Shown in pieces: positions 1-64,000 of a DNA stretch of 64,000 nucleotides. The translations under genes and the position numbers were made by a program. This stretch comes from Labia minor (lineage: Eukaryota; Arthropoda; Insecta; Dermaptera; Spongiphoridae), in assembly GCA_963082975.1 (NCBI GenBank), contig OY720348.1, positions 51,968,421-52,032,420 on the forward strand, read 5' to 3'. How positions within the stretch are numbered: position 1 is the first letter of the stretch; every line of letters begins with the position of its first letter. Under the pieces are notes generated by a model. The model made no database searches, was not told the DNA's origin, and saw only the letters and a program-made list of their open reading frames with translations.

Positions 1-1290
1 TAATTAAAAACGTGAAGTGGTTGTCTATATCACAGGATTATCCATAACATTCATTAAATCCCAAATTTAAAATTACAAAAAAGTAACAAAAAGAGAGAAT
101 ATATAAATTAAATAAAAAAATATAATTAAATTAATTTTATTCAAGAGAAATTATTCAAAATTCAATAAATTCATTGTTCTGTATGTGGCCACAGGTAGAT
201 TCACCACACTTGTACATATTATATTTATTATATAATGACTAAAATTATGTAAAAAAATATTGTATTATAAATACATTCTTTCTATAATATAATTTTATAT
301 GAACCTATGATGTACTTCTAAAGAGGCCCGCGGGCCACATTTGGCCCGTAATAAAAAATTTTGTGGCCAGTTAAATGCATCACAATTTCACAAATTAATT
401 TATTTTATAATAGTCAAAATAATCAAGCACCACTGTAATAAAAAATACATTCTTTATTTAATATAATTTTATAAGAAACTCTGATGTATATTGATGAAAA
501 AATATTATCGACATGAGGACGTTTATATCAGTGAATCAACCGCTTGATAAAGCCCATTGACATTTTAAACCGGCCCTATGGCGTTTACATTTTTCTGTCA
601 CTGTACTTCTAAAGTAGTCCGTTAAGTCATTTGGGTTGCCTATTCCTTGATCTAAAGGGGTGACATTATAATGAAAAATTGATTTTAAATTATTTATTTT
701 TTTTATTATTATTTTTATATGGTATCTGTTGGAAGGAAGTGAAACCATAACTAATCTTATTAATGTCGCTGTTAGCTGTAACTTATCAATAACTAAGAAT
801 AAATTCCCCCCTTATTTTTAACATAAAATAAATAATATGTCTATATTCAAGTCACAAATGCCTAAAAGTTCTTTAAGTTATTCTCTGAATAATAAATTAG
901 AAATCATTCTAATTAAATTCATTTTGTGAACCCTATTTGTTAATGGCAATGCAGATGTATCTAAATTAATTGAAGAAATCGTAACTAGGGAGGGTAGACA
1001 TGAAGGGGTTTCAAAATAGATTCATTAAGTCATTTAGGGAGAGAGGGTCAGGTTACAAGTAATAAAATCCCCTATCGAAGTTATTAAGTTAAGATGATTA
1101 GTTGGATACTTTATTAGTAATGAATGATTTGAAGTAAATTTCATTCAGAGGTGAGGAGAATTTATTATTCATTAATTTCTATATTCAACATCATATTTAA
1201 AATTAAAATTATATATTTTCTTAAAAATCGATAATTAATTATTAATATGGATATAAAATATATTAGAATATATAAAATACAATTAAACAA
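1..1290. other. AT-rich non-coding sequence
   Basis: No convincing gene is visible. The palindrome GGCCCGCGGGCC at 325-336 is followed by ACATTTGGCCCG, a pattern I associate with hAT-type element ends, and a short AT-rich segment around 250-310 recurs near 425-490. The short minus-strand open frame at 536-748 has no recognisable motif and biased composition. A decayed hAT-like element is possible but unproven. Confidence 0.3.
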
Positions 1291-1901
1291 AATAAGTTGA
1301 CCTGTGGCCAGGTCCGAACCTACCGACGGTTTGAAGTAAATTAATTTCCAGCTACAAATAATTTTAATATATCTATTAATGTAATAAAAAACAGATATGG
1401 ATATAACATAAATATTTTTAATTTTACTTTATTTATAATATATATGTAAGACCAGGCTGTGACGTCATGAATGGCTGGATGACGTCATATAATTTTAAAT
1501 TAAGAAAAAACTAATAAAGATGATTTTTCTTTAGGAGAAAACCAATATAAAGTACATGATTCGGGGTGATATGTAAAAAATCTCCTCATGTGAAATTTGG
1601 TGTGAAAATAACCCTTCCCTTCCTATCGTCGATCGTTAATACTACCACTTCCGGTTTCCGGATTTGTACCAAAAGTTGATCAATTCATCATACTGATGCA
1701 TTAAGTAAATATACCAAATTTCATCAAAATCCGTTGAGCCGTTCAGGCTGTACACATCTATACGGACGGACGGACAGACATCATGCTAAAAATACTTTTT
1801 TCTGTTAAGAAAATGCATGATTCGTGGATATATGTAAAAATCTCCACATGTGAAATTTAGTGTGAAAACAATACCTCCCTTACTATCATCGGTCGGTAAA
1901 A
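1291..1901 (-). mobile_element. HINE-B, near full length
   Basis: Reversed copy of HINE-B. On the minus strand it begins at about 1897 with an ACCGACCGA-type terminus, passes through a GTCC microsatellite core and ends with the hairpin GACCTGGCCACAGGTC at 1299-1314 and a T-rich tail. The asymmetric inverted terminus, 3' subterminal hairpin and microsatellite core fit a Helentron-associated non-autonomous element. It carries two TGACGTCA palindromes (1460, 1480). No coding capacity. Confidence 0.7.
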
Positions 1902-2389
1902 ATTGACAATTCCTAACATTTTTATGTCATAGATCAGGAATGACGAATCTTTTTGAATGTCCCTGCCACAAAGTGATAAAAAGTCATTATGAAGTAACCA
2001 ACGTGTCATAATATAAATTTACTTTCACTAAAAATACCTTCTCCCGTCAAAGGCACAAATAAAGTAAAAAGAAGATGTAGAAAGAAAAGCTAAAATTGTG
2101 TTATAGGACTTGTCTTGTATATTTGACTTTCATTCAAAATGTTGGTTGGTAGAACTATATTAAGATATCTACTAATATCATATTAAACTAGAAATAATTG
2201 CAGATATGTAAACTGTGAAGTCGGAGCCGGAGTTGGGGTAACTGAGAGAGTATTCAAACGGAATGAATGAGATCCTTAGTGTATGTATGAGAATCACTTA
2301 TTTATCAAAATAAAAAATTAAATGTTTATATAAAATAATTTCTACTAGATGGTAAGAATTTAAATAATTTATACATTAACTTAATTTTT
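1902..2389. other. AT-rich spacer, nothing recognised
   Basis: No open frame of note and no resemblance to the other repeat families in this window. Confidence 0.4.
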
Positions 2390-2849
2390 ACTATCTCGTC
2401 AAAGATAGTATTGCGATCACGAAATTTGTCGAGATTTTGATGTTTTGATACGTTTTGAAGGTCTCTGAGTCATTTTCACTAAGGTTGAGAAAAATGTCTA
2501 TGTGTGTGCGTGTGTATGTGTATATGTAGACAAGATTACACAAAAACGGTTTGAGCTAGAATAATGAAATTTCGTACATGGGCATTATTCAAAATTCGTA
2601 GGTATGAGAAATGTAGTTCATCCGGAAGAGGGTCATTACCTACCACGTTTTCATTTTTTTTCCTCTAAACTGACCGTAAAAATAAAGATATATGTTTGAT
2701 AATTTTTCACATACTTAAAAATTATATAAAACTGCTATATATAGAATTTCAGCATGATTTAATCGCTGAAAGTACCGGAATTAATTTTTTAACACGCGCC
2801 AGCACGTGACATGGTGCCATCAACAAAGACCCAAACACGCTCAAACACG
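2390..2849 (+). mobile_element. HINE-A copy, 3' end lost
   Basis: Starts after a T run with ACTATCTCGTC and an imperfect terminal palindrome. The family's conserved order follows: GT/TATG microsatellite core, the conserved stretch around ACGGTTTGAGCTAGAATAAT, and the CGCGCCAGCACGTGAC region. It is truncated at 2849 where a HINE-B fragment joins, so the 3' hairpin is missing. Confidence 0.7.
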
Positions 2850-3005
2850 TTCAGGCTGTACACATCTATACGGACGGACGGACAGACATCATGCTAAAAA
2901 TACTTTTTTCTGTTAAGAAAATGCATGATTCGTGGAGATATGTAAAAATCTCCACATGTGAAATTTAGTGTGAAAACAATACCTCCCTTACTATCGTCGG
3001 TCGGT
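2850..3005 (-). mobile_element. HINE-B 5' fragment
   Basis: The reverse strand reads from ACCGACCGACGATAG at 3005 to the GTCC microsatellite and TGTACAGCCTGAA at 2850. It is fused directly to the truncated HINE-A upstream, so one element inserted into or recombined with the other. Confidence 0.65.
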
Positions 3006-3674
3006 AAAAATATCTCATTTTTATTCAAATATCTAATATTTAACTTTCTAAATAATTTTAACTTTTATTAAACAAATATTTAATTTTTTATAAAATAATT
3101 TAAATTTAGCCGACGCCACAAAAGTTTTAAAAAAAATAATAATAAGGCGTTTGTGGTCTTGAAGCCTCTTTCAATCAAGTGAGAGTGGATTTTTGGATTT
3201 TCAAATGAAACCGCCACATTCGGGGCAACCTGAAATAATAATATAATCTACCTAAGGAGGTGCTTAGTCTCCACCATTATGGATGGTTCACCCATGCTCA
3301 TCGAAAAAGCCGCACGCTCAAAAGGTAAACAATAATTTGTCCATGTTTAGGATATTCCCTTCTCAAAAGCTCGTTGATTTGATCCACCTCAACCTCGCTC
3401 ACAGCAATTCAAAAAGGCACAATTCAGACCTACAATTCATGCTGTTCATGCAATCCTTCCCTTAAATTATCAATTTATATTTTTATTTCAGAATAATAAC
3501 TATTTTTGTTTTAAAATAGAACATATATCTAAATACATTTGATTTGATTTAATTCACAAACATACCATTTTAAATATTCAATCAATTAATCAATTTTGGG
3601 GAGAGTGAGAGATACACAAATACAAAAAACGATTTTTCTCCTTTAATATATCTTTTCTTAATAGCCACTAATCT
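3006..3674. other. AT-rich spacer
   Basis: No gene or repeat recognised. The 60-residue open frame at 3283-3465 has no family signature and no splice or promoter context. Confidence 0.3.
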
Positions 3675-4120
3675 ATACTCCACGAGTCTGGCAAGGGAAT
3701 TTGTCTTTCTACTAAATTTTAAATGAAATTAAGACAACAAATATCAACTACCACTTCCAGTTTCCGGATATACACCAAAAGTTGAAGAATTCATGCTACT
3801 GATGCAATAAGTAAATATACCAAATTTTATCAAAATCCTTTGAGCCGTTCAAGCTGTACACGTCTATACAGACACACAGACGGACGGACAGACGGACAGA
3901 CATCATGCTAAAAATACTTTTTTCTGTCACCAAAATGCATGATTCGTGTAGATATGTAAAAATCTCCACATGTTAAATTTGGTGTGAAAACAATACCATC
4001 CCTTCCTATTGTCGGTCTGTAAAAAGTAGCGGCTCCGCTCAAGAAAATAAAACTAAAGGTTGAGAGGATCTGTTGCACTGATCATAGAACACCTTTACTC
4101 CTCATAGACAATAACTGAAT
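3675..4120 (+). mobile_element. tRNA-SINE relic split by a HINE-B fragment
   Basis: GTCTGGCAAGGGAATTTGTC near 3687 and the tail GAGGATCTGTTGCACTGATC near 4060 match the body and 3' tail of the SINE copies at 36850 and 38075. Positions 3745-4025 are a reversed HINE-B fragment, recognisable from the GTCC microsatellite and the TGAAATTTGGTGTGAAAACA-type region. The SINE tRNA-like head is not recognisable here. Confidence 0.5.
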
Positions 4121-5053
4121 GGATAGTCGCTGTCCTTTCATAGGATGTACACAAGTGAAAGCTTTACAATAATTAATTCTAAACCCCCGGTATTTTTTAA
4201 AATTAAAAATTCTAAACTTTTAATTTCATTTGTTGAGAATGTTTTTATTTTGTTTGGCCATCTTCTCCCCTTAAATTGGTTTTATTTATTTAAACTGTTC
4301 GAAAATAATTTGCAACTCTCTTTACTATACAATACAAAACTTTGAAGTATATATACTACACTACTAATTAAGCAACATTTTGAGTAAAATTCAATAAATA
4401 TTATATATAATACTTTATTATAATCAATTTAAAAAGGATGTGGGTTAGGTCTTTTGAATCCTGGAAAATTTATAAAAAAACATAACTCATTTGATTATTT
4501 ATTAAGTTTTAATTTACTTTTCAACTAACTCTTGTTTGAAACCAAAACGAATTAAATCCTCCATCCCTTAGTTTCTCATTCCCCTCCCATTCCCCATTTA
4601 CTTCTCCAACAGCTTGAATACTTGATAATTATTTTTTATTTTTTTTCTACTATTTATTTGCTAATATCTAATTCGTTTTAATTTTAAAATTGCTTTAATA
4701 ATTTTTATTTAATTGTCTATAATTACAAATGAATGGTGAGGATTTTTTTTTTCTTTTCATTTAACCCCGCGCGTCTTTTGTTTTTTTATCTCTCTGACTT
4801 TCAATTTAAAAATAATCTTTTAAAGAAGATATAAAAAGAAAATGTTATTGAATTGTGTTTATTTATTAATAATAATAATTGAATAAATATACGAAATTCA
4901 ATTTATTAATCATTATTTTTTAATTAATTCGATTGATTATTTAATATTTTGTGGATTCTTTGTTCATATATTTTTAGAAATAGAAGATGGTGTGGATTGT
5001 AGAATTATTCAATAGTTCAAGAAATTTGATGTTTATAATTATCTACAATTTTT
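4121..5053. other. AT-rich spacer, nothing recognised
   Basis: Low-complexity AT sequence with short chance open frames only. Confidence 0.35.
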
Positions 5054-5319
5054 ACTCTCGTTAGAAATTTTTCGATGTCGAGATTTTGATGTTTTATACG
5101 TTTTGAAGGTCCCTGAGTCATTTTCACTAAGTTTGAGAAAAATGTCTGTGTGTATGCAGACAAGAATACACAAAAACGGTTTGAGATATAATAATGAAAT
5201 TTGGTATACGGGCATTATTCAAAATTCATAGTTTTCTATCAACTTTTGAGAAATGTAGCTCATCCGAAAGAGGGTCATTACCTACCACATTTTCATTTTT
5301 TTTCCTCTAAATTGACCGT

Positions 5320-6177
5320 AAATAATACTTTATATAAAAAAAAACTTTTTTAAAAAACCACGTTTTTAACGCACTAAAAAGAAGAAAATAATTTTTCTGA
5401 AACCCCATAGGTACTGACATTACAAACAAGAGATATGATTTGAAGAAAATTTTCTATAACGTAAAACGTGGGGCGCAAATAATAATAAATTTTTTAAATG
5501 CAATATAATTTCTTTGATTAATTTATTTCAATATCCATGGATTTATATTTTAAGTTTTATATTTTTTACCAGACTTTTTGTAAAAGGGAATATTATTAGT
5601 AATCCAACAGAATACTTTTATTAATGTAAATTTTTTTTGGAAAATTAATTCCTTAATATTAAATAAACATCTTCAATTTACACTTTAGAAATTTTATTAA
5701 CATAAATATTAAATATTTGCTAGAAGTTTTGCAGTAGCAAAATTTAGTTTTAGATTTCTTCAAGTTAAATTTCTTATATTATTTACCAGAATATTGTTAG
5801 GATGTCATTTTTTATCAGAATTTTTTAAAAGTGAATATTATTAGTAATCTAAAGGTAATCTTTTCATAAATTAAATTTACCTCTTTTAAAAATTTCGATA
5901 AGTTATAAGCTTTACTTTTTGAAGCTAATTAAAATATGAATTCATTTATCCTATTAATTTGTACCTAATAACATTTATTTATAAATTTTTATACGATACA
6001 GAATATTTTAGCCATAGTTGCGCCCCACGTTTTACGTTATAGAAAATTTTCTTCAAATCATATCTCTTGTTTGTAATGTCAGTACCTATGGGGTTTCAGA
6101 AAAATTATTTTCTTCTTTTTAGTGCGTTAAAAACGTGGTTTTTTAAAAAAGTTTTTTTTTTATATAAAGTATTATTT
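5320..6177. mobile_element. Foldback element with 158-bp near-perfect arms
   Basis: The left arm (5320-5478) and right arm (6019-6177) are reverse complements over about 158 bp. The only difference I see is a one-base length change in a poly-A/T run. The arms run from AATAATACTTTATATAAA to CGTGGGGCGCAA. The 540-bp centre is AT-rich with no open frame. Arm identity this high implies recent insertion or gene conversion. Superfamily not assigned. Confidence 0.8.
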
Positions 6178-6733
6178 TCTACTTTTTAGTCTTCATATAT
6201 TGCAATCGATTTCACTTGACCTATACTACTTTTAAGTTTTTTGATTGACTTTAATAGTCATGAAATACTATTATCCTGAAAGTAATAAATTTAAATTGAA
6301 TTATAAAGAGAAATTTTTAAATTTGTCATATTTTAATTCTTTATTGCCTAAAACTCATCATAAATTTAAATTTTGTTTTCTAAATTACAGTACAAAACAT
6401 TAATATACCTTCTTTCAAATTTATTTACATTTTAAATATTATACATATTATATTATTCTTTTAACGGGTTTTTAACGGTTTTTTTCAAATTTAAATATTT
6501 ACACTTTTTGTTTTGATTTTCCCATACAAAATTATATTCATTAATTATGCTCTAATTAAACACTTGCAAGCTACGAATGTGTTATTTTATTGTATTGTCA
6601 TCCAGAATACATTACTCTGAAAAGTTTCAGAGCGATTGGATGACTGGAAGTGGTCGAAATTTCGATTGCAAGATTTGACCCGAACAGATAAATAAACAAA
6701 CAAACAAACAAGAAAGCAAGCTAAGAAAAACGT
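6178..6733. other. Unassigned AT-rich segment inside HINE-A
   Basis: Contains the phrase AAATTTCGATTGCAAGATTT and an AAAC microsatellite (6685-6710). It is probably a second inserted repeat or the remainder of the element carrying the foldback. No coding sequence. Confidence 0.3.
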
Positions 6734-6912
6734 GGTAAAATAAAGATATATCTTTGATCATTTTTCACATGAATAAAAATTATATAAAACTGCTATATGA
6801 AGAATTTCAGCAAGATTGAATCTCTGAAAGTACCGGAATTAATTTTTTAACACTGCAGATCACGCGCCAGCACGTAACATGGTGCTATCAACAAAGAGCC
6901 AAACACGCTCTG

Positions 6913-7326
6913 TTGTAATAAATATTATATAAAAAAATCTCAAAGATGGAACTATAATATTGTATGCATTTTGTATTTTATTATACATTAATAAACGTGT
7001 AACTCAGGTCCTGAGGAAGGTCGTGATCATGCACGCGAAATGTCAACTAAAAACTAGAATAAAAATTTGCATTTTTATTTCAATCGCCTGTGCTCTCCAC
7101 ATCCTGATTCTTCTATTTTATTTTATTCAATAGTTTTTTTTTTAATCATTCTCTCTGATAAGTTCTATTTTTATCACGAGTACAATTAATTCAACCGAAC
7201 ATTAAATAAATTTTCATTTTATTTTTCTTGTTTTTTTTTTGTGTAGTCGTATTGAATAAGAATGACAAAAAAAGATGTTCGCTTCTAATTTGTTCAAATT
7301 GAAAATTTGATAGTGAAAAACACGCA
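6913..7326. other. Repeat tail with hammerhead-like motif
   Basis: CTGAGGA at 7011-7017 is followed by a CGTG/CACG mini-stem and GAAATGTC at 7037-7044. Similar phrases recur near the ends of many animal retroelements, and the arrangement loosely resembles a hammerhead ribozyme core. No gene seen; the rest is AT-rich. Confidence 0.25.
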
Positions 7327-7842
7327 ATGATAATAATCAACTGTCAACCGAGGATTGTACTTAGTGGAAGGGGGTTTACTCAAAGGACCCTACTCTTCTA
7401 CCTTCTTCATCTACTATTCCGTAGTTATTTTCAAGAAAAAAAAAAAAACTCGCCATCTTCAGGCTCAGGTTGCCTCTGTTTATGGTCTTATAGCGTGTTC
7501 GAGATTTTATGTCCCCATTTGGCATTTTCGTGTAGAAAGTGGGTGGATTGGGGAGGGGGGGAGGTGAAGGGCGCCAAAGCGGCATGCGTGGGGTGTGGCT
7601 TCCCCCCATCCCAACCCTTCGTCCCTTTGCACAACCCTTCGCACCCAATGTTTAAGTTCTTGAGAGAAAAGACTTGTGCCCTTAATTTACTGCAGAAGAA
7701 AAGACCTCCACTCAATTACGCCAAGTGGGTGGGATGGGATGGCGAGTGTGACGGCTACTCTCGGCGGCACATTGAAAAAAACTTTCCCTACAAATTCTGC
7801 AATATTAAAAAATCCCCACTGAGTTATAAATTCATTCACTAA
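7327..7842 (+). other. GC-richer island with a chance open frame
   Basis: About 500 bp with markedly higher GC than its surroundings. An open frame of 171 codons spans it, but the translation is rich in Ser, Pro, Gly, Lys and Phe with no recognisable domain, and other frames are also open here. No good start context or splice sites define a gene. I treat it as non-coding or an unknown single-copy element. Confidence 0.25.
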
Positions 7843-7853
7843 TTAAAGAATAG

Positions 7854-7856
<3 letters not shown>

Positions 7857-7892
<36 letters not shown>
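7857..7892. repeat. (AT)n microsatellite
   Basis: About 17 uninterrupted TA units. Confidence 0.95.
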
Positions 7893-7897
<5 letters not shown>

Positions 7898-8299
7898 AAT
7901 TTTATCGTAATATTTTTAAGCACTGAAATTTATCTTTGCATAATGTGAAGCAAATTAATGTATGTATATATTCAATACTTTATCTGCTTTTTTTGGGAGG
8001 GGGGGGGGGGAAATAGCGTGTTTAATTAATGATTCACAATTAAGGTGGGTAATTTAAAAAAGTGGTTATTTATAATTTATAAAGTCCATAATAAAGACAA
8101 TTTCATTAAGCAAATAGTTTGGATTATAAATATTCAAACCAGGTGAGGTACAATTTAGTTTTTTTTTATTTAAATAAGTGGTACTTTTTTGCATCTTCAT
8201 TCATTCGTTTGTAGATTGTCTGACTGTGCCCCGATGAAAGAGTCTCTATTCACTTAGAGATGATATGAATGAAAATATTGACAATTTTTTTTTGTCATT

Positions 8300-9310
8300 A
8301 TTATTCGTACCTGGTCGCTTAGTCATTAAAAAAAGGATTCCTTATTATCGGGTTTGGCTGGTAATATTAATAACTGGCTCACCAAGCAACCGTTCAAATA
8401 ATTTAAAAGAACATAAAATAGTAATAAAACATATACTCCTTAAACGTATGTATTAATGCACTGAAAAACAGAATAGTATCGCCTTTCGATATAAAATAAT
8501 ATATATTTTCGTAATTTGATTTAATATAATATGTCTGTCGTAGTTGATGACGTCATTTATATTTCCTATTTTAAATTAAGAAAAAACTAATAAAAGTTCT
8601 GGAACAATTTCAAATAATTTAAATGTATGTATTAATGCAATAAAAAACATTTATGGATATAAGATAAATATTTTTAATTTGATTTTATTTATAGTACATT
8701 TTGTATATAAGCGCTATCTGACATAGTTGGTGACGTCATATAAATTTTCATTAAAAAAAAACTAATTAAGATGATTTTTCCCAAGACTGAAACAAATACA
8801 TATCAATTTTTCTTTATAAAAATTCTCTCTGGTGTTTCATAAAAATCCTTATAGCAGTTTAATATATACCCAATATATCTAATCTTATTATGCTAGCTAA
8901 AATTGTATATATATTTGTAAATGGGATCTCAGAAACGGCTCTAACAATTTTTTTGAAATTCACACCATAGATAGTATTTATAAAGAAAAATTGATCTGTA
9001 TTGGTTTCATCCTCGGGAAAAATCATCTTCATTAGTTTTTTCTTAATTTAAATATATATGACGTCATAACAAATCACCCAGAAATTCATGACGTCACAGC
9101 CAGCGCCTCCTAATATCTTATCTTATATTATAAATAAAATAAAATTAAAAATATTTATGTTATATCTATATTTGTTTTTTATTGCATTAATAAATACATT
9201 TAAATTATTTGAAATTGTTTCACAACGTTTAGAAGATTTATTTTTATTCAATATAGGAGAATTAAATGACGTCATCAATTTCGCCATACAGCGCCTCTGT
9301 AAATAATTCC
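8300..9310 (+). mobile_element. Family D composite with CRE palindromes
   Basis: Begins near ACCTGGTCGCTTAGTC, includes a second ACTGGCTCACCAAGC block and a module ending near TAATCTTATTATGCTAGC (reverse orientation, about 8880). A further module carries GACGTCA sites and the phrase CTTCATTAGTTTTTTCTTAA. TGACGTCA occurs at 8548, 8731, 9059, 9089 and 9267. It is probably two or more family D copies in opposite orientations. No coding sequence; short frames within it are chance. Confidence 0.5.
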
Positions 9311-9324
9311 ACACAAAATATAAA

Positions 9325-9610
9325 CTAGCTGCTCAGACCACCTTGGGCGTTCTTCACACCTAGACGGGGACGCTGTATTTGGTTGGAAGTTTATATGTAA
9401 AAGGTTTTTTCAACCATTTTGTTTCAATCAGTATATTACATAAAACATTCATTTGTTTTTGTTTTCTTACTTAAAATATATTTTAATTTAATCAGTAAAT
9501 TAATTATATATTATTATTTCATATGTTATATCTACCTCTGTGACTGCACCCCACTTGGGCGACAACCGACTTTGATAAGCGCTGCCCTTTCCTATTATGT
9601 ACCAAATTAA
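9325..9610 (-). mobile_element. Non-autonomous Helitron, 3' end at 9325
   Basis: On the minus strand the sequence ends ...GAGCAGCTAG followed by T, the expected 3' terminus (CTRR next to host T). The subterminal hairpin is decayed compared with the copies at 23651 and 26745. The conserved body ACTGATTGAAACAAAATGG is present near 9425. The 5' boundary is uncertain. Confidence 0.6.
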
Positions 9611-10036
9611 AATTTAGTGTTAAAAAAAAAATAAAATAAAATAAAATATTTGATTTATTTATATTAAATTAAAAAGAAATATTTTCGAAAAACAGATTTT
9701 TTTTTTTATAATGCCACCACCATTTTAAAATTAAATTAAGTCAACAGACAAACCTCATTTAACAGTTTCGAGTGATTTGTCACCATTTAGTTCTCACACC
9801 ACCTCACTCTTATCAAATTGGAAACAAATTGTAGCAATCATTTCGTTGAAAAAAAAAAATCACCCTACCTCCCTCTTCAATTTATCTCTTCTTCAACTCC
9901 ACCAATTTTATATTTTAACATTTTTTTTTTTGATTTAATATTTTTAATAATTACACCAAAATAAATATGTATATAAATTTAATTTTTTTTTTTTATAAAT
10001 TGTGAATTCATTTATTTTGGAAGATTGTAAATAGTA

Positions 10037-10260
10037 TTAAGAAGAGTGAAATATTGAATTGAGGGAAGAGTGAGTGTATTGTCTAAAAGGGATGCCAATT
10101 ATTCGCCTATTCCACACTGACCAACAAACAAATTCGCGATGAATGTTTAATAGGCGCCTGGGGCACGGCTTCTCAACCGTCAAACCATCGATAATGGAGG
10201 TCACCAGCTGACAAATAAAATAAACAAACCGATCCATCAATCGGTGCTTATTTATCAACT
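10037..10260. other. GC-richer single-copy island
   Basis: Locally GC-rich sequence between AT-rich flanks, with an open minus-strand frame of 73 codons that has no domain signature. No repeat family in this window matches it. It could be a conserved non-coding element or a short unknown exon. Confidence 0.25.
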
Positions 10261-10596
10261 AATCAAATAGAATAAAAGTTCAATTCAATGTTGATATTTC
10301 ACACAAATAACCTTTTCGTATTTTATTTTATTTTTTTTTTTTTTTACAATTCAATTACAGACTTGTCTGTAGCGTGTCTTCTCTGATCTACTAATATTTC
10401 AAATATTAGAATGCCTAAATATCATCCAAAAGTGGGGTGGTATTTTGATGGAGGATGAATTTTCATTTTATCAAAATTAATTGATTCGTTTTTATTTTGA
10501 CATTTATTAATCTCTTTAAAGAAACTTATATTAATCTATTGTATATAATAAAATATAATAGTAAGTATATAAAATGTTAAAAATAAATTATATAGT

Positions 10597-10850
10597 ACCT
10601 GATTCACACCGAGCCGCCCTCGGTACTTTAAAAAAATTATTCCTTATGAACTGAATATTTAAGATTAAGATTATTATTTCAAATAAATCAACGACAAAGT
10701 ACAACAATTTCAAATAATTTAAAAGAACATAATTAAAAAAAATATACAGCCCTTAAAAGTGCGTATTAATGCACTCAAAGACAGAAAAGTAAGGCCTTTG
10801 GATATCTACATATTATATAAAATGAATCGCAAAATGTGTTTGTAAGCCCA
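10597..10850 (+). mobile_element. Family D fragment
   Basis: Starts GTACCTGATTCACACCGAGC and includes CAATTTCAAATAATTTAAAA and GTGCGTATTAATGCACTCAA, the same ordered phrases as the copies at 8300, 12650 and 13990. Confidence 0.55.
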
Positions 10851-11299
10851 TAACTCAATAACGCCTGGACCAATTTTGCCAATTCTTTTTTTTCAATGTT
10901 CTTTGAAGTCCCAAGATGGTTTTTACGACGAGAAAAAAATCAAATAATTGCCGGGAAAACCCTAAAAACAGCCCTTTTCTTTTTCCCACAATGGCAACCG
11001 AGAACAACAAATTTCAAATTTGACTCTACATTTTAGTTAGTAATTTTTTTCCAAATTGCCACCGAAAAAATCAAATTTAAGTAGGTATATAAAAAATAGT
11101 AGGCAAAGGAAAGAACGTTTAAAATTAAGTCAGATAGAGTCATCTGATTTGTTATAATTACAAAACAAAGATAGGGAACCTAAAATTAAAAAACGATTAA
11201 TTGAGTCTCAGTCTGAGGCTTTTAAAAAAAAGGTTCTTACATGCAGCTGGTCGCTCTACTGACACAGAAGAAGAAAAAGAAGAGAGGCTAAAAAAAGAT

Positions 11300-11395
11300 C
11301 AGGGGGTACAGGGGGCAGAGACCCCGTCCAGGTGTGAAGAGCGCCAAACTGTTTCAAAAATACAAATATATATACAATTTTTGCTACGATAAGAT
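11300..11395 (+). mobile_element. Helitron 3' piece joined to family D end
   Basis: GGGGGTACAGGGGGCAGAG to GTGTGAAGAGCGCC (11304-11348) matches the Helitron subterminal region. It then switches to ATATACAATTTTTGCTACG, the family D 3' end. It is a chimeric relic. Confidence 0.45.
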
Positions 11396-12649
11396 ATCTG
11401 TAAAAATTGAGTTATCTTTCAGTATACTCAACAACTAATTGACAGAGAATATTATATCGTAATAAATATAAAATGATAAATGATAAATTTATTTAAATAT
11501 TTTGATATGTAATGTTAAAGTACAACAATATAAGTTTATGATAAGATATAATTAAAAGGTTTGTAATTAAATTGATTAATTTCCTGTTCTTTATTATATA
11601 TATTTGTACTTAGAGTACTCTATATAATGTATATCTATATTTAGATTCAATATATATATATATATATACATTAGAATCAACAACCTTGGCATGTTAAATT
11701 TACACTAATTTATCAAGGTAAACATTAAATATTTAGAACATAATTGTTTGAAAACATAATCTCTCTATACATGTATAATATTTTTTGAGGTTTCCATTAA
11801 GTACATACTTACAATTTTCTCTGCAATATATTAAATATTATTATTTATTCAAGAAATATATATACAATCATTCTGTATGTTATTTAATCCACGTTTTTGG
11901 GCGGTGACAAAAAAAAAAAATAAAAATAGCAAAAATATCCAAAAAGCAATCAAAAACGAAACAAAAAAAATATATTATATATTTAATAATTCAATTTTAT
12001 TATATATATATATATACTTAAATATATACTTAATTTGAGAATATTTTAAAATATATTGAGTTTGATAAGTATATCAAATTGGTCAGAACTTTTGGAATTG
12101 ATGTTTCAAAAATAACATAATAGTTTAATGAATATTATTATTATTATTGTTATTATTATAATTATTTTAGGTTTAATGGATTTAAGCAATCAAGGTATTT
12201 TGTTCCATATATTATGCATCATTTCTATCAATCAATTTTATTTCTAATGAACTAAACTGTATTCTGATCGAAACCCTGTTCTCAGATTCTACATACTGAA
12301 CCCAGAGTTTTATTCTTCTCTGATCTAAGCTATAGTTCCCTCCGTTTTCCCATCTATTTCCCTTTTGTAATCTGTGTCTTCAGAAGGTTTTCTTTTACTC
12401 TTTCCTATCTTATTCCCTCCTCTTTCACTCAACCCCAAATTGAGAGATGTCCTCCATTCCTACTCTAATCGGGCAAATAGCCGAGCCGAGTACTTCCTAT
12501 TACTCCCTACTTAATCCCTTCAGTATCATTTATTATTGCTGTAAATATTATTGTAAACGATTTAGTGTTGCCCAAAAAATGGGCAGATGTAGATCTAAAT
12601 CGGGAAATAAAAAAAAAATATATACCTATACATATAAATAAATCAAATT
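11396..12649. other. AT-rich spacer
   Basis: Mostly low-complexity AT. A pyrimidine-rich stretch at 12270-12480 (TTCCCTCCGTTTTCCC and similar) has no gene signature. Confidence 0.3.
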
Positions 12650-12889
12650 TACGAAAATATATATATTTTATATCAACAGGCCTACTTTTCTGTCTTTCAG
12701 TGCATTAATACATACGTTTAGGGAGTATATGTTTAATTAGTTATTTATGTTCTCTTTTAAATTTAAATTATTTGAATGGGGATTCGGCGAATCAGGTATT
12801 AATATTACGATCCAAACCAGATAATAAGGAATCATTTTTTTATTGACAGAGCGGTGGCACAGTAAACCAGGTATGTATTAATAAATGGT
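12650..12889 (-). mobile_element. Family D fragment
   Basis: The minus strand begins TACCTGGTTTACTGTGCCAC and continues through the family's conserved CGTATGTATTAATGCACTGA region to AATATATATATTTTCGTAAA. Confidence 0.55.
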
Positions 12890-13030
12890 AAATATTATTA
12901 ATTTTCTTTTTACAATAATTTCATTGCAAAAAACATTTTACCTGTATGAATTAGTAAATGACAATTTGAATGTGATTAAATTAAATTCAAAATGCTTTAC
13001 TCGATTAAGAATTAAAATAAGGATTTTTAT
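12890..13030 (-). pseudogene. Degenerate zinc-finger relic
   Basis: The minus strand retains an AATTCATACAGGTAAAA linker-like segment followed by a decayed CNYCKKK-type region. The same degenerate block lies downstream of the intact zinc-finger gene at 19664-19792, so it belonged to the ancestral locus before the inverted duplication. Confidence 0.5.
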
Positions 13031-13328
13031 AAACTTTCTTTTTTATTTACAATTATAGATTTTAGTAAAAAGAAAGAATCTTTAGACATATTCTAGATTT
13101 TTATAAATAAATAAATAAATAATAATTAAATTAACATATGGATAATAAAATGATAAGATTCTTAAATGTAATTAATAATGTATTTATTAATAGAACAAAT
13201 AAAATAGTAAACACATAAATACTAAGTTAAATAAATCAGATTTTTATTCATTTAAACTATAATTTGTGCTATAAAGTATATAAGCTATATTCAAAGACAA
13301 TCTTTTTTTTCAATATTAAGCCTATTTT

Positions 13329-13829
13329 TCAAACATTATGTATTAATAAATGTATTTTTAAATTTGCTTTCCGATTACATTTCTTTTTTTTTACAATAAT
13401 TACATTCAAAAGGTTTTTCTCCTGAATGAATTATTAAATGTCTTGCTAAACTTGATTTCCGATTAAATTTCTTTTCACAATCATTACATTCAAAAGGTTT
13501 TTCTCCTGAATGAATTAATAAATGTGTTTTTAAATGACATTTCCGATAAAATTTCTTTTCACAATAATTACATTCAAAAGGTTTTTCTCCTGTATGAATT
13601 AATAAATGTTTACCTAAATTTGATTTCTGATTAAATTTCTTTTTACAATCATTACATTTAAAACGTCTGTCTTCAGTATGGCTTGGTTCAGTTTTTTTTT
13701 CTTGTTCAAATTTTCCGTCTAAATATTTAAATAAAGGTTTTAAATTTTGATTTTGATTTACAATTAAAATAACATCCAAATATTTGTCTTCAAGATAGCC
13801 GCAAACCTTATGTGTTTTTACTTATCATT
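13329..13829 (-). pseudogene. C2H2 zinc-finger paralogue, frameshifted
   Basis: The minus-strand open frame from about 13829 down to 13375 encodes a short lysine-rich leader (KYLDGKFEQEKKTEPSHTED) and three complete C2H2 fingers (helices NQKSNLGK, YRKCHLKT, NRKSSLAR) joined by TGEKP/SGEKP linkers. The fourth finger is broken after CNYCKKK, because an expanded A run adds four bases and brings in an early stop at 13375. Beyond the shift the intended frame still reads ANLKIHLLIHNV before TGA at 13329. There is no in-frame ATG: an upstream TAA and then a HINE-B fragment at 13862 replace the 5' end. The 3' flank, including AATAAA, matches that of the intact gene. Function as a DNA-binding protein is unlikely; an expressed three-finger fragment cannot be excluded. 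Confidence 0.8.
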
Positions 13830-13861
13830 GCTAGATGGCAGTGCTATCGCCAAATCCCATT

Positions 13862-13985
13862 TTTACCGACCTACGATAGGATATCTTCACGAATCATCGA
13901 TATTGTTAATAGAAAAAAGTATTTTTAGAATGATGTCTGTCCGTCCGTCCGTTGTGTGTATCCGTATAGACGTGTACAGCTTGAA
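13862..13985 (+). mobile_element. HINE-B 5' fragment
   Basis: Begins TTTTACCGACCTACGATAGG, includes TCCGTCCGTCCG, and stops at GTGTACAGCTTGA where a family D copy joins. Confidence 0.6.
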
Positions 13986-13989
13986 ATGA

Positions 13990-14212
13990 AATTACGAAAT
14001 ATTTATTATGTTATATTCACAGACCATACTTTTGTCTTTCAGTGCATTAATAGGTACGTTTAAGGGCTGCATGTTTTATTACTATTTTTTTTTTAATTTA
14101 TGTTCTTTTAAATTTAAATTATTTGAGCCAGGTGTTAAAATTATCAGCCAAACCGGTTAATAAGGAATAATTTGTTTTTAATGACCGAGCGGCGGCTCGG
14201 TGAACCAGGTAT
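13990..14212 (-). mobile_element. Family D copy
   Basis: The minus strand begins TACCTGGTTCACCGAGCC, with the small hairpin ACCGAGC/GCTCGGT, then AACCGGTTTGGCTG and CGTACCTATTAATGCACTGA. A further short fragment of the same family is at 14300-14345. Confidence 0.6.
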
Positions 14213-14629
14213 GATCTAAGAAAAGCATAATAGCAGGATAGCTGTAATGTTAGTTTTATCTTTAAATAAATATTTTTTTAATGTCATTCTTTTCTTTCTT
14301 CCAGTATATTAATACGTACGTTTAAGGGGTGTGTGTTGTATGACCAATTTTTCCACCGTTCTTTTTTAATTCATATTGTATTAATATTTTTTTATATTTA
14401 AAATATTTTACAATTGTTTATTTTTATTTGGAGTTCTAAGCAAATATGGGAAATTCCTTATTAAGCTTCAATAATTACAATTCGATAAAAACAATTTTCT
14501 AAATATTGTTTACTAAAAATAAATTGTATATATATATATTTTTTTTTTATTTTTATTCTGATGAAATCGAGATGGAATTTGTTATTGTTGTTGTTATTTC
14601 ATCTCTTTTTCCTATTCACCTGTATCTGA

Positions 14630-15090
14630 ATTGGTGATATTGTCCTGAGGCGATACCACCTAGTATAAATGTAAATAGACAGTGTGTATGTGTCAATTGA
14701 GATTGGACGAAGTTGGCGAAATGGTTTCTCGCTGGCAAATCATGGTTAGTTAGTGACATGACTTTGAAATGGGAAAATCTCCCTACTCGGTTACCATATG
14801 AAGAGCAACCGGAACATCATCTCATCCTAGAGATTTGCTTGATGAGGATTTGTTGATGATCTATTTGCCATTTCTAGTTGGCCAGCCCGGATCCAGGACT
14901 CGAGGCAGATGTCATTCAGGCATGGGGTCTTCCGAATTCATTCCCTAATGGAATTAAGCTATCACTCATTCATCTGCTCATTAATATTCGCAACGGCCAG
15001 GAAAGACCCCTCTCCTCCTCGTCCATGGAGAGAAAGACTGATTTTAATATTGTTGAACCCGACATGGCGTGACCAATGGGGCTATTTATA
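14630..15090. other. GC-richer single-copy island
   Basis: About 460 bp of balanced composition with no match to repeats in the window. Short overlapping frames are open in the second half but show no domain, and several palindromic sites (CCATGG, GAATTC) are present. It may be regulatory or an unknown exon; no function assigned. Confidence 0.25.
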
Positions 15091-15359
15091 AATTATTCAA
15101 ATATCGATATTTACATGGAACCGCAATCATCTGTTCTCTCTCTACATGGATTTCAAGCAAATTAACTCCATTTTTAAACACTTGGGATAAACTTCTTACA
15201 TCAAATCAATTAATCATATAATAGCATCCAAGGAAACAATAACAAACTAGACAAACAACAACGTTCCAGGTAATTCATTTATTTTACCAGTACACTTAAA
15301 TTAACAACAAATTATAAATATTGATATTATTAACAAATCATATATTTTGATTTTTTTTT

Positions 15360-15805
15360 ACTATCTCGCCAGAGATAGTATAGCGATCACGAAATTTTTC
15401 GATGTCGAGATTTTGATGTTTTTGTACGTTTAGAAGGTCCATGAGTCATTTTCACTAAGGTTGAAAAAAATGTCTGTGTGTGTATGTGTATCTAGACAAG
15501 ATTACACAAAAACGGTTCCAGCTAGTATAATGAAATTTGGTACACGGGCATTATTCAAAATTCGTAGTTTTCTATCAACTTTTGAGAAACGTAGCTCTTT
15601 TGGGAGAGGATCATTACCTACCACGTTTTGATTTTTTTTTCCTCTAAAGTGACCGTAAAAATAAAGATATATCTTTGATAGTTTTTCCCATGATTAAAAA
15701 TTGTATAAAACTGCTATATATAAAATTTCAGCTTGATTGAATTACTGAAAATACTGGAATTAATTTTTTAACAATGCATATCACGCGCCAGCACGTGGCT
15801 TTTTG
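15360..15805 (+). mobile_element. HINE-A copy, 3' truncated
   Basis: Starts after nine T residues with ACTATCTCGCCAGAGATAGT, the intact 5' palindrome, and runs through the microsatellite core to CGCGCCAGCACGTGGC, where family similarity ends without the 3' hairpin. Confidence 0.75.
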
Positions 15806-16540
15806 AAATTCTAAAAAAAAAATTAATGAAATGGACAATAAGGTAAAGATAAACATCTTGATAGTTTTTCATTCCTTAATATATTCTCTTTTGACACGAT
15901 AAATATATACTCTCATCTTTATATTCAAGATTTCCTTACATTTCACTATACACCATTTAATTATATACTATTTAAATTGAATATAACGAAATCTTTAGTG
16001 CATATATAAATTAAAATATTTTGCAATGAATTGCAATAATATAAACAAATTAATCCATGAAGGCGTAGATTAAGAATGACTTTTTGGATGCATTTGTTCA
16101 ATTCCAATTATTACTATAGTTTACATTCTCCCAATATACAGGGCAGGTCAATAAGTCTGTGCCTTTTTGAATTTTCCGTCTCTTAATTGAAATGGCAACA
16201 CTATCAGCTTGTCAACAAAAATCTATCAGCAGACCCCTTTCAAAATTTGATCCAGATGGATTTTTTAGTTTTTGTCTGACATCTTTTGAAGAATAAGGAT
16301 TCAAAAGTTAACATGGTCGTGTCAAGTCTGATATATGGTTTGTGGTTTAAATAATGCACCAAAAGTTTTATTTTGAAATTGAATCGTTGCCACAGACTAT
16401 CGTTACTATCTTAAGACGAATATTTGGTTGTTATTTTCATTGCAAATCAAAATCAAAAGTGAAAACCTGTGTTAAAAACGTTTATATTACTTATTAGCTA
16501 GTATATATTTTATAATTGATAATAGGTTAATCAATTTAAA

Positions 16541-19318
16541 ATGGATCTTTATTCGGAAGAAGACACAAAATATCCAATATATATAGGTAATTTTTATTTC
16601 AATCTTTTTTTCATCAAAAGTAATTAATTGTCCCTAAAATGATAATTATACAAAAAAGTTACTTCAAAATGGATTTGAATAAAACTTTACCAGTGCATTC
16701 CTTTTTTTATTCTAATAAACTTTTCTTATGAAATTTTTGCGGGACACTCCTAGAATACGAAGTAAAAACTATTAAAATTTGCATATATATCTGTGAAGTA
16801 GGTAAAATTTAAATTAATTTGTGAAAAAATTAAATATTTATTTAATAATAATTAAATTAAATATTATATAAAATAAAAAAAATTATTTTATAAATAAAAA
16901 AAAATTATTTTATAAATATAAAAAATAAAAAATATTCTATAAATATAAAAAATATTATTTTAAACAGAATTAAATATTATTTAATATGGGATTAAATATT
17001 ATTTGAATAAAAAGAAAATATTTTTTATAGCTAAAATTAAATTTTTATTTCTGATTTTTTCATCGAAAGTAATGTTAATGTCACTAAAATTATTTTTTTT
17101 AATATTATTTGTAGTAATCTTATTCCTTAAATTTAATTATTTAATACTTTATATATACTTAATATATAAAATTATAATAAATTAAAATAACGAAAACAAT
17201 TCTTTTTTAGGTCCTCTATATTCTTGTGTATATTGCCATACGAATTTTATAAGTGAGGAATTTTTATGTAAACATCTAAAAAAATGTTTTCATCAAAAAA
17301 TATTTTCTATTTTCAAAAATGAGTTAAAACTCAAAAAGGATACAGAGAAATATTTAGACGAAAAATTTAAAGAAGAAACTGATTCAAACCATACTGAAGA
17401 CAGGCGTTTTCAATGTAATTATTGTAAAAAGAAATTTAGTCAGAAATCAACTTTAAATAAACATTTATTAATTCATTCAGCAGAAAAACCTTTTGAATGT
17501 AATAATTGTGAAAAGAAATTTAATCAGAAATCTGATTTAGCTAGACATTTATTAATTCATTCAGGAGAAAAACCTTTTGAATGTAATTATTGTGAAAAGA
17601 AATTTAATAAGAAATCAAATTTAAATAAACATTTATTAATTCATTCAGGAGAAAAACCTTTTGAATGTAATTATTGTAAAAAGAAATTTAATGATAAATC
17701 AAATTTAGATAAACACTTATTAATTCATTCAGGAGAAAAACGTTTTGAATGTAATGATTGTGAAAAGAAATTTAATCAGAAATCAAATTTAGATAAACAT
17801 TTATTAATTCATACAGAAGAAAAACCTTATGAATGTAATTATTGTCAAAAGAAATTTAATCAGAAATCAAGTTTAGATAAACATTTATTAATTCATTCAG
17901 GAGAAAAACCTTTTGAATGCAATTATTGTGAAAAGAAATTTAATCAGAAATCAAGTTTAGATAAACATTTATTAATTCATTCAGGAGAAAAACCTTTTGA
18001 ATGCAATTATTGTGAAAAGAAATTTAATGTGAAATCAAATTTAGATAAACACTTATTAATTCATTCAGGAGAAAAACGTTTTGAATGTAATGATTGTGAA
18101 AAGAAATTTAATCTGAAATCAAATTTAGTAAAACATTTATTAATTCATACAGGAGAAAAACCTTTTGAATGCAATTATTGTGAAAAGAAATTTAATCAGA
18201 AATCAAGTTTAGATAAACATTTATTAATTCATTCAGGAGAAAAACCTTTTGAATGCAATTATTGTGAAAAGAAATTTAATGTGAAATCAAATTTAGATAA
18301 ACACTTATTAATTCATTCAGGAGAAAAACGTTTTGAATGTAATGATTGTGAAAAGAAATTTAATCAGAAATCAAGTTTAGATAAACATTTATTAATTCAT
18401 TCAGGAGAAAAACCTTTTGAATGCAATTATTGTGAAAAGAAATTTAATCAGAAATCAAGTTTAGATAAACATTTATTAATTCATTCAGGAGAAAAACCTT
18501 TTGAATGCAATTATTGTGAAAAGAAATTTAATGTGAAATCAAATTTAGATAAACACTTATTAATTCATTCAGGAGAAAAACGTTTTGAATGTAATGATTG
18601 TGAAAAGAAATTTAATCAGAAATCAAATTTAGTAAAACATTTATTAATTCATACAGGAGAAAAACCTTTTGAATGTAATTATTGTGAAAAGAAATTTAAT
18701 CAGAAATCTGATTTAGCTAGACATTTATTAATTCATTCAGGAGAAAAACCTTTTGAATGTAATTATTGTGAAAAGAAATTTAATGTGAAATCAAGTTTAG
18801 ATAAACATTTATTAATTCATTCAGGAGAAAAACCTTTTGAATGCAATTATTGTGAAAAGAAATTTAATCAGAAATCAAGTTTAGATAAACATTTAATAAT
18901 TCATTCAGGAGAAAAACCTTTTGAATGCAATTATTGTGAAAAGAAATTTAATGTGAAATCAAATTTAGATCGACATTTATTAATTCATTCAGGAGAAAAA
19001 CCTTTTGAATGTAATTATTGTGAAAAGAAATTTAATTTGAAATCTCATTTAAAATCACATTTATTAATTCATAAAGGAGAAAAACCTTTTGAATGTAAAT
19101 ATTGTGAAAAGAAATTTAATAGGAAATCACATTTAAATAGACATTTATTAATACATTCAGGAGAAAAACCTTTTGAATGTAATTATTGTGAAAAGAAATT
19201 TAATCAAAAATCAAATTTAGATATACATTTACTAATTCATAGAGGAGAAAAACCTTTTGAATGTAATTATTGTGAAAAGAAATTTAATCAGAAATCAAAT
19301 TTTAAAACACATTTATAA
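16541..19318 (+). CDS. Tandem C2H2 zinc-finger protein, two exons
   Basis: Predicted nuclear DNA-binding protein of about 717 residues. Exon 1 (16541-16586) starts MDLYSEEDTKYPIYI. The intron (16587-17210) has a GTAATT donor and TTCTTTTTTAG acceptor and joins in frame (split Gly codon). Exon 2 runs 17211-19318 with no internal stop. After an atypical finger (C21, C24, H37, then C41 or H43) and a Lys/Glu-rich stretch, 22 canonical fingers of 28 residues occupy about 84-700 with consensus CNYCEKKFNQKSNLDKHLLI followed by H. Most linkers are SGEKP; TGEKP, SGEKR, KGEKP and RGEKP also occur. Finger 23 ends KTHL-stop and lacks its last His. Between fingers the variation is largely at helix positions -1, 3, 5 and 6; the scaffold is nearly invariant. 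The target is unknown. No KRAB, ZAD or BTB domain is visible. AT-rich codon use matches the surroundings. Confidence 0.85.
16665..16795 (+). mobile_element. Foldback half-copy in zinc-finger intron 1
   Basis: Phrases TTTACCAGTGCATTCC, TAAACTTTTCTTATGAAATT and ACTATTAAAATTTGCATATA match one arm of the foldback at 56872-57417, in the same order. Only one arm is present. Confidence 0.55.
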
Positions 19319-19412
19319 ATACATAATGTTTAAAAAATAGACTTAATAATGAAAAGAAGATTTTCTTTGAAAATAGCTTATATACTTTATAGCATAAATT
19401 GTAGTTTAAATC

Positions 19413-19418
19413 AATAAA
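19413..19418 (+). promoter_or_regulatory. Poly(A) signal of zinc-finger gene
   Basis: AATAAA about 95 bp after the stop codon, conserved in the flank of the inverted paralogue. Confidence 0.55.
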
Positions 19419-19663
19419 AATCTTGATTTATTTAACTTAGTATTTATGTATTTACTATTTTATTTGTTCTATTAATAAATACATTATAACTAATTATCTA
19501 TTACATTTAAAAGTCCAATCATTATTATTTATATGTTAGTTAATTTATTATTTATTCATACAATTTTAAAATATGTCCAATGATTCTTTCATTTTATTAA
19601 TCTATAATTGTTAATAAAATCGAAACTTAATAAAAATCCTTATTTTAATTCTTACACGAGACA

Positions 19664-19792
19664 AGCATTTTGAAATTAATTTAATCATATTTAAATTTTC
19701 ATTTAGTAATTCATACAGGTAAAAAATTTTTGTAATGAAATTTTATTATAAAAAGAAAATTTTTAAACCTTTATATTAATACATACTGTTTG
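19664..19792 (+). pseudogene. Degenerate zinc-finger relic
   Basis: AGTAATTCATACAGGTAAAA followed by AATGAAATTTTATTATAAAA is a decayed linker plus zinc-knuckle. It aligns with the minus-strand relic at 12890-13030, so the pair extends the inverted duplication beyond the genes. Confidence 0.5.
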
Positions 19793-19980
19793 AATAAAAG
19801 GCGTATTAATGCTGACTAAAGATTATTTTTGTTTCTTTTTTTGATTAATGTTATTTACTTTATAATTTTATGTTCAATTCAATAAAAATATTATATATTT
19901 AAATGATATTAATATTAATGATTGTATTTTGGTTATTAATAAAAACATTATTATCTAAATACATTTAAAAATCTTGTTTA

Positions 19981-20082
19981 TTATTCACCCACCCACCCAC
20001 ACACACCCACTAAGAGATAGAGAGAGAGACACACACACCCACACACCCACTAAGAGAGAGAGAGAGACACACACACACAAAA
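19981..20082. repeat. CACCCA / AGAG / CACA microsatellite cluster
   Basis: Two tandem units of roughly 45 bp, each CACCCAC-rich, then TAAGAGA-GAGAG, then CACACA. Short open frames here reflect the repeat. Confidence 0.85.
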
Positions 20083-20296
20083 TGTTCGTTTATTTGTTAT
20101 CTATTTATTCAAATCTAAAATTCGCCAAAAGCTGCTTTCAATTTACTAATCAATAAGAATAAATTTTTACACGAGAATGCAATTTGAATATACTTATTGT
20201 AATTAATTGCTTGTATATAATAAAAAATTTGATTTATATTTTCAATTCTTTAAACTTACAGGGAATAATGTTATTGATAATATATATCTATTATCT

Positions 20297-20345
20297 GGAA
20301 CACCGAGCTCTCGCTCGACCCTTTGACAAATTTATATAATTTATT
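20297..20345 (+). mobile_element. Family D fragment
   Basis: CTGGAACACCGAGCTCTCGC followed by TCGACCCTTTG matches the 5' parts of the copies at 51940 and 59713. Confidence 0.5.
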
Positions 20346-20628
20346 ATTATTTATCTATTAAACTTTAAAAATTTTATAATTTTTCCAATTATTTATTTCA
20401 ATTGTTAAATGGGTTTTCTAAAATCAAAAATTTGTTTCCCAAAATGGTACAAATTAATTAAAATAACTTGATTTTCATTTCAAGATGAAAAATAGATTCA
20501 AATTGACTTGATTAAATATTTGATCTTATATTATATATATATATATATGTTGTTATAATTAGATGGCTTCAGTTTTATATTTTTCAAGGTATATCTTATA
20601 GACTGTTTCGACCAAGGATTACTATAAT

Positions 20629-20892
20629 AAAATCTGGGCTGTCTCCACTCGACTATCTCGCAAATTGCATTGGATTAAATAACATATATTATATTTAAAT
20701 TAAATTTAATTAAATTTGTTGATGGCACCACGACACGTGCTGGCGCGAGATTTGAAGTGTTAAAAAAATAATTCCAGTACTTTCAAGCGATTTAATCAAG
20801 CTGAAATTCTATATATAGCAGTTTTATACAATATTTAATCATGTGAAAAACTATCAAACTTATATATTTATTTTTACAGTTAGTTTAGAGGA
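20629..20892 (-). mobile_element. HINE-A 3' half
   Basis: The minus strand ends GCGAGATAGTCGAGTGGAGAC then AGCCCAGATTTT, the family 3' terminus. The 5' half is absent where the next copy begins. Confidence 0.7.
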
Positions 20893-21511
20893 AATTAGCT
20901 GGAGTGTCTCCACTCGACTATCTCGCAATTTGAATTGGATTAAATAACATAATATATTATATTTAAATTAAATTTAATTAATTATAAATTATAAATAATA
21001 AATAATAAATATTAAACCAGCGCATGTTTGGCTTTTTGTTGATGGCACCACGTCACGTGTTGACGCGTGAGATTTTCAGTGTTAAAAAATTAATTCTGGT
21101 AATTTCAGCGAATCAATCAAGCTGAAATTCTATATATAGCAGTTTTATATAATTATTAATCATGTGAAAAATTATCAAACATATATCTTTATTTTTACGG
21201 TCACTTTAGAGGAAAAAAAATCAAAACGTTGTAGGTAATGACCCTCTTCCGGTTGAGCTACATTTCTCAAAAGTTGATAGAAAACTATGAATTTTGAATA
21301 ATGTCCATGTACCAAATTTCATCATTCTAGCTCAAACCGTTTTTGCGTAATCTTGCCTACATACATACACACACACATACACACATACACACACACAGAC
21401 ATTTTTCTCAACCTTAGTGAAAATGATTCAGGAACCTTCAAAACGTATAAAAACATCAAAATCTCAACATCGAAAATTTTCATGATCGCAATACTATCTC
21501 TGGCGAGATAG
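20893..21511 (-). mobile_element. HINE-A, full length
   Basis: Complete copy of about 620 bp on the minus strand, from the 5' palindrome (GAGATAGT at 21511) to the 3' inverted terminus and GTGGAGACACTCCAG near 20895. The asymmetric inverted sequence ACTATCTCGC/GCGAGATAGT is intact. The microsatellite core is at 21358-21400. Confidence 0.8.
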
Positions 21512-21518
21512 TAAAAAT

Positions 21519-21785
21519 TATGAAAACATGGTAGGTAATGACCCACTTCCGATTGAGCTACATTTCTCAAAAGTTGATAGAAAACTACAAATTTTAAATA
21601 AAACCCATGTACTAAATTTCATGATTCTAGTTCAAACCGTTTTTGCCTAATCTTGTCTACATACACACAAATACAGACATTTTTCTCAACCTTAGTGAAA
21701 ATGACTCAGGGACCGTCAAAACGTATAAAAACATCAAAATCCTGACATCGAAAAATTTCCGTGATCGCAATACTGGCGAGATAGT
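21519..21785 (-). mobile_element. HINE-A 5' half
   Basis: The minus strand starts ACTATCTCGCCAGTATTGC, with the palindrome partly deleted, runs through the core and stops next to the full-length copy. It interrupts the mariner transposase reading frame that resumes at 21793. Confidence 0.7.
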
Positions 21786-21792
21786 AATAAAT

Positions 21793-22020
21793 GGAAAAAT
21801 GTGAATTTCCATGAATACTATTCTCCAGATTTAGCCCCGAGTGACTATTTCTTGTTTCCAAACCTGTAGCTCTGCGGAAAGAGATTTGACACTAACGATG
21901 AAATCATCTCACAAACAAATCTATATTGATGTCCTCGACAAATCTTATTTTTTGGAAAGGATAAAAAAATTGGAGAAACGTTGGACGAAGTGTATAGAGC
22001 TCAAAGGATATTACGTTTAA
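21793..22020 (+). pseudogene. Mariner transposase C-terminus, broken
   Basis: Encodes EYYSPDLAPSDYFLFPNL, the conserved mariner block containing the third catalytic Asp (D34D class), then an in-frame stop, GKRFDTNDEIISQTNLY, a frameshift, and ERIKKLEKRWTKCIELKGYY before a stop at 22020. The upstream catalytic domain is missing, removed or displaced by the HINE-A copies. The 3' terminal repeat follows at about 22055-22085. Inactive. Confidence 0.85.
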
Positions 22021-22089
22021 AATAAAATAATTTTTTATCTAAAAACCTGTTTCATTCAAAAAGTCACGGACTTATTGACCTGCCTTAAA

Positions 22090-23037
22090 ATTTTCACAAT
22101 TTTATAAAATACTCTACATTAAATACATTTTTTTTACATTAGTAGTGGTTGAGATTTGATCTTAATACAGACTTTTCAAATATTTATTTATATAATATTT
22201 ATTAATTAAATTTTACTAATTATATGGGAGAAAAAGATAGCAATGACTGAGTCAATAGAGTCGGCTTAGGAAATTCATGCTTTCAGAACGAAGACCTCGT
22301 TAATATTTTTGAATTGATTTTCAAATAATTTTTAATATTTTAAATAAAGTATTAGCAGGAGTTTAAGTAGGAATTGATTTTAAAATTTCCTTTTTTTATA
22401 ATATTTGTTTATATATATATATCTTTGTAAATTACGAGTAGATAAATGAAAAGATAAGAGAATTTTGAGTGTTATGTATCTTCAACCCCACAGTTGGATT
22501 ATTTAAATAAAGCCACCCCTTTCGTTTACGTCCAGGTCAACTCCCTGCAAAGGAAAGGATTTCTTTTCACAAAAAAAAAAAAAAAAACAAACCAAAAGCA
22601 TAAATAATTGGCGCTGTGTTGTCTAAAATGATGCGCCTAATTATGGCTCGGTTGCTCTCTTTGCAAGAATACAATGAACCAAATTTATACACGTAAAACA
22701 CATTAAATAGTTCAGATTAGCTACATGCTTAATGCTCTTTTGTTGGCTGACTTGAGGCCCGCATATGTAGATTTTAATGCCAATAACATGCTTTCAGATT
22801 CATTTATTTATATATCATTATTAACATGACATGAATAAGTAACCACCAAAGCATGTTCATTTACACACCCACACACATAACAAATTAATTACTTATATTT
22901 TAAATAATATAATATAATTTAAAATAAAATAAAAAAAAATTTTAAGAAAATTTGTTTTATTTTTAAAAAAAAAAGAATTTCAAATTTCATGGTCTTTATT
23001 AAAATAAAATGAATTTTATTTTTTAATGTCTATTTTT
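22090..23037. other. Non-coding, with balanced-composition island
   Basis: No gene seen. The stretch 22440-22830 is less AT-rich than its flanks and holds possible homeodomain (CTAATTATGG) and nuclear-receptor-like (CAGGTCAACTC) sites, so it may be an enhancer. The remainder is low-complexity AT. Confidence 0.25.
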
Positions 23038-23378
23038 ACTATCTCGCCAGAGCTGAATAATGAAATTTGATACACGGGCATTATTCAAAATTCGTAGTTT
23101 TCTATCAAGTTTTGAGAAACGTAACTCATCCGGAAGAGGATCATTACCTACCACGTTTTGATTTTTTTTTCCTCTAAACTGGCCGTAAAATTAAAGACAT
23201 ATGTTTGATATTTTTTCACATGATTAAAAATTGTATAAAACTGCTATATATAGAATTTCAGATTGATTGAATCGCTGAAAGTACTAAAATTAATTTTTTA
23301 ATGTTAACTGGCAATCACGCGCCAGCATGTGACGTGGTGCCATTAATAAAGAACCAAACAGTGGAGACCCTCCAGATA
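23038..23378 (+). mobile_element. HINE-A with internal deletion
   Basis: Begins TTTTTACTATCTCGCCAGAG and jumps to AATAATGAAATTTGATACAC, losing the microsatellite core. It ends GTGGAGACCCTCCAG then a T-rich tail. Confidence 0.7.
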
Positions 23379-23650
23379 TTTTTATAAGAGAAAAAGAGAG
23401 AGAGAGAGAGAAAAGGACAATAATAATTAAAAAAAACTAATTATAAGAATTAAATAAGATAAATATTATAATTAATTAATAGAATTAATTGTATTAAATC
23501 GTATTCAAAATACCACCAGATTATTTTCTTAATGAATAAACTTATCAAAATATTATATATACATGGGATTTTTTATATTAAAATTATTACTTTAAAATAA
23601 TAATAAAACTTTAATTTATTTACTTAGATATATGGATATATATATATATA

Positions 23651-23719
23651 CTAGCTGCTCCGAGCGCCTTCGGCGCTCTCCACACCTAGACGGGGCTGCG
23701 CCCCCTGTACCCCCCGAGT
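23651..23719 (-). mobile_element. Helitron 3' end next to LINE fragment
   Basis: The minus strand ends with hairpin GAGCGCCGAAGGCGCTC then GGAGCAGCTAG and host T. Upstream is a second GC hairpin (GGGGGCGCAGCCCC). A LINE fragment of the same strand abuts it at 23720. Confidence 0.7.
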
Positions 23720-24166
23720 GTCCCTATTCTGAGCTATAACTCCTACCCTGTCCCATCTCTCTCACGTTCCTTCCTACATTGTCCACCCTGTTCACAATTG
23801 GTCTTCCAAACGGACGTTTTCCAATCGAACTCCCCACCAATATATTTTTCCTCTCTCATTCTAGCCATGTGCCCTGCCGATCCCAGCCTAACTATATCTA
23901 GAGATGCATAGAGGTCATGCAATTCCTTGTTATGCAGTCTCCGCCATTCCCCGGTGTCCTCATCTTTCTTTGGTCCATAAATGCTGGGAAGAATCCTATT
24001 CTCAAATACTCTGAATCTACTCTCATCTCCCAGGATTATAGACCATGCCTCCCACCCATATAATACAATTAATAATTTAATAATTTTGATCCCCTTTGAT
24101 AATAATTTCCCGATTGCAACCTCGATTTAAATTCTTTACAAGTATTATTCTCTCTGATACTAATTA
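23720..24166 (-). pseudogene. LINE reverse transcriptase C-terminal relic
   Basis: The minus strand reads LYGWEAWSIILGDESRFRVF, IYGPKKDEDTGEWRRLHNKE and LHDLYASLDIVR, then AGHMARMREEKYIG followed by frame loss. These are hallmark phrases of the C-terminal region of an insect non-LTR retrotransposon. Upstream RT palm domains are missing. Inactive. Confidence 0.8.
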
Positions 24167-24989
24167 TCAAATTAATTAATTTCAAACCCCATCACTTTTC
24201 CTGCCTCGATTAATTTTTTTATGCTACTTTAAATGTTATTAATTTATTTAAAAAAAACAAAGTAAACAAAATACAAATAAAATATAAAGAAATTAGCATA
24301 ACACTAAACTACTATAAAAAAAATAATATTAAAAAATATATATTAAAATCTTACGTGAAAATCCAATTATGAGATCAAATTTTCTTAATTAAAATGATTT
24401 ACTCACATAATCTTAAAAATTAATAGTATTAAATTATAGCCGTAATGTGAATGTTTTCAAAGTTTAAAAAGCCAATAAGATCAATTGAGATATTGTAAAT
24501 ATCAATATATATATAAAAAGATTTTTATCTGCTCATTGATCAGAATTTAAATTTTTTTGCGTATATTCGCGTTTCATGTCCTCTAGAATCCAAAAGTGAC
24601 TTTAGAATTTTTCATTTCTGTTCATAGACTATAAATTTTATTAATATCTAATCAATAACCGCAGAAATTAATTTTTAAAAATTTGATATAAACATGTTGT
24701 CATTTAGCATCGGAAAGAATACAATAAAAAAGATGTTTTTAATATTTATATTTTTATTTTTATTTTTCTAATATTTACAATATTTCAATTAATCATATAG
24801 TTTTTTATATATGTTTATTTATGCACAAAAAATTAATTGACATAATTATTAATTTAATATTAAAATTTAATAAAATAAAATTTAATTTAATAAAATTAAT
24901 TTAATAAAATAAAATAATTTAATAAAATATTAAAATAATAAAAATTAATAAATTTGTAAAAAAAAAAATATATAATACTTAAAAAAAAA

Positions 24990-25330
24990 TGTGCCTTTGC
25001 GAGTTTCGCACTGAGGGTGCAAAGTCATAAGATGGCGCGCTAGCTCGTTTAGCCATGAAACCGTATTGTATCTAAGTCTTCTATTATGAAATATATAGAT
25101 CTCAAATTATCGCCACCAGCGCCTCTATGATCTAGCATTGTAACTAAACTAATTTTATTTAAATTCCACCCCCTGGACACACCTTACCAATTAGCGGTTT
25201 TATAAAGTAAGTCTGACATGCCCTGAGACCTACTGAATATACATAAAAAATTTCATAAGAATCGGTCCAGCCGTTTCGGAGGAGTATTTTTTCAAAGTTT
25301 TGTGACACGAGAAATTTATATATAAGAAGA
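24990..25330 (+). mobile_element. Unclassified repeat end
   Basis: The phrases AAGAATCGGTCCAGCCGTTT, GGAGGAGTA and GTGACACGAGAAATTTATAT are familiar from ends of insect interspersed repeats. No coding. Family not assigned. Confidence 0.45.
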
Positions 25331-26360
25331 TATATAATAAATACATATATAGTGGCTATTGTTCATTTTCATTTGGATAGTAGATGAAGATGATCACAAC
25401 TGGTTTGACGTTGGTCTGACGATTGGATTAAGAAACTGGGAGTAGGGAGGGGGTAATCGGAGGCTCCAGGCCCTATTATATAACCTCCTGCTGGATGGAT
25501 ATATGAAATGATTAATTAATTAATATTAATATAAATAATATATTAAAATATTTAATCTAACTAGTACTATAATTTTAAACACATACCTACTTTTTTATAA
25601 ATTTCTTGAATAATCAATCAATTAATAGTGCTTTTTAATCAGGCTTTAAAGAATTAAACGAGATTTGGATATTAAAAAAAATAGAATTTTCTTCTCAAGG
25701 TCACGCGGTAGTGTCATTCCATAAGCAATGCATTGGCAAATATTTATGAATTAACAATCTTAAATGATTTTCGATTTAATTGATTTTAGCATGTGTGTGA
25801 GAGGTAATAAATTAAAAATTAATTTCAAATTTGAAAGGGAAAAAGTTGAAATATGAAAAAGAATAATTATCTATTTAAGCGAATCAAAGAATTGTGTATT
25901 CGAGGTGACGGCATCATGGCCGCCGAAATCACATTGCATCTGTCAAAATTCATTAATTCATATTTAATTAAGGAAGCATCGTAAAATTATAGAATGCTAG
26001 TGAAAATGAATCTACGTTTCATATCGAATATTTTGGTATGCGTTTTGTCTATTGTTATCAGGAAATATTAAAGAAAGTATACCAACGACACTAAATAAAA
26101 ATATATTATAATTTTCACTTATAATTCTATAAAAATCCATTTTATTTAGAATCTGGAGAGAATTCTGTTGAATCCTTTGGTTTAGTGTATATTAAACACA
26201 ATTTTGCTATAAATTTATATAAAAGAAACAATATCAAATAGATGTGTTTTTTTTTTATTTTCAAAGAATATAATATAAATATGAGATACAAATTTATAAG
26301 AAACTTGGAGAGGTGGGTCCTCTCAGAGACATTTATAGGACATGTCTCACTCGTGAAATC

Positions 26361-26365
<5 letters not shown>

Positions 26366-26399
<34 letters not shown>
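26366..26399. repeat. (AT)n microsatellite
   Basis: About 17 TA units; the shorter allele of the paralogous site is at 50437-50466. Confidence 0.9.
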
Positions 26400-26405
<6 letters not shown>

Positions 26406-26463
26406 AGAGAATATACTCTCTTTAAATTTGGCGCGACCTCTCTGACTGTCGCTAGGTGCCTCA

Positions 26464-26745
26464 TCTAATACAAGAACTTTCGAGTATCTTTGAGCCATAT
26501 AAATAGATAGATATAACATATACAATAATAATATATATAATTAATTTACTGATTAAATTAAAATATATTTTAAATAAGAACACAAAAAGAAATGTATGTT
26601 TTATCTAATATACTGATTGAAACAAAATGGATGAAAACCTTTTACTACTCTTAACCAAATACTATGGACCACTCGGGGGGGGGGGTACAGGGGGCGGAGC
26701 CCCCGTCTAGGTGTGGAGAGCGCCGAAGGCGCTCGGAGCAGCTAG
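26464..26745 (+). mobile_element. Non-autonomous Helitron, exact ends
   Basis: 282 bp beginning TCTAATACAAGAAC and ending hairpin GAGCGCCGAAGGCGCTC, GGAGCAGCTAG. The duplicated locus at 50526-50545 reads GCCTCATCTAATATAAATTT with no insert. The element therefore sits exactly between A and T with no target duplication, begins with TC and ends with CTAG, as expected for canonical Helitrons. Its first about 40 bp resemble the 3' end of the local LINE (AAGAACTTTCGAG...AGAT repeats). No helicase or Rep coding, so it needs an autonomous partner. Confidence 0.85.
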
Positions 26746-27439
26746 TCTAATATAAATTTGTTTCTTTCATTTGAAAAATCCTGCCTTCTGATATAAAAAG
26801 TATATTATATATATATATATATATATAGAAGAGTCAAGATTTCATTTTTATTCTTTTTAATAAATCTATGATAGGTATTCTCCTTCATCCAAATAAAATT
26901 GATTTTTTTTTGTAGGATCAGGGAGGGGGTAATTAAAGAAATGGATTGATAGGAGTCCAATGGTAAAGGACATGATTCCTTCTGTAGAAATCATCTGCTC
27001 ACGTGAGGGCAGGGGCGCAACTCCCTGAAGTAAATCTCTTTTCTATTGGGATTATAGAAAAGAATTTACTCGTTACCCATTCAATTTATATAATATTAAA
27101 TTAATTTTTAATTTTATAAAATTTTCCCATTTTTTCTCACTTTCTCATTAGTTTATTCTTAATTATATATATATATATATATATATAAATTTCAAATTAC
27201 TTAAATACTATTAATTAAAACATATATTTTTTATAATATTATATTGGAATTGGGGTGAGGGGTGGGAAATAGGTTTATGGTATTTAGACATAAGATTTGG
27301 TTTAGGCCATGTAATTGGAATGAAAAGAGAGAATATACATAAATAAATATTAATATATATGAATTCGTATTTGTTTAGTTTTTAGTTGAATTTACGAATA
27401 AATTACTTTTTTTTAGTGATTTATCATTAATATTTAATA

Positions 27440-27895
27440 TTATTATTATTATTATTAGAATTTTAATTAATATTTATATTTATCTAATTATTTTAATTAA
27501 ATATTATAAAATTTGTAAATTTTGGTGGGGTTAATTACAAGACAGGATGAATTTTTTAAAAATGTTTTGATTATAACAGTATTTACATTCTGACATAATA
27601 TAATAAAGAAAATAGAAAACATTGCTATACAAGTTTATAAGTTTATAGTTTAAATATAAACCTTGTATTTTTTTTTTATTTTGAGATAATCTCTAGTTCT
27701 GAATTATTATTATTTTTATTATATATATATATATCCCGTAAACCACCAGATTATTTTTTAATAAGTTTATCATAGGCTGGGATTTACTTTTGCAGCATCC
27801 TTCTATATTGTGTTGTTGAAATTAAATTAAAAAAATCGTAATAATATTGACTTCGGTAAGAAAAGAGCGAGATTTGTTTTAGTTTGTTTATATAT
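27440..27895 (+). repeat. 430-bp block shared with 34712-35150
   Basis: The phrases TTGGTGGGGTTAATTACAAG, TTGCTATACAAGTTTATAAG, CCCGTAAACCACCAG and GACTTCGGTAAGAAAAGAGC occur in the same order in both copies, with few differences. Both end at the same point (TTTGTTTTAGTTTGTT). It abuts the promoter-like region of the secreted-protein exon. Confidence 0.8.
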
Positions 27896-28121
27896 ATATA
27901 TAAAATAAAATAATAAGAGAGCGGCTATGACTTAGCGATGAAGGGGTGGGTGGATAAGAGGGAGGGAAGAGTGGATTTGTTGTTTAATTCAATGTATAGC
28001 TATTGTCTGATTGTCCGATTCGCTTTCATTTCACCGAAAGCCAAAGGGCATAGGCTGAGAGCATCGTCAACGTTAACGGGACTGGTCCGTTACCGGTGAG
28101 GAGGCGATGGCCTCCTCGGCC

Positions 28122-28161
28122 CCATTCAGTCGCTCGCTGCTCACCTGATCGGTATCCCACT
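28122..28161 (+). promoter_or_regulatory. Candidate initiator and 5' leader
   Basis: CATTCAGTCGC at 28123-28133 fits the arthropod initiator (TCAGT). It lies within a GC-rich 200-bp segment and 34 nt before the ATG. A downstream promoter element is not obvious. Confidence 0.35.
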
Positions 28162-28233
28162 ATGCAATGGAATTTAGTACTCGGCGCACTGCTAGCAACA
28201 ATCGCCCAGGCAGATCCCACTTTTCATACGACA
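28162..28233 (+). CDS. First coding exon of a secreted or membrane protein
   Basis: Twenty-four codons from ATG at 28162 to a strong splice donor (ACA then GTAAGT at 28234), phase 0. The residues are MQWNLVLGALLATIAQA then DPTFHTT: a short N-region, a hydrophobic core and an AQA-D signal-peptidase site, a textbook signal peptide. The exon sits in a GC-rich, CpG-containing island unlike the flanking AT-rich DNA, with an initiator-like site just upstream. The in-frame read-through past the donor soon becomes intron-like and repetitive. The rest of the gene must lie downstream, possibly beyond the window; whether the candidates at 61430 or 63143 belong to it cannot be told. The protein family is not recognisable from 24 residues. 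Confidence 0.6.
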
Positions 28234-28336
28234 GTAAGTCCATTTCCATGTATCCTCCCACGCATCACAAGTCAATCATTCCAATCTTTACATTCACTTG
28301 GAATTTATTATACATATATTTATTTATTTATTTATA

Positions 28337-28456
28337 TATATTTAAATTAAAATTAAAATTTAATTAATTAATTTAATTAATAATAGAATTTAAAAAAAAA
28401 AAAAATGAAATACAAATTGAAATATTCTAATTTAAAATTTAAAATTAAATTTTATT

Positions 28457-28489
<33 letters not shown>

Positions 28490-28636
28490 CATTTAAATTA
28501 AAATTTAATTAATTAATTTAATTAAAATTAATAGAATTTAAAATAAAAAAAAGATACAAATTGAAATTTTCTAATATTTTAAATTTAAAATTAAATTTTA
28601 TTTATATATAAATATATATTTATATATATTTATTTA

Positions 28637-28681
<45 letters not shown>

Positions 28682-28690
28682 TTATCATAA
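28337..28690. repeat. Tandem 150-bp duplication plus AT tracts
   Basis: Two copies (28337-28487 and 28490-28630) share TTTAATTAATTAATTTAATT, AATAGAATTTAAAA and ATTAAATTTTATTTATATAT, and both end in (AT)n. A third partial copy is near 29515. It lies in the presumed first intron of the secreted-protein gene. Confidence 0.7.
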
Positions 28691-29633
28691 AGGCTTTAAA
28701 TTAATTAATTTTATTTATTATTCCCATTTTTAAACAAACCTATAATACTACCCCCTTCCATTATTTAAAATAAATTAGAGCTTCTATCTCTCAAATAAGA
28801 ATTTCGTCGTTGTCTTAATACTATATATACCAATAATTATTTCTATATTATGTAGAATGTAAATAATGAAATTCGCTGTAAAAATAAAAATGTAATATAC
28901 TAATTACGACCATGAGTCACCGATTGATTGTAAAAATTATTGTAAACCCTTTTTTGTTATGTTATGGGGAAAAAAAAAATATGTATTACAAATTGGCTAA
29001 TAAACATACTTTTTGAAACTAACAAAATAAACACATCCTGATTTTATTTTTATATTATATTATATTAATTTTTAATATATATATAATTAAATAAATAAAT
29101 AAATAAATATATATATATATATAAATATATATTTATTTATATATAAAGTTCATGGAATTTAACAGTACATGGGATTCCCTTATTCATAATTTAAGATCGA
29201 TTTTTTTGATAATTTGGTTTTTTATAAATGTAAATTAATACTATTTTTATTTTTATAATTTGAAAATAAAAGTATACTATAAGGTGAGTGGAGTGAGAAT
29301 CGGAATAGAATAGAATGATAGGGATAGTTGGAGGAATGTATATGCTGAAGCTAAAAAGATTTAAATTCAGAAGCACTATAGTGATAGATATTATTATATT
29401 ATATTATATATATCAAATTATGTATATATTTTCCTATGTATATTTGTATATATGAAATGTCTATAACATTATGAAATTAGCTACAAATTTATAATATTAC
29501 AATTTCAAATGTTTATAAAATTTAAAATAAAAATAAAATGAAATACAAATTGACATATTCTAAATGTTGATATTAATATTATTTTTTATCATTAAAGAGA
29601 ATTTATTAAACATAATTAACATAAAAATAAACC
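28691..29633. other. AT-rich intron-like sequence
   Basis: No coding sequence or recognised repeat apart from (AT)n and (AAAT)n tracts at 29065-29150. Short minus-strand frames are AT artefacts. Confidence 0.35.
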
Positions 29634-30350
29634 TATCTATCTATCTCTGTGACTCTACGGAACTCGAAAGTTCTTTGCCGCAGCAACAACACCCCTCCAA
29701 GAATTCCTATTCTGAGCCACATCCTTCCAATCCCTATCCTCTCCCATCTCTCTCACATCTTTTCCCACATTATCCACCCACCGAGTCCTTGGACTTCCAA
29801 GAGGACGTTTCCCACTCGGTCTCCCTACCAATATATTTTTTGCCATTCTATCTTCTCCCATTCTAGCCACGTGTCCTGCCCACCGTAGCCTTCTCGATGT
29901 ATAATTCTAACTATATCTGAAGATGCATAGAGGTCATGCAATTCCTCGTTATGCAATCTTCGCCATTCCCCGGTGACCTTATCTTTCTTTGACCCATAAA
30001 TGCTTCGCAGAATCATATTCTCAAATACTCTAAATCTACTCTCGTCACCTAAGGTCATGCCTCACATCCATATAATACAACCGGTATAATAATTGTTTTA
30101 TATATTTTAACTTTTATCCCCTTTGATAATAATTTTGATGCGATAAGCCCCTTTATTGCATAATAACAGTCGTTTCCCGATTGTAACCTCGCTTTAAACT
30201 CATCTCGAATATTATTATCTTTCGTTATCACAGAACCTAAGTATTTGAATTTTTCTACATTTTCAAATTCTATATCTTGTATATTAAGATTTTGTGTGTT
30301 AATACTATTCCTCTCTGTTACTAAATACTTTGTCTTAGCATTATTAATTA
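29634..30350 (-). pseudogene. LINE reverse transcriptase 3' part with GATA tail
   Basis: Reading from 30340 down, the minus strand gives NIQDIEFENVEKFKYLGSVI, NDCYYAIKGLIASKLLSKG and IYKTIIIPVVLYGCEA, then after a deletion/frameshift GDESRFRVFENMILRSIYG, TGEWRRLHNEELHDLYAS, and after another shift RPLGSPRTRWVDNV and DWKDVAQNRNSWRGVVAAAK. This is the RT thumb and C-terminal region of an insect non-LTR element. It ends NFRVP-stop with a (GATA)n-like tail at 29634-29646. At least two frameshifts make it inactive. The 5' part is cut where the foldback at 30358 begins. Confidence 0.85.
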
Positions 30351-30357
30351 TATATAT

Positions 30358-30748
30358 AATATAATATTTTTGTGTGGATTAGATGGACTATGAAAATAAT
30401 AAATAAATAAAGGGATAAAGAGAAGAATCTTTAATTGAGTTTATATTATGTTGGGTCTTTGGAATGAAATGAAAAAATCCTGCGGCATGTACCACCGGTG
30501 GCTCATACCGCCACATAAAATAAATTATGGAGCCGGCGGGAACGTGTTAAGTAGTAAAAAATAACTAAAAATTTATTAACAAATTAAGATCAGAAAAATA
30601 TAATTGATATAATATATTTAACAATAAATTATTTATAATATTATCTTACTTATAATAAAGTTAATTAAATATTTTTCTTTATCCCCTTATTTATAAAACA
30701 AACTATTTTCACAGTCCCCTTATAATCCACACAAAAATATAATATTTT
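30358..30748. mobile_element. Foldback / MITE with about 70-bp imperfect arms
   Basis: The left end ATAATATTTTTGTGTGGATT and the reverse complement of the right end match, with further pairing through AAATAAAGGGATAAAGA. The centre includes CCACCGGTGG. It interrupts or borders the LINE relic. About 390 bp. Confidence 0.6.
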
Positions 30749-30749
30749 T

Positions 30750-31950
30750 CAATATTATATTTACATTGGTATATATAATAAAATAACAATTTCAAATCTA
30801 TTAAAATCTATTAAGATGTCAGCAAGATTATTAAGTACAATAAATATTTAAAAAGAAAAAATTATATACTCAAAAATTTTAATCTATGTATTTATAATGA
30901 GTGTATCTGAAAGAAAAGAAAATTTCCCACAAATGACTAATATTTTTTATATTTATAAAATTGAAAATAAGTAAATAAATAAATAAATAAATAAATAAAT
31001 ACTATAGGAAAAATTTAAATCAATTTATTTTAATAAAAAAATAAAATAAATTTAATTTATATTAATTGGAATGTTCAATCGTTTTATGAATATATATTTT
31101 TATGATATCATCTTAAATATCAAAGAATTTTGAATTTTATATTATCAGATATTTATTTAAATAACAAAATAATTACATCAATTGAGAATATTATAAAAAG
31201 TGTCTCATTGATGTTATTTAAAATATAAATACCTATTATATCATTTTTTCCAATTATATTGTAACATTTTATTTAAACAAGTATTAGTTTATCATATAAA
31301 AAACATTCTTTGAGTTTTTACTATTTATCATTTATATTTTATTTCTTAAATAAATAAATAAAATTTTTGTTTAATAGATGTAATATTTATGTTAGAAGAG
31401 AAATCATTTAATAAATATAATTGATTGATGATTGCAATAGAAGGAAGGTCTTGTCAAGACAAAACTGCGCCCTGTGCGAAAAGAGAATGAGCACCCTAAC
31501 CCCCATTTTAAACTTTCCGCCTTTCCGTAGTGATTTGGCGCCCAACCTTCCTTCCCCCATTGTGTTTCCTTCATTCATTATTTTTCTATATTTCAATTTT
31601 ATTTATTTTTAAACATTGATTTCTTTACGTATCAACATGTAGGTATATAGAGAATAGAATTTCATAAGAAGTATCGTTAATTAAATAGATAAAAAAAAAT
31701 TATGAAATAAATGATATTTTTTGATAAATAGTTGATAATGTTTATAAAAAAGTATTAGTATTTAGTAATATGTGTATAAATTCATTTATATAAATATTTA
31801 TATATAATCATTAATTCATATTCAATTTGATAGTAATCGTTTTTCAATCATAACCAAATAGTGAGAAAAAACTAAATATTTAAATGATTCTTGTTTGCAA
31901 TATAAATATCTAAAGTGATTTTGGTTGTGCAACTATAAATATAATATAAA
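30750..31950. other. AT-rich spacer
   Basis: An (AAAT)n tract at 30972-31001 and a pyrimidine-rich patch at 31455-31580 are the only visible features. No gene seen. Confidence 0.3.
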
Positions 31951-31959
31951 TTAAATTAG

Positions 31960-32300
31960 TCTTGGGTAGGGCCGTGGGAAGGGGAGGGGGTCGCCACGGG
32001 CGTCATATTTTAGTGGGCGCCAAATCCAACAATTAATTAATTCTAATAAAAATTGGGAAGATTAAATTTTGTCTTAATGTGCTCCTAGTCTTATAGTGTT
32101 TTCAATTTATGTATCTTAATAGGGGCAGGGCCCACTCTAAAAGGCGGCAAACCGGGCATTTGTCCGGGGCGGAAAATCTGAAGGGCGGCATTTTGTTTAT
32201 GAATGTAATAAATTTTACCAATATGGGTATTTATTCATTTTCCCGGAGTGCCGTAAACGCTAAAGCAGCGCTGATAGGGGGAGAGGGAGAATTTGGCTTT
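31960..32300. mobile_element. hAT-like relic
   Basis: GGGCGCCAAATCC, AAGGCGGCAAACCGGGCATT, GGGGCGGAAAATC and AAGGGCGGCATTTTG have the GGCGGCA-rich character of hAT-type non-autonomous elements, like the bounded element at 59394-59579. Termini are not found. Confidence 0.35.
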
Positions 32301-32879
32301 TTAGTTTAGTTTAAAATAGTATGTTTATTAACCAATTTGTGATACATAATATTTCTTTTTATCTCATAACATAACAAAAAAAAGGGGTTTACAATAGTTT
32401 CTACAATCAATTGGTGACTGTTGGTCGTAATTAGTATACATTTAAATTTTTATTTTTACAGCGAATTTAATTATTTACATTCTACATAATATTGAAATAA
32501 TTTTTTTTATTATTTGATTTACTAACTAGGCAAAGGCTATATATAAAGAAAAAACTAGCCTATATTGGGGAAGTTGGATATCATCGGCAGATGATAACTT
32601 GTCTATTTTTTTGTTTTTCTATTTTGACAACCAAACTGAACCGAAACCACAACCCTGTTATAATACTTTCCCTATATTTCTGAAAATAAATGACACTTGA
32701 CAGTTAACAGAGCCATTTATAAAAGGAACTCTTTAAATACGTATGGAAATTGAAAATATTTTATCTATTTCTCATATTAATTTAATTAATTATACAAGAA
32801 ATGAAAAGAATGATTTATTTTAGTTAATTAATTTAAAATCCTTAGACAAGTGATATAGAATAAATAGATTTTCATTTTT

Positions 32880-34150
32880 ACTATCTCGCCAGAGATAGTA
32901 TTGCGATCGCGAAATTTTCGATGTCTAGATTTTGATGTTTTTATACGTTTTGAAGTACCCTGAGCCATTTACACTAAGTTTGAAAAAATGTCTATGTGTG
33001 TGTGTGTATTACTGTGTGTATGTAGAAAAGAAGACACAAAAATGGTTTGAGTTAGAATAATGAAATTTGGTACACGGACATTAATTAAAATTCGTAGTTT
33101 TCTCTCAACTTTTGAGAAATATAACTCATCCGGAAGTGAGTCATTTCCTACCACAAAAATTTTTATTTTTTTTTTCCTCTAAACTGTCCGTAAAAATAAA
33201 GATGTTGATAGTTTGATAGATTTTCACTTGATTAAAATTTATATAAAACTGCTATATATAAAATTTCAGTTTGATTGAATCCCTGAAAGTACAGGAATTA
33301 ATTTTTACCGACCGACGATAGTAAGGGAGGTATTGTTTTCACACCAAATTTCACATGTGGAGATTTTTACATATCTCCACGAATCATGCATTTTCTTAAC
33401 AGAAAAAAGTATTTTTAGCATGATGTCTGACCGTCCGTCTGTCCGTCTGTCCGTCCGTCCGTATAGATGTGTACAGCCTGAACGGCTCAACGGATTTTGA
33501 TGAAATTTGATATATTTACTTAATCCATCAGTGGGATGAATTGATCAACTTTTGGTGCAAATCCGGAAACCGGAAGTGGTAGTATTAGCGATCGACGATA
33601 AGAAGGGAAGGGTTATTTTCTCACCAAATTTCATATAAGGAGATTTTTTTACATATCACCACGAATGTATTGGTTTTATCCTCGGGAAAAATCATCTTCA
33701 TTATGTTTTTCTTAATTTAAAATTATATGACGTCACCCAGCCCTTCATGACGTCACAGCCTCGGGTAACGCCGGCAACGCCGGCTACTTCAGCTATATAT
33801 TATAAATAAAATAAAATTAAAAATATTTATGTTATATCCATATCTGTTTTTATTACATTAATAGATGTATTAAAATTATTTGAAATTGTTTCTGTAGCTG
33901 GAAATTAATTTATTTCAAACCGTCGGTCGGTTCGGACCTGGCCACGGGTCAACTTATTTAACACTGCAAATCACGCGCCAGCAGGTGACGTGGTGCCATC
34001 AACAAAGAGCCAAACACCCGCTTGTTTAATAAATATTATTTATTAATTTTAATTTATAATTTAATTAATTAAATATAATTTAAATATAATATATGTTATT
34101 TTATCCAATCCAAATTGCGAGACAGTCGAGTGGAGACACTCCAGATTTTT
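32880..34150 (+). mobile_element. HINE-A interrupted by a HINE-B
   Basis: The HINE-A 5' palindrome starts at 32880. The family sequence stops at AATTAATTTTT (33306) and resumes as TAACACTGCAAATCACGCGC at about 33959, ending with GAGATAGT...GAGTGGAGACACTC and a T run at 34150. Joining the flanks restores the family sequence with no gain or loss beyond T-run ambiguity. Confidence 0.85.
33307..33957 (+). mobile_element. HINE-B, full length, nested
   Basis: 651 bp. The 5' terminus is ACCGACCGACGATAG; its inverse CGTCGGTCGGT is at 33921-33931, then hairpin GACCTGGCCACGGGTC and CAACTTATT. The core is a GTCC/GTCT microsatellite at 33426-33460. It carries two TGACGTCA sites (33728, 33748). Inserted into a T run of HINE-A. 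This is the clearest reference copy in the window. Confidence 0.85.
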
Positions 34151-34402
34151 GTCCCTCTTGTCTCTTATCTGAAGTTTTATAATCTATATTATCCTATTAA
34201 TTACAAATTATTTACAAATAATAATTACAATATAATAACAATTGAATTCATCAGGTATTATTACTATTTATAATACTTGTTTCGTATAAAATATTCACTT
34301 GATAAAATAAAACATATAATATATCCCATTATATATATTCACTGTCTCTCTCTCTCTCTTGCTCTATATATCTTCAGTTTTATTGGACTAAACTCAATTT
34401 TT

Positions 34403-34643
34403 ACCGACCGACTATAGGAAGGTAAGGTATTGTTTTCACACCAAATTGCATATGTGAAGATTTTTACATATCTCCACGAATCATGCATTTTCTTAACAGA
34501 AAAAAGTATTTTTAGCATGATGTCTGTCCATCCGTCGGTCTGTATGTCCGTCTGTCTGTCTATTGTGTGTCCTTAAAGGCGTATAACGTGAACGGTTCAA
34601 CGGATTTTGATAAAATTTGTTATATTTTCTTAATCCATCAATA
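34403..34643 (+). mobile_element. HINE-B 5' fragment
   Basis: Starts TTTTTACCGACCGACTATAG and passes the GTCT/GTCC core. It ends at AATCCATCAATAG. Confidence 0.7.
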
Positions 34644-34711
34644 GTCTGTTAATTAATAATTTATTAATTAAACTAAAAATAAAAACTAAGATAATATAAT
34701 TTAGTCATTTT

Positions 34712-35150
34712 AATTCAAGTTTTTAATTAATAGTTATATTTATCTAATTATTTTAATTAAATATTATATATAAAATTTGTAAATTTTGGTGGGGTTAATT
34801 ACAAGACAGGATGAATTTTTTAAAAATGTTTTGATTATAACAGTATTTACATTCTGACATATAATAAAGTAAATAGAAAACATTGCTATACAAGTTTATA
34901 AGTTTATAGTTTAAATATAAATCTTGTATTTTTTTTTTATTTTGAGATAATCTCTAGTTCTGAATTATTATTATTATTTTTATTATATATATATATATCC
35001 CGTAAACCACCAGATTATTTTTTAATAAGTTTATCCTAGGCTGGGATTTACTTTTGCAGCATCCTTCTATATTGTGTTGGTGAAATTAAATTAAAAAAAT
35101 CGTAATAATATTGACTTCGGTAAGAAAAGAGCGAGATTTGTTTTAGTTTG
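34712..35150 (+). repeat. Third copy of the 430-bp duplicated block
   Basis: Near-identical to 27460-27892; ends at the same phrase and then passes into an AT/ACT microsatellite (35150-35205). Confidence 0.8.
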
Positions 35151-35206
35151 TTAATATATATACTATATACTATATATATATACTATATATATTTAGTATA
35201 TATGAT

Positions 35207-35278
35207 GTTTGGAAAATAATTTATTTCAAATCATCGGTTGGTTCCTTGCCTGGCCACAGCTCATATTTTTAGAATATT
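35207..35278 (+). mobile_element. HINE-B 3' fragment
   Basis: TTTCAAATCATCGGTTGGTTC followed by CTGGCCACAG is the decayed 3' inverted terminus and hairpin. Confidence 0.45.
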
Positions 35279-35279
35279 A

Positions 35280-35805
35280 TTGAAATCTATAAAAGCTTGA
35301 TGAAATTTACCATCTTATTGTCAAACAACGGTCTTAAACAAAAATAAATAAACAAAAATAATTAGAATATTTCACATGGAATATCAGTTTTGTAAACAAT
35401 TTTAATAAACCTATGTAGTGAAATTCTCTATATTTTTTTTTTTTTTTATTAAATTGATTTAATCATTTTTTCTCCAATATCAATAACATACTTAAATTTT
35501 CAATTACAACCCCTTTGAGAGTAACTGAAAGGGAAATGGTGCGAAACACCCTGAGAGATACCGAGGACGAACTCCCAGTTGAGAGACCCATTCAACTCTT
35601 ACGATAACTCTCCTCCCCCTTTTTACCCCCCCCCCCTTCTTACAAAAACCAACCAAGAAAGATTTCAATTGGTTTTTATACCTTTTCATGTAAAGAATAT
35701 AATGAACAATTTCTATAATAAATACCTTAGGTGGGGGGAGGGGGAGGGAATAAAATGAATTTCCAATAGTTTAAATAAATATTTCTGAATTTGCATATAT
35801 CATAA

Positions 35806-35841
<36 letters not shown>

Positions 35842-36060
35842 TAAGATAAACTGTAAAAATGACTAAACTCGTTGCTATAAATAACTTTCACCTTGAATCA
35901 GAATTAATCACTGCATAATAAAAAAAAGAGAATCGATATTGTAGACGAATGCAAAAAATAAATAAATATATAATACGTGAAATTGATTAGGTAAAGAATA
36001 TATGAATAGTTTATTAAATGATTTTAAAATAACATATCAATTAAATGTATATACATATAT
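35280..36060. other. Spacer with low-complexity tracts
   Basis: Contains poly-C/poly-G runs near 35625 and 35730 and an (AT)n tract at 35811-35838. The minus-strand 61-codon frame at 35504-35689 has no signature. Confidence 0.3.
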
Positions 36061-36062
36061 TA

Positions 36063-36425
36063 GATTGTTCGGAAAGTAATTTCGTTTTTTCCGCCAGAGG
36101 ATTTAATTATAATTTTTCAAACACAACTTCACACTTAAACCACATAATCATTATGTTTAGAGAGATGATATAGCAATTTTGTGTGTGAACAAGTTCAATG
36201 GAATCTAGGCAGTGGTTTTATGGTTGGTGCACTTTTAAATAGGAGAGCAACAATTAGTCTTTTCGTCATATTTTACTTTTTTCCTATAGAAAAGTGAAAA
36301 ATGCTTATCAAACCATAAATAAATTAACGGAGGTGTATCGAAAATATATTTTGGTAATGCCAGAACTGGTTTGCAAAATATAGATCCGGCAATTTTCATG
36401 TCGAAGATGCACCATGTACCGAAAT
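36063..36425 (+). pseudogene. Mariner 5' end with broken transposase start
   Basis: TTGTTCGGAAAGTAATTTCG next to TA at the left edge is a typical mariner terminal repeat. Downstream, AYQTINKLTEVYRKYI in one frame and then QNWFAKYRSGNFHVEDAP in another match the N-terminal DNA-binding region of mauritiana-type mariner transposases. It is truncated at an ATT microsatellite (36430). Inactive. Confidence 0.8.
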
Positions 36426-36849
36426 GGTGTAAATTATTATTATTTATATTATTATTATTATTATTATCATATTATTTATTATATTATCATTATATTAGAT
36501 ATTAAGGGCTTGTCATCAACTCATCCCATAAAATCTACATTAAGACTTGGTCGTTACCCCATCTAACCTAATAAATATGCAATAAACAAATCCTAATAAA
36601 TAATCTTCAAATAAAATATAAATAACAAAAATAATAATAAATAAATAAATAATATCTAATATCAGCCATCGTCATCAAAAAACAGGGGGAAAATTGAATA
36701 ATATTTGCATCACATAGGATACGTTTGATTGAAATGACCGGTGATGGCCGAGAATACACGAAATGATAAATAATTAATAAACGAAACTTTAAGTTAAATC
36801 AGAAATAATAGATAAGTATGATTTTTTAATTATATAATGAAATAATAAA

Positions 36850-37083
36850 AAGGTGCCGCACCTTTTGGTGGCAACGCTTGACTCCCAACCTCGTGGTCCT
36901 GGGTTCAAATCCCAGGCCTAATAAAGAAATTATTGTCTAGATGGGATTAATGGGATCGAAGTCCATCCAGCGTACCTGATCAAAATTGGGAAGCTACTTG
37001 AAATAAGAAATATCGGTCTTTTATCAAACTCTTTTGATAGAATCCGTTGTACTGATCATATAAAACCACTTACACCACATCCG
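36850..37083 (+). mobile_element. tRNA-derived SINE
   Basis: The head has an A-box-like GGTGGCAACGCTTGAC and a perfect T-arm CTGGGTTCAAATCCCAG (B box GGTTCAAATCC). A body shared with the copies at 38075 and 4020 follows, then the tail GATCATATAAAACCACTTAC. A Pol III promoter is plausible. Directly followed by a HINE-A fragment. Confidence 0.7.
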
Positions 37084-37352
37084 ACTTGACAAAAACGGTT
37101 TTAGCTAGAATAATCAAATTTGGTACACATGCATTATTTAAAATTCGTAGTTTTCTATCAACTTTTGAGAAATGTAGCTCTTTCGGAAGAGGGTCATTAC
37201 CTACAACGTTTTCATTTTTTTCCTCTAACCTGACCGTAAAAATAAAGATATATGTTTGATATTTTTTCACATGATTAAAAATTTTATACAACTGCTAGAT
37301 ATAGAATTTCAGCTTGATTGAATCGTTGAAAGTACCGGAATTATTTTTTTTT
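37084..37352 (+). mobile_element. HINE-A internal fragment
   Basis: Begins GACAAAAACGGTTTTAGCTA and runs to AAAGTACCGGAATTATTTT. Both ends are missing. Confidence 0.65.
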
Positions 37353-38074
37353 TATATTTTGACCGAATTCCTGATGAAAATTAAAAAAAAGTTGTTTTGT
37401 ATAATATTAACATTTTTATAAGAAATCTTATTTTACATTTATAGACATTATCATTCTTAAATATAAATATCCATACATACCATCAAAACCATCATTTAGA
37501 AAATATTTTTTCTCTATTTATTATTAATATAGTAATCTTATATAAATAGCTATATGGAGATGTTTTTAATTAAATTTTTTAAAAATATTTTAATGAGGAA
37601 AAAAAACTTTATTTTTTTTATTTATTTATTTACAAATGCCAACAAATAATAAAAAGGGAAATGGAATATAATGCGTCAACTGTTTTAATTAATTAAATAT
37701 ATTGCTGATTAAAAATATATAAATCATGAATTTAGTTGAATATAATATAAATTTTCGTATAATTCTACACTACATATCCACCCAGTCATATTAATTAATA
37801 TAACTTTAATAGAACATAATTTACAGTGATGATTTTAGGTTATAAACCAGTTATTAAATAGGTATGTTTATTGAAATAAATTACTAATCAATAAGGCCTT
37901 AGGCGAAATGAATAAATCAGATAAAAGGAATATATTTTGAAATAATAATTGGTGGTGAATTATGAAGAAACTCTTGATAAAAAAAATCAAGTGGAATCTA
38001 AAATACTATTTTATTATTTTAATAATTCAATAATAATATTGATTATTTTAATTTATTTTTGTATGATCTTAATC
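37353..38074. other. AT-rich spacer, nothing recognised
   Basis: No open frame or repeat motif of note. Confidence 0.35.
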
Positions 38075-38355
38075 GTATGACATCACGCAGTCTGGGAGTC
38101 AACGTTATTTTTGTCGTCCCGGGTTCAAGTCCCAGGCCAGGCAAGAGAATTTTTCTAGATGAGGTCACAATAGGACGGAGTCTACGCAGCCTCCGGAATC
38201 AATATTGCAAAGCTACATGAAAAAAAAGTGGCGTCTCCGATCAAGAAAGTCAAGTTTAAGTTTGAGAAGACCCGTTCTACTGATCATAGGACACCTTTAC
38301 ACCTTTTAGATTACATCAACAACAATACCTCCCTTACTATCGTCGTTCGGTAAAA
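38075..38355 (+). mobile_element. tRNA-derived SINE plus HINE-B end
   Basis: T-arm-like CCCGGGTTCAAGTCCCAGG at 38128, body GGCAAGAGAATTTTTCTAGA, and tail CGTTCTACTGATCATAGGAC. The last about 35 bp (CTCCCTTACTATCGTCGTTC) are a reversed HINE-B terminus. Confidence 0.65.
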
Positions 38356-39689
38356 GTAAGAGGTTTTTTGTGATCTTAATCGTGTCTTACAAATGGAATA
38401 ATTGTTTATAAAATAAGGGGATAATTAAGAAATAAAAATAAAAGAGGGAGACAATCTTTAAAAAAGAAACGTGAAATTTCACAAGTTGAATAATAGATAA
38501 TCAAAGCTTTACTTGAAACTATGTCAATAAATTGTTTTATATTACTAGCCAAATGCGCTCTGATGCTAATAATACTAATATTATAGAATATTAGAACTTA
38601 AAATAAAAATGTAGATATTATAAACATTCTTTGTATGGAAATTTCTAGAATTTATAATTTTATTTTGAGTGTCAAATTCTTAATTGAGCCACCATAGGCG
38701 CCACATGGAGCGTTGTTTATTTGGGGTGGGTCGGTTTTTTGCCCATAACTTTGGAACGCATCACTTTTTTTGAAATTTTCAACCTTATGTCTTACCGTTG
38801 GGTCATGAAGGTTCTAATGATCCCGAACCATTAAAATCCATGAAGCCGTTTAGAAGGACATTAGGAATGCGTAGTCGTTTAGTTATTTTGATTCTATTAC
38901 TTTGCATATGTATATAAACAAATATTATGACTCGAATCCCCCCTTAGAAGTATTTAATCCACTTGGAATTTTAAAGAATCGATGTTAATGATTTTGCCCA
39001 TGATTTAAATCTAAAATAGTCAGCAGATTATCATAAAAAACAATAAAAGAAGGCGATTTAGCAACGCAGCGTTAGCTCTAGTAACAGCACGAATATCCAG
39101 CTGCATTTTCTAACAAATTCAATATCCAATATATCATATATAAATTTAATAACTATTTCCATAAAATAAAAATAAAACTGAGCTAAATTTTATCTTAAAA
39201 AAAAATAATAAATAATAATAACATAAAAAAATATTTTTATTAAATTGTTTATAGAACTAGAAATATAAAATAATATATGAACAGTAGTTCAATGGAACTA
39301 AAAGTCACCCTTTAGTTGGAACTGTTCTCTCATCTTTAAAATTTCTTAAATAAATCTAATAATTATAAAATGAATAATTAAAAGAACTCTTCTAATGTCA
39401 ACACTCACTCCAACTAAAATTTCATATGGGTTTATAAATTTATTCAACAATTTATTTGAAATTCCTTCCTTTATATTTGTTCATATATATTATATGTTGC
39501 TAACTTCATGAATATTTTTTTTGGGTGGGGGAATGATAAATATATTTCTCAATTTTTTATTCTAAAATATTATTAAAATAAATATTTTTAATTTTATTTA
39601 AAAATTAAATAAAAAATTTTAAAATATTTTAAATATAAAAAAATATTAATACAATATCAATTAAAAAAGAATGGCGTGAGTCAAATTTT
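38356..39689. other. AT-rich spacer
   Basis: No gene seen. A balanced-composition patch at 38690-38880 (GGGTGGGTCGGTTTTTTGCC and nearby) has no recognised identity. Confidence 0.3.
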
Positions 39690-39895
39690 AATATGGATTA
39701 TGTAAGTTGTGACATCATTTAAATTTACTATTTTAAATTAAGAAAATATTAATAAAGTTGATTTTTCTCGAGGCTGAAACCAATACAGATCGATTTTTCT
39801 TTATAAATATTATCTATGGTTTGAATTTCAAAAAAAAATTTCAAAAATATACAAATATATATATATATTTATACAATTTTTGCTAGATAAAAATG
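39690..39895 (+). mobile_element. Family D 3' portion
   Basis: CGAGGCTGAAACCAATACAG, TAAATATTATCTATGG and ATACAATTTTTGCTAG match the 3' portions of the copies ending near 52895 and 60465. Confidence 0.55.
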
Positions 39896-40174
39896 CGTAT
39901 AAAAATGATTCATTAAATTAAATCCAATAAAAATCAAATTTCTTATTAATAAATTATTTATTTATTTTATTTTTTTTTTAAATTATTATTTGATATATTG
40001 TTAGAAAAGTGTTTTTTTTTATTTTTAATATTTTTATATACATATGTATATATGAAGTTCAAAAAAATACTGTTTGTATTATTAATAAATAAATTATGAG
40101 TCCTTTGACAATAACAAATCATATGGCTAATATGAGAATGGTATATAGTTCGAATTTATAATATATATAAACAG

Positions 40175-40460
40175 TCAAGTGTAACCAGACGAACTGGGAC
40201 CGATATTATCCTCTCCCGTCACCCTTTCGCGAATGCATCATGTTTTATTGCATAATTTCTGATAAAATCACAATCCATACCCGTCGAGCGTTTTTATTCG
40301 CACCAACAGGTGTAGACAGGCTCGTTTGGGAATCCGAGGGTGAGTATGTGGGAGGAATGGGGGTGGTTTGATAGCCGTGGACATGGACATTGGGTAGGGA
40401 GTGGAGTGTGACGCTTGCACTCGTTGTTTGTTTTCAACCGGAATACTTTTAAATAGAACG
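40175..40460. promoter_or_regulatory. Candidate cis-regulatory island
   Basis: About 285 bp of balanced composition in AT-rich flanks, with no repeat match and no open frame. It contains Hox/Cad-like TTTTATTG and TTTTATTCG, the partial palindrome TGATAAAATCA and an E-box CAGGTG. The assignment is inference from motif clustering only. Confidence 0.3.
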
Positions 40461-40794
40461 CTGATTCATCGGTTTTAAATTCAAATCTGGAGATGAATTT
40501 AACAGCCTATCAATTTATCGTTTAATTGTAAAGGAAATTACACGAATGTCGTTTTGAAAGGATTTAGTCAGCTGGACAGCGAACAAACCAATCGAACTAC
40601 TTTGATTTCATTTTAAAAGCCATTTTTATTTTAGTATTATTCTCATTATATTCTCTATTATTATATATTTTATCAAAATTGAGATATAGTTTTCAAATAA
40701 TTTTCAGCCTAAGTTTTTCAATTTCAATTTCATTTTTATGGATTAAAAGAACTGTTCAGATGTAGATAAGAACTATATCTAGCCTATTATAATC

Positions 40795-40915
40795 TATCGT
40801 CCGATAATTGAGCAACGATAGGAGAAGATAGAAGTTGGATGGGTGTAGCTCAGGATAAGAACTCTTAGAGAAATGTGGTAGTTGGGGCCAAGAACTTTCG
40901 AGAGCCATAAAGATA
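40795..40915 (+). pseudogene. LINE extreme 3' relic
   Basis: Translates near SWMGVAQDKNS, stop, RNVVVGAKNFREP, the C-terminus of the same LINE as at 29634 and 47135. Interrupted by a stop. Confidence 0.65.
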
Positions 40916-40999
40916 GAAAGATAGTGGGTTATATTTGAATCCTAATTGTTGGTGGATGATTTTTGAAAATTGATGTCGGCAAAAGTATTCAAAGTCAAC

Positions 41000-41640
41000 A
41001 ACCCTAACCGTTATATGTACAATGGTCTCCCCTAAGTTACCTTACTTTCTGTATCTATCTTCAGAAATTTCCTTAAGAATATGTCTCTTCCTTCTTTGTC
41101 TAACAAACCGGTCTTATATGGGTATCATGAATCCTTCAGTTTCAGGGGGCAGAGGTTCCCATCCATTTTCTCCAAGTACTTATGTACGTCACCATCCTTC
41201 TCATTGTCCATTATTTTAAGTTGAGGGTCATGATTGCTCAAATATAAAAAGTTGAAATTCTTATTGGACTCCCTTATGTCATGAGAAGAGATTTGGCTGG
41301 TCTCTTGGCCCTTAATTCTTCTAGTCCGAGAGGACTTAACGATAAGTCGTGTAGGCGGTTCTCGATCAGAACAGAAAGTGGATGAAGTTGATTGTTGTAA
41401 ATTTACTGTGCATGTTTGTGGAGTTGTATTTTCACCGACTGACCGCTCTTTGTTGCTCGAGGCAACAGCCCTTTTCTAAGGCGTTAAGATAGGATGTAGG
41501 AAGTTGGGACTTGACTTCTTCCTGAGTTTGGAGAGAAGTCAAGACATCGCGTAAGGGCAGGATCGCGTCCCTGAAGCAAACCTTGTCTCTCACTGGGATC
41601 GTGGAGAAGTGTTTGCCCGCTACCCTTTTATTATTATTAT
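41000..41640. other. Balanced-composition segment with a repeat-related end
   Basis: A 65-codon frame at 41022-41219 lacks a signature. The last about 100 bp (41530-41632) resemble 26995-27080 of the duplicated locus: both have GAGGGCAGG/AAGGGCAGG, CCCTGAAG, TGGGATTAT/TGGGATCGT and CGTTACCC/CGCTACCC in order. They may be diverged ends of one unknown element. Confidence 0.3.
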
Positions 41641-42933
41641 ACTATCTATTCTAAATTATTATTATTATAATTGGCTTCGTAAAACAGACAAAGTTGTTTC
41701 CCACTTTGGATTGTCATTGAGTATAAATCAATAAGAATATATATAAATAAAATAAATAAACTCAGTATAAATACTATATATATATATTCATACCGGCTAA
41801 GAATGTAAATGTAATATGAACTCAATAGCTGTATTAAAATCAGTGAACTATATTTTAAGTTATATAAAATAATTATTAGAAAATATCTCATTCACTTTTG
41901 ATAAATAAATGGTTCAGTAACATGGGGAATACTCCTTGAGGAAACTTTGCCTTTTTTTTACAATTATTTTTTATATATAGGGATATTTATGGAAAACTTG
42001 CAGTACCAGAGAAAAACATTGTCATTTATTTATAAATTTAGATTTATATTCTACTGATCAGAAACAAGATCTGTCCAAAAAATAAAAAATTATACATATC
42101 CGTTCAGCCATTCCTGAGTTATAAATAGTCTAACTAACTAAACCATCATTCTTTCATATACTATAGGATATATTCAATATTTTTTCATATATAAATTATC
42201 AAATTTAATAAGATTTTTATATACAAGTAACAACCTTGAATGTGAATTTAAGGGCAACTTTCTCATCGTCAAGAAAGATGGTTATTTTAGTCATCTTGCA
42301 TCATTTATTTTTTATATTTTGATTAACGATGAAGATAAGTGAGATTTAAATGATAAGGAGAGATAATAATTTTGTAAAATCACCAGATTTATATAATATC
42401 CATCATTTTATGAGATAAAACATATGGTTTCATGGTTTATTTCACAACTTTTCTTACTATTGATGTTGGATGAGTTAGTTTAAACATACATATTTTGTTA
42501 AGTATATCTATACATATTTAAAAAAGTACATGAAGTATTTAATGTTAATATTAATATTATTTGCAATATTTTTACAATGATTACTGATATTCAAATAAAA
42601 TAATTTTAACTAATTAAATGAATATTACAATATATATTTTATAGTGTTTTTTTATATCAGAAATCATTTTTTTTTATAATTTTTAAGTGCATTAACTTCT
42701 AATAGAGGAATTTATACAACCTATATAATATCAATTTCAGAAGTATTATTTTTTACTGTTTCAGTATTAAAATTTTAAATGGCTCGTTTTTTGTGAGGGG
42801 GAGGGGAAGAAGGGGCTGCTACCTATAAACTGTTAAATGTTCAAGAGACTTAGTGTTTGATTTTTATTGCAGGGATCATAAACGCCATTCATTTGTTAGT
42901 ATTTTTATTAATTTTTTAATTGATTTATACGTA

Positions 42934-42965
<32 letters not shown>

Positions 42966-43045
42966 TAATAATAAAAATATAATAATAATTATTTTCAAAG
43001 AATAATACATTTTATATACAAATATATACATGTGGGAGTTGAAAT
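41641..43045. other. AT-rich spacer
   Basis: No gene. (AAT)n microsatellite at 42935-42980. Confidence 0.35.
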
Positions 43046-43430
43046 TGAGGTCAAGGGATGTTGGCGACAAGGGTGTTTCAACCTCCTCAACTGCATTTCC
43101 TTGTCCCTGGTTGTAAATGCAACCGTGGCCTTTCCTGTGGAAATTTACTACGGATGCTCGAACCCCTGATCAGGCCTTGGTGGCGGCCAGGAAAAAGTCT
43201 CCCACCCCCTTTCCCCCCACAACCGATGCGCCAGTAGGGGGCGGGATTAATATATAAATTGGAAAGCAAACCCCGCAAGGGACTCTCTTCTGTTTAGATT
43301 CGTGATGACTATGATGATGAGAGAGTGTGTGTATTTGCCTATGTATATTTATTGTAAATAAACCATTTTATAGAAAAATCCAAACAAGAAGTGTAATTGC
43401 TCTATCGAGATAATATATCCCTAGACAACG
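43046..43430 (+). mobile_element. Possible solo LTR or promoter unit
   Basis: GC-rich segment with, in order, a pyrimidine-rich region, a TATA-like TTAATATATAAATTGG (43245), a GACTCTCTTCTG initiator-like site about 30 bp downstream, and AATAAA at about 43358. The order TATA-start-poly(A) within 400 bp suits an LTR. The candidate edges (TGTTGGCGAC... and ...CCCTAGACA) show no clear target duplication, and no second LTR is present. Confidence 0.3.
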
Positions 43431-44374
43431 ATCCAACCCCTCCCAAATCGCTACATACATTTAATATAAGATATAATCATTGTCTATGGCCTTGTGATGA
43501 ATTGCTCTTACAAAGATTACAATTACAATTTCAACTTTTAATAATTTATAATTAGAAGCCTAAAAAGTATAAACTACAAATTAAATACCCTTATTAGAGA
43601 GTACCTGTATTTTTTGTATTATATTCATATAATATCTAATTTAGACATTCCATTTCTGATAATTTCTAATTAACTCAAACGTTTGTTTATATTCTATAAT
43701 ATATATATATATTATTTTTTTATAAAGAAATTAAATTTGTACTTTTATTAATGCATTTTACATTGAATTGATTGGAAAAAAAATAAAATCATGGGTTTAT
43801 TAAAGGGATTGTAACCCACAAACAGTGGTCAAATAGTTTACTAATAATAATTGGGTGGTTATAAGTTTGTGGTTAGTGCACTGCTCTGCGGTTTTATACG
43901 TACTATATTATAATATCTCAAGAATAATTTCAAACATTCTGTCACTCCAGAAAACAATAATATCAGGGCTTAAAGTAATAACGAATTTTACAAATATTAA
44001 TATAAGATACAATTTTTTTTCCTAATCTTTTAATTTATTAATGTTAAATGCTAATAGGTAGGGTTTATGACCAGCAATAAAAAACAAACCCTCAGCAAAC
44101 CCAGAGGGTTCTTATGACCCTGAAAGGTATAATATATAACCTCCATGTTAAAAGAAGTCTCTCCTTCACCAACACTCATATTCTTAGATATAAGTATTAA
44201 AATATTTTAATTTATTTATTTTCAATTATTTTATTAAGGAGAAGAATTTTAAGATTTAGTTTTTATGGGAGAAAAAAAACCCTGCTTACTATACTCTCAG
44301 TTTTTAAAAGATTTAAGGGTTTGTTTGTTTTTTTTTTGTGAGGTGATAAACCACATTTATACTACTTGCTTTCA
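43431..44374. other. AT-rich spacer, nothing recognised
   Basis: Short chance frames and (AT)n only. Confidence 0.35.
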
Positions 44375-44805
44375 ACACTTACAACGGGAGGTCACAACGT
44401 GTAACCAATAGATTTTGATGGAACTCATTGTATCAATAGAGTATCACGTCAAGACTTTTTGGGTAAAAGGATAACGCGCACTACTCAAGCGTTCGCGAGA
44501 AAATCGTAATTGAAAATTATAAACCTTAATGTAGAGGCTAGGTCATCGAGAAGCGCGTAGGACAACAGCAGCGACTCATACTTTTGACGTTGCTAGTTCA
44601 AATCATGACGAGTGTAATATTTTTATTTTATTTTTTTCATAATTTTTTTAATTGATATATTAATATTGACGAGCTAACAAAAACATACGAGTAGTACGCG
44701 TTATCCTTTTACCCAGAAAGTTTTGACGTGATACCCTATCGATACACTGATATTCATCAAAATCGATTGGTTACACGTCGTGACCTTCTCTTGTTAGTGC
44801 TATCA
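44375..44805. mobile_element. Inverted-repeat element with tRNA-like core
   Basis: Arms 44375-44485 and 44690-44805 are imperfect reverse complements of about 110 bp sharing CACGTCAAGACTTT-type and GGGTAAAAGGATAACGCG phrases. The 200-bp centre includes TGCTAGTTCAAATCATGACG, resembling a tRNA B box and T arm. No protein coding. Confidence 0.6.
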
Positions 44806-46268
44806 ATTATTATCTTTATAAATTATTTAAAAAAACATTTCAATATATGTTGTAGCCTCCCTATAAAAAACATACACACTTAATCGTCAACGGGAAAACC
44901 ACTTTTTTGGAATCAGAATGACATGAAACGTGGAGATTTGTGAAAAAAAGCATACCAGAAATTGATCGTGATTATAGACACTTTATTTTAAAAATTTGGA
45001 AGAGAATTTTCAATGGGATATACCTGTTCATCTTTGTAATTTTTATATTAATTTAAGTTATTCTAAAAATAGTTTTAATAAATTTGTTTAAATTTTATAA
45101 ATCTCTTTAAGAGTTAATTTTATTTTATATTTAGGGTTTTAATTCAAATCGAATCAGACTAGAGGACATTAATAGTTATTTTGTAAATGTTTTTTTAAAT
45201 TCTTTTTATATATTCATTTTCAATCTCATTAGAGGCAAGTAATAAGAAATTTTTAAAAATTATTTATTTGTATATTCTTAATATTTTAATTTTTTTTTTT
45301 TATTTTGTAGTGAAATAAAAAATTATCTAGGTTTTTTCATTTATGATTTTAGAATTAAAAAAATAAAATTTCTTTTGGGAATTCCCATTTGTATGTGGTT
45401 CAATTTGCTTCAATTTTTTAAAGTGAGCAGGTAAGAGCAAATGTTAAAGAGGGAAAGAGTTATGTTGTAGATTAAAGAGAAGAGGGACTAAAAATATAAA
45501 ATAAATAGAAATGGATAGGTAAATAGCATTGCTATTTGTTTTCCTTATTCAAAATAAACGAATAATTTATCTCGGAATATTTCAAAATATTATTTGGTCC
45601 ACGGAAAAAAAATATTTATCAATTATAATTGTAAATTATTAATAAAAAAATAATAATAAATTTATTGGTAGATGTTATTTTTTTAATTTGAATTATAAAG
45701 ATTCCTATTAAAATTATATTCATCTCTTTTCTCTCAATTTTTCTCAAAAAAATTATTGTTTATGAACTTCCAATATTGTTTTAAGAAAATTATATGTTTG
45801 TCTGGGTTATTTTATAAGAATTTATTAAAGGTCCCGCGCTGTTCATTCGATACAAACATGTATATATGTATGAAGTTAGCAACAATTTAAATATTATTTC
45901 ATTAAAGAAATTAATATAAAATTTTCCTTTAAATAGCACAATTATATATTTTTATATGTTTCTGATCTTGAAACACACTTCCATACATGATCAACAATGA
46001 ATATAAAAATATTAATATTTATTTTGGCAATTTTTTTTATTTTTACTTCTAATATTCAAATATCTCATTTAAATTTTTTGATTTAATTTATTGTAAAAGT
46101 TCTCATTTAAATTAATATAAATTATTATTATCAGATCATATTTATTGAAAATTTTATAATTGAAATTTTGATATTATTTTTAAGTATGATTTTAAAAAAA
46201 TTGTTTTTAAAAAATCATATATAATATTTTGACAATTTTCAAGATCAGAAACTCATAAATATATATAA
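44806..46268. other. AT-rich spacer, nothing recognised
   Basis: No supported gene or repeat. Confidence 0.35.
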
Positions 46269-46570
46269 CTAGCTGCTCCGAGCGCCTTCCAGGCGCTCTT
46301 CACACCTAGACGGGGGCTCCGCCCCCTGTACCCCCGAGTGATACATGGTATTTGGTTGAAAGTCTGTATGTAAAAGGTTTTCATCCATTTTGTTTCAATC
46401 AGTATAAGTAGATAAGACATATATTTGTTTTCTTGGAAAATATATTTTAATTTAATCAACAACAAATTTTCCTAGTATAATAAGTAAGATTTATTGACTA
46501 TTTCATATTATTATTTATATATTTACTAATATATTTGTGGCTCTTTGCATTTATTTAAGTAGATTTTAAT
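46269..46570 (-). mobile_element. Non-autonomous Helitron
   Basis: On the minus strand it ends hairpin GAGCGCCTGGAAGGCGCTC, GGAGCAGCTAG and then T. The second hairpin GGGGGCGGAGCCCCC and body ACTGATTGAAACAAAATGG match the copy at 26464-26745. The 5' limit is uncertain. Confidence 0.7.
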
Positions 46571-46679
46571 TAATTAAATAATTAATATTCTAAGTTTATG
46601 AACATTATTTTTTTTTATAAATTATATTAATTAAAATTTATTTTCTTATTTCTGTTTGTTCTTTATTTTACATATATAT

Positions 46680-46866
46680 GTACAAAACACAAAACAATAA
46701 CACAGACAGACACACAGAAATTGCCTTTATATATATAGATTAAAACCTTCCCTGGGATGCCCACAACAATCCCTGAAAGTTTCACCGTAATCGGACGGGT
46801 AGTTTTTGAGTATTTGACAGACACACAGACAGACACACAGACATTGTCTTTTATATATATAGATTG
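46680..46866 (+). mobile_element. Unclassified repeat tail
   Basis: CACAGACAGACACACAGA and TTTATATATATAGATT occur twice, flanking CACCGTAATCGGACGGGTAG, a phrase style common in retroelement tails of insects. No coding. Confidence 0.4.
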
Positions 46867-47134
46867 TGCTTTCAAAGAAAAATTTTATATTAATTTATTT
46901 AATGAAATAATATTTATATAAAATGTCTTGAATTATAATTGTACATTTGTGTATTATTATGTTGCTATCTTTATGGATATTATTTTTTTTGTTTATCTCA
47001 GGAAATTCAAATGAATATCAAAGAGATTTATTTTTAAAAATCAAATAATAAATATTTATATGAATGTTATTAATAATACACATCTGCTATTAATTATTTT
47101 ATATAATAAAAACAATTAAAATTATTTAAGAATT

Positions 47135-47672
47135 GCATGTACTCTATGCATCTTCAGACATAATTAGGGTTATAAAATAGAGTGCACAGCAGGTGGCTAG
47201 AATAGGAGAGGAAAGAATATATAGGTGGGGGGACCGATTGGGAAATGTCCGTTTGGAAGATCAAGGAGGCGGACAATGTAGGAAGGGACGTGAAGGAGAT
47301 GGGAGAAGGTAGGTTGGATGGTTATGCCTCAAGAGTCTTGAGCCGTTCCGACTCGGGGGGGGGGAGGAGCAGAGGGAGCGGAGACCCGGGCGGCAAGCCT
47401 AGGGGGGCGGCACGAGTCGTCTTAAAAGTACTTATTCATTTTGTTTTTTAATTTTTTTACAATATAGTTCTAAAAAAAACTAAATTAACTTAAATTTACT
47501 TTATCTTTGGGGGAAGGGGTTGGGTTAGAGAAGGGGCGGCAAAATTATTCTCGCACCCGGGTGGCATATCCCCTAGGAACGGCTCTGCTCAAGACATGGA
47601 TATTTGGAGAAATGTGGTTGCTGCGGCCAAGAACTTTCGAGTTCCGTAGAGCCACAGAGATAGATAGATTAA
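47135..47672 (+). pseudogene. LINE 3' relic split by a hAT-like element
   Basis: 47135-47332 retains ARIGEERIYRWGDRLGNVRL-like coding with EADNVGRDVKEMGEGR. After the insert, 47589-47672 reads DIWRNVVAAAKNFRVP-stop and the GATAGATAG tail. Same LINE family as 29634. Frame is lost. The downstream open frames are artefacts of this relic. Confidence 0.7.
47333..47588. mobile_element. hAT-like non-autonomous element
   Basis: The left end AGCCGTTCC and right end GGAACGGCTCTG are inverted. The host LINE motif CTCAAGA occurs on both sides (CCTCAAGA / GCTCAAGA), a 7 of 8 match consistent with the 8-bp hAT target duplication. The interior has GGGCGGCA motifs. Confidence 0.65.
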
Positions 47673-47999
47673 AATTATTTATCTTTTCAATAAAACTTAT
47701 CCAGATCTATTCCCTCACCTCAAAACCGCCCTAAATTGTAAATTCCATAAAATCCTTTATATAATTTTTGAGATGAGAAATATATATATAGATATAACAA
47801 TGTATAATAAGATTAGATAGGTTGATATAAATAATTTATAAACATAGTAAAATTTTTATCACATCTATTATGTTCATTTATTACATAAATAAATGAACAT
47901 AATAGACATATAATTTGAAAATGAATACCTAGTAGTAGTAGTATTAAGTTCAATAGAATATTTAATCATGATCGTCTGACAAATGCCCGATAATCCGAT

Positions 48000-48420
48000 C
48001 AACTTGAATGAAGAAAGAGAGATTGTAACTGGTGGTAGGTGGTATGGGACTGGGTGGTGGTGGTGGTCTGTGTCTGTATGTGTGAATAGGTGTGTGTTTT
48101 CTTAGCAGTGCATTGTGATTCGTTACATGTGTAGGCACGGCACAATCGACGCTTCAAGATAAATTTATTACACGTTTCGCGAAGGGATTTCATCTTGTTC
48201 TGAATTCACAGCTGGAAGTCTTCCAATGGATTCGCCGGTGAGTTATCGCGGCCCATTATTTTTAATCGTGGCCGCGGGTTGCTTTTTTAGCCGAAGAGCG
48301 ATACGTTTGCATTTGATTTAGTTCCCACTCGGTCACAATTAAGGGCCTCCATCAGTCTCCGCCGGCTGCTTCTTAAATTTTCAACAGCGCGATTTTTTTT
48401 CTCGTTTTTTTTTTTTCTCT
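48000..48420. other. GC-richer single-copy island
   Basis: Balanced composition with a GGTGGT-rich patch (48030-48065) and CpG-containing sequence (48180-48390). It may be a promoter or 5' exon region; see the candidate exon at 48226. Confidence 0.3.
48226..48237 (+). CDS. Possible minimal first coding exon
   Basis: ATG in a favourable context (TTCCAATGG) is followed by GAT TCG CCG and a strong donor GTGAGT at 48238. It would encode only MDSP before an intron. It is plausible because it lies in a CpG-containing island, but four codons are weak evidence and no acceptor exon can be assigned. Confidence 0.2.
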
Positions 48421-48836
48421 TTATTTACACCCAACGCTTCAATACACTTTTTTCAAATAATTTTCTCAATCCTTAAAGACATGTCAGCCATAATTATTTG
48501 AAGCTTTTTAAGTTTAACAAAAAAAAAAAAAATATAGAAAAATAATTAAAATCAAATTTAATATATATAAAAAATTAAAATCAATTACAACTTAAAACTG
48601 TTTAAAGTCTATTTATAGTATTAAAAATGTATGTTTCGACGAAATTCAATCTAAAGGCAGTTTTTAAGCCAAAGCTCTACCCACTGCAGCCATTACAAGA
48701 CACATAGATTCTGCTAAACGTTATATATAACAGAAACCGTTTTTCTTCAATATAAATCTAAAATTAATTAATTAAATTTAATTAATAAGTTAATATTTGG
48801 AAAAAAACTGTATTAACATCCATTATCATCCAAAAT

Positions 48837-48855
48837 AAATGTCTGTCTCTCTCTC

Positions 48856-48887
<32 letters not shown>

Positions 48888-49247
48888 GAGAAGATTACGC
48901 AAAAACGGTTCGAGCTAGAATAGTGAAATTTGTTACACGGGCATTATCCAGAACTCCTAGTTTTCTACCAAACTTTTGAGAAATTAATTTATTTGAAAGA
49001 GGACCATTACCTACCACCTTTTCATTTTATTTTTTCTCAAAACTGGCGGTAAAATTAGAGATGAATGTTTGATAGGTTTTTCACATGATTAAAAATTGTA
49101 TAAAACTGCTATATATAGAATTTCGGCTTGATTAAATCGCTGAAAATACTGGAATTAATTTTTTAATGTTGACTGGCAACCATGCGCCAGCACGTGACGT
49201 GGTGCCATTAACAAAGAGCCAAACAGTGGAGACACTCCAGATTTTTT
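48837..49247 (+). mobile_element. HINE-A, 5' truncated
   Basis: Begins in the (GT)n core at 48857-48882 and runs to GTGGAGACACTCCAG and a T tail at 49247. It marks the left side of duplication copy 2, as the copy at 23038 does for copy 1. Confidence 0.7.
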
Positions 49248-50432
49248 TATAAGAGAAAAAGAGAGAAAAGGACAATAAAAATTAAAAAACTAATTATAAT
49301 AATTAAATAAGATAAATATTATAATTAATTAAATTAATTGTATAATATCGTATTCGAAACACCACCAGATTATTTTCTTAATGAATAAACTTATCAAAAT
49401 ATTATATATACATGGGAATTTTTATATTAAAATTATTACTTTAAAATAGTAATAAAACTTTAGTAGATGAAGATGATCACAACTGGTTTGACGTTGGTCT
49501 GACGATTGGATTGAGAAACTGGGAGTGGGGAGGGGGTAATCGGAGTCTCCAGGCCCTATTATATAACCTCCTGCTGGATGGATATATGAAATGATTAACA
49601 TATTAATATAAATAATATATTAAAATATTTAATCTAACTAGTACTATAATTTTAAACACATACCTACATTTTTATTAATTTCTTGAATAATCAATCAATT
49701 AATAGTGCTTTTTAATCAGGCTTTAAAGAATTAATCGAGATTTGGATTTTAAAAAAAAAAGAATTTTCTTCTCAAGGTCACGCGGTAGTGTCATTCCATA
49801 AGCAATGCATTGGCAAATATTTATGAATTAACAATCTTAAATGATTTTCGATTTAATTGATATTAGCATGTGAGAGGTAATAAATTAAAAATTAATTTCA
49901 AATTTGAAAGGGAAAAAGTTGAAATATGAAAAAGAATAATTATCAATTTAAGCGAATCAAAGAATTGTGTATTCGAGGTGATGGCATCATGGCCGCCGAA
50001 ATCACATTGCTTCTGTCAAAATTCATTAATTCATATTTAATTAAGGAAGCATCGTAAAATTATAGAATGCTAGTGAAAATGAATCTACGTTTCATATCGA
50101 ATATTTTGGTATGCGTTTTGTCTATTGTTATCAGGAAATATTAAAGAAAGTATACCAACGACACTAAATAAAAATATTTTATAATTTTCACTTATAATTC
50201 TATAAAAATCCATTTTATTTAGAATCTGGCGAAAATTCTGTTGAATCCTTTGGTTTAGTGTATATTAAACACCATTTTGCTATAGATTTATATAAAAGAA
50301 ACAATATCAAATAGATGTGTTTTTTTTTATTTTCAAAGAATATAATATAAATATGAGATACAAATTTATAAGAAACTTGGAGAGGTGGGTCCTCTCAGAG
50401 ACATTTATAGGACATGTCTCACTCGTGAAATC

Positions 50433-50473
<41 letters not shown>

Positions 50474-50954
50474 AGAGAATATACTCTCTTTAAATTTGGC
50501 GCGACTTCTCTGACTGTCGCTAGGTGCCTCATCTAATATAAATTTGTTTCTTTCATTTGAAAAATCCTGCCTCCTGATATAAAAAGTATATTATATATAT
50601 ATATATAGAAGAGTCAAGATTTCATTTTTATTCTTTTTAATAAATCTATGATAGGTATTCTCCTTCATCCAAATAAAATGGATTTTTTTTGTAGGATCAG
50701 GGAGGGGGTAATTAAAGAAATGGATTGATAGGAGTCCAATGGTAAAGGACATGATTCCTTCTGTAGAAATCATCTGCTCACGTGAGGGCAGGGGTGCAAC
50801 TCCCTGAAGTAAATCTCTTTTCTATTGGGATTATAGAAAAGAATTTACTCGTTACCCATTCATTTATATAATATTAATATAATATTAAATTTTATAAAAT
50901 ATTTCCACTTTTCTCACTGTCTCATTATTTTTTCTTAATTATATATATTATATA

Positions 50955-51555
50955 TTGTAATGATTTTTTTGTATATGTGTGGATTTGGCAGAGAAAATTT
51001 AAGAAAAAGAAGGGTTGGTCTCATATGTGTAATGGAAAATGTGGACTCTGAATTGGTGTGAACTGACCTGGAGATCTGGATTATAGAAAAATAGAAAAAG
51101 ATTAAATTTATCATTAACATAAAATAAACAGGTTTATTTTATTTTATATTTAAATATAAATTTTTAAAACCTTTAGAGATTTAGATTTTAAAATTTTAAA
51201 TTAGATAATTACATATAGTAATTTTTTGATATTTTAAATAAAAAAAATATAGACAGATTATTTATAAAAATTATAAAAAAAAAACAACCAATATTGGAAA
51301 ACAATTTTTTTTTAAACTGTAGCCGGTCCTTTCGTAGGTGATAGTCCGTGGACGACCGAGTGTAGTGTTGGTCCTTTTTCTCTTCCATAAAAGTCCGTCT
51401 GCTCCCCACGAACGAATGCTCTTGTCTCTTTTCAACAACTCGTCTCTTCAGGGGAAACGTCTTACAATAATCTCTTCCAATGAAAATAAATTTATATTTA
51501 AAAAAAATAAATTTTATTTTATCGGATTAATGATATTTTTGGAATATCATTACAA
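50955..51555. mobile_element. Unclassified DNA element, 601 bp
   Basis: Present in copy 2 and absent from copy 1 near 27165. Ends TTGTAATGAT and ATCATTACAA are perfect 10-bp inverted repeats in an (AT)n target. The interior includes a GC-richer patch (51320-51470) with short overlapping frames but no transposase motif. Confidence 0.6.
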
Positions 51556-51827
51556 AATATATATATATTTCAAATTACTTATAAACTATTAATTAGAATA
51601 TATTTTATTTATAATATTATATTGGAATTGGGATGGGGGTGGGAAATAGGTTTATGGTATTTAGGCGTAAGATTTGGTTTAGGCCATGTACTCCCTTGGA
51701 AGGGAAAGAGAGAATATACATCATTAAATATTAATATACATGAATTCGTATTTATTTAATTTTTAGTTGATTTTACAAATAAATTACATTTTTTTAGTGA
51801 GTTATCATTAATATTTAATATTATATA

Positions 51828-52976
51828 TAGTAGCTAATATCAAATGTAGTACCGGGACCCCGAGCCTCGGCTCGGTACTTAAGTTAAAAAAAATGATTCA
51901 TTATTATTGGATTTGGCTGGTAATATTAATACCTGGGACACCGAGCTCTCGCTCTACCCTTTAAAAAATATTGATACACAATTCTTTAATTATTTATTAC
52001 AATTATTAAATGTTACACATTTGCATCAATCTGATTAAAATTAATGAACTTGTGCTCCTCAATAATACATAAATATATAATATATAGGTACATATATTTT
52101 TTTTCTATAGTGTTTTTTTGAAAAACTGTTTAGCGCCCCAAGTGGTTATAAAACAAACTAAAGACAAAAAAACGTGCTTTGCAGCTTTTCGGAATTAAAA
52201 AAGCAAAATTGGCAGTCGTGGGACTGGCCGACAGAAGTGAAAACTTCTGCGTAAGAAATTTTAAAACAGACGAAATTCGCGCTATTTCACGAGAAAGATG
52301 AATTTCATATGCATGTATATATATATAACTTATATATTATTTTAAACATATATTTTAAACAAATTTGTAACTTATATTTATATATATATAAATACACAAC
52401 TTTGTTTAAAATATTGCAATACGAACTGTTTTATAATTCTTATCTCTAACATAAAATATATATTTATTATGTGAAGTTCATTTCGTATAATTTTGATTAT
52501 ATATGTATATATGAAATGAACTTTACATGTTTTTTATGTTTTTTATTTATTTTTTTTTTTTGAGAGAGATTAATAAATATCTATATATATTTTATTAAAA
52601 ATAAATATTTTTAATTTTATTTCGAAATTAAATAATAAATTTTAAAATATTTTAAATAAAAAAAAATATTAATACAAATAAAAATGGATGCCAATTTTGA
52701 CGTTTTCCATATATAATTTTCAATTAAGAAATTAATAATGAAGCTGTATGTTTCAAGAGATATCATCAATAAAACTTAATTTTTCTTTATAAATACTATA
52801 TCTAGTGTGAATTTGAAAAAAATCGTTAGAGCGGTTTTTGAGAACCAATATATATAGATAAATAGATATATACAATTTTAGCTAGCATAATAAGATAAGA
52901 TACTAATACAATTGTTATTTCCTCTTACAGTTTGATTTATTGAACTTCAACTTAACTAAATTAACTTAAATTTCAT
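51828..52976 (+). mobile_element. Family D-containing insertion, bounded by paralogue
   Basis: Interrupts sequence continuous in copy 1 at 27440. It starts near TAGTAGCTAATATC, then GTACCGGGACCCCGAGCC and ACCTGGGACACCGAGC, and includes the 3' motif ATACAATTTTAGCTAGC at about 52871. Further AT-rich sequence runs to 52976. Probably family D plus flanking material. Confidence 0.55.
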
Positions 52977-53095
52977 ATTATTATTATTATAATTTTAATT
53001 AATATTTATATTAATATAATTATTTTTATTAAATTTTATAAAATTTGTAAATTTTGGAAGGGTGAATATTTTTAAACTGTTTTGATTATAACAGA

Positions 53096-53380
53096 AGGGG
53101 TGTAAATTCATATATATTTAGGAGATTCTTTTATGACAGTCTCCTATAAGAGCCAAGATTTTATTTTTATTCTTTTTAATAAATTTATGATAGGAATTCT
53201 CCTTCATCCAATTCAAATTTTTGGATTATTTTTCATATGATTAAAAATTGTATAAAACTGCTATAGAGAATCACTAAAATACGGGAATTAATTTTTTTAA
53301 AATTTAACTTAAAATAATCCAATTCAAATTTGCGAGATAGTCGAGTGGAGACACTCCAGATTTTTTATTTTATTTATTTT
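53096..53380 (+). mobile_element. HINE-A 3' fragment beside a duplication fragment
   Basis: 53145-53212 repeats 26825-26895 (AATAAATCTATGATAGG-type phrase). Then 53210-53367 is HINE-A with an internal deletion, ending GCGAGATAGTCGAGTGGAGAC plus ACTCCAGATTTTTT. Confidence 0.65.
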
Positions 53381-53754
53381 GACTCAATTTCTATAGTTTT
53401 AAAATTAATCAAATGATGTTGTTTTCCATCTTAAATGAAAATGTTTTCTTTTTTCTAAAATTTTTATTAAAATTAATTATTAGTTTTTTCAAATTTCAAA
53501 AATAAAATGCCTCTCACTGTGTATAAAAGAATGATTAAATTTATTTTATTTATAAATAGATTTTATTTTATAGTTTTTGTAAATAAATTTAGAATATTCA
53601 ATGATTTTTGGACTATACATCACTCAATACGTCTTATAATGTTTTAACGATCTGAAAATATTTCTTAATAGTAGCAAACAGTAAAGAATTCTTAGTAAAA
53701 TTTCATGACAATCTGACTATTAGTTTATAGATTTTCCAATTGTTTTAGTGACCC

Positions 53755-53794
<40 letters not shown>

Positions 53795-54254
53795 GAATTA
53801 TCTTTAAAAAAAATAAATAAATAAAAAAAACAAACAAACTAAATTTCCCTTTATTTGTCTGTAAGTGAAAAGATAATGTCAATTTAATAAATTTTACCTT
53901 GTCCTGGTTATTCATCCAGATAAAATATTTATTTCGGTTTCTTTCCATATCATTTTGTTTTCTTATTTTTTTTTTTTTATTTAAATTTCATCATTTCCAC
54001 AAACTTTTTATGTGATGCTCTATTAGATATTTATTTGATTTGTGTATATTATTTAAATATATATATATATATACCTCTCTTTATTTTACTTTAGGATTGT
54101 CTTGTAATAAATCATTATTTCGGTGATTTATTTGTTCATTATGTGAAATCCATTGATACAAAATTGCAAGTTCCATTTTCTGGGTCGGGTCATCAGGCCA
54201 GTTAGAACAGACACAGACAAGGATTTGGTTGGATTGCTTGAAAACAAGGTCATG

Positions 54255-54296
<42 letters not shown>

Positions 54297-54560
54297 GATG
54301 ATTATTCTGTTTTAATATAAACAACAAATATTACATGAGAAATTGATAACTTTGCTTCTTAAAATCTTATCCTATCTGATTATTTTATTAAAAACAAAAA
54401 GAAAAGACTTGATAAATATTTTTTATTAATAAAAAAATAATTAAAATTGTTAGAAAAGAGATAAAACCTTTTGATGTTTTGTTAATCATTTTAGGGCTGT
54501 AGTTATATATCAACTCGACAAAAATATTATTGATATAAATAATTTATATTTCTTTGATAT
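53381..54560. other. AT-rich spacer with (AT)n tracts
   Basis: (AT)n at 53761-53790 and 54256-54292. No gene seen. Confidence 0.4.
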
Positions 54561-54564
54561 AGAG

Positions 54565-54660
54565 CATCGGTTCTCAAACTGAGGTACATGTACCATTGAG
54601 GGTACCTTATATTGAAGGAAGTTTCTGTGGTATCAACTTCAAAAAGTTTGAGAACTCCTG
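54565..54660. mobile_element. Small hAT-like MITE
   Basis: CATCGGTTCTCAAACTGAGG and the reverse complement of AGTTTGAGAACTCCTG form inverted ends around a 96-bp unit with GGTAC palindromes. The flanking 8-mers agree only weakly. Confidence 0.45.
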
Positions 54661-54686
54661 ATTTACGATATTGATATCTTATAAAT

Positions 54687-55511
54687 CAGTGGTTTCCAAG
54701 CCTATTTTGGCCAAACGTCCTCTTTCCAGAAAAAAATTTACTCAGCCCCCCTTGGAAATTAACTTTTTTTAATTTTAATAACAATGAATCAGAAAGATAA
54801 ATGTACCTATTCACAAAATATTATAAATAATGGTGTAAATTAGAAACATTGAAATTATGTATCTATTTATTGAAATCAGAATAAATAAGTTGACCTGTGG
54901 CCAGGTCCGAACCGACCGACGGTTTGGAGTAAATTAATTTCCAGCTACAGAAACAATTTCAAATAATTTTAAGATATCTATTAATGTAATAAAAAACAGA
55001 TACTTATGGATAGAACATAAATATTTTTAATTTTATTTTATTTATAATATATATGTAAAACCAGGCTGTGACGTCATATAATTTTAAATTAAGAAAAAAC
55101 TAATAAAGATGATTTTTCTCGAGGATAAAACCAATACAAAGTGCATGATTTGTGAAGATATATAAAAAAAACTCCTCATGTGAAATTTGGTGTGAAAATA
55201 ACTCTTCCCTTCCTATCGTCGATCGCTAATACTACCATTTCCGGTTTCCCGATTTAGCCGTTTAAGCTGTACACATCTATACGGACGGACGGACGGACAG
55301 ACATCATGCTAAAAATACTTTTTTCTGTTAAGAAAATGCATGATTCGTGGAGATATTTAAAAATCTCCACATGTGAAATTTGGTGTGAAAACAATACCTC
55401 CCTTACTATCGTCGGTCGGAAAAAAGTAATATACAAGTAATTTTCCCTAAATGCACCTGTAGCCATCACCGCCTCCCTGGATTGCTGCTGCACCCACTTT
55501 AGGAATCACTG
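54687..55511. mobile_element. hAT-like element hosting a HINE-B
   Basis: The left end is CAGTGGTTTCCAAGCC. The right end, read in reverse, is CAGTGATTCCTAAAGTGGG. The flanking octamers TTATAAAT (54679-54686) and TTTTAAAT (55512-55519) match at 7 of 8. Most of the interior is the nested HINE-B at 54885-55425, so the original element was under 300 bp. Confidence 0.7.
54885..55425 (-). mobile_element. HINE-B, near full length, nested
   Basis: The minus strand runs from CCGACCGACGATAG at about 55420 to CGTCGGTCGGTTCGG and the hairpin GACCTGGCCACAGGTC at about 54893, with the GTCC core at 55278-55300. A deletion lies near 55255 compared with the copy at 33307. One TGACGTCA at 55069. Confidence 0.8.
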
Positions 55512-55577
55512 TTTTAAATGGTGAGAAATTTGTGTGGAAATTAGATGAAAGAATAAAATAAAGAACAATTTTTGTGA

Positions 55578-55960
55578 TATACGGCAACCAACGCCGGTTC
55601 CACTTTCGGAAGCAGTCGTCTTGTTGGGTCTTTTTGATCTTGACTCTGTGGGACAAACTTTCCGGCAACACGATGCAATATATCCTTCTGTGTCAGACTT
55701 TGACATGGTTGAATTGAAATACTATATTAATATCAATATCTTCTCTAATTTCTCGGGCAGTTCACTCTACGATTGGCACGTAAAATTACGTTGACTTTCC
55801 GGATATGAGTGTCATCGGTAGACGTGAAAGGGTGGCCGGAAAACCCGTTCGACCAATATTGAACCCAAGAGAACCATTCGGAACACCGAGTACTTCATAA
55901 ACACTCAACACCTCAGGCTTCCTACATCATTTGGTGTAAATATTTCACTTGAGTTTCACC
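55578..55960 (-). pseudogene. Mariner-type transposase N-terminal relic
   Basis: The minus strand around 55880-55750 reads EWFSWVQYWSNGFSGHPFTS and TDDTHIRKVNVILRANRRVN, matching the helix-turn-helix linker of mariner/SETMAR-like transposases (EWF.RF...G.PSTS.TDE...V...V..NRR). Another frame at about 55665-55600 reads VAGKFVPQSQDQKDPTRR, corresponding to the RVAAKFVPRLL.-QKD block. Several frameshifts; no catalytic domain. Confidence 0.65.
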
Positions 55961-56871
55961 TAAAATTTAATGCAGGTTCGTTGCTTTTATCATTTTACCA
56001 TCTCAAAACACACAAACTCATTCTACTCAATACACTCAACATTAACCTACAATCGAATTTATGCATATACTTTATCATAGCAAAAATTGTATAAAATAAA
56101 ACTCATAAACTTGGTTCATTTGTTTTTTTTTCCTCATAATTTAGATAATTTTTTGACTATAAACAGTCAGTTATCCAAGATGGAAGTTGACGTTGCCATC
56201 AACCTACATCCTCGGTTAAATGATACTGCATACAAAATGGCAGCTCGCAGATGCAACGCAAAATTTTATATGTGTCATGAATCTTTTTATGTCTTCTCAA
56301 CAGAAATTGATGATGATTTTTTTTTTCTCAAATAATAAAATGTTATTTTTCTTACAATTTCTCAATAAGATTACTCCGAATGATTCATATTTAATGTTTA
56401 CGACAGGGCTGGTTGGATGGCGGGAGGGGGGGGTAGGGGGAGAAGGTATGGTTGACATTGAGTCCATTCGTCAAGCAAATTTATTACAAACGACGACAGA
56501 AAGTAAAAAACCATCAAATATTTTTATGAGAATTGGCATTAAAATCGATTTTTATTTATTTTTTTGTATTCCATGAAGACTAAACAATATTTTCTTTAAA
56601 TAATATTTATTATATGTGTGTATTTACCTATATGCAAATATATATAGGCATGTATTAAGCATATAATATTTTATTAATTTACATAGTTTCTATATATCAG
56701 TTTAATTATTAAATTTTATTTTATTCAACAACATAAATAATAAAAAAATTCCTTCAACTAGACGGTTTTATAAGATGAAGGGGAGAAGAACAGAACATAG
56801 TTAATAATATATATTTGGTAATCATAATAATAATATAATTGTTTCTTTATACAGTTTAAATAATAATTTTT
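55961..56871. other. Spacer with chance open frames
   Basis: Overlapping frames at 56087-56335 and 56220-56576 have no domain signature. A G-rich run lies at 56424-56446. Confidence 0.3.
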
Positions 56872-57417
56872 GGTAATTATTTAAGTAAACGCATTTGGAT
56901 TTGGTTAATACTTTACCAGTAGGTTCCTTTTGCAATTCCAAATAAATTTTTCTTATGAATCTTTTTTTTGGGCCTCTTCTAGTTTATGAGATCAAAATTA
57001 TTAAAATAAAGATTTTTTAAGTTTGACAGATTAGTTATGAACGTCGAAATGTGCCATTAAGTAATGTTTTATTGACTAATTCAACTTATTCACTTATTCA
57101 CTAATTTTTGGTTTTTATAAGTTCGGATTGGATATAGAAAAATTATTTTTAATTAATTTTTTAATTTCCATAAATTCAAACCGAACTTATAAAAAAAACC
57201 GAAAATTAGTGCACCCTCTGGTGGTCAATTGATAAAACATGGCAGCTAAATAGAATATCAATGAATTTATATGCAAATTTTAATAATTTTTATCTCGTAA
57301 AATAGAAGAGTCCCCAAAAAAATTCATAAGAAAAGTTTATTTGAAATTGCAAAAGGAAGCCACTGGTAAACTATTATCCAAATCCACGAAAATTCGTTTA
57401 CTTGAATAATTACCTAA
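56872..57417. mobile_element. Foldback element, about 150-bp imperfect arms
   Basis: The left arm (GGTAATTATTTAAGTAAACG, then TTACCAGTAGGTTCCTTTTG and TTTTTCTTATGAAT) is mirrored on the right (57265-57417). The centre holds a second palindrome around ATAAGTTCGG / CCGAACTTAT. A half-copy lies in the zinc-finger intron. No coding. Confidence 0.7.
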
Positions 57418-57581
57418 TTTTTACTTTCTCGCATACTTCGTATAAGGGAAGTATTGGAATCGTCAAAAATTTCGACTTCGAGATTTCGATAGATCTTGAC
57501 GTTTTAGACCTCCCTGAGTCGGAAAATACCATTTTTGGAATTATGTCTGTGTGTGTGTATGTATGTATGTATGTATGTATG

Positions 57582-57612
<31 letters not shown>

Positions 57613-58080
57613 TGTCTGTAAGCAAATTTACTCAAAAACTAATCAAGCTAGGACTTCGAAATTTGGTACACCGATATTATTCACAGTTTGTAGATTTCTA
57701 TCAAAATTTCGTCAATATCGGTTAACCGGAAGTGGTAATTTACCTACACTGGTTGCGTTTACCTTTCAAGTAAAGTACCAGTTTGCTTCGAGATATTTGC
57801 TTCATATTTTGTATATAGATTTAAAAATATGAAAAAAATTGAGATACCAAATTTCATCATGATCTGACTACCGTAAGTGACATTTTACCTATACAACGTG
57901 TTATGCACTTTGTATTGGTTTTATCCTCGAGAAAAATCATCTTCATTAGTTTTTTCTTAATTTAAAATTATATGACGTCACCCAGCACTTCATGACGTCA
58001 CAGCCAGCCCTTATATATTATAAATAAAATAAAATTAAAAATATTTATATTATATCCATATCTGTTTTTTTTTACATTTA
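57418..58080 (+). mobile_element. HINE-like family F joined to a CRE module
   Basis: Starts TTTTTACTTTCTCGCATACT, then CGAGATTTCGATAGATCTTG, a GTAT microsatellite core (57549-57612) and TTTATCTATCAA-type sequence, parallel to HINE-A in architecture but different in sequence. From about 57912 it changes to the HINE-B 3' module with TGACGTCA at 57973 and 57993. The long plus and minus frames here are microsatellite artefacts. Confidence 0.5.
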
Positions 58081-58940
58081 AAATATCAGTTAACCGGAAG
58101 TAGCACTTTATTCTATATATATATATATATATATATAAATGTTACCAAATATCAAATTTGACACCAATAAACTAATACGAACTGGCTCTTTATCAATACC
58201 AAATTTACACATTCTAAATATTCATTCACAACTCTATACCTATTTATATGCGGGAAAGTCTAGGGGAGGACACTCCCGCTTATTCATTTTAAATAAATTT
58301 ACTAACTTGAACATACATATTTTCGATTTTCTCTGATAATGTTTTTAATTTTATATTTCATTCTCAATTAAAAACAAGTAATATAAAAAATAAAATAAAG
58401 TCTATTTCTACTTAAAACTGTTAAAACTCTATTTAAAAGATTAAAATCAATTTGAATATCAAATAAAAAAATTTTATCCTTCGACGAGGTATAAAATTGA
58501 AACACTCAACAAAATTAGCCATTGCAAGACATCTTTATATTCTGATAAATATCTTATATAAGAGAAATTTATTTCACCAATAGAAAAATAAAATAAAAAG
58601 ACAATTATCATTCACTACAAATTTAATGTGAAATGTATTTAAACTTAATTATACAAGAGAGTATGAATTAAAATAAGGATTTGAAAAAATGGTCAATTTT
58701 CAGCAGGAAATATTGTCATTTATTTATTTACAATTTAAAATTACTAAATCATATTACTCTTGATTCGAATTATGCTTATTTTTATATTGGAATTTTATTT
58801 CATAATATTTATAAAATACCTACAATGTTAATTGATATTTGATAATGATTATGATCTCGTTGTTATATATAGAATAGTACTCAACTGGGAATAATTTAGC
58901 AGATTAAACGTTTATTTGCTAAAATATTTAATGAGATAAA

Positions 58941-58981
<41 letters not shown>

Positions 58982-59393
58982 CTTTTTCTCATTAATAATA
59001 AAAAATGGGTAAGTTGGGAAAGTATAGGGAAAGTTAGCGGTTTGTGTGTGTGTATGTGTGTGACATAATAATATAAGAAAAGAGAAAAGTTTATATAATT
59101 CACTGTGATTGATTCGATTTTTTTATTATTATTATTTTTTTAAGTTCACTTCAAGAAGAGTAGTTCGGGTGAGGTGACTAATGAAGATGATGGAAGGGTA
59201 GGCTTTGGTTTATTAAATTTTTCATTCATTTTTTTTTTTTTTTTTGAGATTAAAATTATAATTACATTTATATTTTAATAAAATTTATGATGTACTAACT
59301 GTTAGAGATCTTTATTGTTTTTTAAGGGTTGATAATGAGAGAAAATTATTATTGAAAAGTATTCTCATTTATATATGTCACTTTATCGCTGTA
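58081..59393. other. AT-rich spacer
   Basis: (AT)n at 58946-58979; no supported gene. Confidence 0.35.
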
Positions 59394-59579
59394 CAGTGGC
59401 TTAGCATAGCGGGGGCGTCAATGTTTGAGGGCGGCAAGAATTTCACAATAAATAATATCTATATCTATATTCATGCCATCTTTATTTATACCTGTTTATG
59501 CGTTTTCAATTTATGTACTAAAATGAGGGAGGTAAATTTGACTTCTGCTCTGGGCGGCGGATTTCACGCTACGCCACTG
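59394..59579. mobile_element. hAT-like MITE, 186 bp
   Basis: Ends CAGTGGCTTAGC and GCTACGCCACTG are inverted. The flanking octamers TCGCTGTA and TCTCGGTA match at 6 of 8. The interior has GGGGGCGTC and GGGCGGC motifs. The 78-codon frame crossing it is an artefact. Confidence 0.65.
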
Positions 59580-59706
59580 TCTCGGTAACAATTTGTCACT
59601 TTCTTGTTATTAACGGAGAAATCAATTTCCTTAACAACATATAAATTTAAATAAGATTAAAATTGTAAATAATATTTTATATTATATTTTTTATTAAAAT
59701 AATAAT

Positions 59707-60417
59707 AAGTACCTGGAACACCGAGCTATCTATCGCTCGACCCTTTAAAAATTATTGATATACAATTTTTTTAATTATTTATTACAATGATTAAATGTTA
59801 CATTAAATGTTACATCAATTTGATTAAAATGAATGGAATTGGTGTCCTCAATAATAATAAATAAGATTAATATAATTTAAATAATATTTTAGTGAAAAAA
59901 TATTAAAAATTATAAAACTATCTAAAAATTAATTAATAAAAGAACAATGGATAAATAAATATAAATTAGTAATTTAATAAAAAATAATCACGAAAATAGA
60001 TAAAAAAATAACATAAAATTAAATTAAATTTTAGATTTTTTTTGGTGAAAGATTAATAAATATATTTCGTAATTTGATTCTAAAATATTATTAAAATAAA
60101 TAATAAATTTTTAATTTTACTTCGAAATTAAGTAAAAAATTTTAAAATATTTTAAATATAAAATAATATTAATACAATATTAATTAAAAAAGAATGGCAA
60201 GAGGAAAAATTTCAATATGGATGACATAATTTGTGACGTCATATAATTTTAAATTTAGAAAAATACTAATAAAATTGATTTTTCTCGAGGCTGAAACCAA
60301 TACAGATCGATTTGTGTTTATAAATATTATCTATGGTGTGAATTTCAAAAAATTCCATCTAGCGGTTTAATATCTCAAAAATATAGAAAAATCTATATAC
60401 AAATATATATAAAAATA

Positions 60418-60455
<38 letters not shown>

Positions 60456-60480
60456 TTTTGCTAGTATAATAAGATAAGCT
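59707..60480 (+). mobile_element. Family D, long copy
   Basis: Starts GTACCTGGAACACCGAGC, includes TGACGTCA (60234), CGAGGCTGAAACCAATACAG and (AT)n, and ends ATACAATTTTTGCTAG then TATAATAAGATAAG. It resembles the order of the copy in 51828-52976. Confidence 0.6.
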
Positions 60481-60654
60481 ATATCAATACAATATTAGAA
60501 TATATTATATAAAAATTGAATCAAATATATGAATAAAATAAATTCAATTCTCTAATTAAAACAAAAAAGAAAAAGAAAAAAAAAAGAAAAACAATGTTAT
60601 ATTTGTTTAGGTTTACTTTTATTAAAAAAAAAATAATCTGCTGGACAGATTTAT

Positions 60655-60725
60655 TTTCCCCTTGTGAGCTGGGGTCGTGGCATAGACATACTGTATCCCT
60701 TGTTTGTCATAAAAGGAAACTAAAA
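60655..60725 (+). repeat. Conserved repeat motif
   Basis: CCCTTGTTTGTCATAAAAGG then AAACTAAAAGGGG is an imperfect stem-loop resembling the GTCGTAAGAGGCGACTAA motif dispersed in insect genomes. Followed by a long T run. Confidence 0.3.
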
Positions 60726-61429
60726 GGGGTTGATTTTTTTTTTTTTTTTATATTAAATTTTTATTTTTTCAAATTTTATAGATATAATCATTATTATTCA
60801 ATTTCAATAAAATATATTTTTAAACTGAAATAATCCTATATGATTATTTGTATACTTATGGTCAATTTTTAATGAATATTTTTTAATTCTATAAAAAAAA
60901 TTCTTTGATTGAGCGGGAAGGGGGTGTTGAATTAGTATTTTTAAAATAAGTGAGACTTCAAATTAAGAATATGGAATATAGAAAACATTCATATTTGAAA
61001 AAAATAAGTTTGTTTATAGGGAGAACAATTGGGAAGCGAACGGTTGGTAGACCAAGCAAGTAGTGCGCAGATAAATAAAGGTAAACACGAGGGAATTTAG
61101 AGAGGTTAGGAATTGGATGGAGATGGCAGAGAGATATCTCATAATTGAATAAGTTGGATTGTATAGTTCAAAAGCCTTTGTATATAAATATAATTCTAAA
61201 ATAAGAAAATCCATTTCTGAAATAATATATTATTTTGTACGATAGAAAATGTATTTATTATACCTTTTAGAGTAAAGTTGACATGGTAAATTATTTAATC
61301 CCGGATATTAGTAATTCTCGTTTACTTTTTTTCTTACCGAATAATAATAAAGTTTGTTTGATGATGGACGAAAGGGTGGGGTGAGTGGGGGGAGGAGGGG
61401 ATTAGGGGGTAAACTTGTTTCTTTTTCAG

Positions 61430-61754
61430 ACGTCTATTATCCGCTGATTGAATGGCTCTGGCACGCTCTTGACCCAGGCATTTGGTTGATGGCAGTCATT
61501 GTCTGTCAGCCGCCTCGGAATTCAGCCAAAATAGATTTACATTGTCTGCAAATGTTTCGAGGGGGTGTACCACTCTACAAGTATTCGACCAGCCTCTCCA
61601 AATCCCCTTTCCATCTACGAAAATGGATTCGGGCATAAAAGTAGATAAAGAATTGTTACATGATACACTACTTTCATTTAATTCGATAAAATGGAATCTC
61701 AATGGGGATGGATACTATTATCGTCCAACAACCGGGTCATTGAACATAGAATAA
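61430..61754 (+). CDS. Candidate terminal exon, frame uncertain
   Basis: A strong acceptor (TTTCTTTTTCAG, ending 61429) opens a GC-richer block in which two overlapping frames are open. One gives VYYPLIEWLWHALDPGIWLM... and stops at 61636-61638. The other, open from about 61470, gives HCLSAASEFSQNRFTLSANV...PTTGSLNIE and stops at 61752-61754; its acceptor would be the weaker GACCCAG at 61471-61477. The second has the more protein-like composition in its C-terminal half (KVDKELLHDTLLSFNSIKW). No family recognised. It could be a last exon, possibly of the gene starting at 28162, or a decayed fragment. Confidence 0.3.
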
Positions 61755-61950
61755 ATCCATCCCACAGATAATTCAATTAGTAAATTATTGTTTATGTAAA
61801 TTTAAAAATAAAATAAAGCATCTCACTACTATCATTTCTAACTTAATAAATTAAAACAAAAAAAAAAAATTTATAAATAAATAAAATTTAATAAAAAAAT
61901 TAACATTCTATATTTTTTTAGACACCACACATTTGATTTTTTGATTTTTT

Positions 61951-62173
61951 ATCTCGCCAGAGATAGTATTGCGATCACGAAAATTTTCGATGTTGATATT
62001 TTGATGTTTATATAGGTTTTGAAGGTTCCTGAGTCATTTTCACTAAGGTTGAGAAAAATGTCTGTGTGTATGTGTGTATGTAGACAAGATTACGCAAAAA
62101 CGGTTTGAGCTAGAATAATGAAATTTGGCACACGGGCATTATTCAAAATTTGTAGTTTTCTATCAACTTTTTT
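61951..62173 (+). mobile_element. HINE-A 5' fragment
   Basis: T run, then ATCTCGCCAGAGATAGTATT through the core to TTCTATCAACTTTTTTTT, where similarity stops. Confidence 0.7.
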
Positions 62174-62530
62174 TTTAATTTAATTTATAAATTTAAGAAC
62201 TTCAATAGCATTCATCAAATATTAATTAATTTAAAAATAAAATATTACTCTCCATTCCAATTTCAATAAAATAAAATGTGACTACTATTATTATTAGTAA
62301 TAGTAATAAGGTAAAAGTGTTATATTGATCATACCTCGCATTCATTTCTGCTTTCTTTTTGGGTATTAGAGAACAGAGAGGGAGAATTATAATTATATTT
62401 ATAGTAATTAAATAGTCTATTATATAATTAAATAGAAATTAGAATACAAATTATTACTAAATAGGTTTGAATCCTTTTTTAGATATTAATAAATATCAGA
62501 AGTTATCCCATTGTTTTTTACAATGTTTTT
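62174..62530. other. AT-rich spacer, nothing recognised
   Basis: No gene or repeat recognised. Confidence 0.35.
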
Positions 62531-63113
62531 ACTATCTCGCCAGAGATAATATTGCGATCACGAAAATTTTCAATGTCGAGATTTTGATGTTTTTATACGT
62601 TTTGAAGGCGCCTGAATCATTTTCACTAAGGTTGAGAAAAATATATGTGTTTATGTAGACAAGATTACGCAAAAACGGTTTGAGCTAGAATAATGAAATT
62701 TGGTACACGGGCATTATTCAAAATTTGTAGTTTTCTTTCAACTTTTGAGAAATATAGCTCATTCGGAAGAGGGTCATTACCTACCACGTTTTGATTTTTT
62801 TTTCCTCTAAACTGACCGTTAAAATAAAGATAGATGTTTGATAGTTTTTCCACATGATTAAAAATCCTATAAAACTGCTATACATAGAATTTCAGCTTGA
62901 TTGAATCGCTGAAAGTGCTGAAATTAATTTTTAAAATATTTTAATTTTGACTTAAATATTAAGGTATATAAAAGTTTTAAAATTTAAATATAATATATGT
63001 TAATTAATTAATTTAATTAAATAACAATAACATACTGTAAATTTATTTTTTTAATTAATCAATTAATTAATCTAATTAAAATTTGCGAGATAGTCGAGTG
63101 GAGGCAATCCAGA
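62531..63113 (+). mobile_element. HINE-A, full length
   Basis: 583 bp from ACTATCTCGCCAGAGATAAT to GCGAGATAGTCGAGTGGAGG and CAATCCAGAT, flanked by T runs on both sides. A reference copy for the family together with 20893-21511. The open frame within it is an artefact. Confidence 0.8.
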
Positions 63114-63142
63114 TTTTTTTTAAAAACAATTTGTGCCTACAG

Positions 63143-63353
63143 TAAAGAAAGTGAGAATACTGTTAGAATGATTATAGACAATGATTTCCCAATTATTTCT
63201 GTGGATAATGCTTACACTGGACAAGAAGTAGCTGAGGAAAATGTTTTGCAATGGCTAGAGAAGTACAAAGATAAAGGTCCTAAAATTAATTTTGTTTATT
63301 CGGCTATAACGGACACCTCCTTTCCCAATAGTCGGTTATATTGTGGTTTTACT
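63143..63353 (+). CDS. Candidate internal exon
   Basis: Acceptor TGCCTACAG at 63142 and a donor GTATCT at 63354 bound 211 nt with one open frame: KESENTVRMIIDNDFPIISV, then DNAYTGQEVAEENVLQWLEK, YKDKGPKINFVYSAITDTSF and PNSRLYCGFT. Composition and codon use look protein-coding, unlike nearby AT frames. The segment WLEKYKDKGPKINFVYSAIT...SRLYCGFT weakly recalls the first helix and strand of a double-stranded-RNA-binding fold, but that is by eye only. Read-through past the donor becomes hydrophobic AT-derived sequence and stops at 63410. It lies only 30 bp after a HINE-A, whose tail may supply part of the acceptor region. It may belong to the same gene as 61430 or to another. Confidence 0.4.
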
Positions 63354-63410
63354 GTATCTATAATATCATATCCTATAATACTATATGTTATATATTTATT
63401 TAATAAATAA

Positions 63411-64000
63411 TTTATTTTATTTTATATATTACAATTTTTTATCTATATATTCTGCACCTATTACCATCGAATTGTAATGTAGAATTGTGGTAATGTGTTT
63501 AATTAAATATTTGTTATTCTTTAGCCGAGTTGTTTGTTGTCTATTATGTTGCGCGGAAAAGGGTTACCCTCCTTCAATTTCAATTGAATAGAGCCGACTC
63601 ACCTGGGAGGGTAACAAGTAACCGGATACTTTGCCCACGTGCCCCATCTTTGATTATTGATATAAAAAAAAAAAAAATTAAATAAATAATAAAATAAAAT
63701 AAATAAAACATCACCAAGTTTCTTTAACCCAGAGGTTGTTTTCTTTCCCCACACGTGCCTAACCACCTTCACGCCCCCCCCCCGCCCTCTCTCGATTCGA
63801 CCAAATCAAATGGTAATTTAATAAATGAATGATCACTATTATCAAATCATGCTGGTTTTTAATTAATTGTGATTGACAGTTACATCAAAATGACAGCTTC
63901 GTTTCGCGGCATGTAAATTAACAGTGTTACATTTACATACACAGTTTAGGGTTATGTTTGACTGAATTATTAAAGAGGATATATATATTGTATATTGTAT
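63411..64000. other. Spacer to window end
   Basis: No supported gene. The phrase GGGTTACCCTCC and its near-inverse GGAGGGTAAC (63560-63615) form a loose inverted pair. Confidence 0.3.

Follow-up and report, generated by a model that had tools for sequence, protein, structure and literature searches.

Diversified contact residues on a homogenised zinc-finger scaffold in a large, mainly X-linked gene family of the earwig Labia minor

The X chromosome of the lesser earwig, Labia minor, carries a gene whose many zinc fingers are nearly copies of one another except at the residues expected to read DNA. The gene lies in a stretch of 64,000 nucleotides (X:51,968,421-52,032,420) that was analysed as a whole and is called here the window. 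The original prediction for this locus was a protein under selection for changing DNA targets, conceivably transposons, comparable to the vertebrate KRAB and insect ZAD zinc-finger genes.

The gene is on the plus strand, looks complete and has two coding exons, with a predicted spliced protein of 717 amino acids. A conserved block (16402..16540), which is a probable promoter or 5' UTR, stands ahead of the start codon, and the coding part of exon 1 (16541..16586) comprises MDLYSEEDTKYPIYI and the first base of a Gly codon, followed by a GT donor at 16587. The region of about 16402-16643, with exon 1 inside it, aligns at 78-82% to the DNA upstream of the paralogous loci L011, L015, L017, L019, L022, L024, L025 and L028, and in the remaining paralogues the alignment of the 5' block spans shorter or longer pieces. 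Exon 1 and its donor were recognised in 24 of 36 paralogues when up to 1000 bp ahead of each was searched; the 12 misses include nine genes with at most 710 bp of upstream DNA and L012, whose exon is farther upstream, and in the last two, a gene of L021 and another of L026, the exon was not found in the same search. The intron (16587..17210) ends at 17210 with the acceptor ttctttttta-g, and an A precedes GGT at the start of exon 2 in all 36 paralogues, the G itself being required by the search marker.

Exon 2 (17211..19318) is open up to a TAA at 19316-19318 and encodes, all on the plus strand, a degenerate classical finger with C2HC spacing, CVYCHTNFISEEFLCKHLKKCFH (17225..17293, hereafter finger 0), a charged spacer leading from it to the array (17294..17407), 22 complete C2H2 fingers of 84 bp each with variable contact residues (17408..19255) and a 23rd finger (19256..19318) in which the stop falls before the last His. 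This last finger ends FKTHL-stop, identically to that of paralogue L010. A candidate poly(A) signal, AATAAA, is found shortly past the stop (19413..19418, plus strand), and the same motif lies at most 200 bases from the stop in 20 of the 32 paralogues having enough DNA. Two further traces of the family are present in the window: a decayed finger remnant past the stop (19700..19761, plus strand; 79% match to the array, frames broken) and a second, truncated member on the minus strand (13375..13821), composed of the spacer and three complete fingers, with no finger 0 in frame. A dense CA/CCCA and GA microsatellite occupies 19980-20080, just downstream of the gene. A repeat at 15355-15800 recurs upstream of many family members and is possibly an element travelling in the same regions; the stretch 15527-15771 has a 91%-identical copy at 23057-23301.

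As regards the array itself, the original prediction was accurate. It placed the array at 17414 to 19318, coordinates that coincide with the opening Cys codon of finger 1 and the final base of the stop, and its 22 complete fingers follow one another between 17408 and 19255 in an unbroken 84-bp register (TRF: period 84 bp, 22.8 copies, 91% match, 0% indels, 17407-19324). The scaffold it described as nearly fixed is indeed so, the Cys/His ligands, the KKF motif, Lys at helix position 1 and Ser at helix position 2 being invariant in amino acid in 22 of 22 fingers; six of the nine invariant scaffold codons are also unchanged in DNA, and Cys1, Ser2 and His1 each have a second codon. Variation peaks at helix positions -1, 3, 5 and 6 (entropy of 1.89, 1.87, 1.64 and 1.19 bits, against at most 1.08 elsewhere), and the residues listed for these positions match those observed. 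The regular expression behind this entropy count required the ligands, and tiling without that requirement returned the same 22 units.

The comparison of dN/dS by helix position, proposed together with that description as its check, puts the contact positions (-1, 3 and 6) above the scaffold in the array and across paralogues. Within the window array, the ratio of pairwise nonsynonymous to synonymous diversity is 3.06 at the contacts and 2.43 at position 5, and 0.34 at the remaining positions. When the 18 distinct window fingers are joined in a minimum spanning tree, omega is 2.49, 1.60 and 0.31 for the same three classes, with about 28 of 65 changes being nonsynonymous at the four helix codons when 12.7% are expected (p = 1e-9), and with 22 nonsynonymous changes at the contacts compared with about 16 synonymous changes in all (p = 0.003); strict independence does not hold for the changes along a tree of this sort, and these p-values are guides.

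For the family, a marker regular expression recognised 36 genes among the related loci and the window. It missed L038, L039 and L043-L045 (five of the 17 loci of one search set), in which the gene is present with one residue of the marker changed, and which are outside the diversity figures. The arrays used were the 34 with at least seven units, leaving aside an L027 copy that lacks an array and an L021 copy whose 13 tiles were out of register, and the removal of 12 close relatives from these 34 left 22 separate genes. In all 34 arrays the contact value is above 2 and above the scaffold value. For the 22 genes, the within-array diversity ratio, which is the figure relied on, is 4.08 at the contacts (bootstrap 3.65-4.69), 3.62 at position 5 (3.05-4.35) and 0.57 elsewhere (0.49-0.67), and the top four of the 28 finger positions are -1, 6, 3 and 5, followed by the residue that opens the linker (2.13) and the one next after Cys2 (1.68). 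Spanning trees built gene by gene agree, with 3.64 at the contacts, 2.47 at position 5 and 0.62 elsewhere in the 22 genes, 4.00, 2.54 and 0.66 under a uniform site model, and 3.24, 2.34 and 0.64 when the out-of-register L021 copy is included (23 genes). All four ligands are kept in 613 of 632 in-register fingers.

A pooled count over 376 distinct fingers gave contact values of 2.2-3.2 and values of 0.7-1.2 for the other scaffold, varying with the edges used and with changes at Cys and His forced to zero by the regular expression, suggesting that recent changes have been under weaker purifying selection on the scaffold than one would gather from the diversity figures. A contact omega of 3.5, obtained from a collinear alignment of close paralogues, was set aside because reshuffling pairs non-orthologous fingers and because the pairs are not independent. 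The same pattern is also found in arrays located behind an in-frame stop, in five of five segments, which have 6 to 102 units and values of 4.2-9.4 at the contacts and 0.17-0.97 in the scaffold. Homogenised arrays carry the pattern along, even behind stops, and it therefore reports selection over the history of the family and not, by itself, selection acting now.

Finger 0 offers an internal control, because it is encoded by the same exon as the array and is duplicated with the gene. Its signature is C-x2-C-x3-F-x5-L-x2-H-x3-C, and all 36 genes have Ser, Phe and Lys at its helix positions -1, 3 and 6, as do the five genes missed by the regular expression; position 5 varies (Ser in 18, Cys in 17 and Tyr in one of the 36). 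Across 27 distinct exon heads omega is 0.16 for finger 0 and 0.84 for the spacer, in a set of paralogues chosen because they resemble the window array or the N-terminal marker, a choice that favours conserved heads. One fold in one protein is thus fixed at the contacts in finger 0 and hypervariable there in the array fingers, and a mutation bias toward helix codons in general fails to explain this contrast. The finger 0 helix, with acidic residues at positions 1 and 2 and Phe at position 3, is unlike a base-reading helix, and we infer that it has a role in protein contact. Finger 0 is a putative folded module judged by its residues: the N-terminus matched only zf-C2H2 in Pfam, at E 0.53 (matches to E 10 considered), its closest PDB chain was at E 0.11, and a single-sequence AlphaFold model of the N-terminal part (88 residues) had a mean pLDDT of 45.6, a low confidence that makes it unusable.

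Under selection for changing DNA targets, contact residues are expected to diversify while the scaffold is homogenised, and this expectation is supported by the window array, by the 22 separate genes and by the finger 0 control. Because the arrays behind stops share the pattern in five of five segments, it is in part an inherited record and does not prove that each array is under selection today.

Array turnover is fast relative to the surrounding DNA, as can be seen in copies compared over 700 bases (550 bp of 5' flank and 150 bp of exon head). The window gene differs from both L009 and L010 at 2 of these 700 bases, and L009 differs from L010 at 4; the number of complete fingers is 22 in the window, 19 in L009 and 44 in L010, and the finger orders differ. 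The 3' flanks of the window gene and L010 have 11 differences in 396 bases, while the L009 array runs into unrelated sequence, with a 3' flank non-homologous to that of the window. L029 and L031 have no differences in 700 bases and yet have 22 and 14 fingers, respectively. L029 and L030 match except for one finger, and some tandem copies still have identical arrays: L034 and L036 agree in 11 of 11 units, and L033 and L035 in all 17 aligned units, with a difference in the position of the stop.

Longer arrays contain block repeats of 5 (L014), 10 (L016) and 11 fingers (L010), and in L010 (X:53354900-53364800, minus strand) the frame that contains the 44 complete fingers stays open for 1402 residues, counted from the marker. 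At L013/L014 (X:17848000-17867400) a run of 98 fingers with a block period of 5 fingers is found in an open stretch of 2902 codons, and it is not counted as a gene because it begins behind a stop and no in-frame marker was found for it. At L016 (X:12604000-12613900) successive copies of a 10-finger tandem block have the same in-frame stop, which means that the stop codon was amplified along with the array.

The family is large. A pattern for exon 1, with up to three mismatches allowed, has 451 + 387 = 838 matches in the genome and none with a reversed-pattern control; this count covers the whole genome without a split by chromosome. The chromosomal distribution comes from two N-terminal searches, of which the best 150 relatives were taken (from 1336 candidates with a query from the X and from 1334 with a query from chromosome 2). 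With the X query, 111 of the best 150 are on the X, as are 50 of the 75 ranked 76-150; with the chromosome 2 query, 71 of 150 are on the X (3.7 times its share by length) and 79 are autosomal, and 31 of 76 clusters spaced more than 100 kb apart are on the X, which makes up 12.7% of the genome. Large autosomal clusters are present on C2 (about 17.0-17.4 Mb) and C6 (about 16.8-17.1 Mb). The marker has an internal stop in one of 150 best relatives with either query, and the open frame is shorter than 200 codons in 11 of 150 with the X query, indicating that some of its members are decayed or short.

Contigs C1, C2, C5 and C10 correspond to Labia minor chromosomes 1, 2, 4 and X (PMC11829193), and the assembly, of 604.50 Mb and from a male, had its X recognised by half coverage and has no assembled Y, according to the assembly paper, which also lists two mitochondrial scaffolds (PMC11937785). 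In this assembly, C10 (X) ends in a terminal (TTCGG)n repeat, and the mitochondrial contig C14 (26,497 bp) has inverted COI copies at 17173-18513 (plus strand) and 25478-26494 (minus strand).

With its tandem C2H2 arrays, GEKP-type linkers, many paralogues and diversity concentrated at the base-contacting helix positions, the earwig family belongs to the general kind of the poly-C2H2 expansions. As modelled, the gene belongs to neither the KRAB nor the ZAD genes: KRAB is not among the best 25 of the 28 families matching the protein nor, up to E 10, in the N-terminus, and ZAD (PF07776) is absent from the modelled protein, whose ATG exon is conserved and whose N-terminus has the zf-C2H2 match mentioned above and no other. 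Tetrapod KRAB-ZNF genes resemble the earwig family in clustering, in contact-residue diversification and in having an N-terminal module followed by an array exon, and differ in the KRAB domain; insect ZAD-ZNF genes are likewise an insect zinc-finger expansion, and differ in the ZAD. In PRDM9 the array is a coding minisatellite of 84-bp units that turns over fast and has diversified contact residues. These traits are common to the earwig gene, although no PR/SET domain precedes the array in the modelled earwig protein, and hundreds of genes are present instead of one. The lack of the KRAB, ZAD and PRDM9 domains in the modelled protein means that it cannot be filed under any of those families.

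The zebrafish FiNZ family, of cyprinid fish, is similar in its two exons, its short conserved N-terminal exon, its hundreds of copies, its concentration on one chromosome and its variable contacts; it is reported to comprise 684 genes, almost all on chromosome 4q, in which the exon of the array is preceded by a short N-terminal one, and its contact residues are enriched for dN/dS above 1 in two of seven clades (PMC10547256). Exon 1 in the earwig encodes 15 residues and a split Gly, whereas FiNZ has a 28-amino acid sequence (the two were compared by description only), and the earwig family differs also in the conserved finger 0 of its array exon and in being mainly on the X.

Among insects, the ZF271-like (APEZ) expansions of the milkweed bug and the pea aphid are described as independent and as having no domain besides the array, with expression support for 98% of the Oncopeltus genes (PMC6444547). 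The earwig family, which may likewise be lineage-specific, is comparable in being an insect expansion without KRAB, in their tandem clusters, in their 3-45 fingers in Oncopeltus and in their high turnover with pseudogenes (PMC6444547). The earwig family may be set apart from them by its conserved exon 1 and finger 0, in which Pfam recognises only a weak zf-C2H2, and by a copy number that looks larger (838 exon-1 matches, against more than 115 proteins in Oncopeltus; PMC6444547). In the literature searched on zinc fingers in earwigs and Dermaptera, on Labia minor and on earwig genomes, no description of the family was found, and 'zinc finger' is absent from three earwig genome papers by term look-up. 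The kind is thus already known from KRAB-, FiNZ-, ZAD- and APEZ-like expansions; what did not turn up, and is new in that sense, is the family, its N-terminal module and its concentration on the X.

The suggestion of a transposon target found no support within the window. A site of 66 bp was predicted with a simplified recognition code, and in a crude scan of the window alone, with low power, the real finger order did no better than permuted orders, of which 57, 47, 34 and 17 of 60 controls were as good for 6, 8, 10 and 22 fingers, respectively. The best match, near 47353, is not significant and is in a G-rich stretch. The window is about 27% GC overall and is very G-rich at 47329-47400.

Taken together, the locus holds an intact-looking member of a large poly-C2H2 family of the earwig, with a long array built of duplicated and reshuffled blocks of fingers, and the family is probably selected as a repressor following changing repeated DNA. 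The array would bind DNA with a sequence preference set by the order of its fingers, and its constant N-terminus, made up of exon 1 and finger 0, would be a common module that recruits a partner or dimerises, a role likened to the one that KRAB, FiNZ and ZAD are thought to have in their families, whose anatomy is similar in that the N-terminal part stays constant and the part that reads DNA changes. The family would be under selection to track changing repeated DNA, most likely transposons or satellites, and the rapid duplication of 84-bp blocks would supply new specificities much faster than point mutation alters the surrounding gene. Repression of repeated DNA is the most likely function by analogy: blocking the translation of zebrafish FiNZ genes derepresses transposons, and zinc-finger expansion, contact-residue entropy and repeat repression have been linked in other animals (PMC10547256).

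The bulk of the family being on the X raises the alternative of a conflict with sex-chromosome elements, in which the genes would have been amplified there because their proteins work during meiosis or on the chromatin of the sex chromosomes (in drive, suppression, silencing of the X or control of dosage), with X- or Y-linked repeats as targets instead of transposons at large. Amplified families under conflict are favoured on sex chromosomes (PMC10618873), and the X, with 12.7% of the genome, holds 111 of 150 relatives (X query), 71 of 150 (chromosome 2 query) and 31 of 76 clusters. This alternative is nevertheless rather unlikely, because 79 of 150 relatives of the chromosome 2 query are autosomal, the assembly lacks a Y (PMC11937785), local tandem duplication alone can yield accumulation on the X, and the zebrafish FiNZ genes likewise pile up on one chromosome arm (PMC10547256).

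It is less probable still that the array is mainly a coding minisatellite of little function, whose 84-bp units expand and homogenise by unequal exchange, the contact diversity being left over from an older family that was functional, and most copies now evolving nearly neutrally. The higher-order blocks of L016 (10 fingers), L010 (11) and L014 (5), the similar arrays behind stops, truncated members such as that at 13375-13821 of the window and the scaffold omega near 1 on some per-change counts (0.7 to 1.2) would all fit it, but 149 of the 150 best N-terminal markers with the X query are open, finger 0 is constrained (omega 0.16), the ligands are kept in 613 of 632 fingers, and nonsynonymous diversity exceeds synonymous at the contacts, which neutral exchange should not create. 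An ordinary diversification of transcription factors, with many host genes being regulated (in development or immunity, for example) and contact changes reflecting subfunctionalisation after duplication, seems the least plausible of the three: poly-zinc-finger families in general vary at contact residues, to judge from the KRAB-, FiNZ-, ZAD- and APEZ-like ones, but the 838 exon-1 matches, the near-identical N-termini and the reshuffling of arrays between copies whose flank and exon head diverge by 0 to 0.3% imply a turnover that is hard to reconcile with stable gene regulation.

If the preferred reading, a repressor family following repeated DNA, is combined with the location on the X, a bolder and quite tentative picture can be drawn, in which this undescribed, mainly X-amplified earwig family would be a sex-chromosome-based system of genome defence or drive, the invariant C2HC finger recruiting one silencing partner and the shuffled 84-bp blocks retargeting the protein very fast to X or Y repeats or to transposons.

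The X-heavy family with its 838 exon-1 matches is a larger fact than the single gene of the window. With it, earwigs join the lineages in which poly-zinc-finger genes exploded with an N-terminal module of their own, and in the earwig the zinc-finger expansion is tied to a sex chromosome. Since copies with only 0 to 0.3% divergence in flank and exon head already differ in their arrays, the rate of turnover of such arrays should be measurable within one species.
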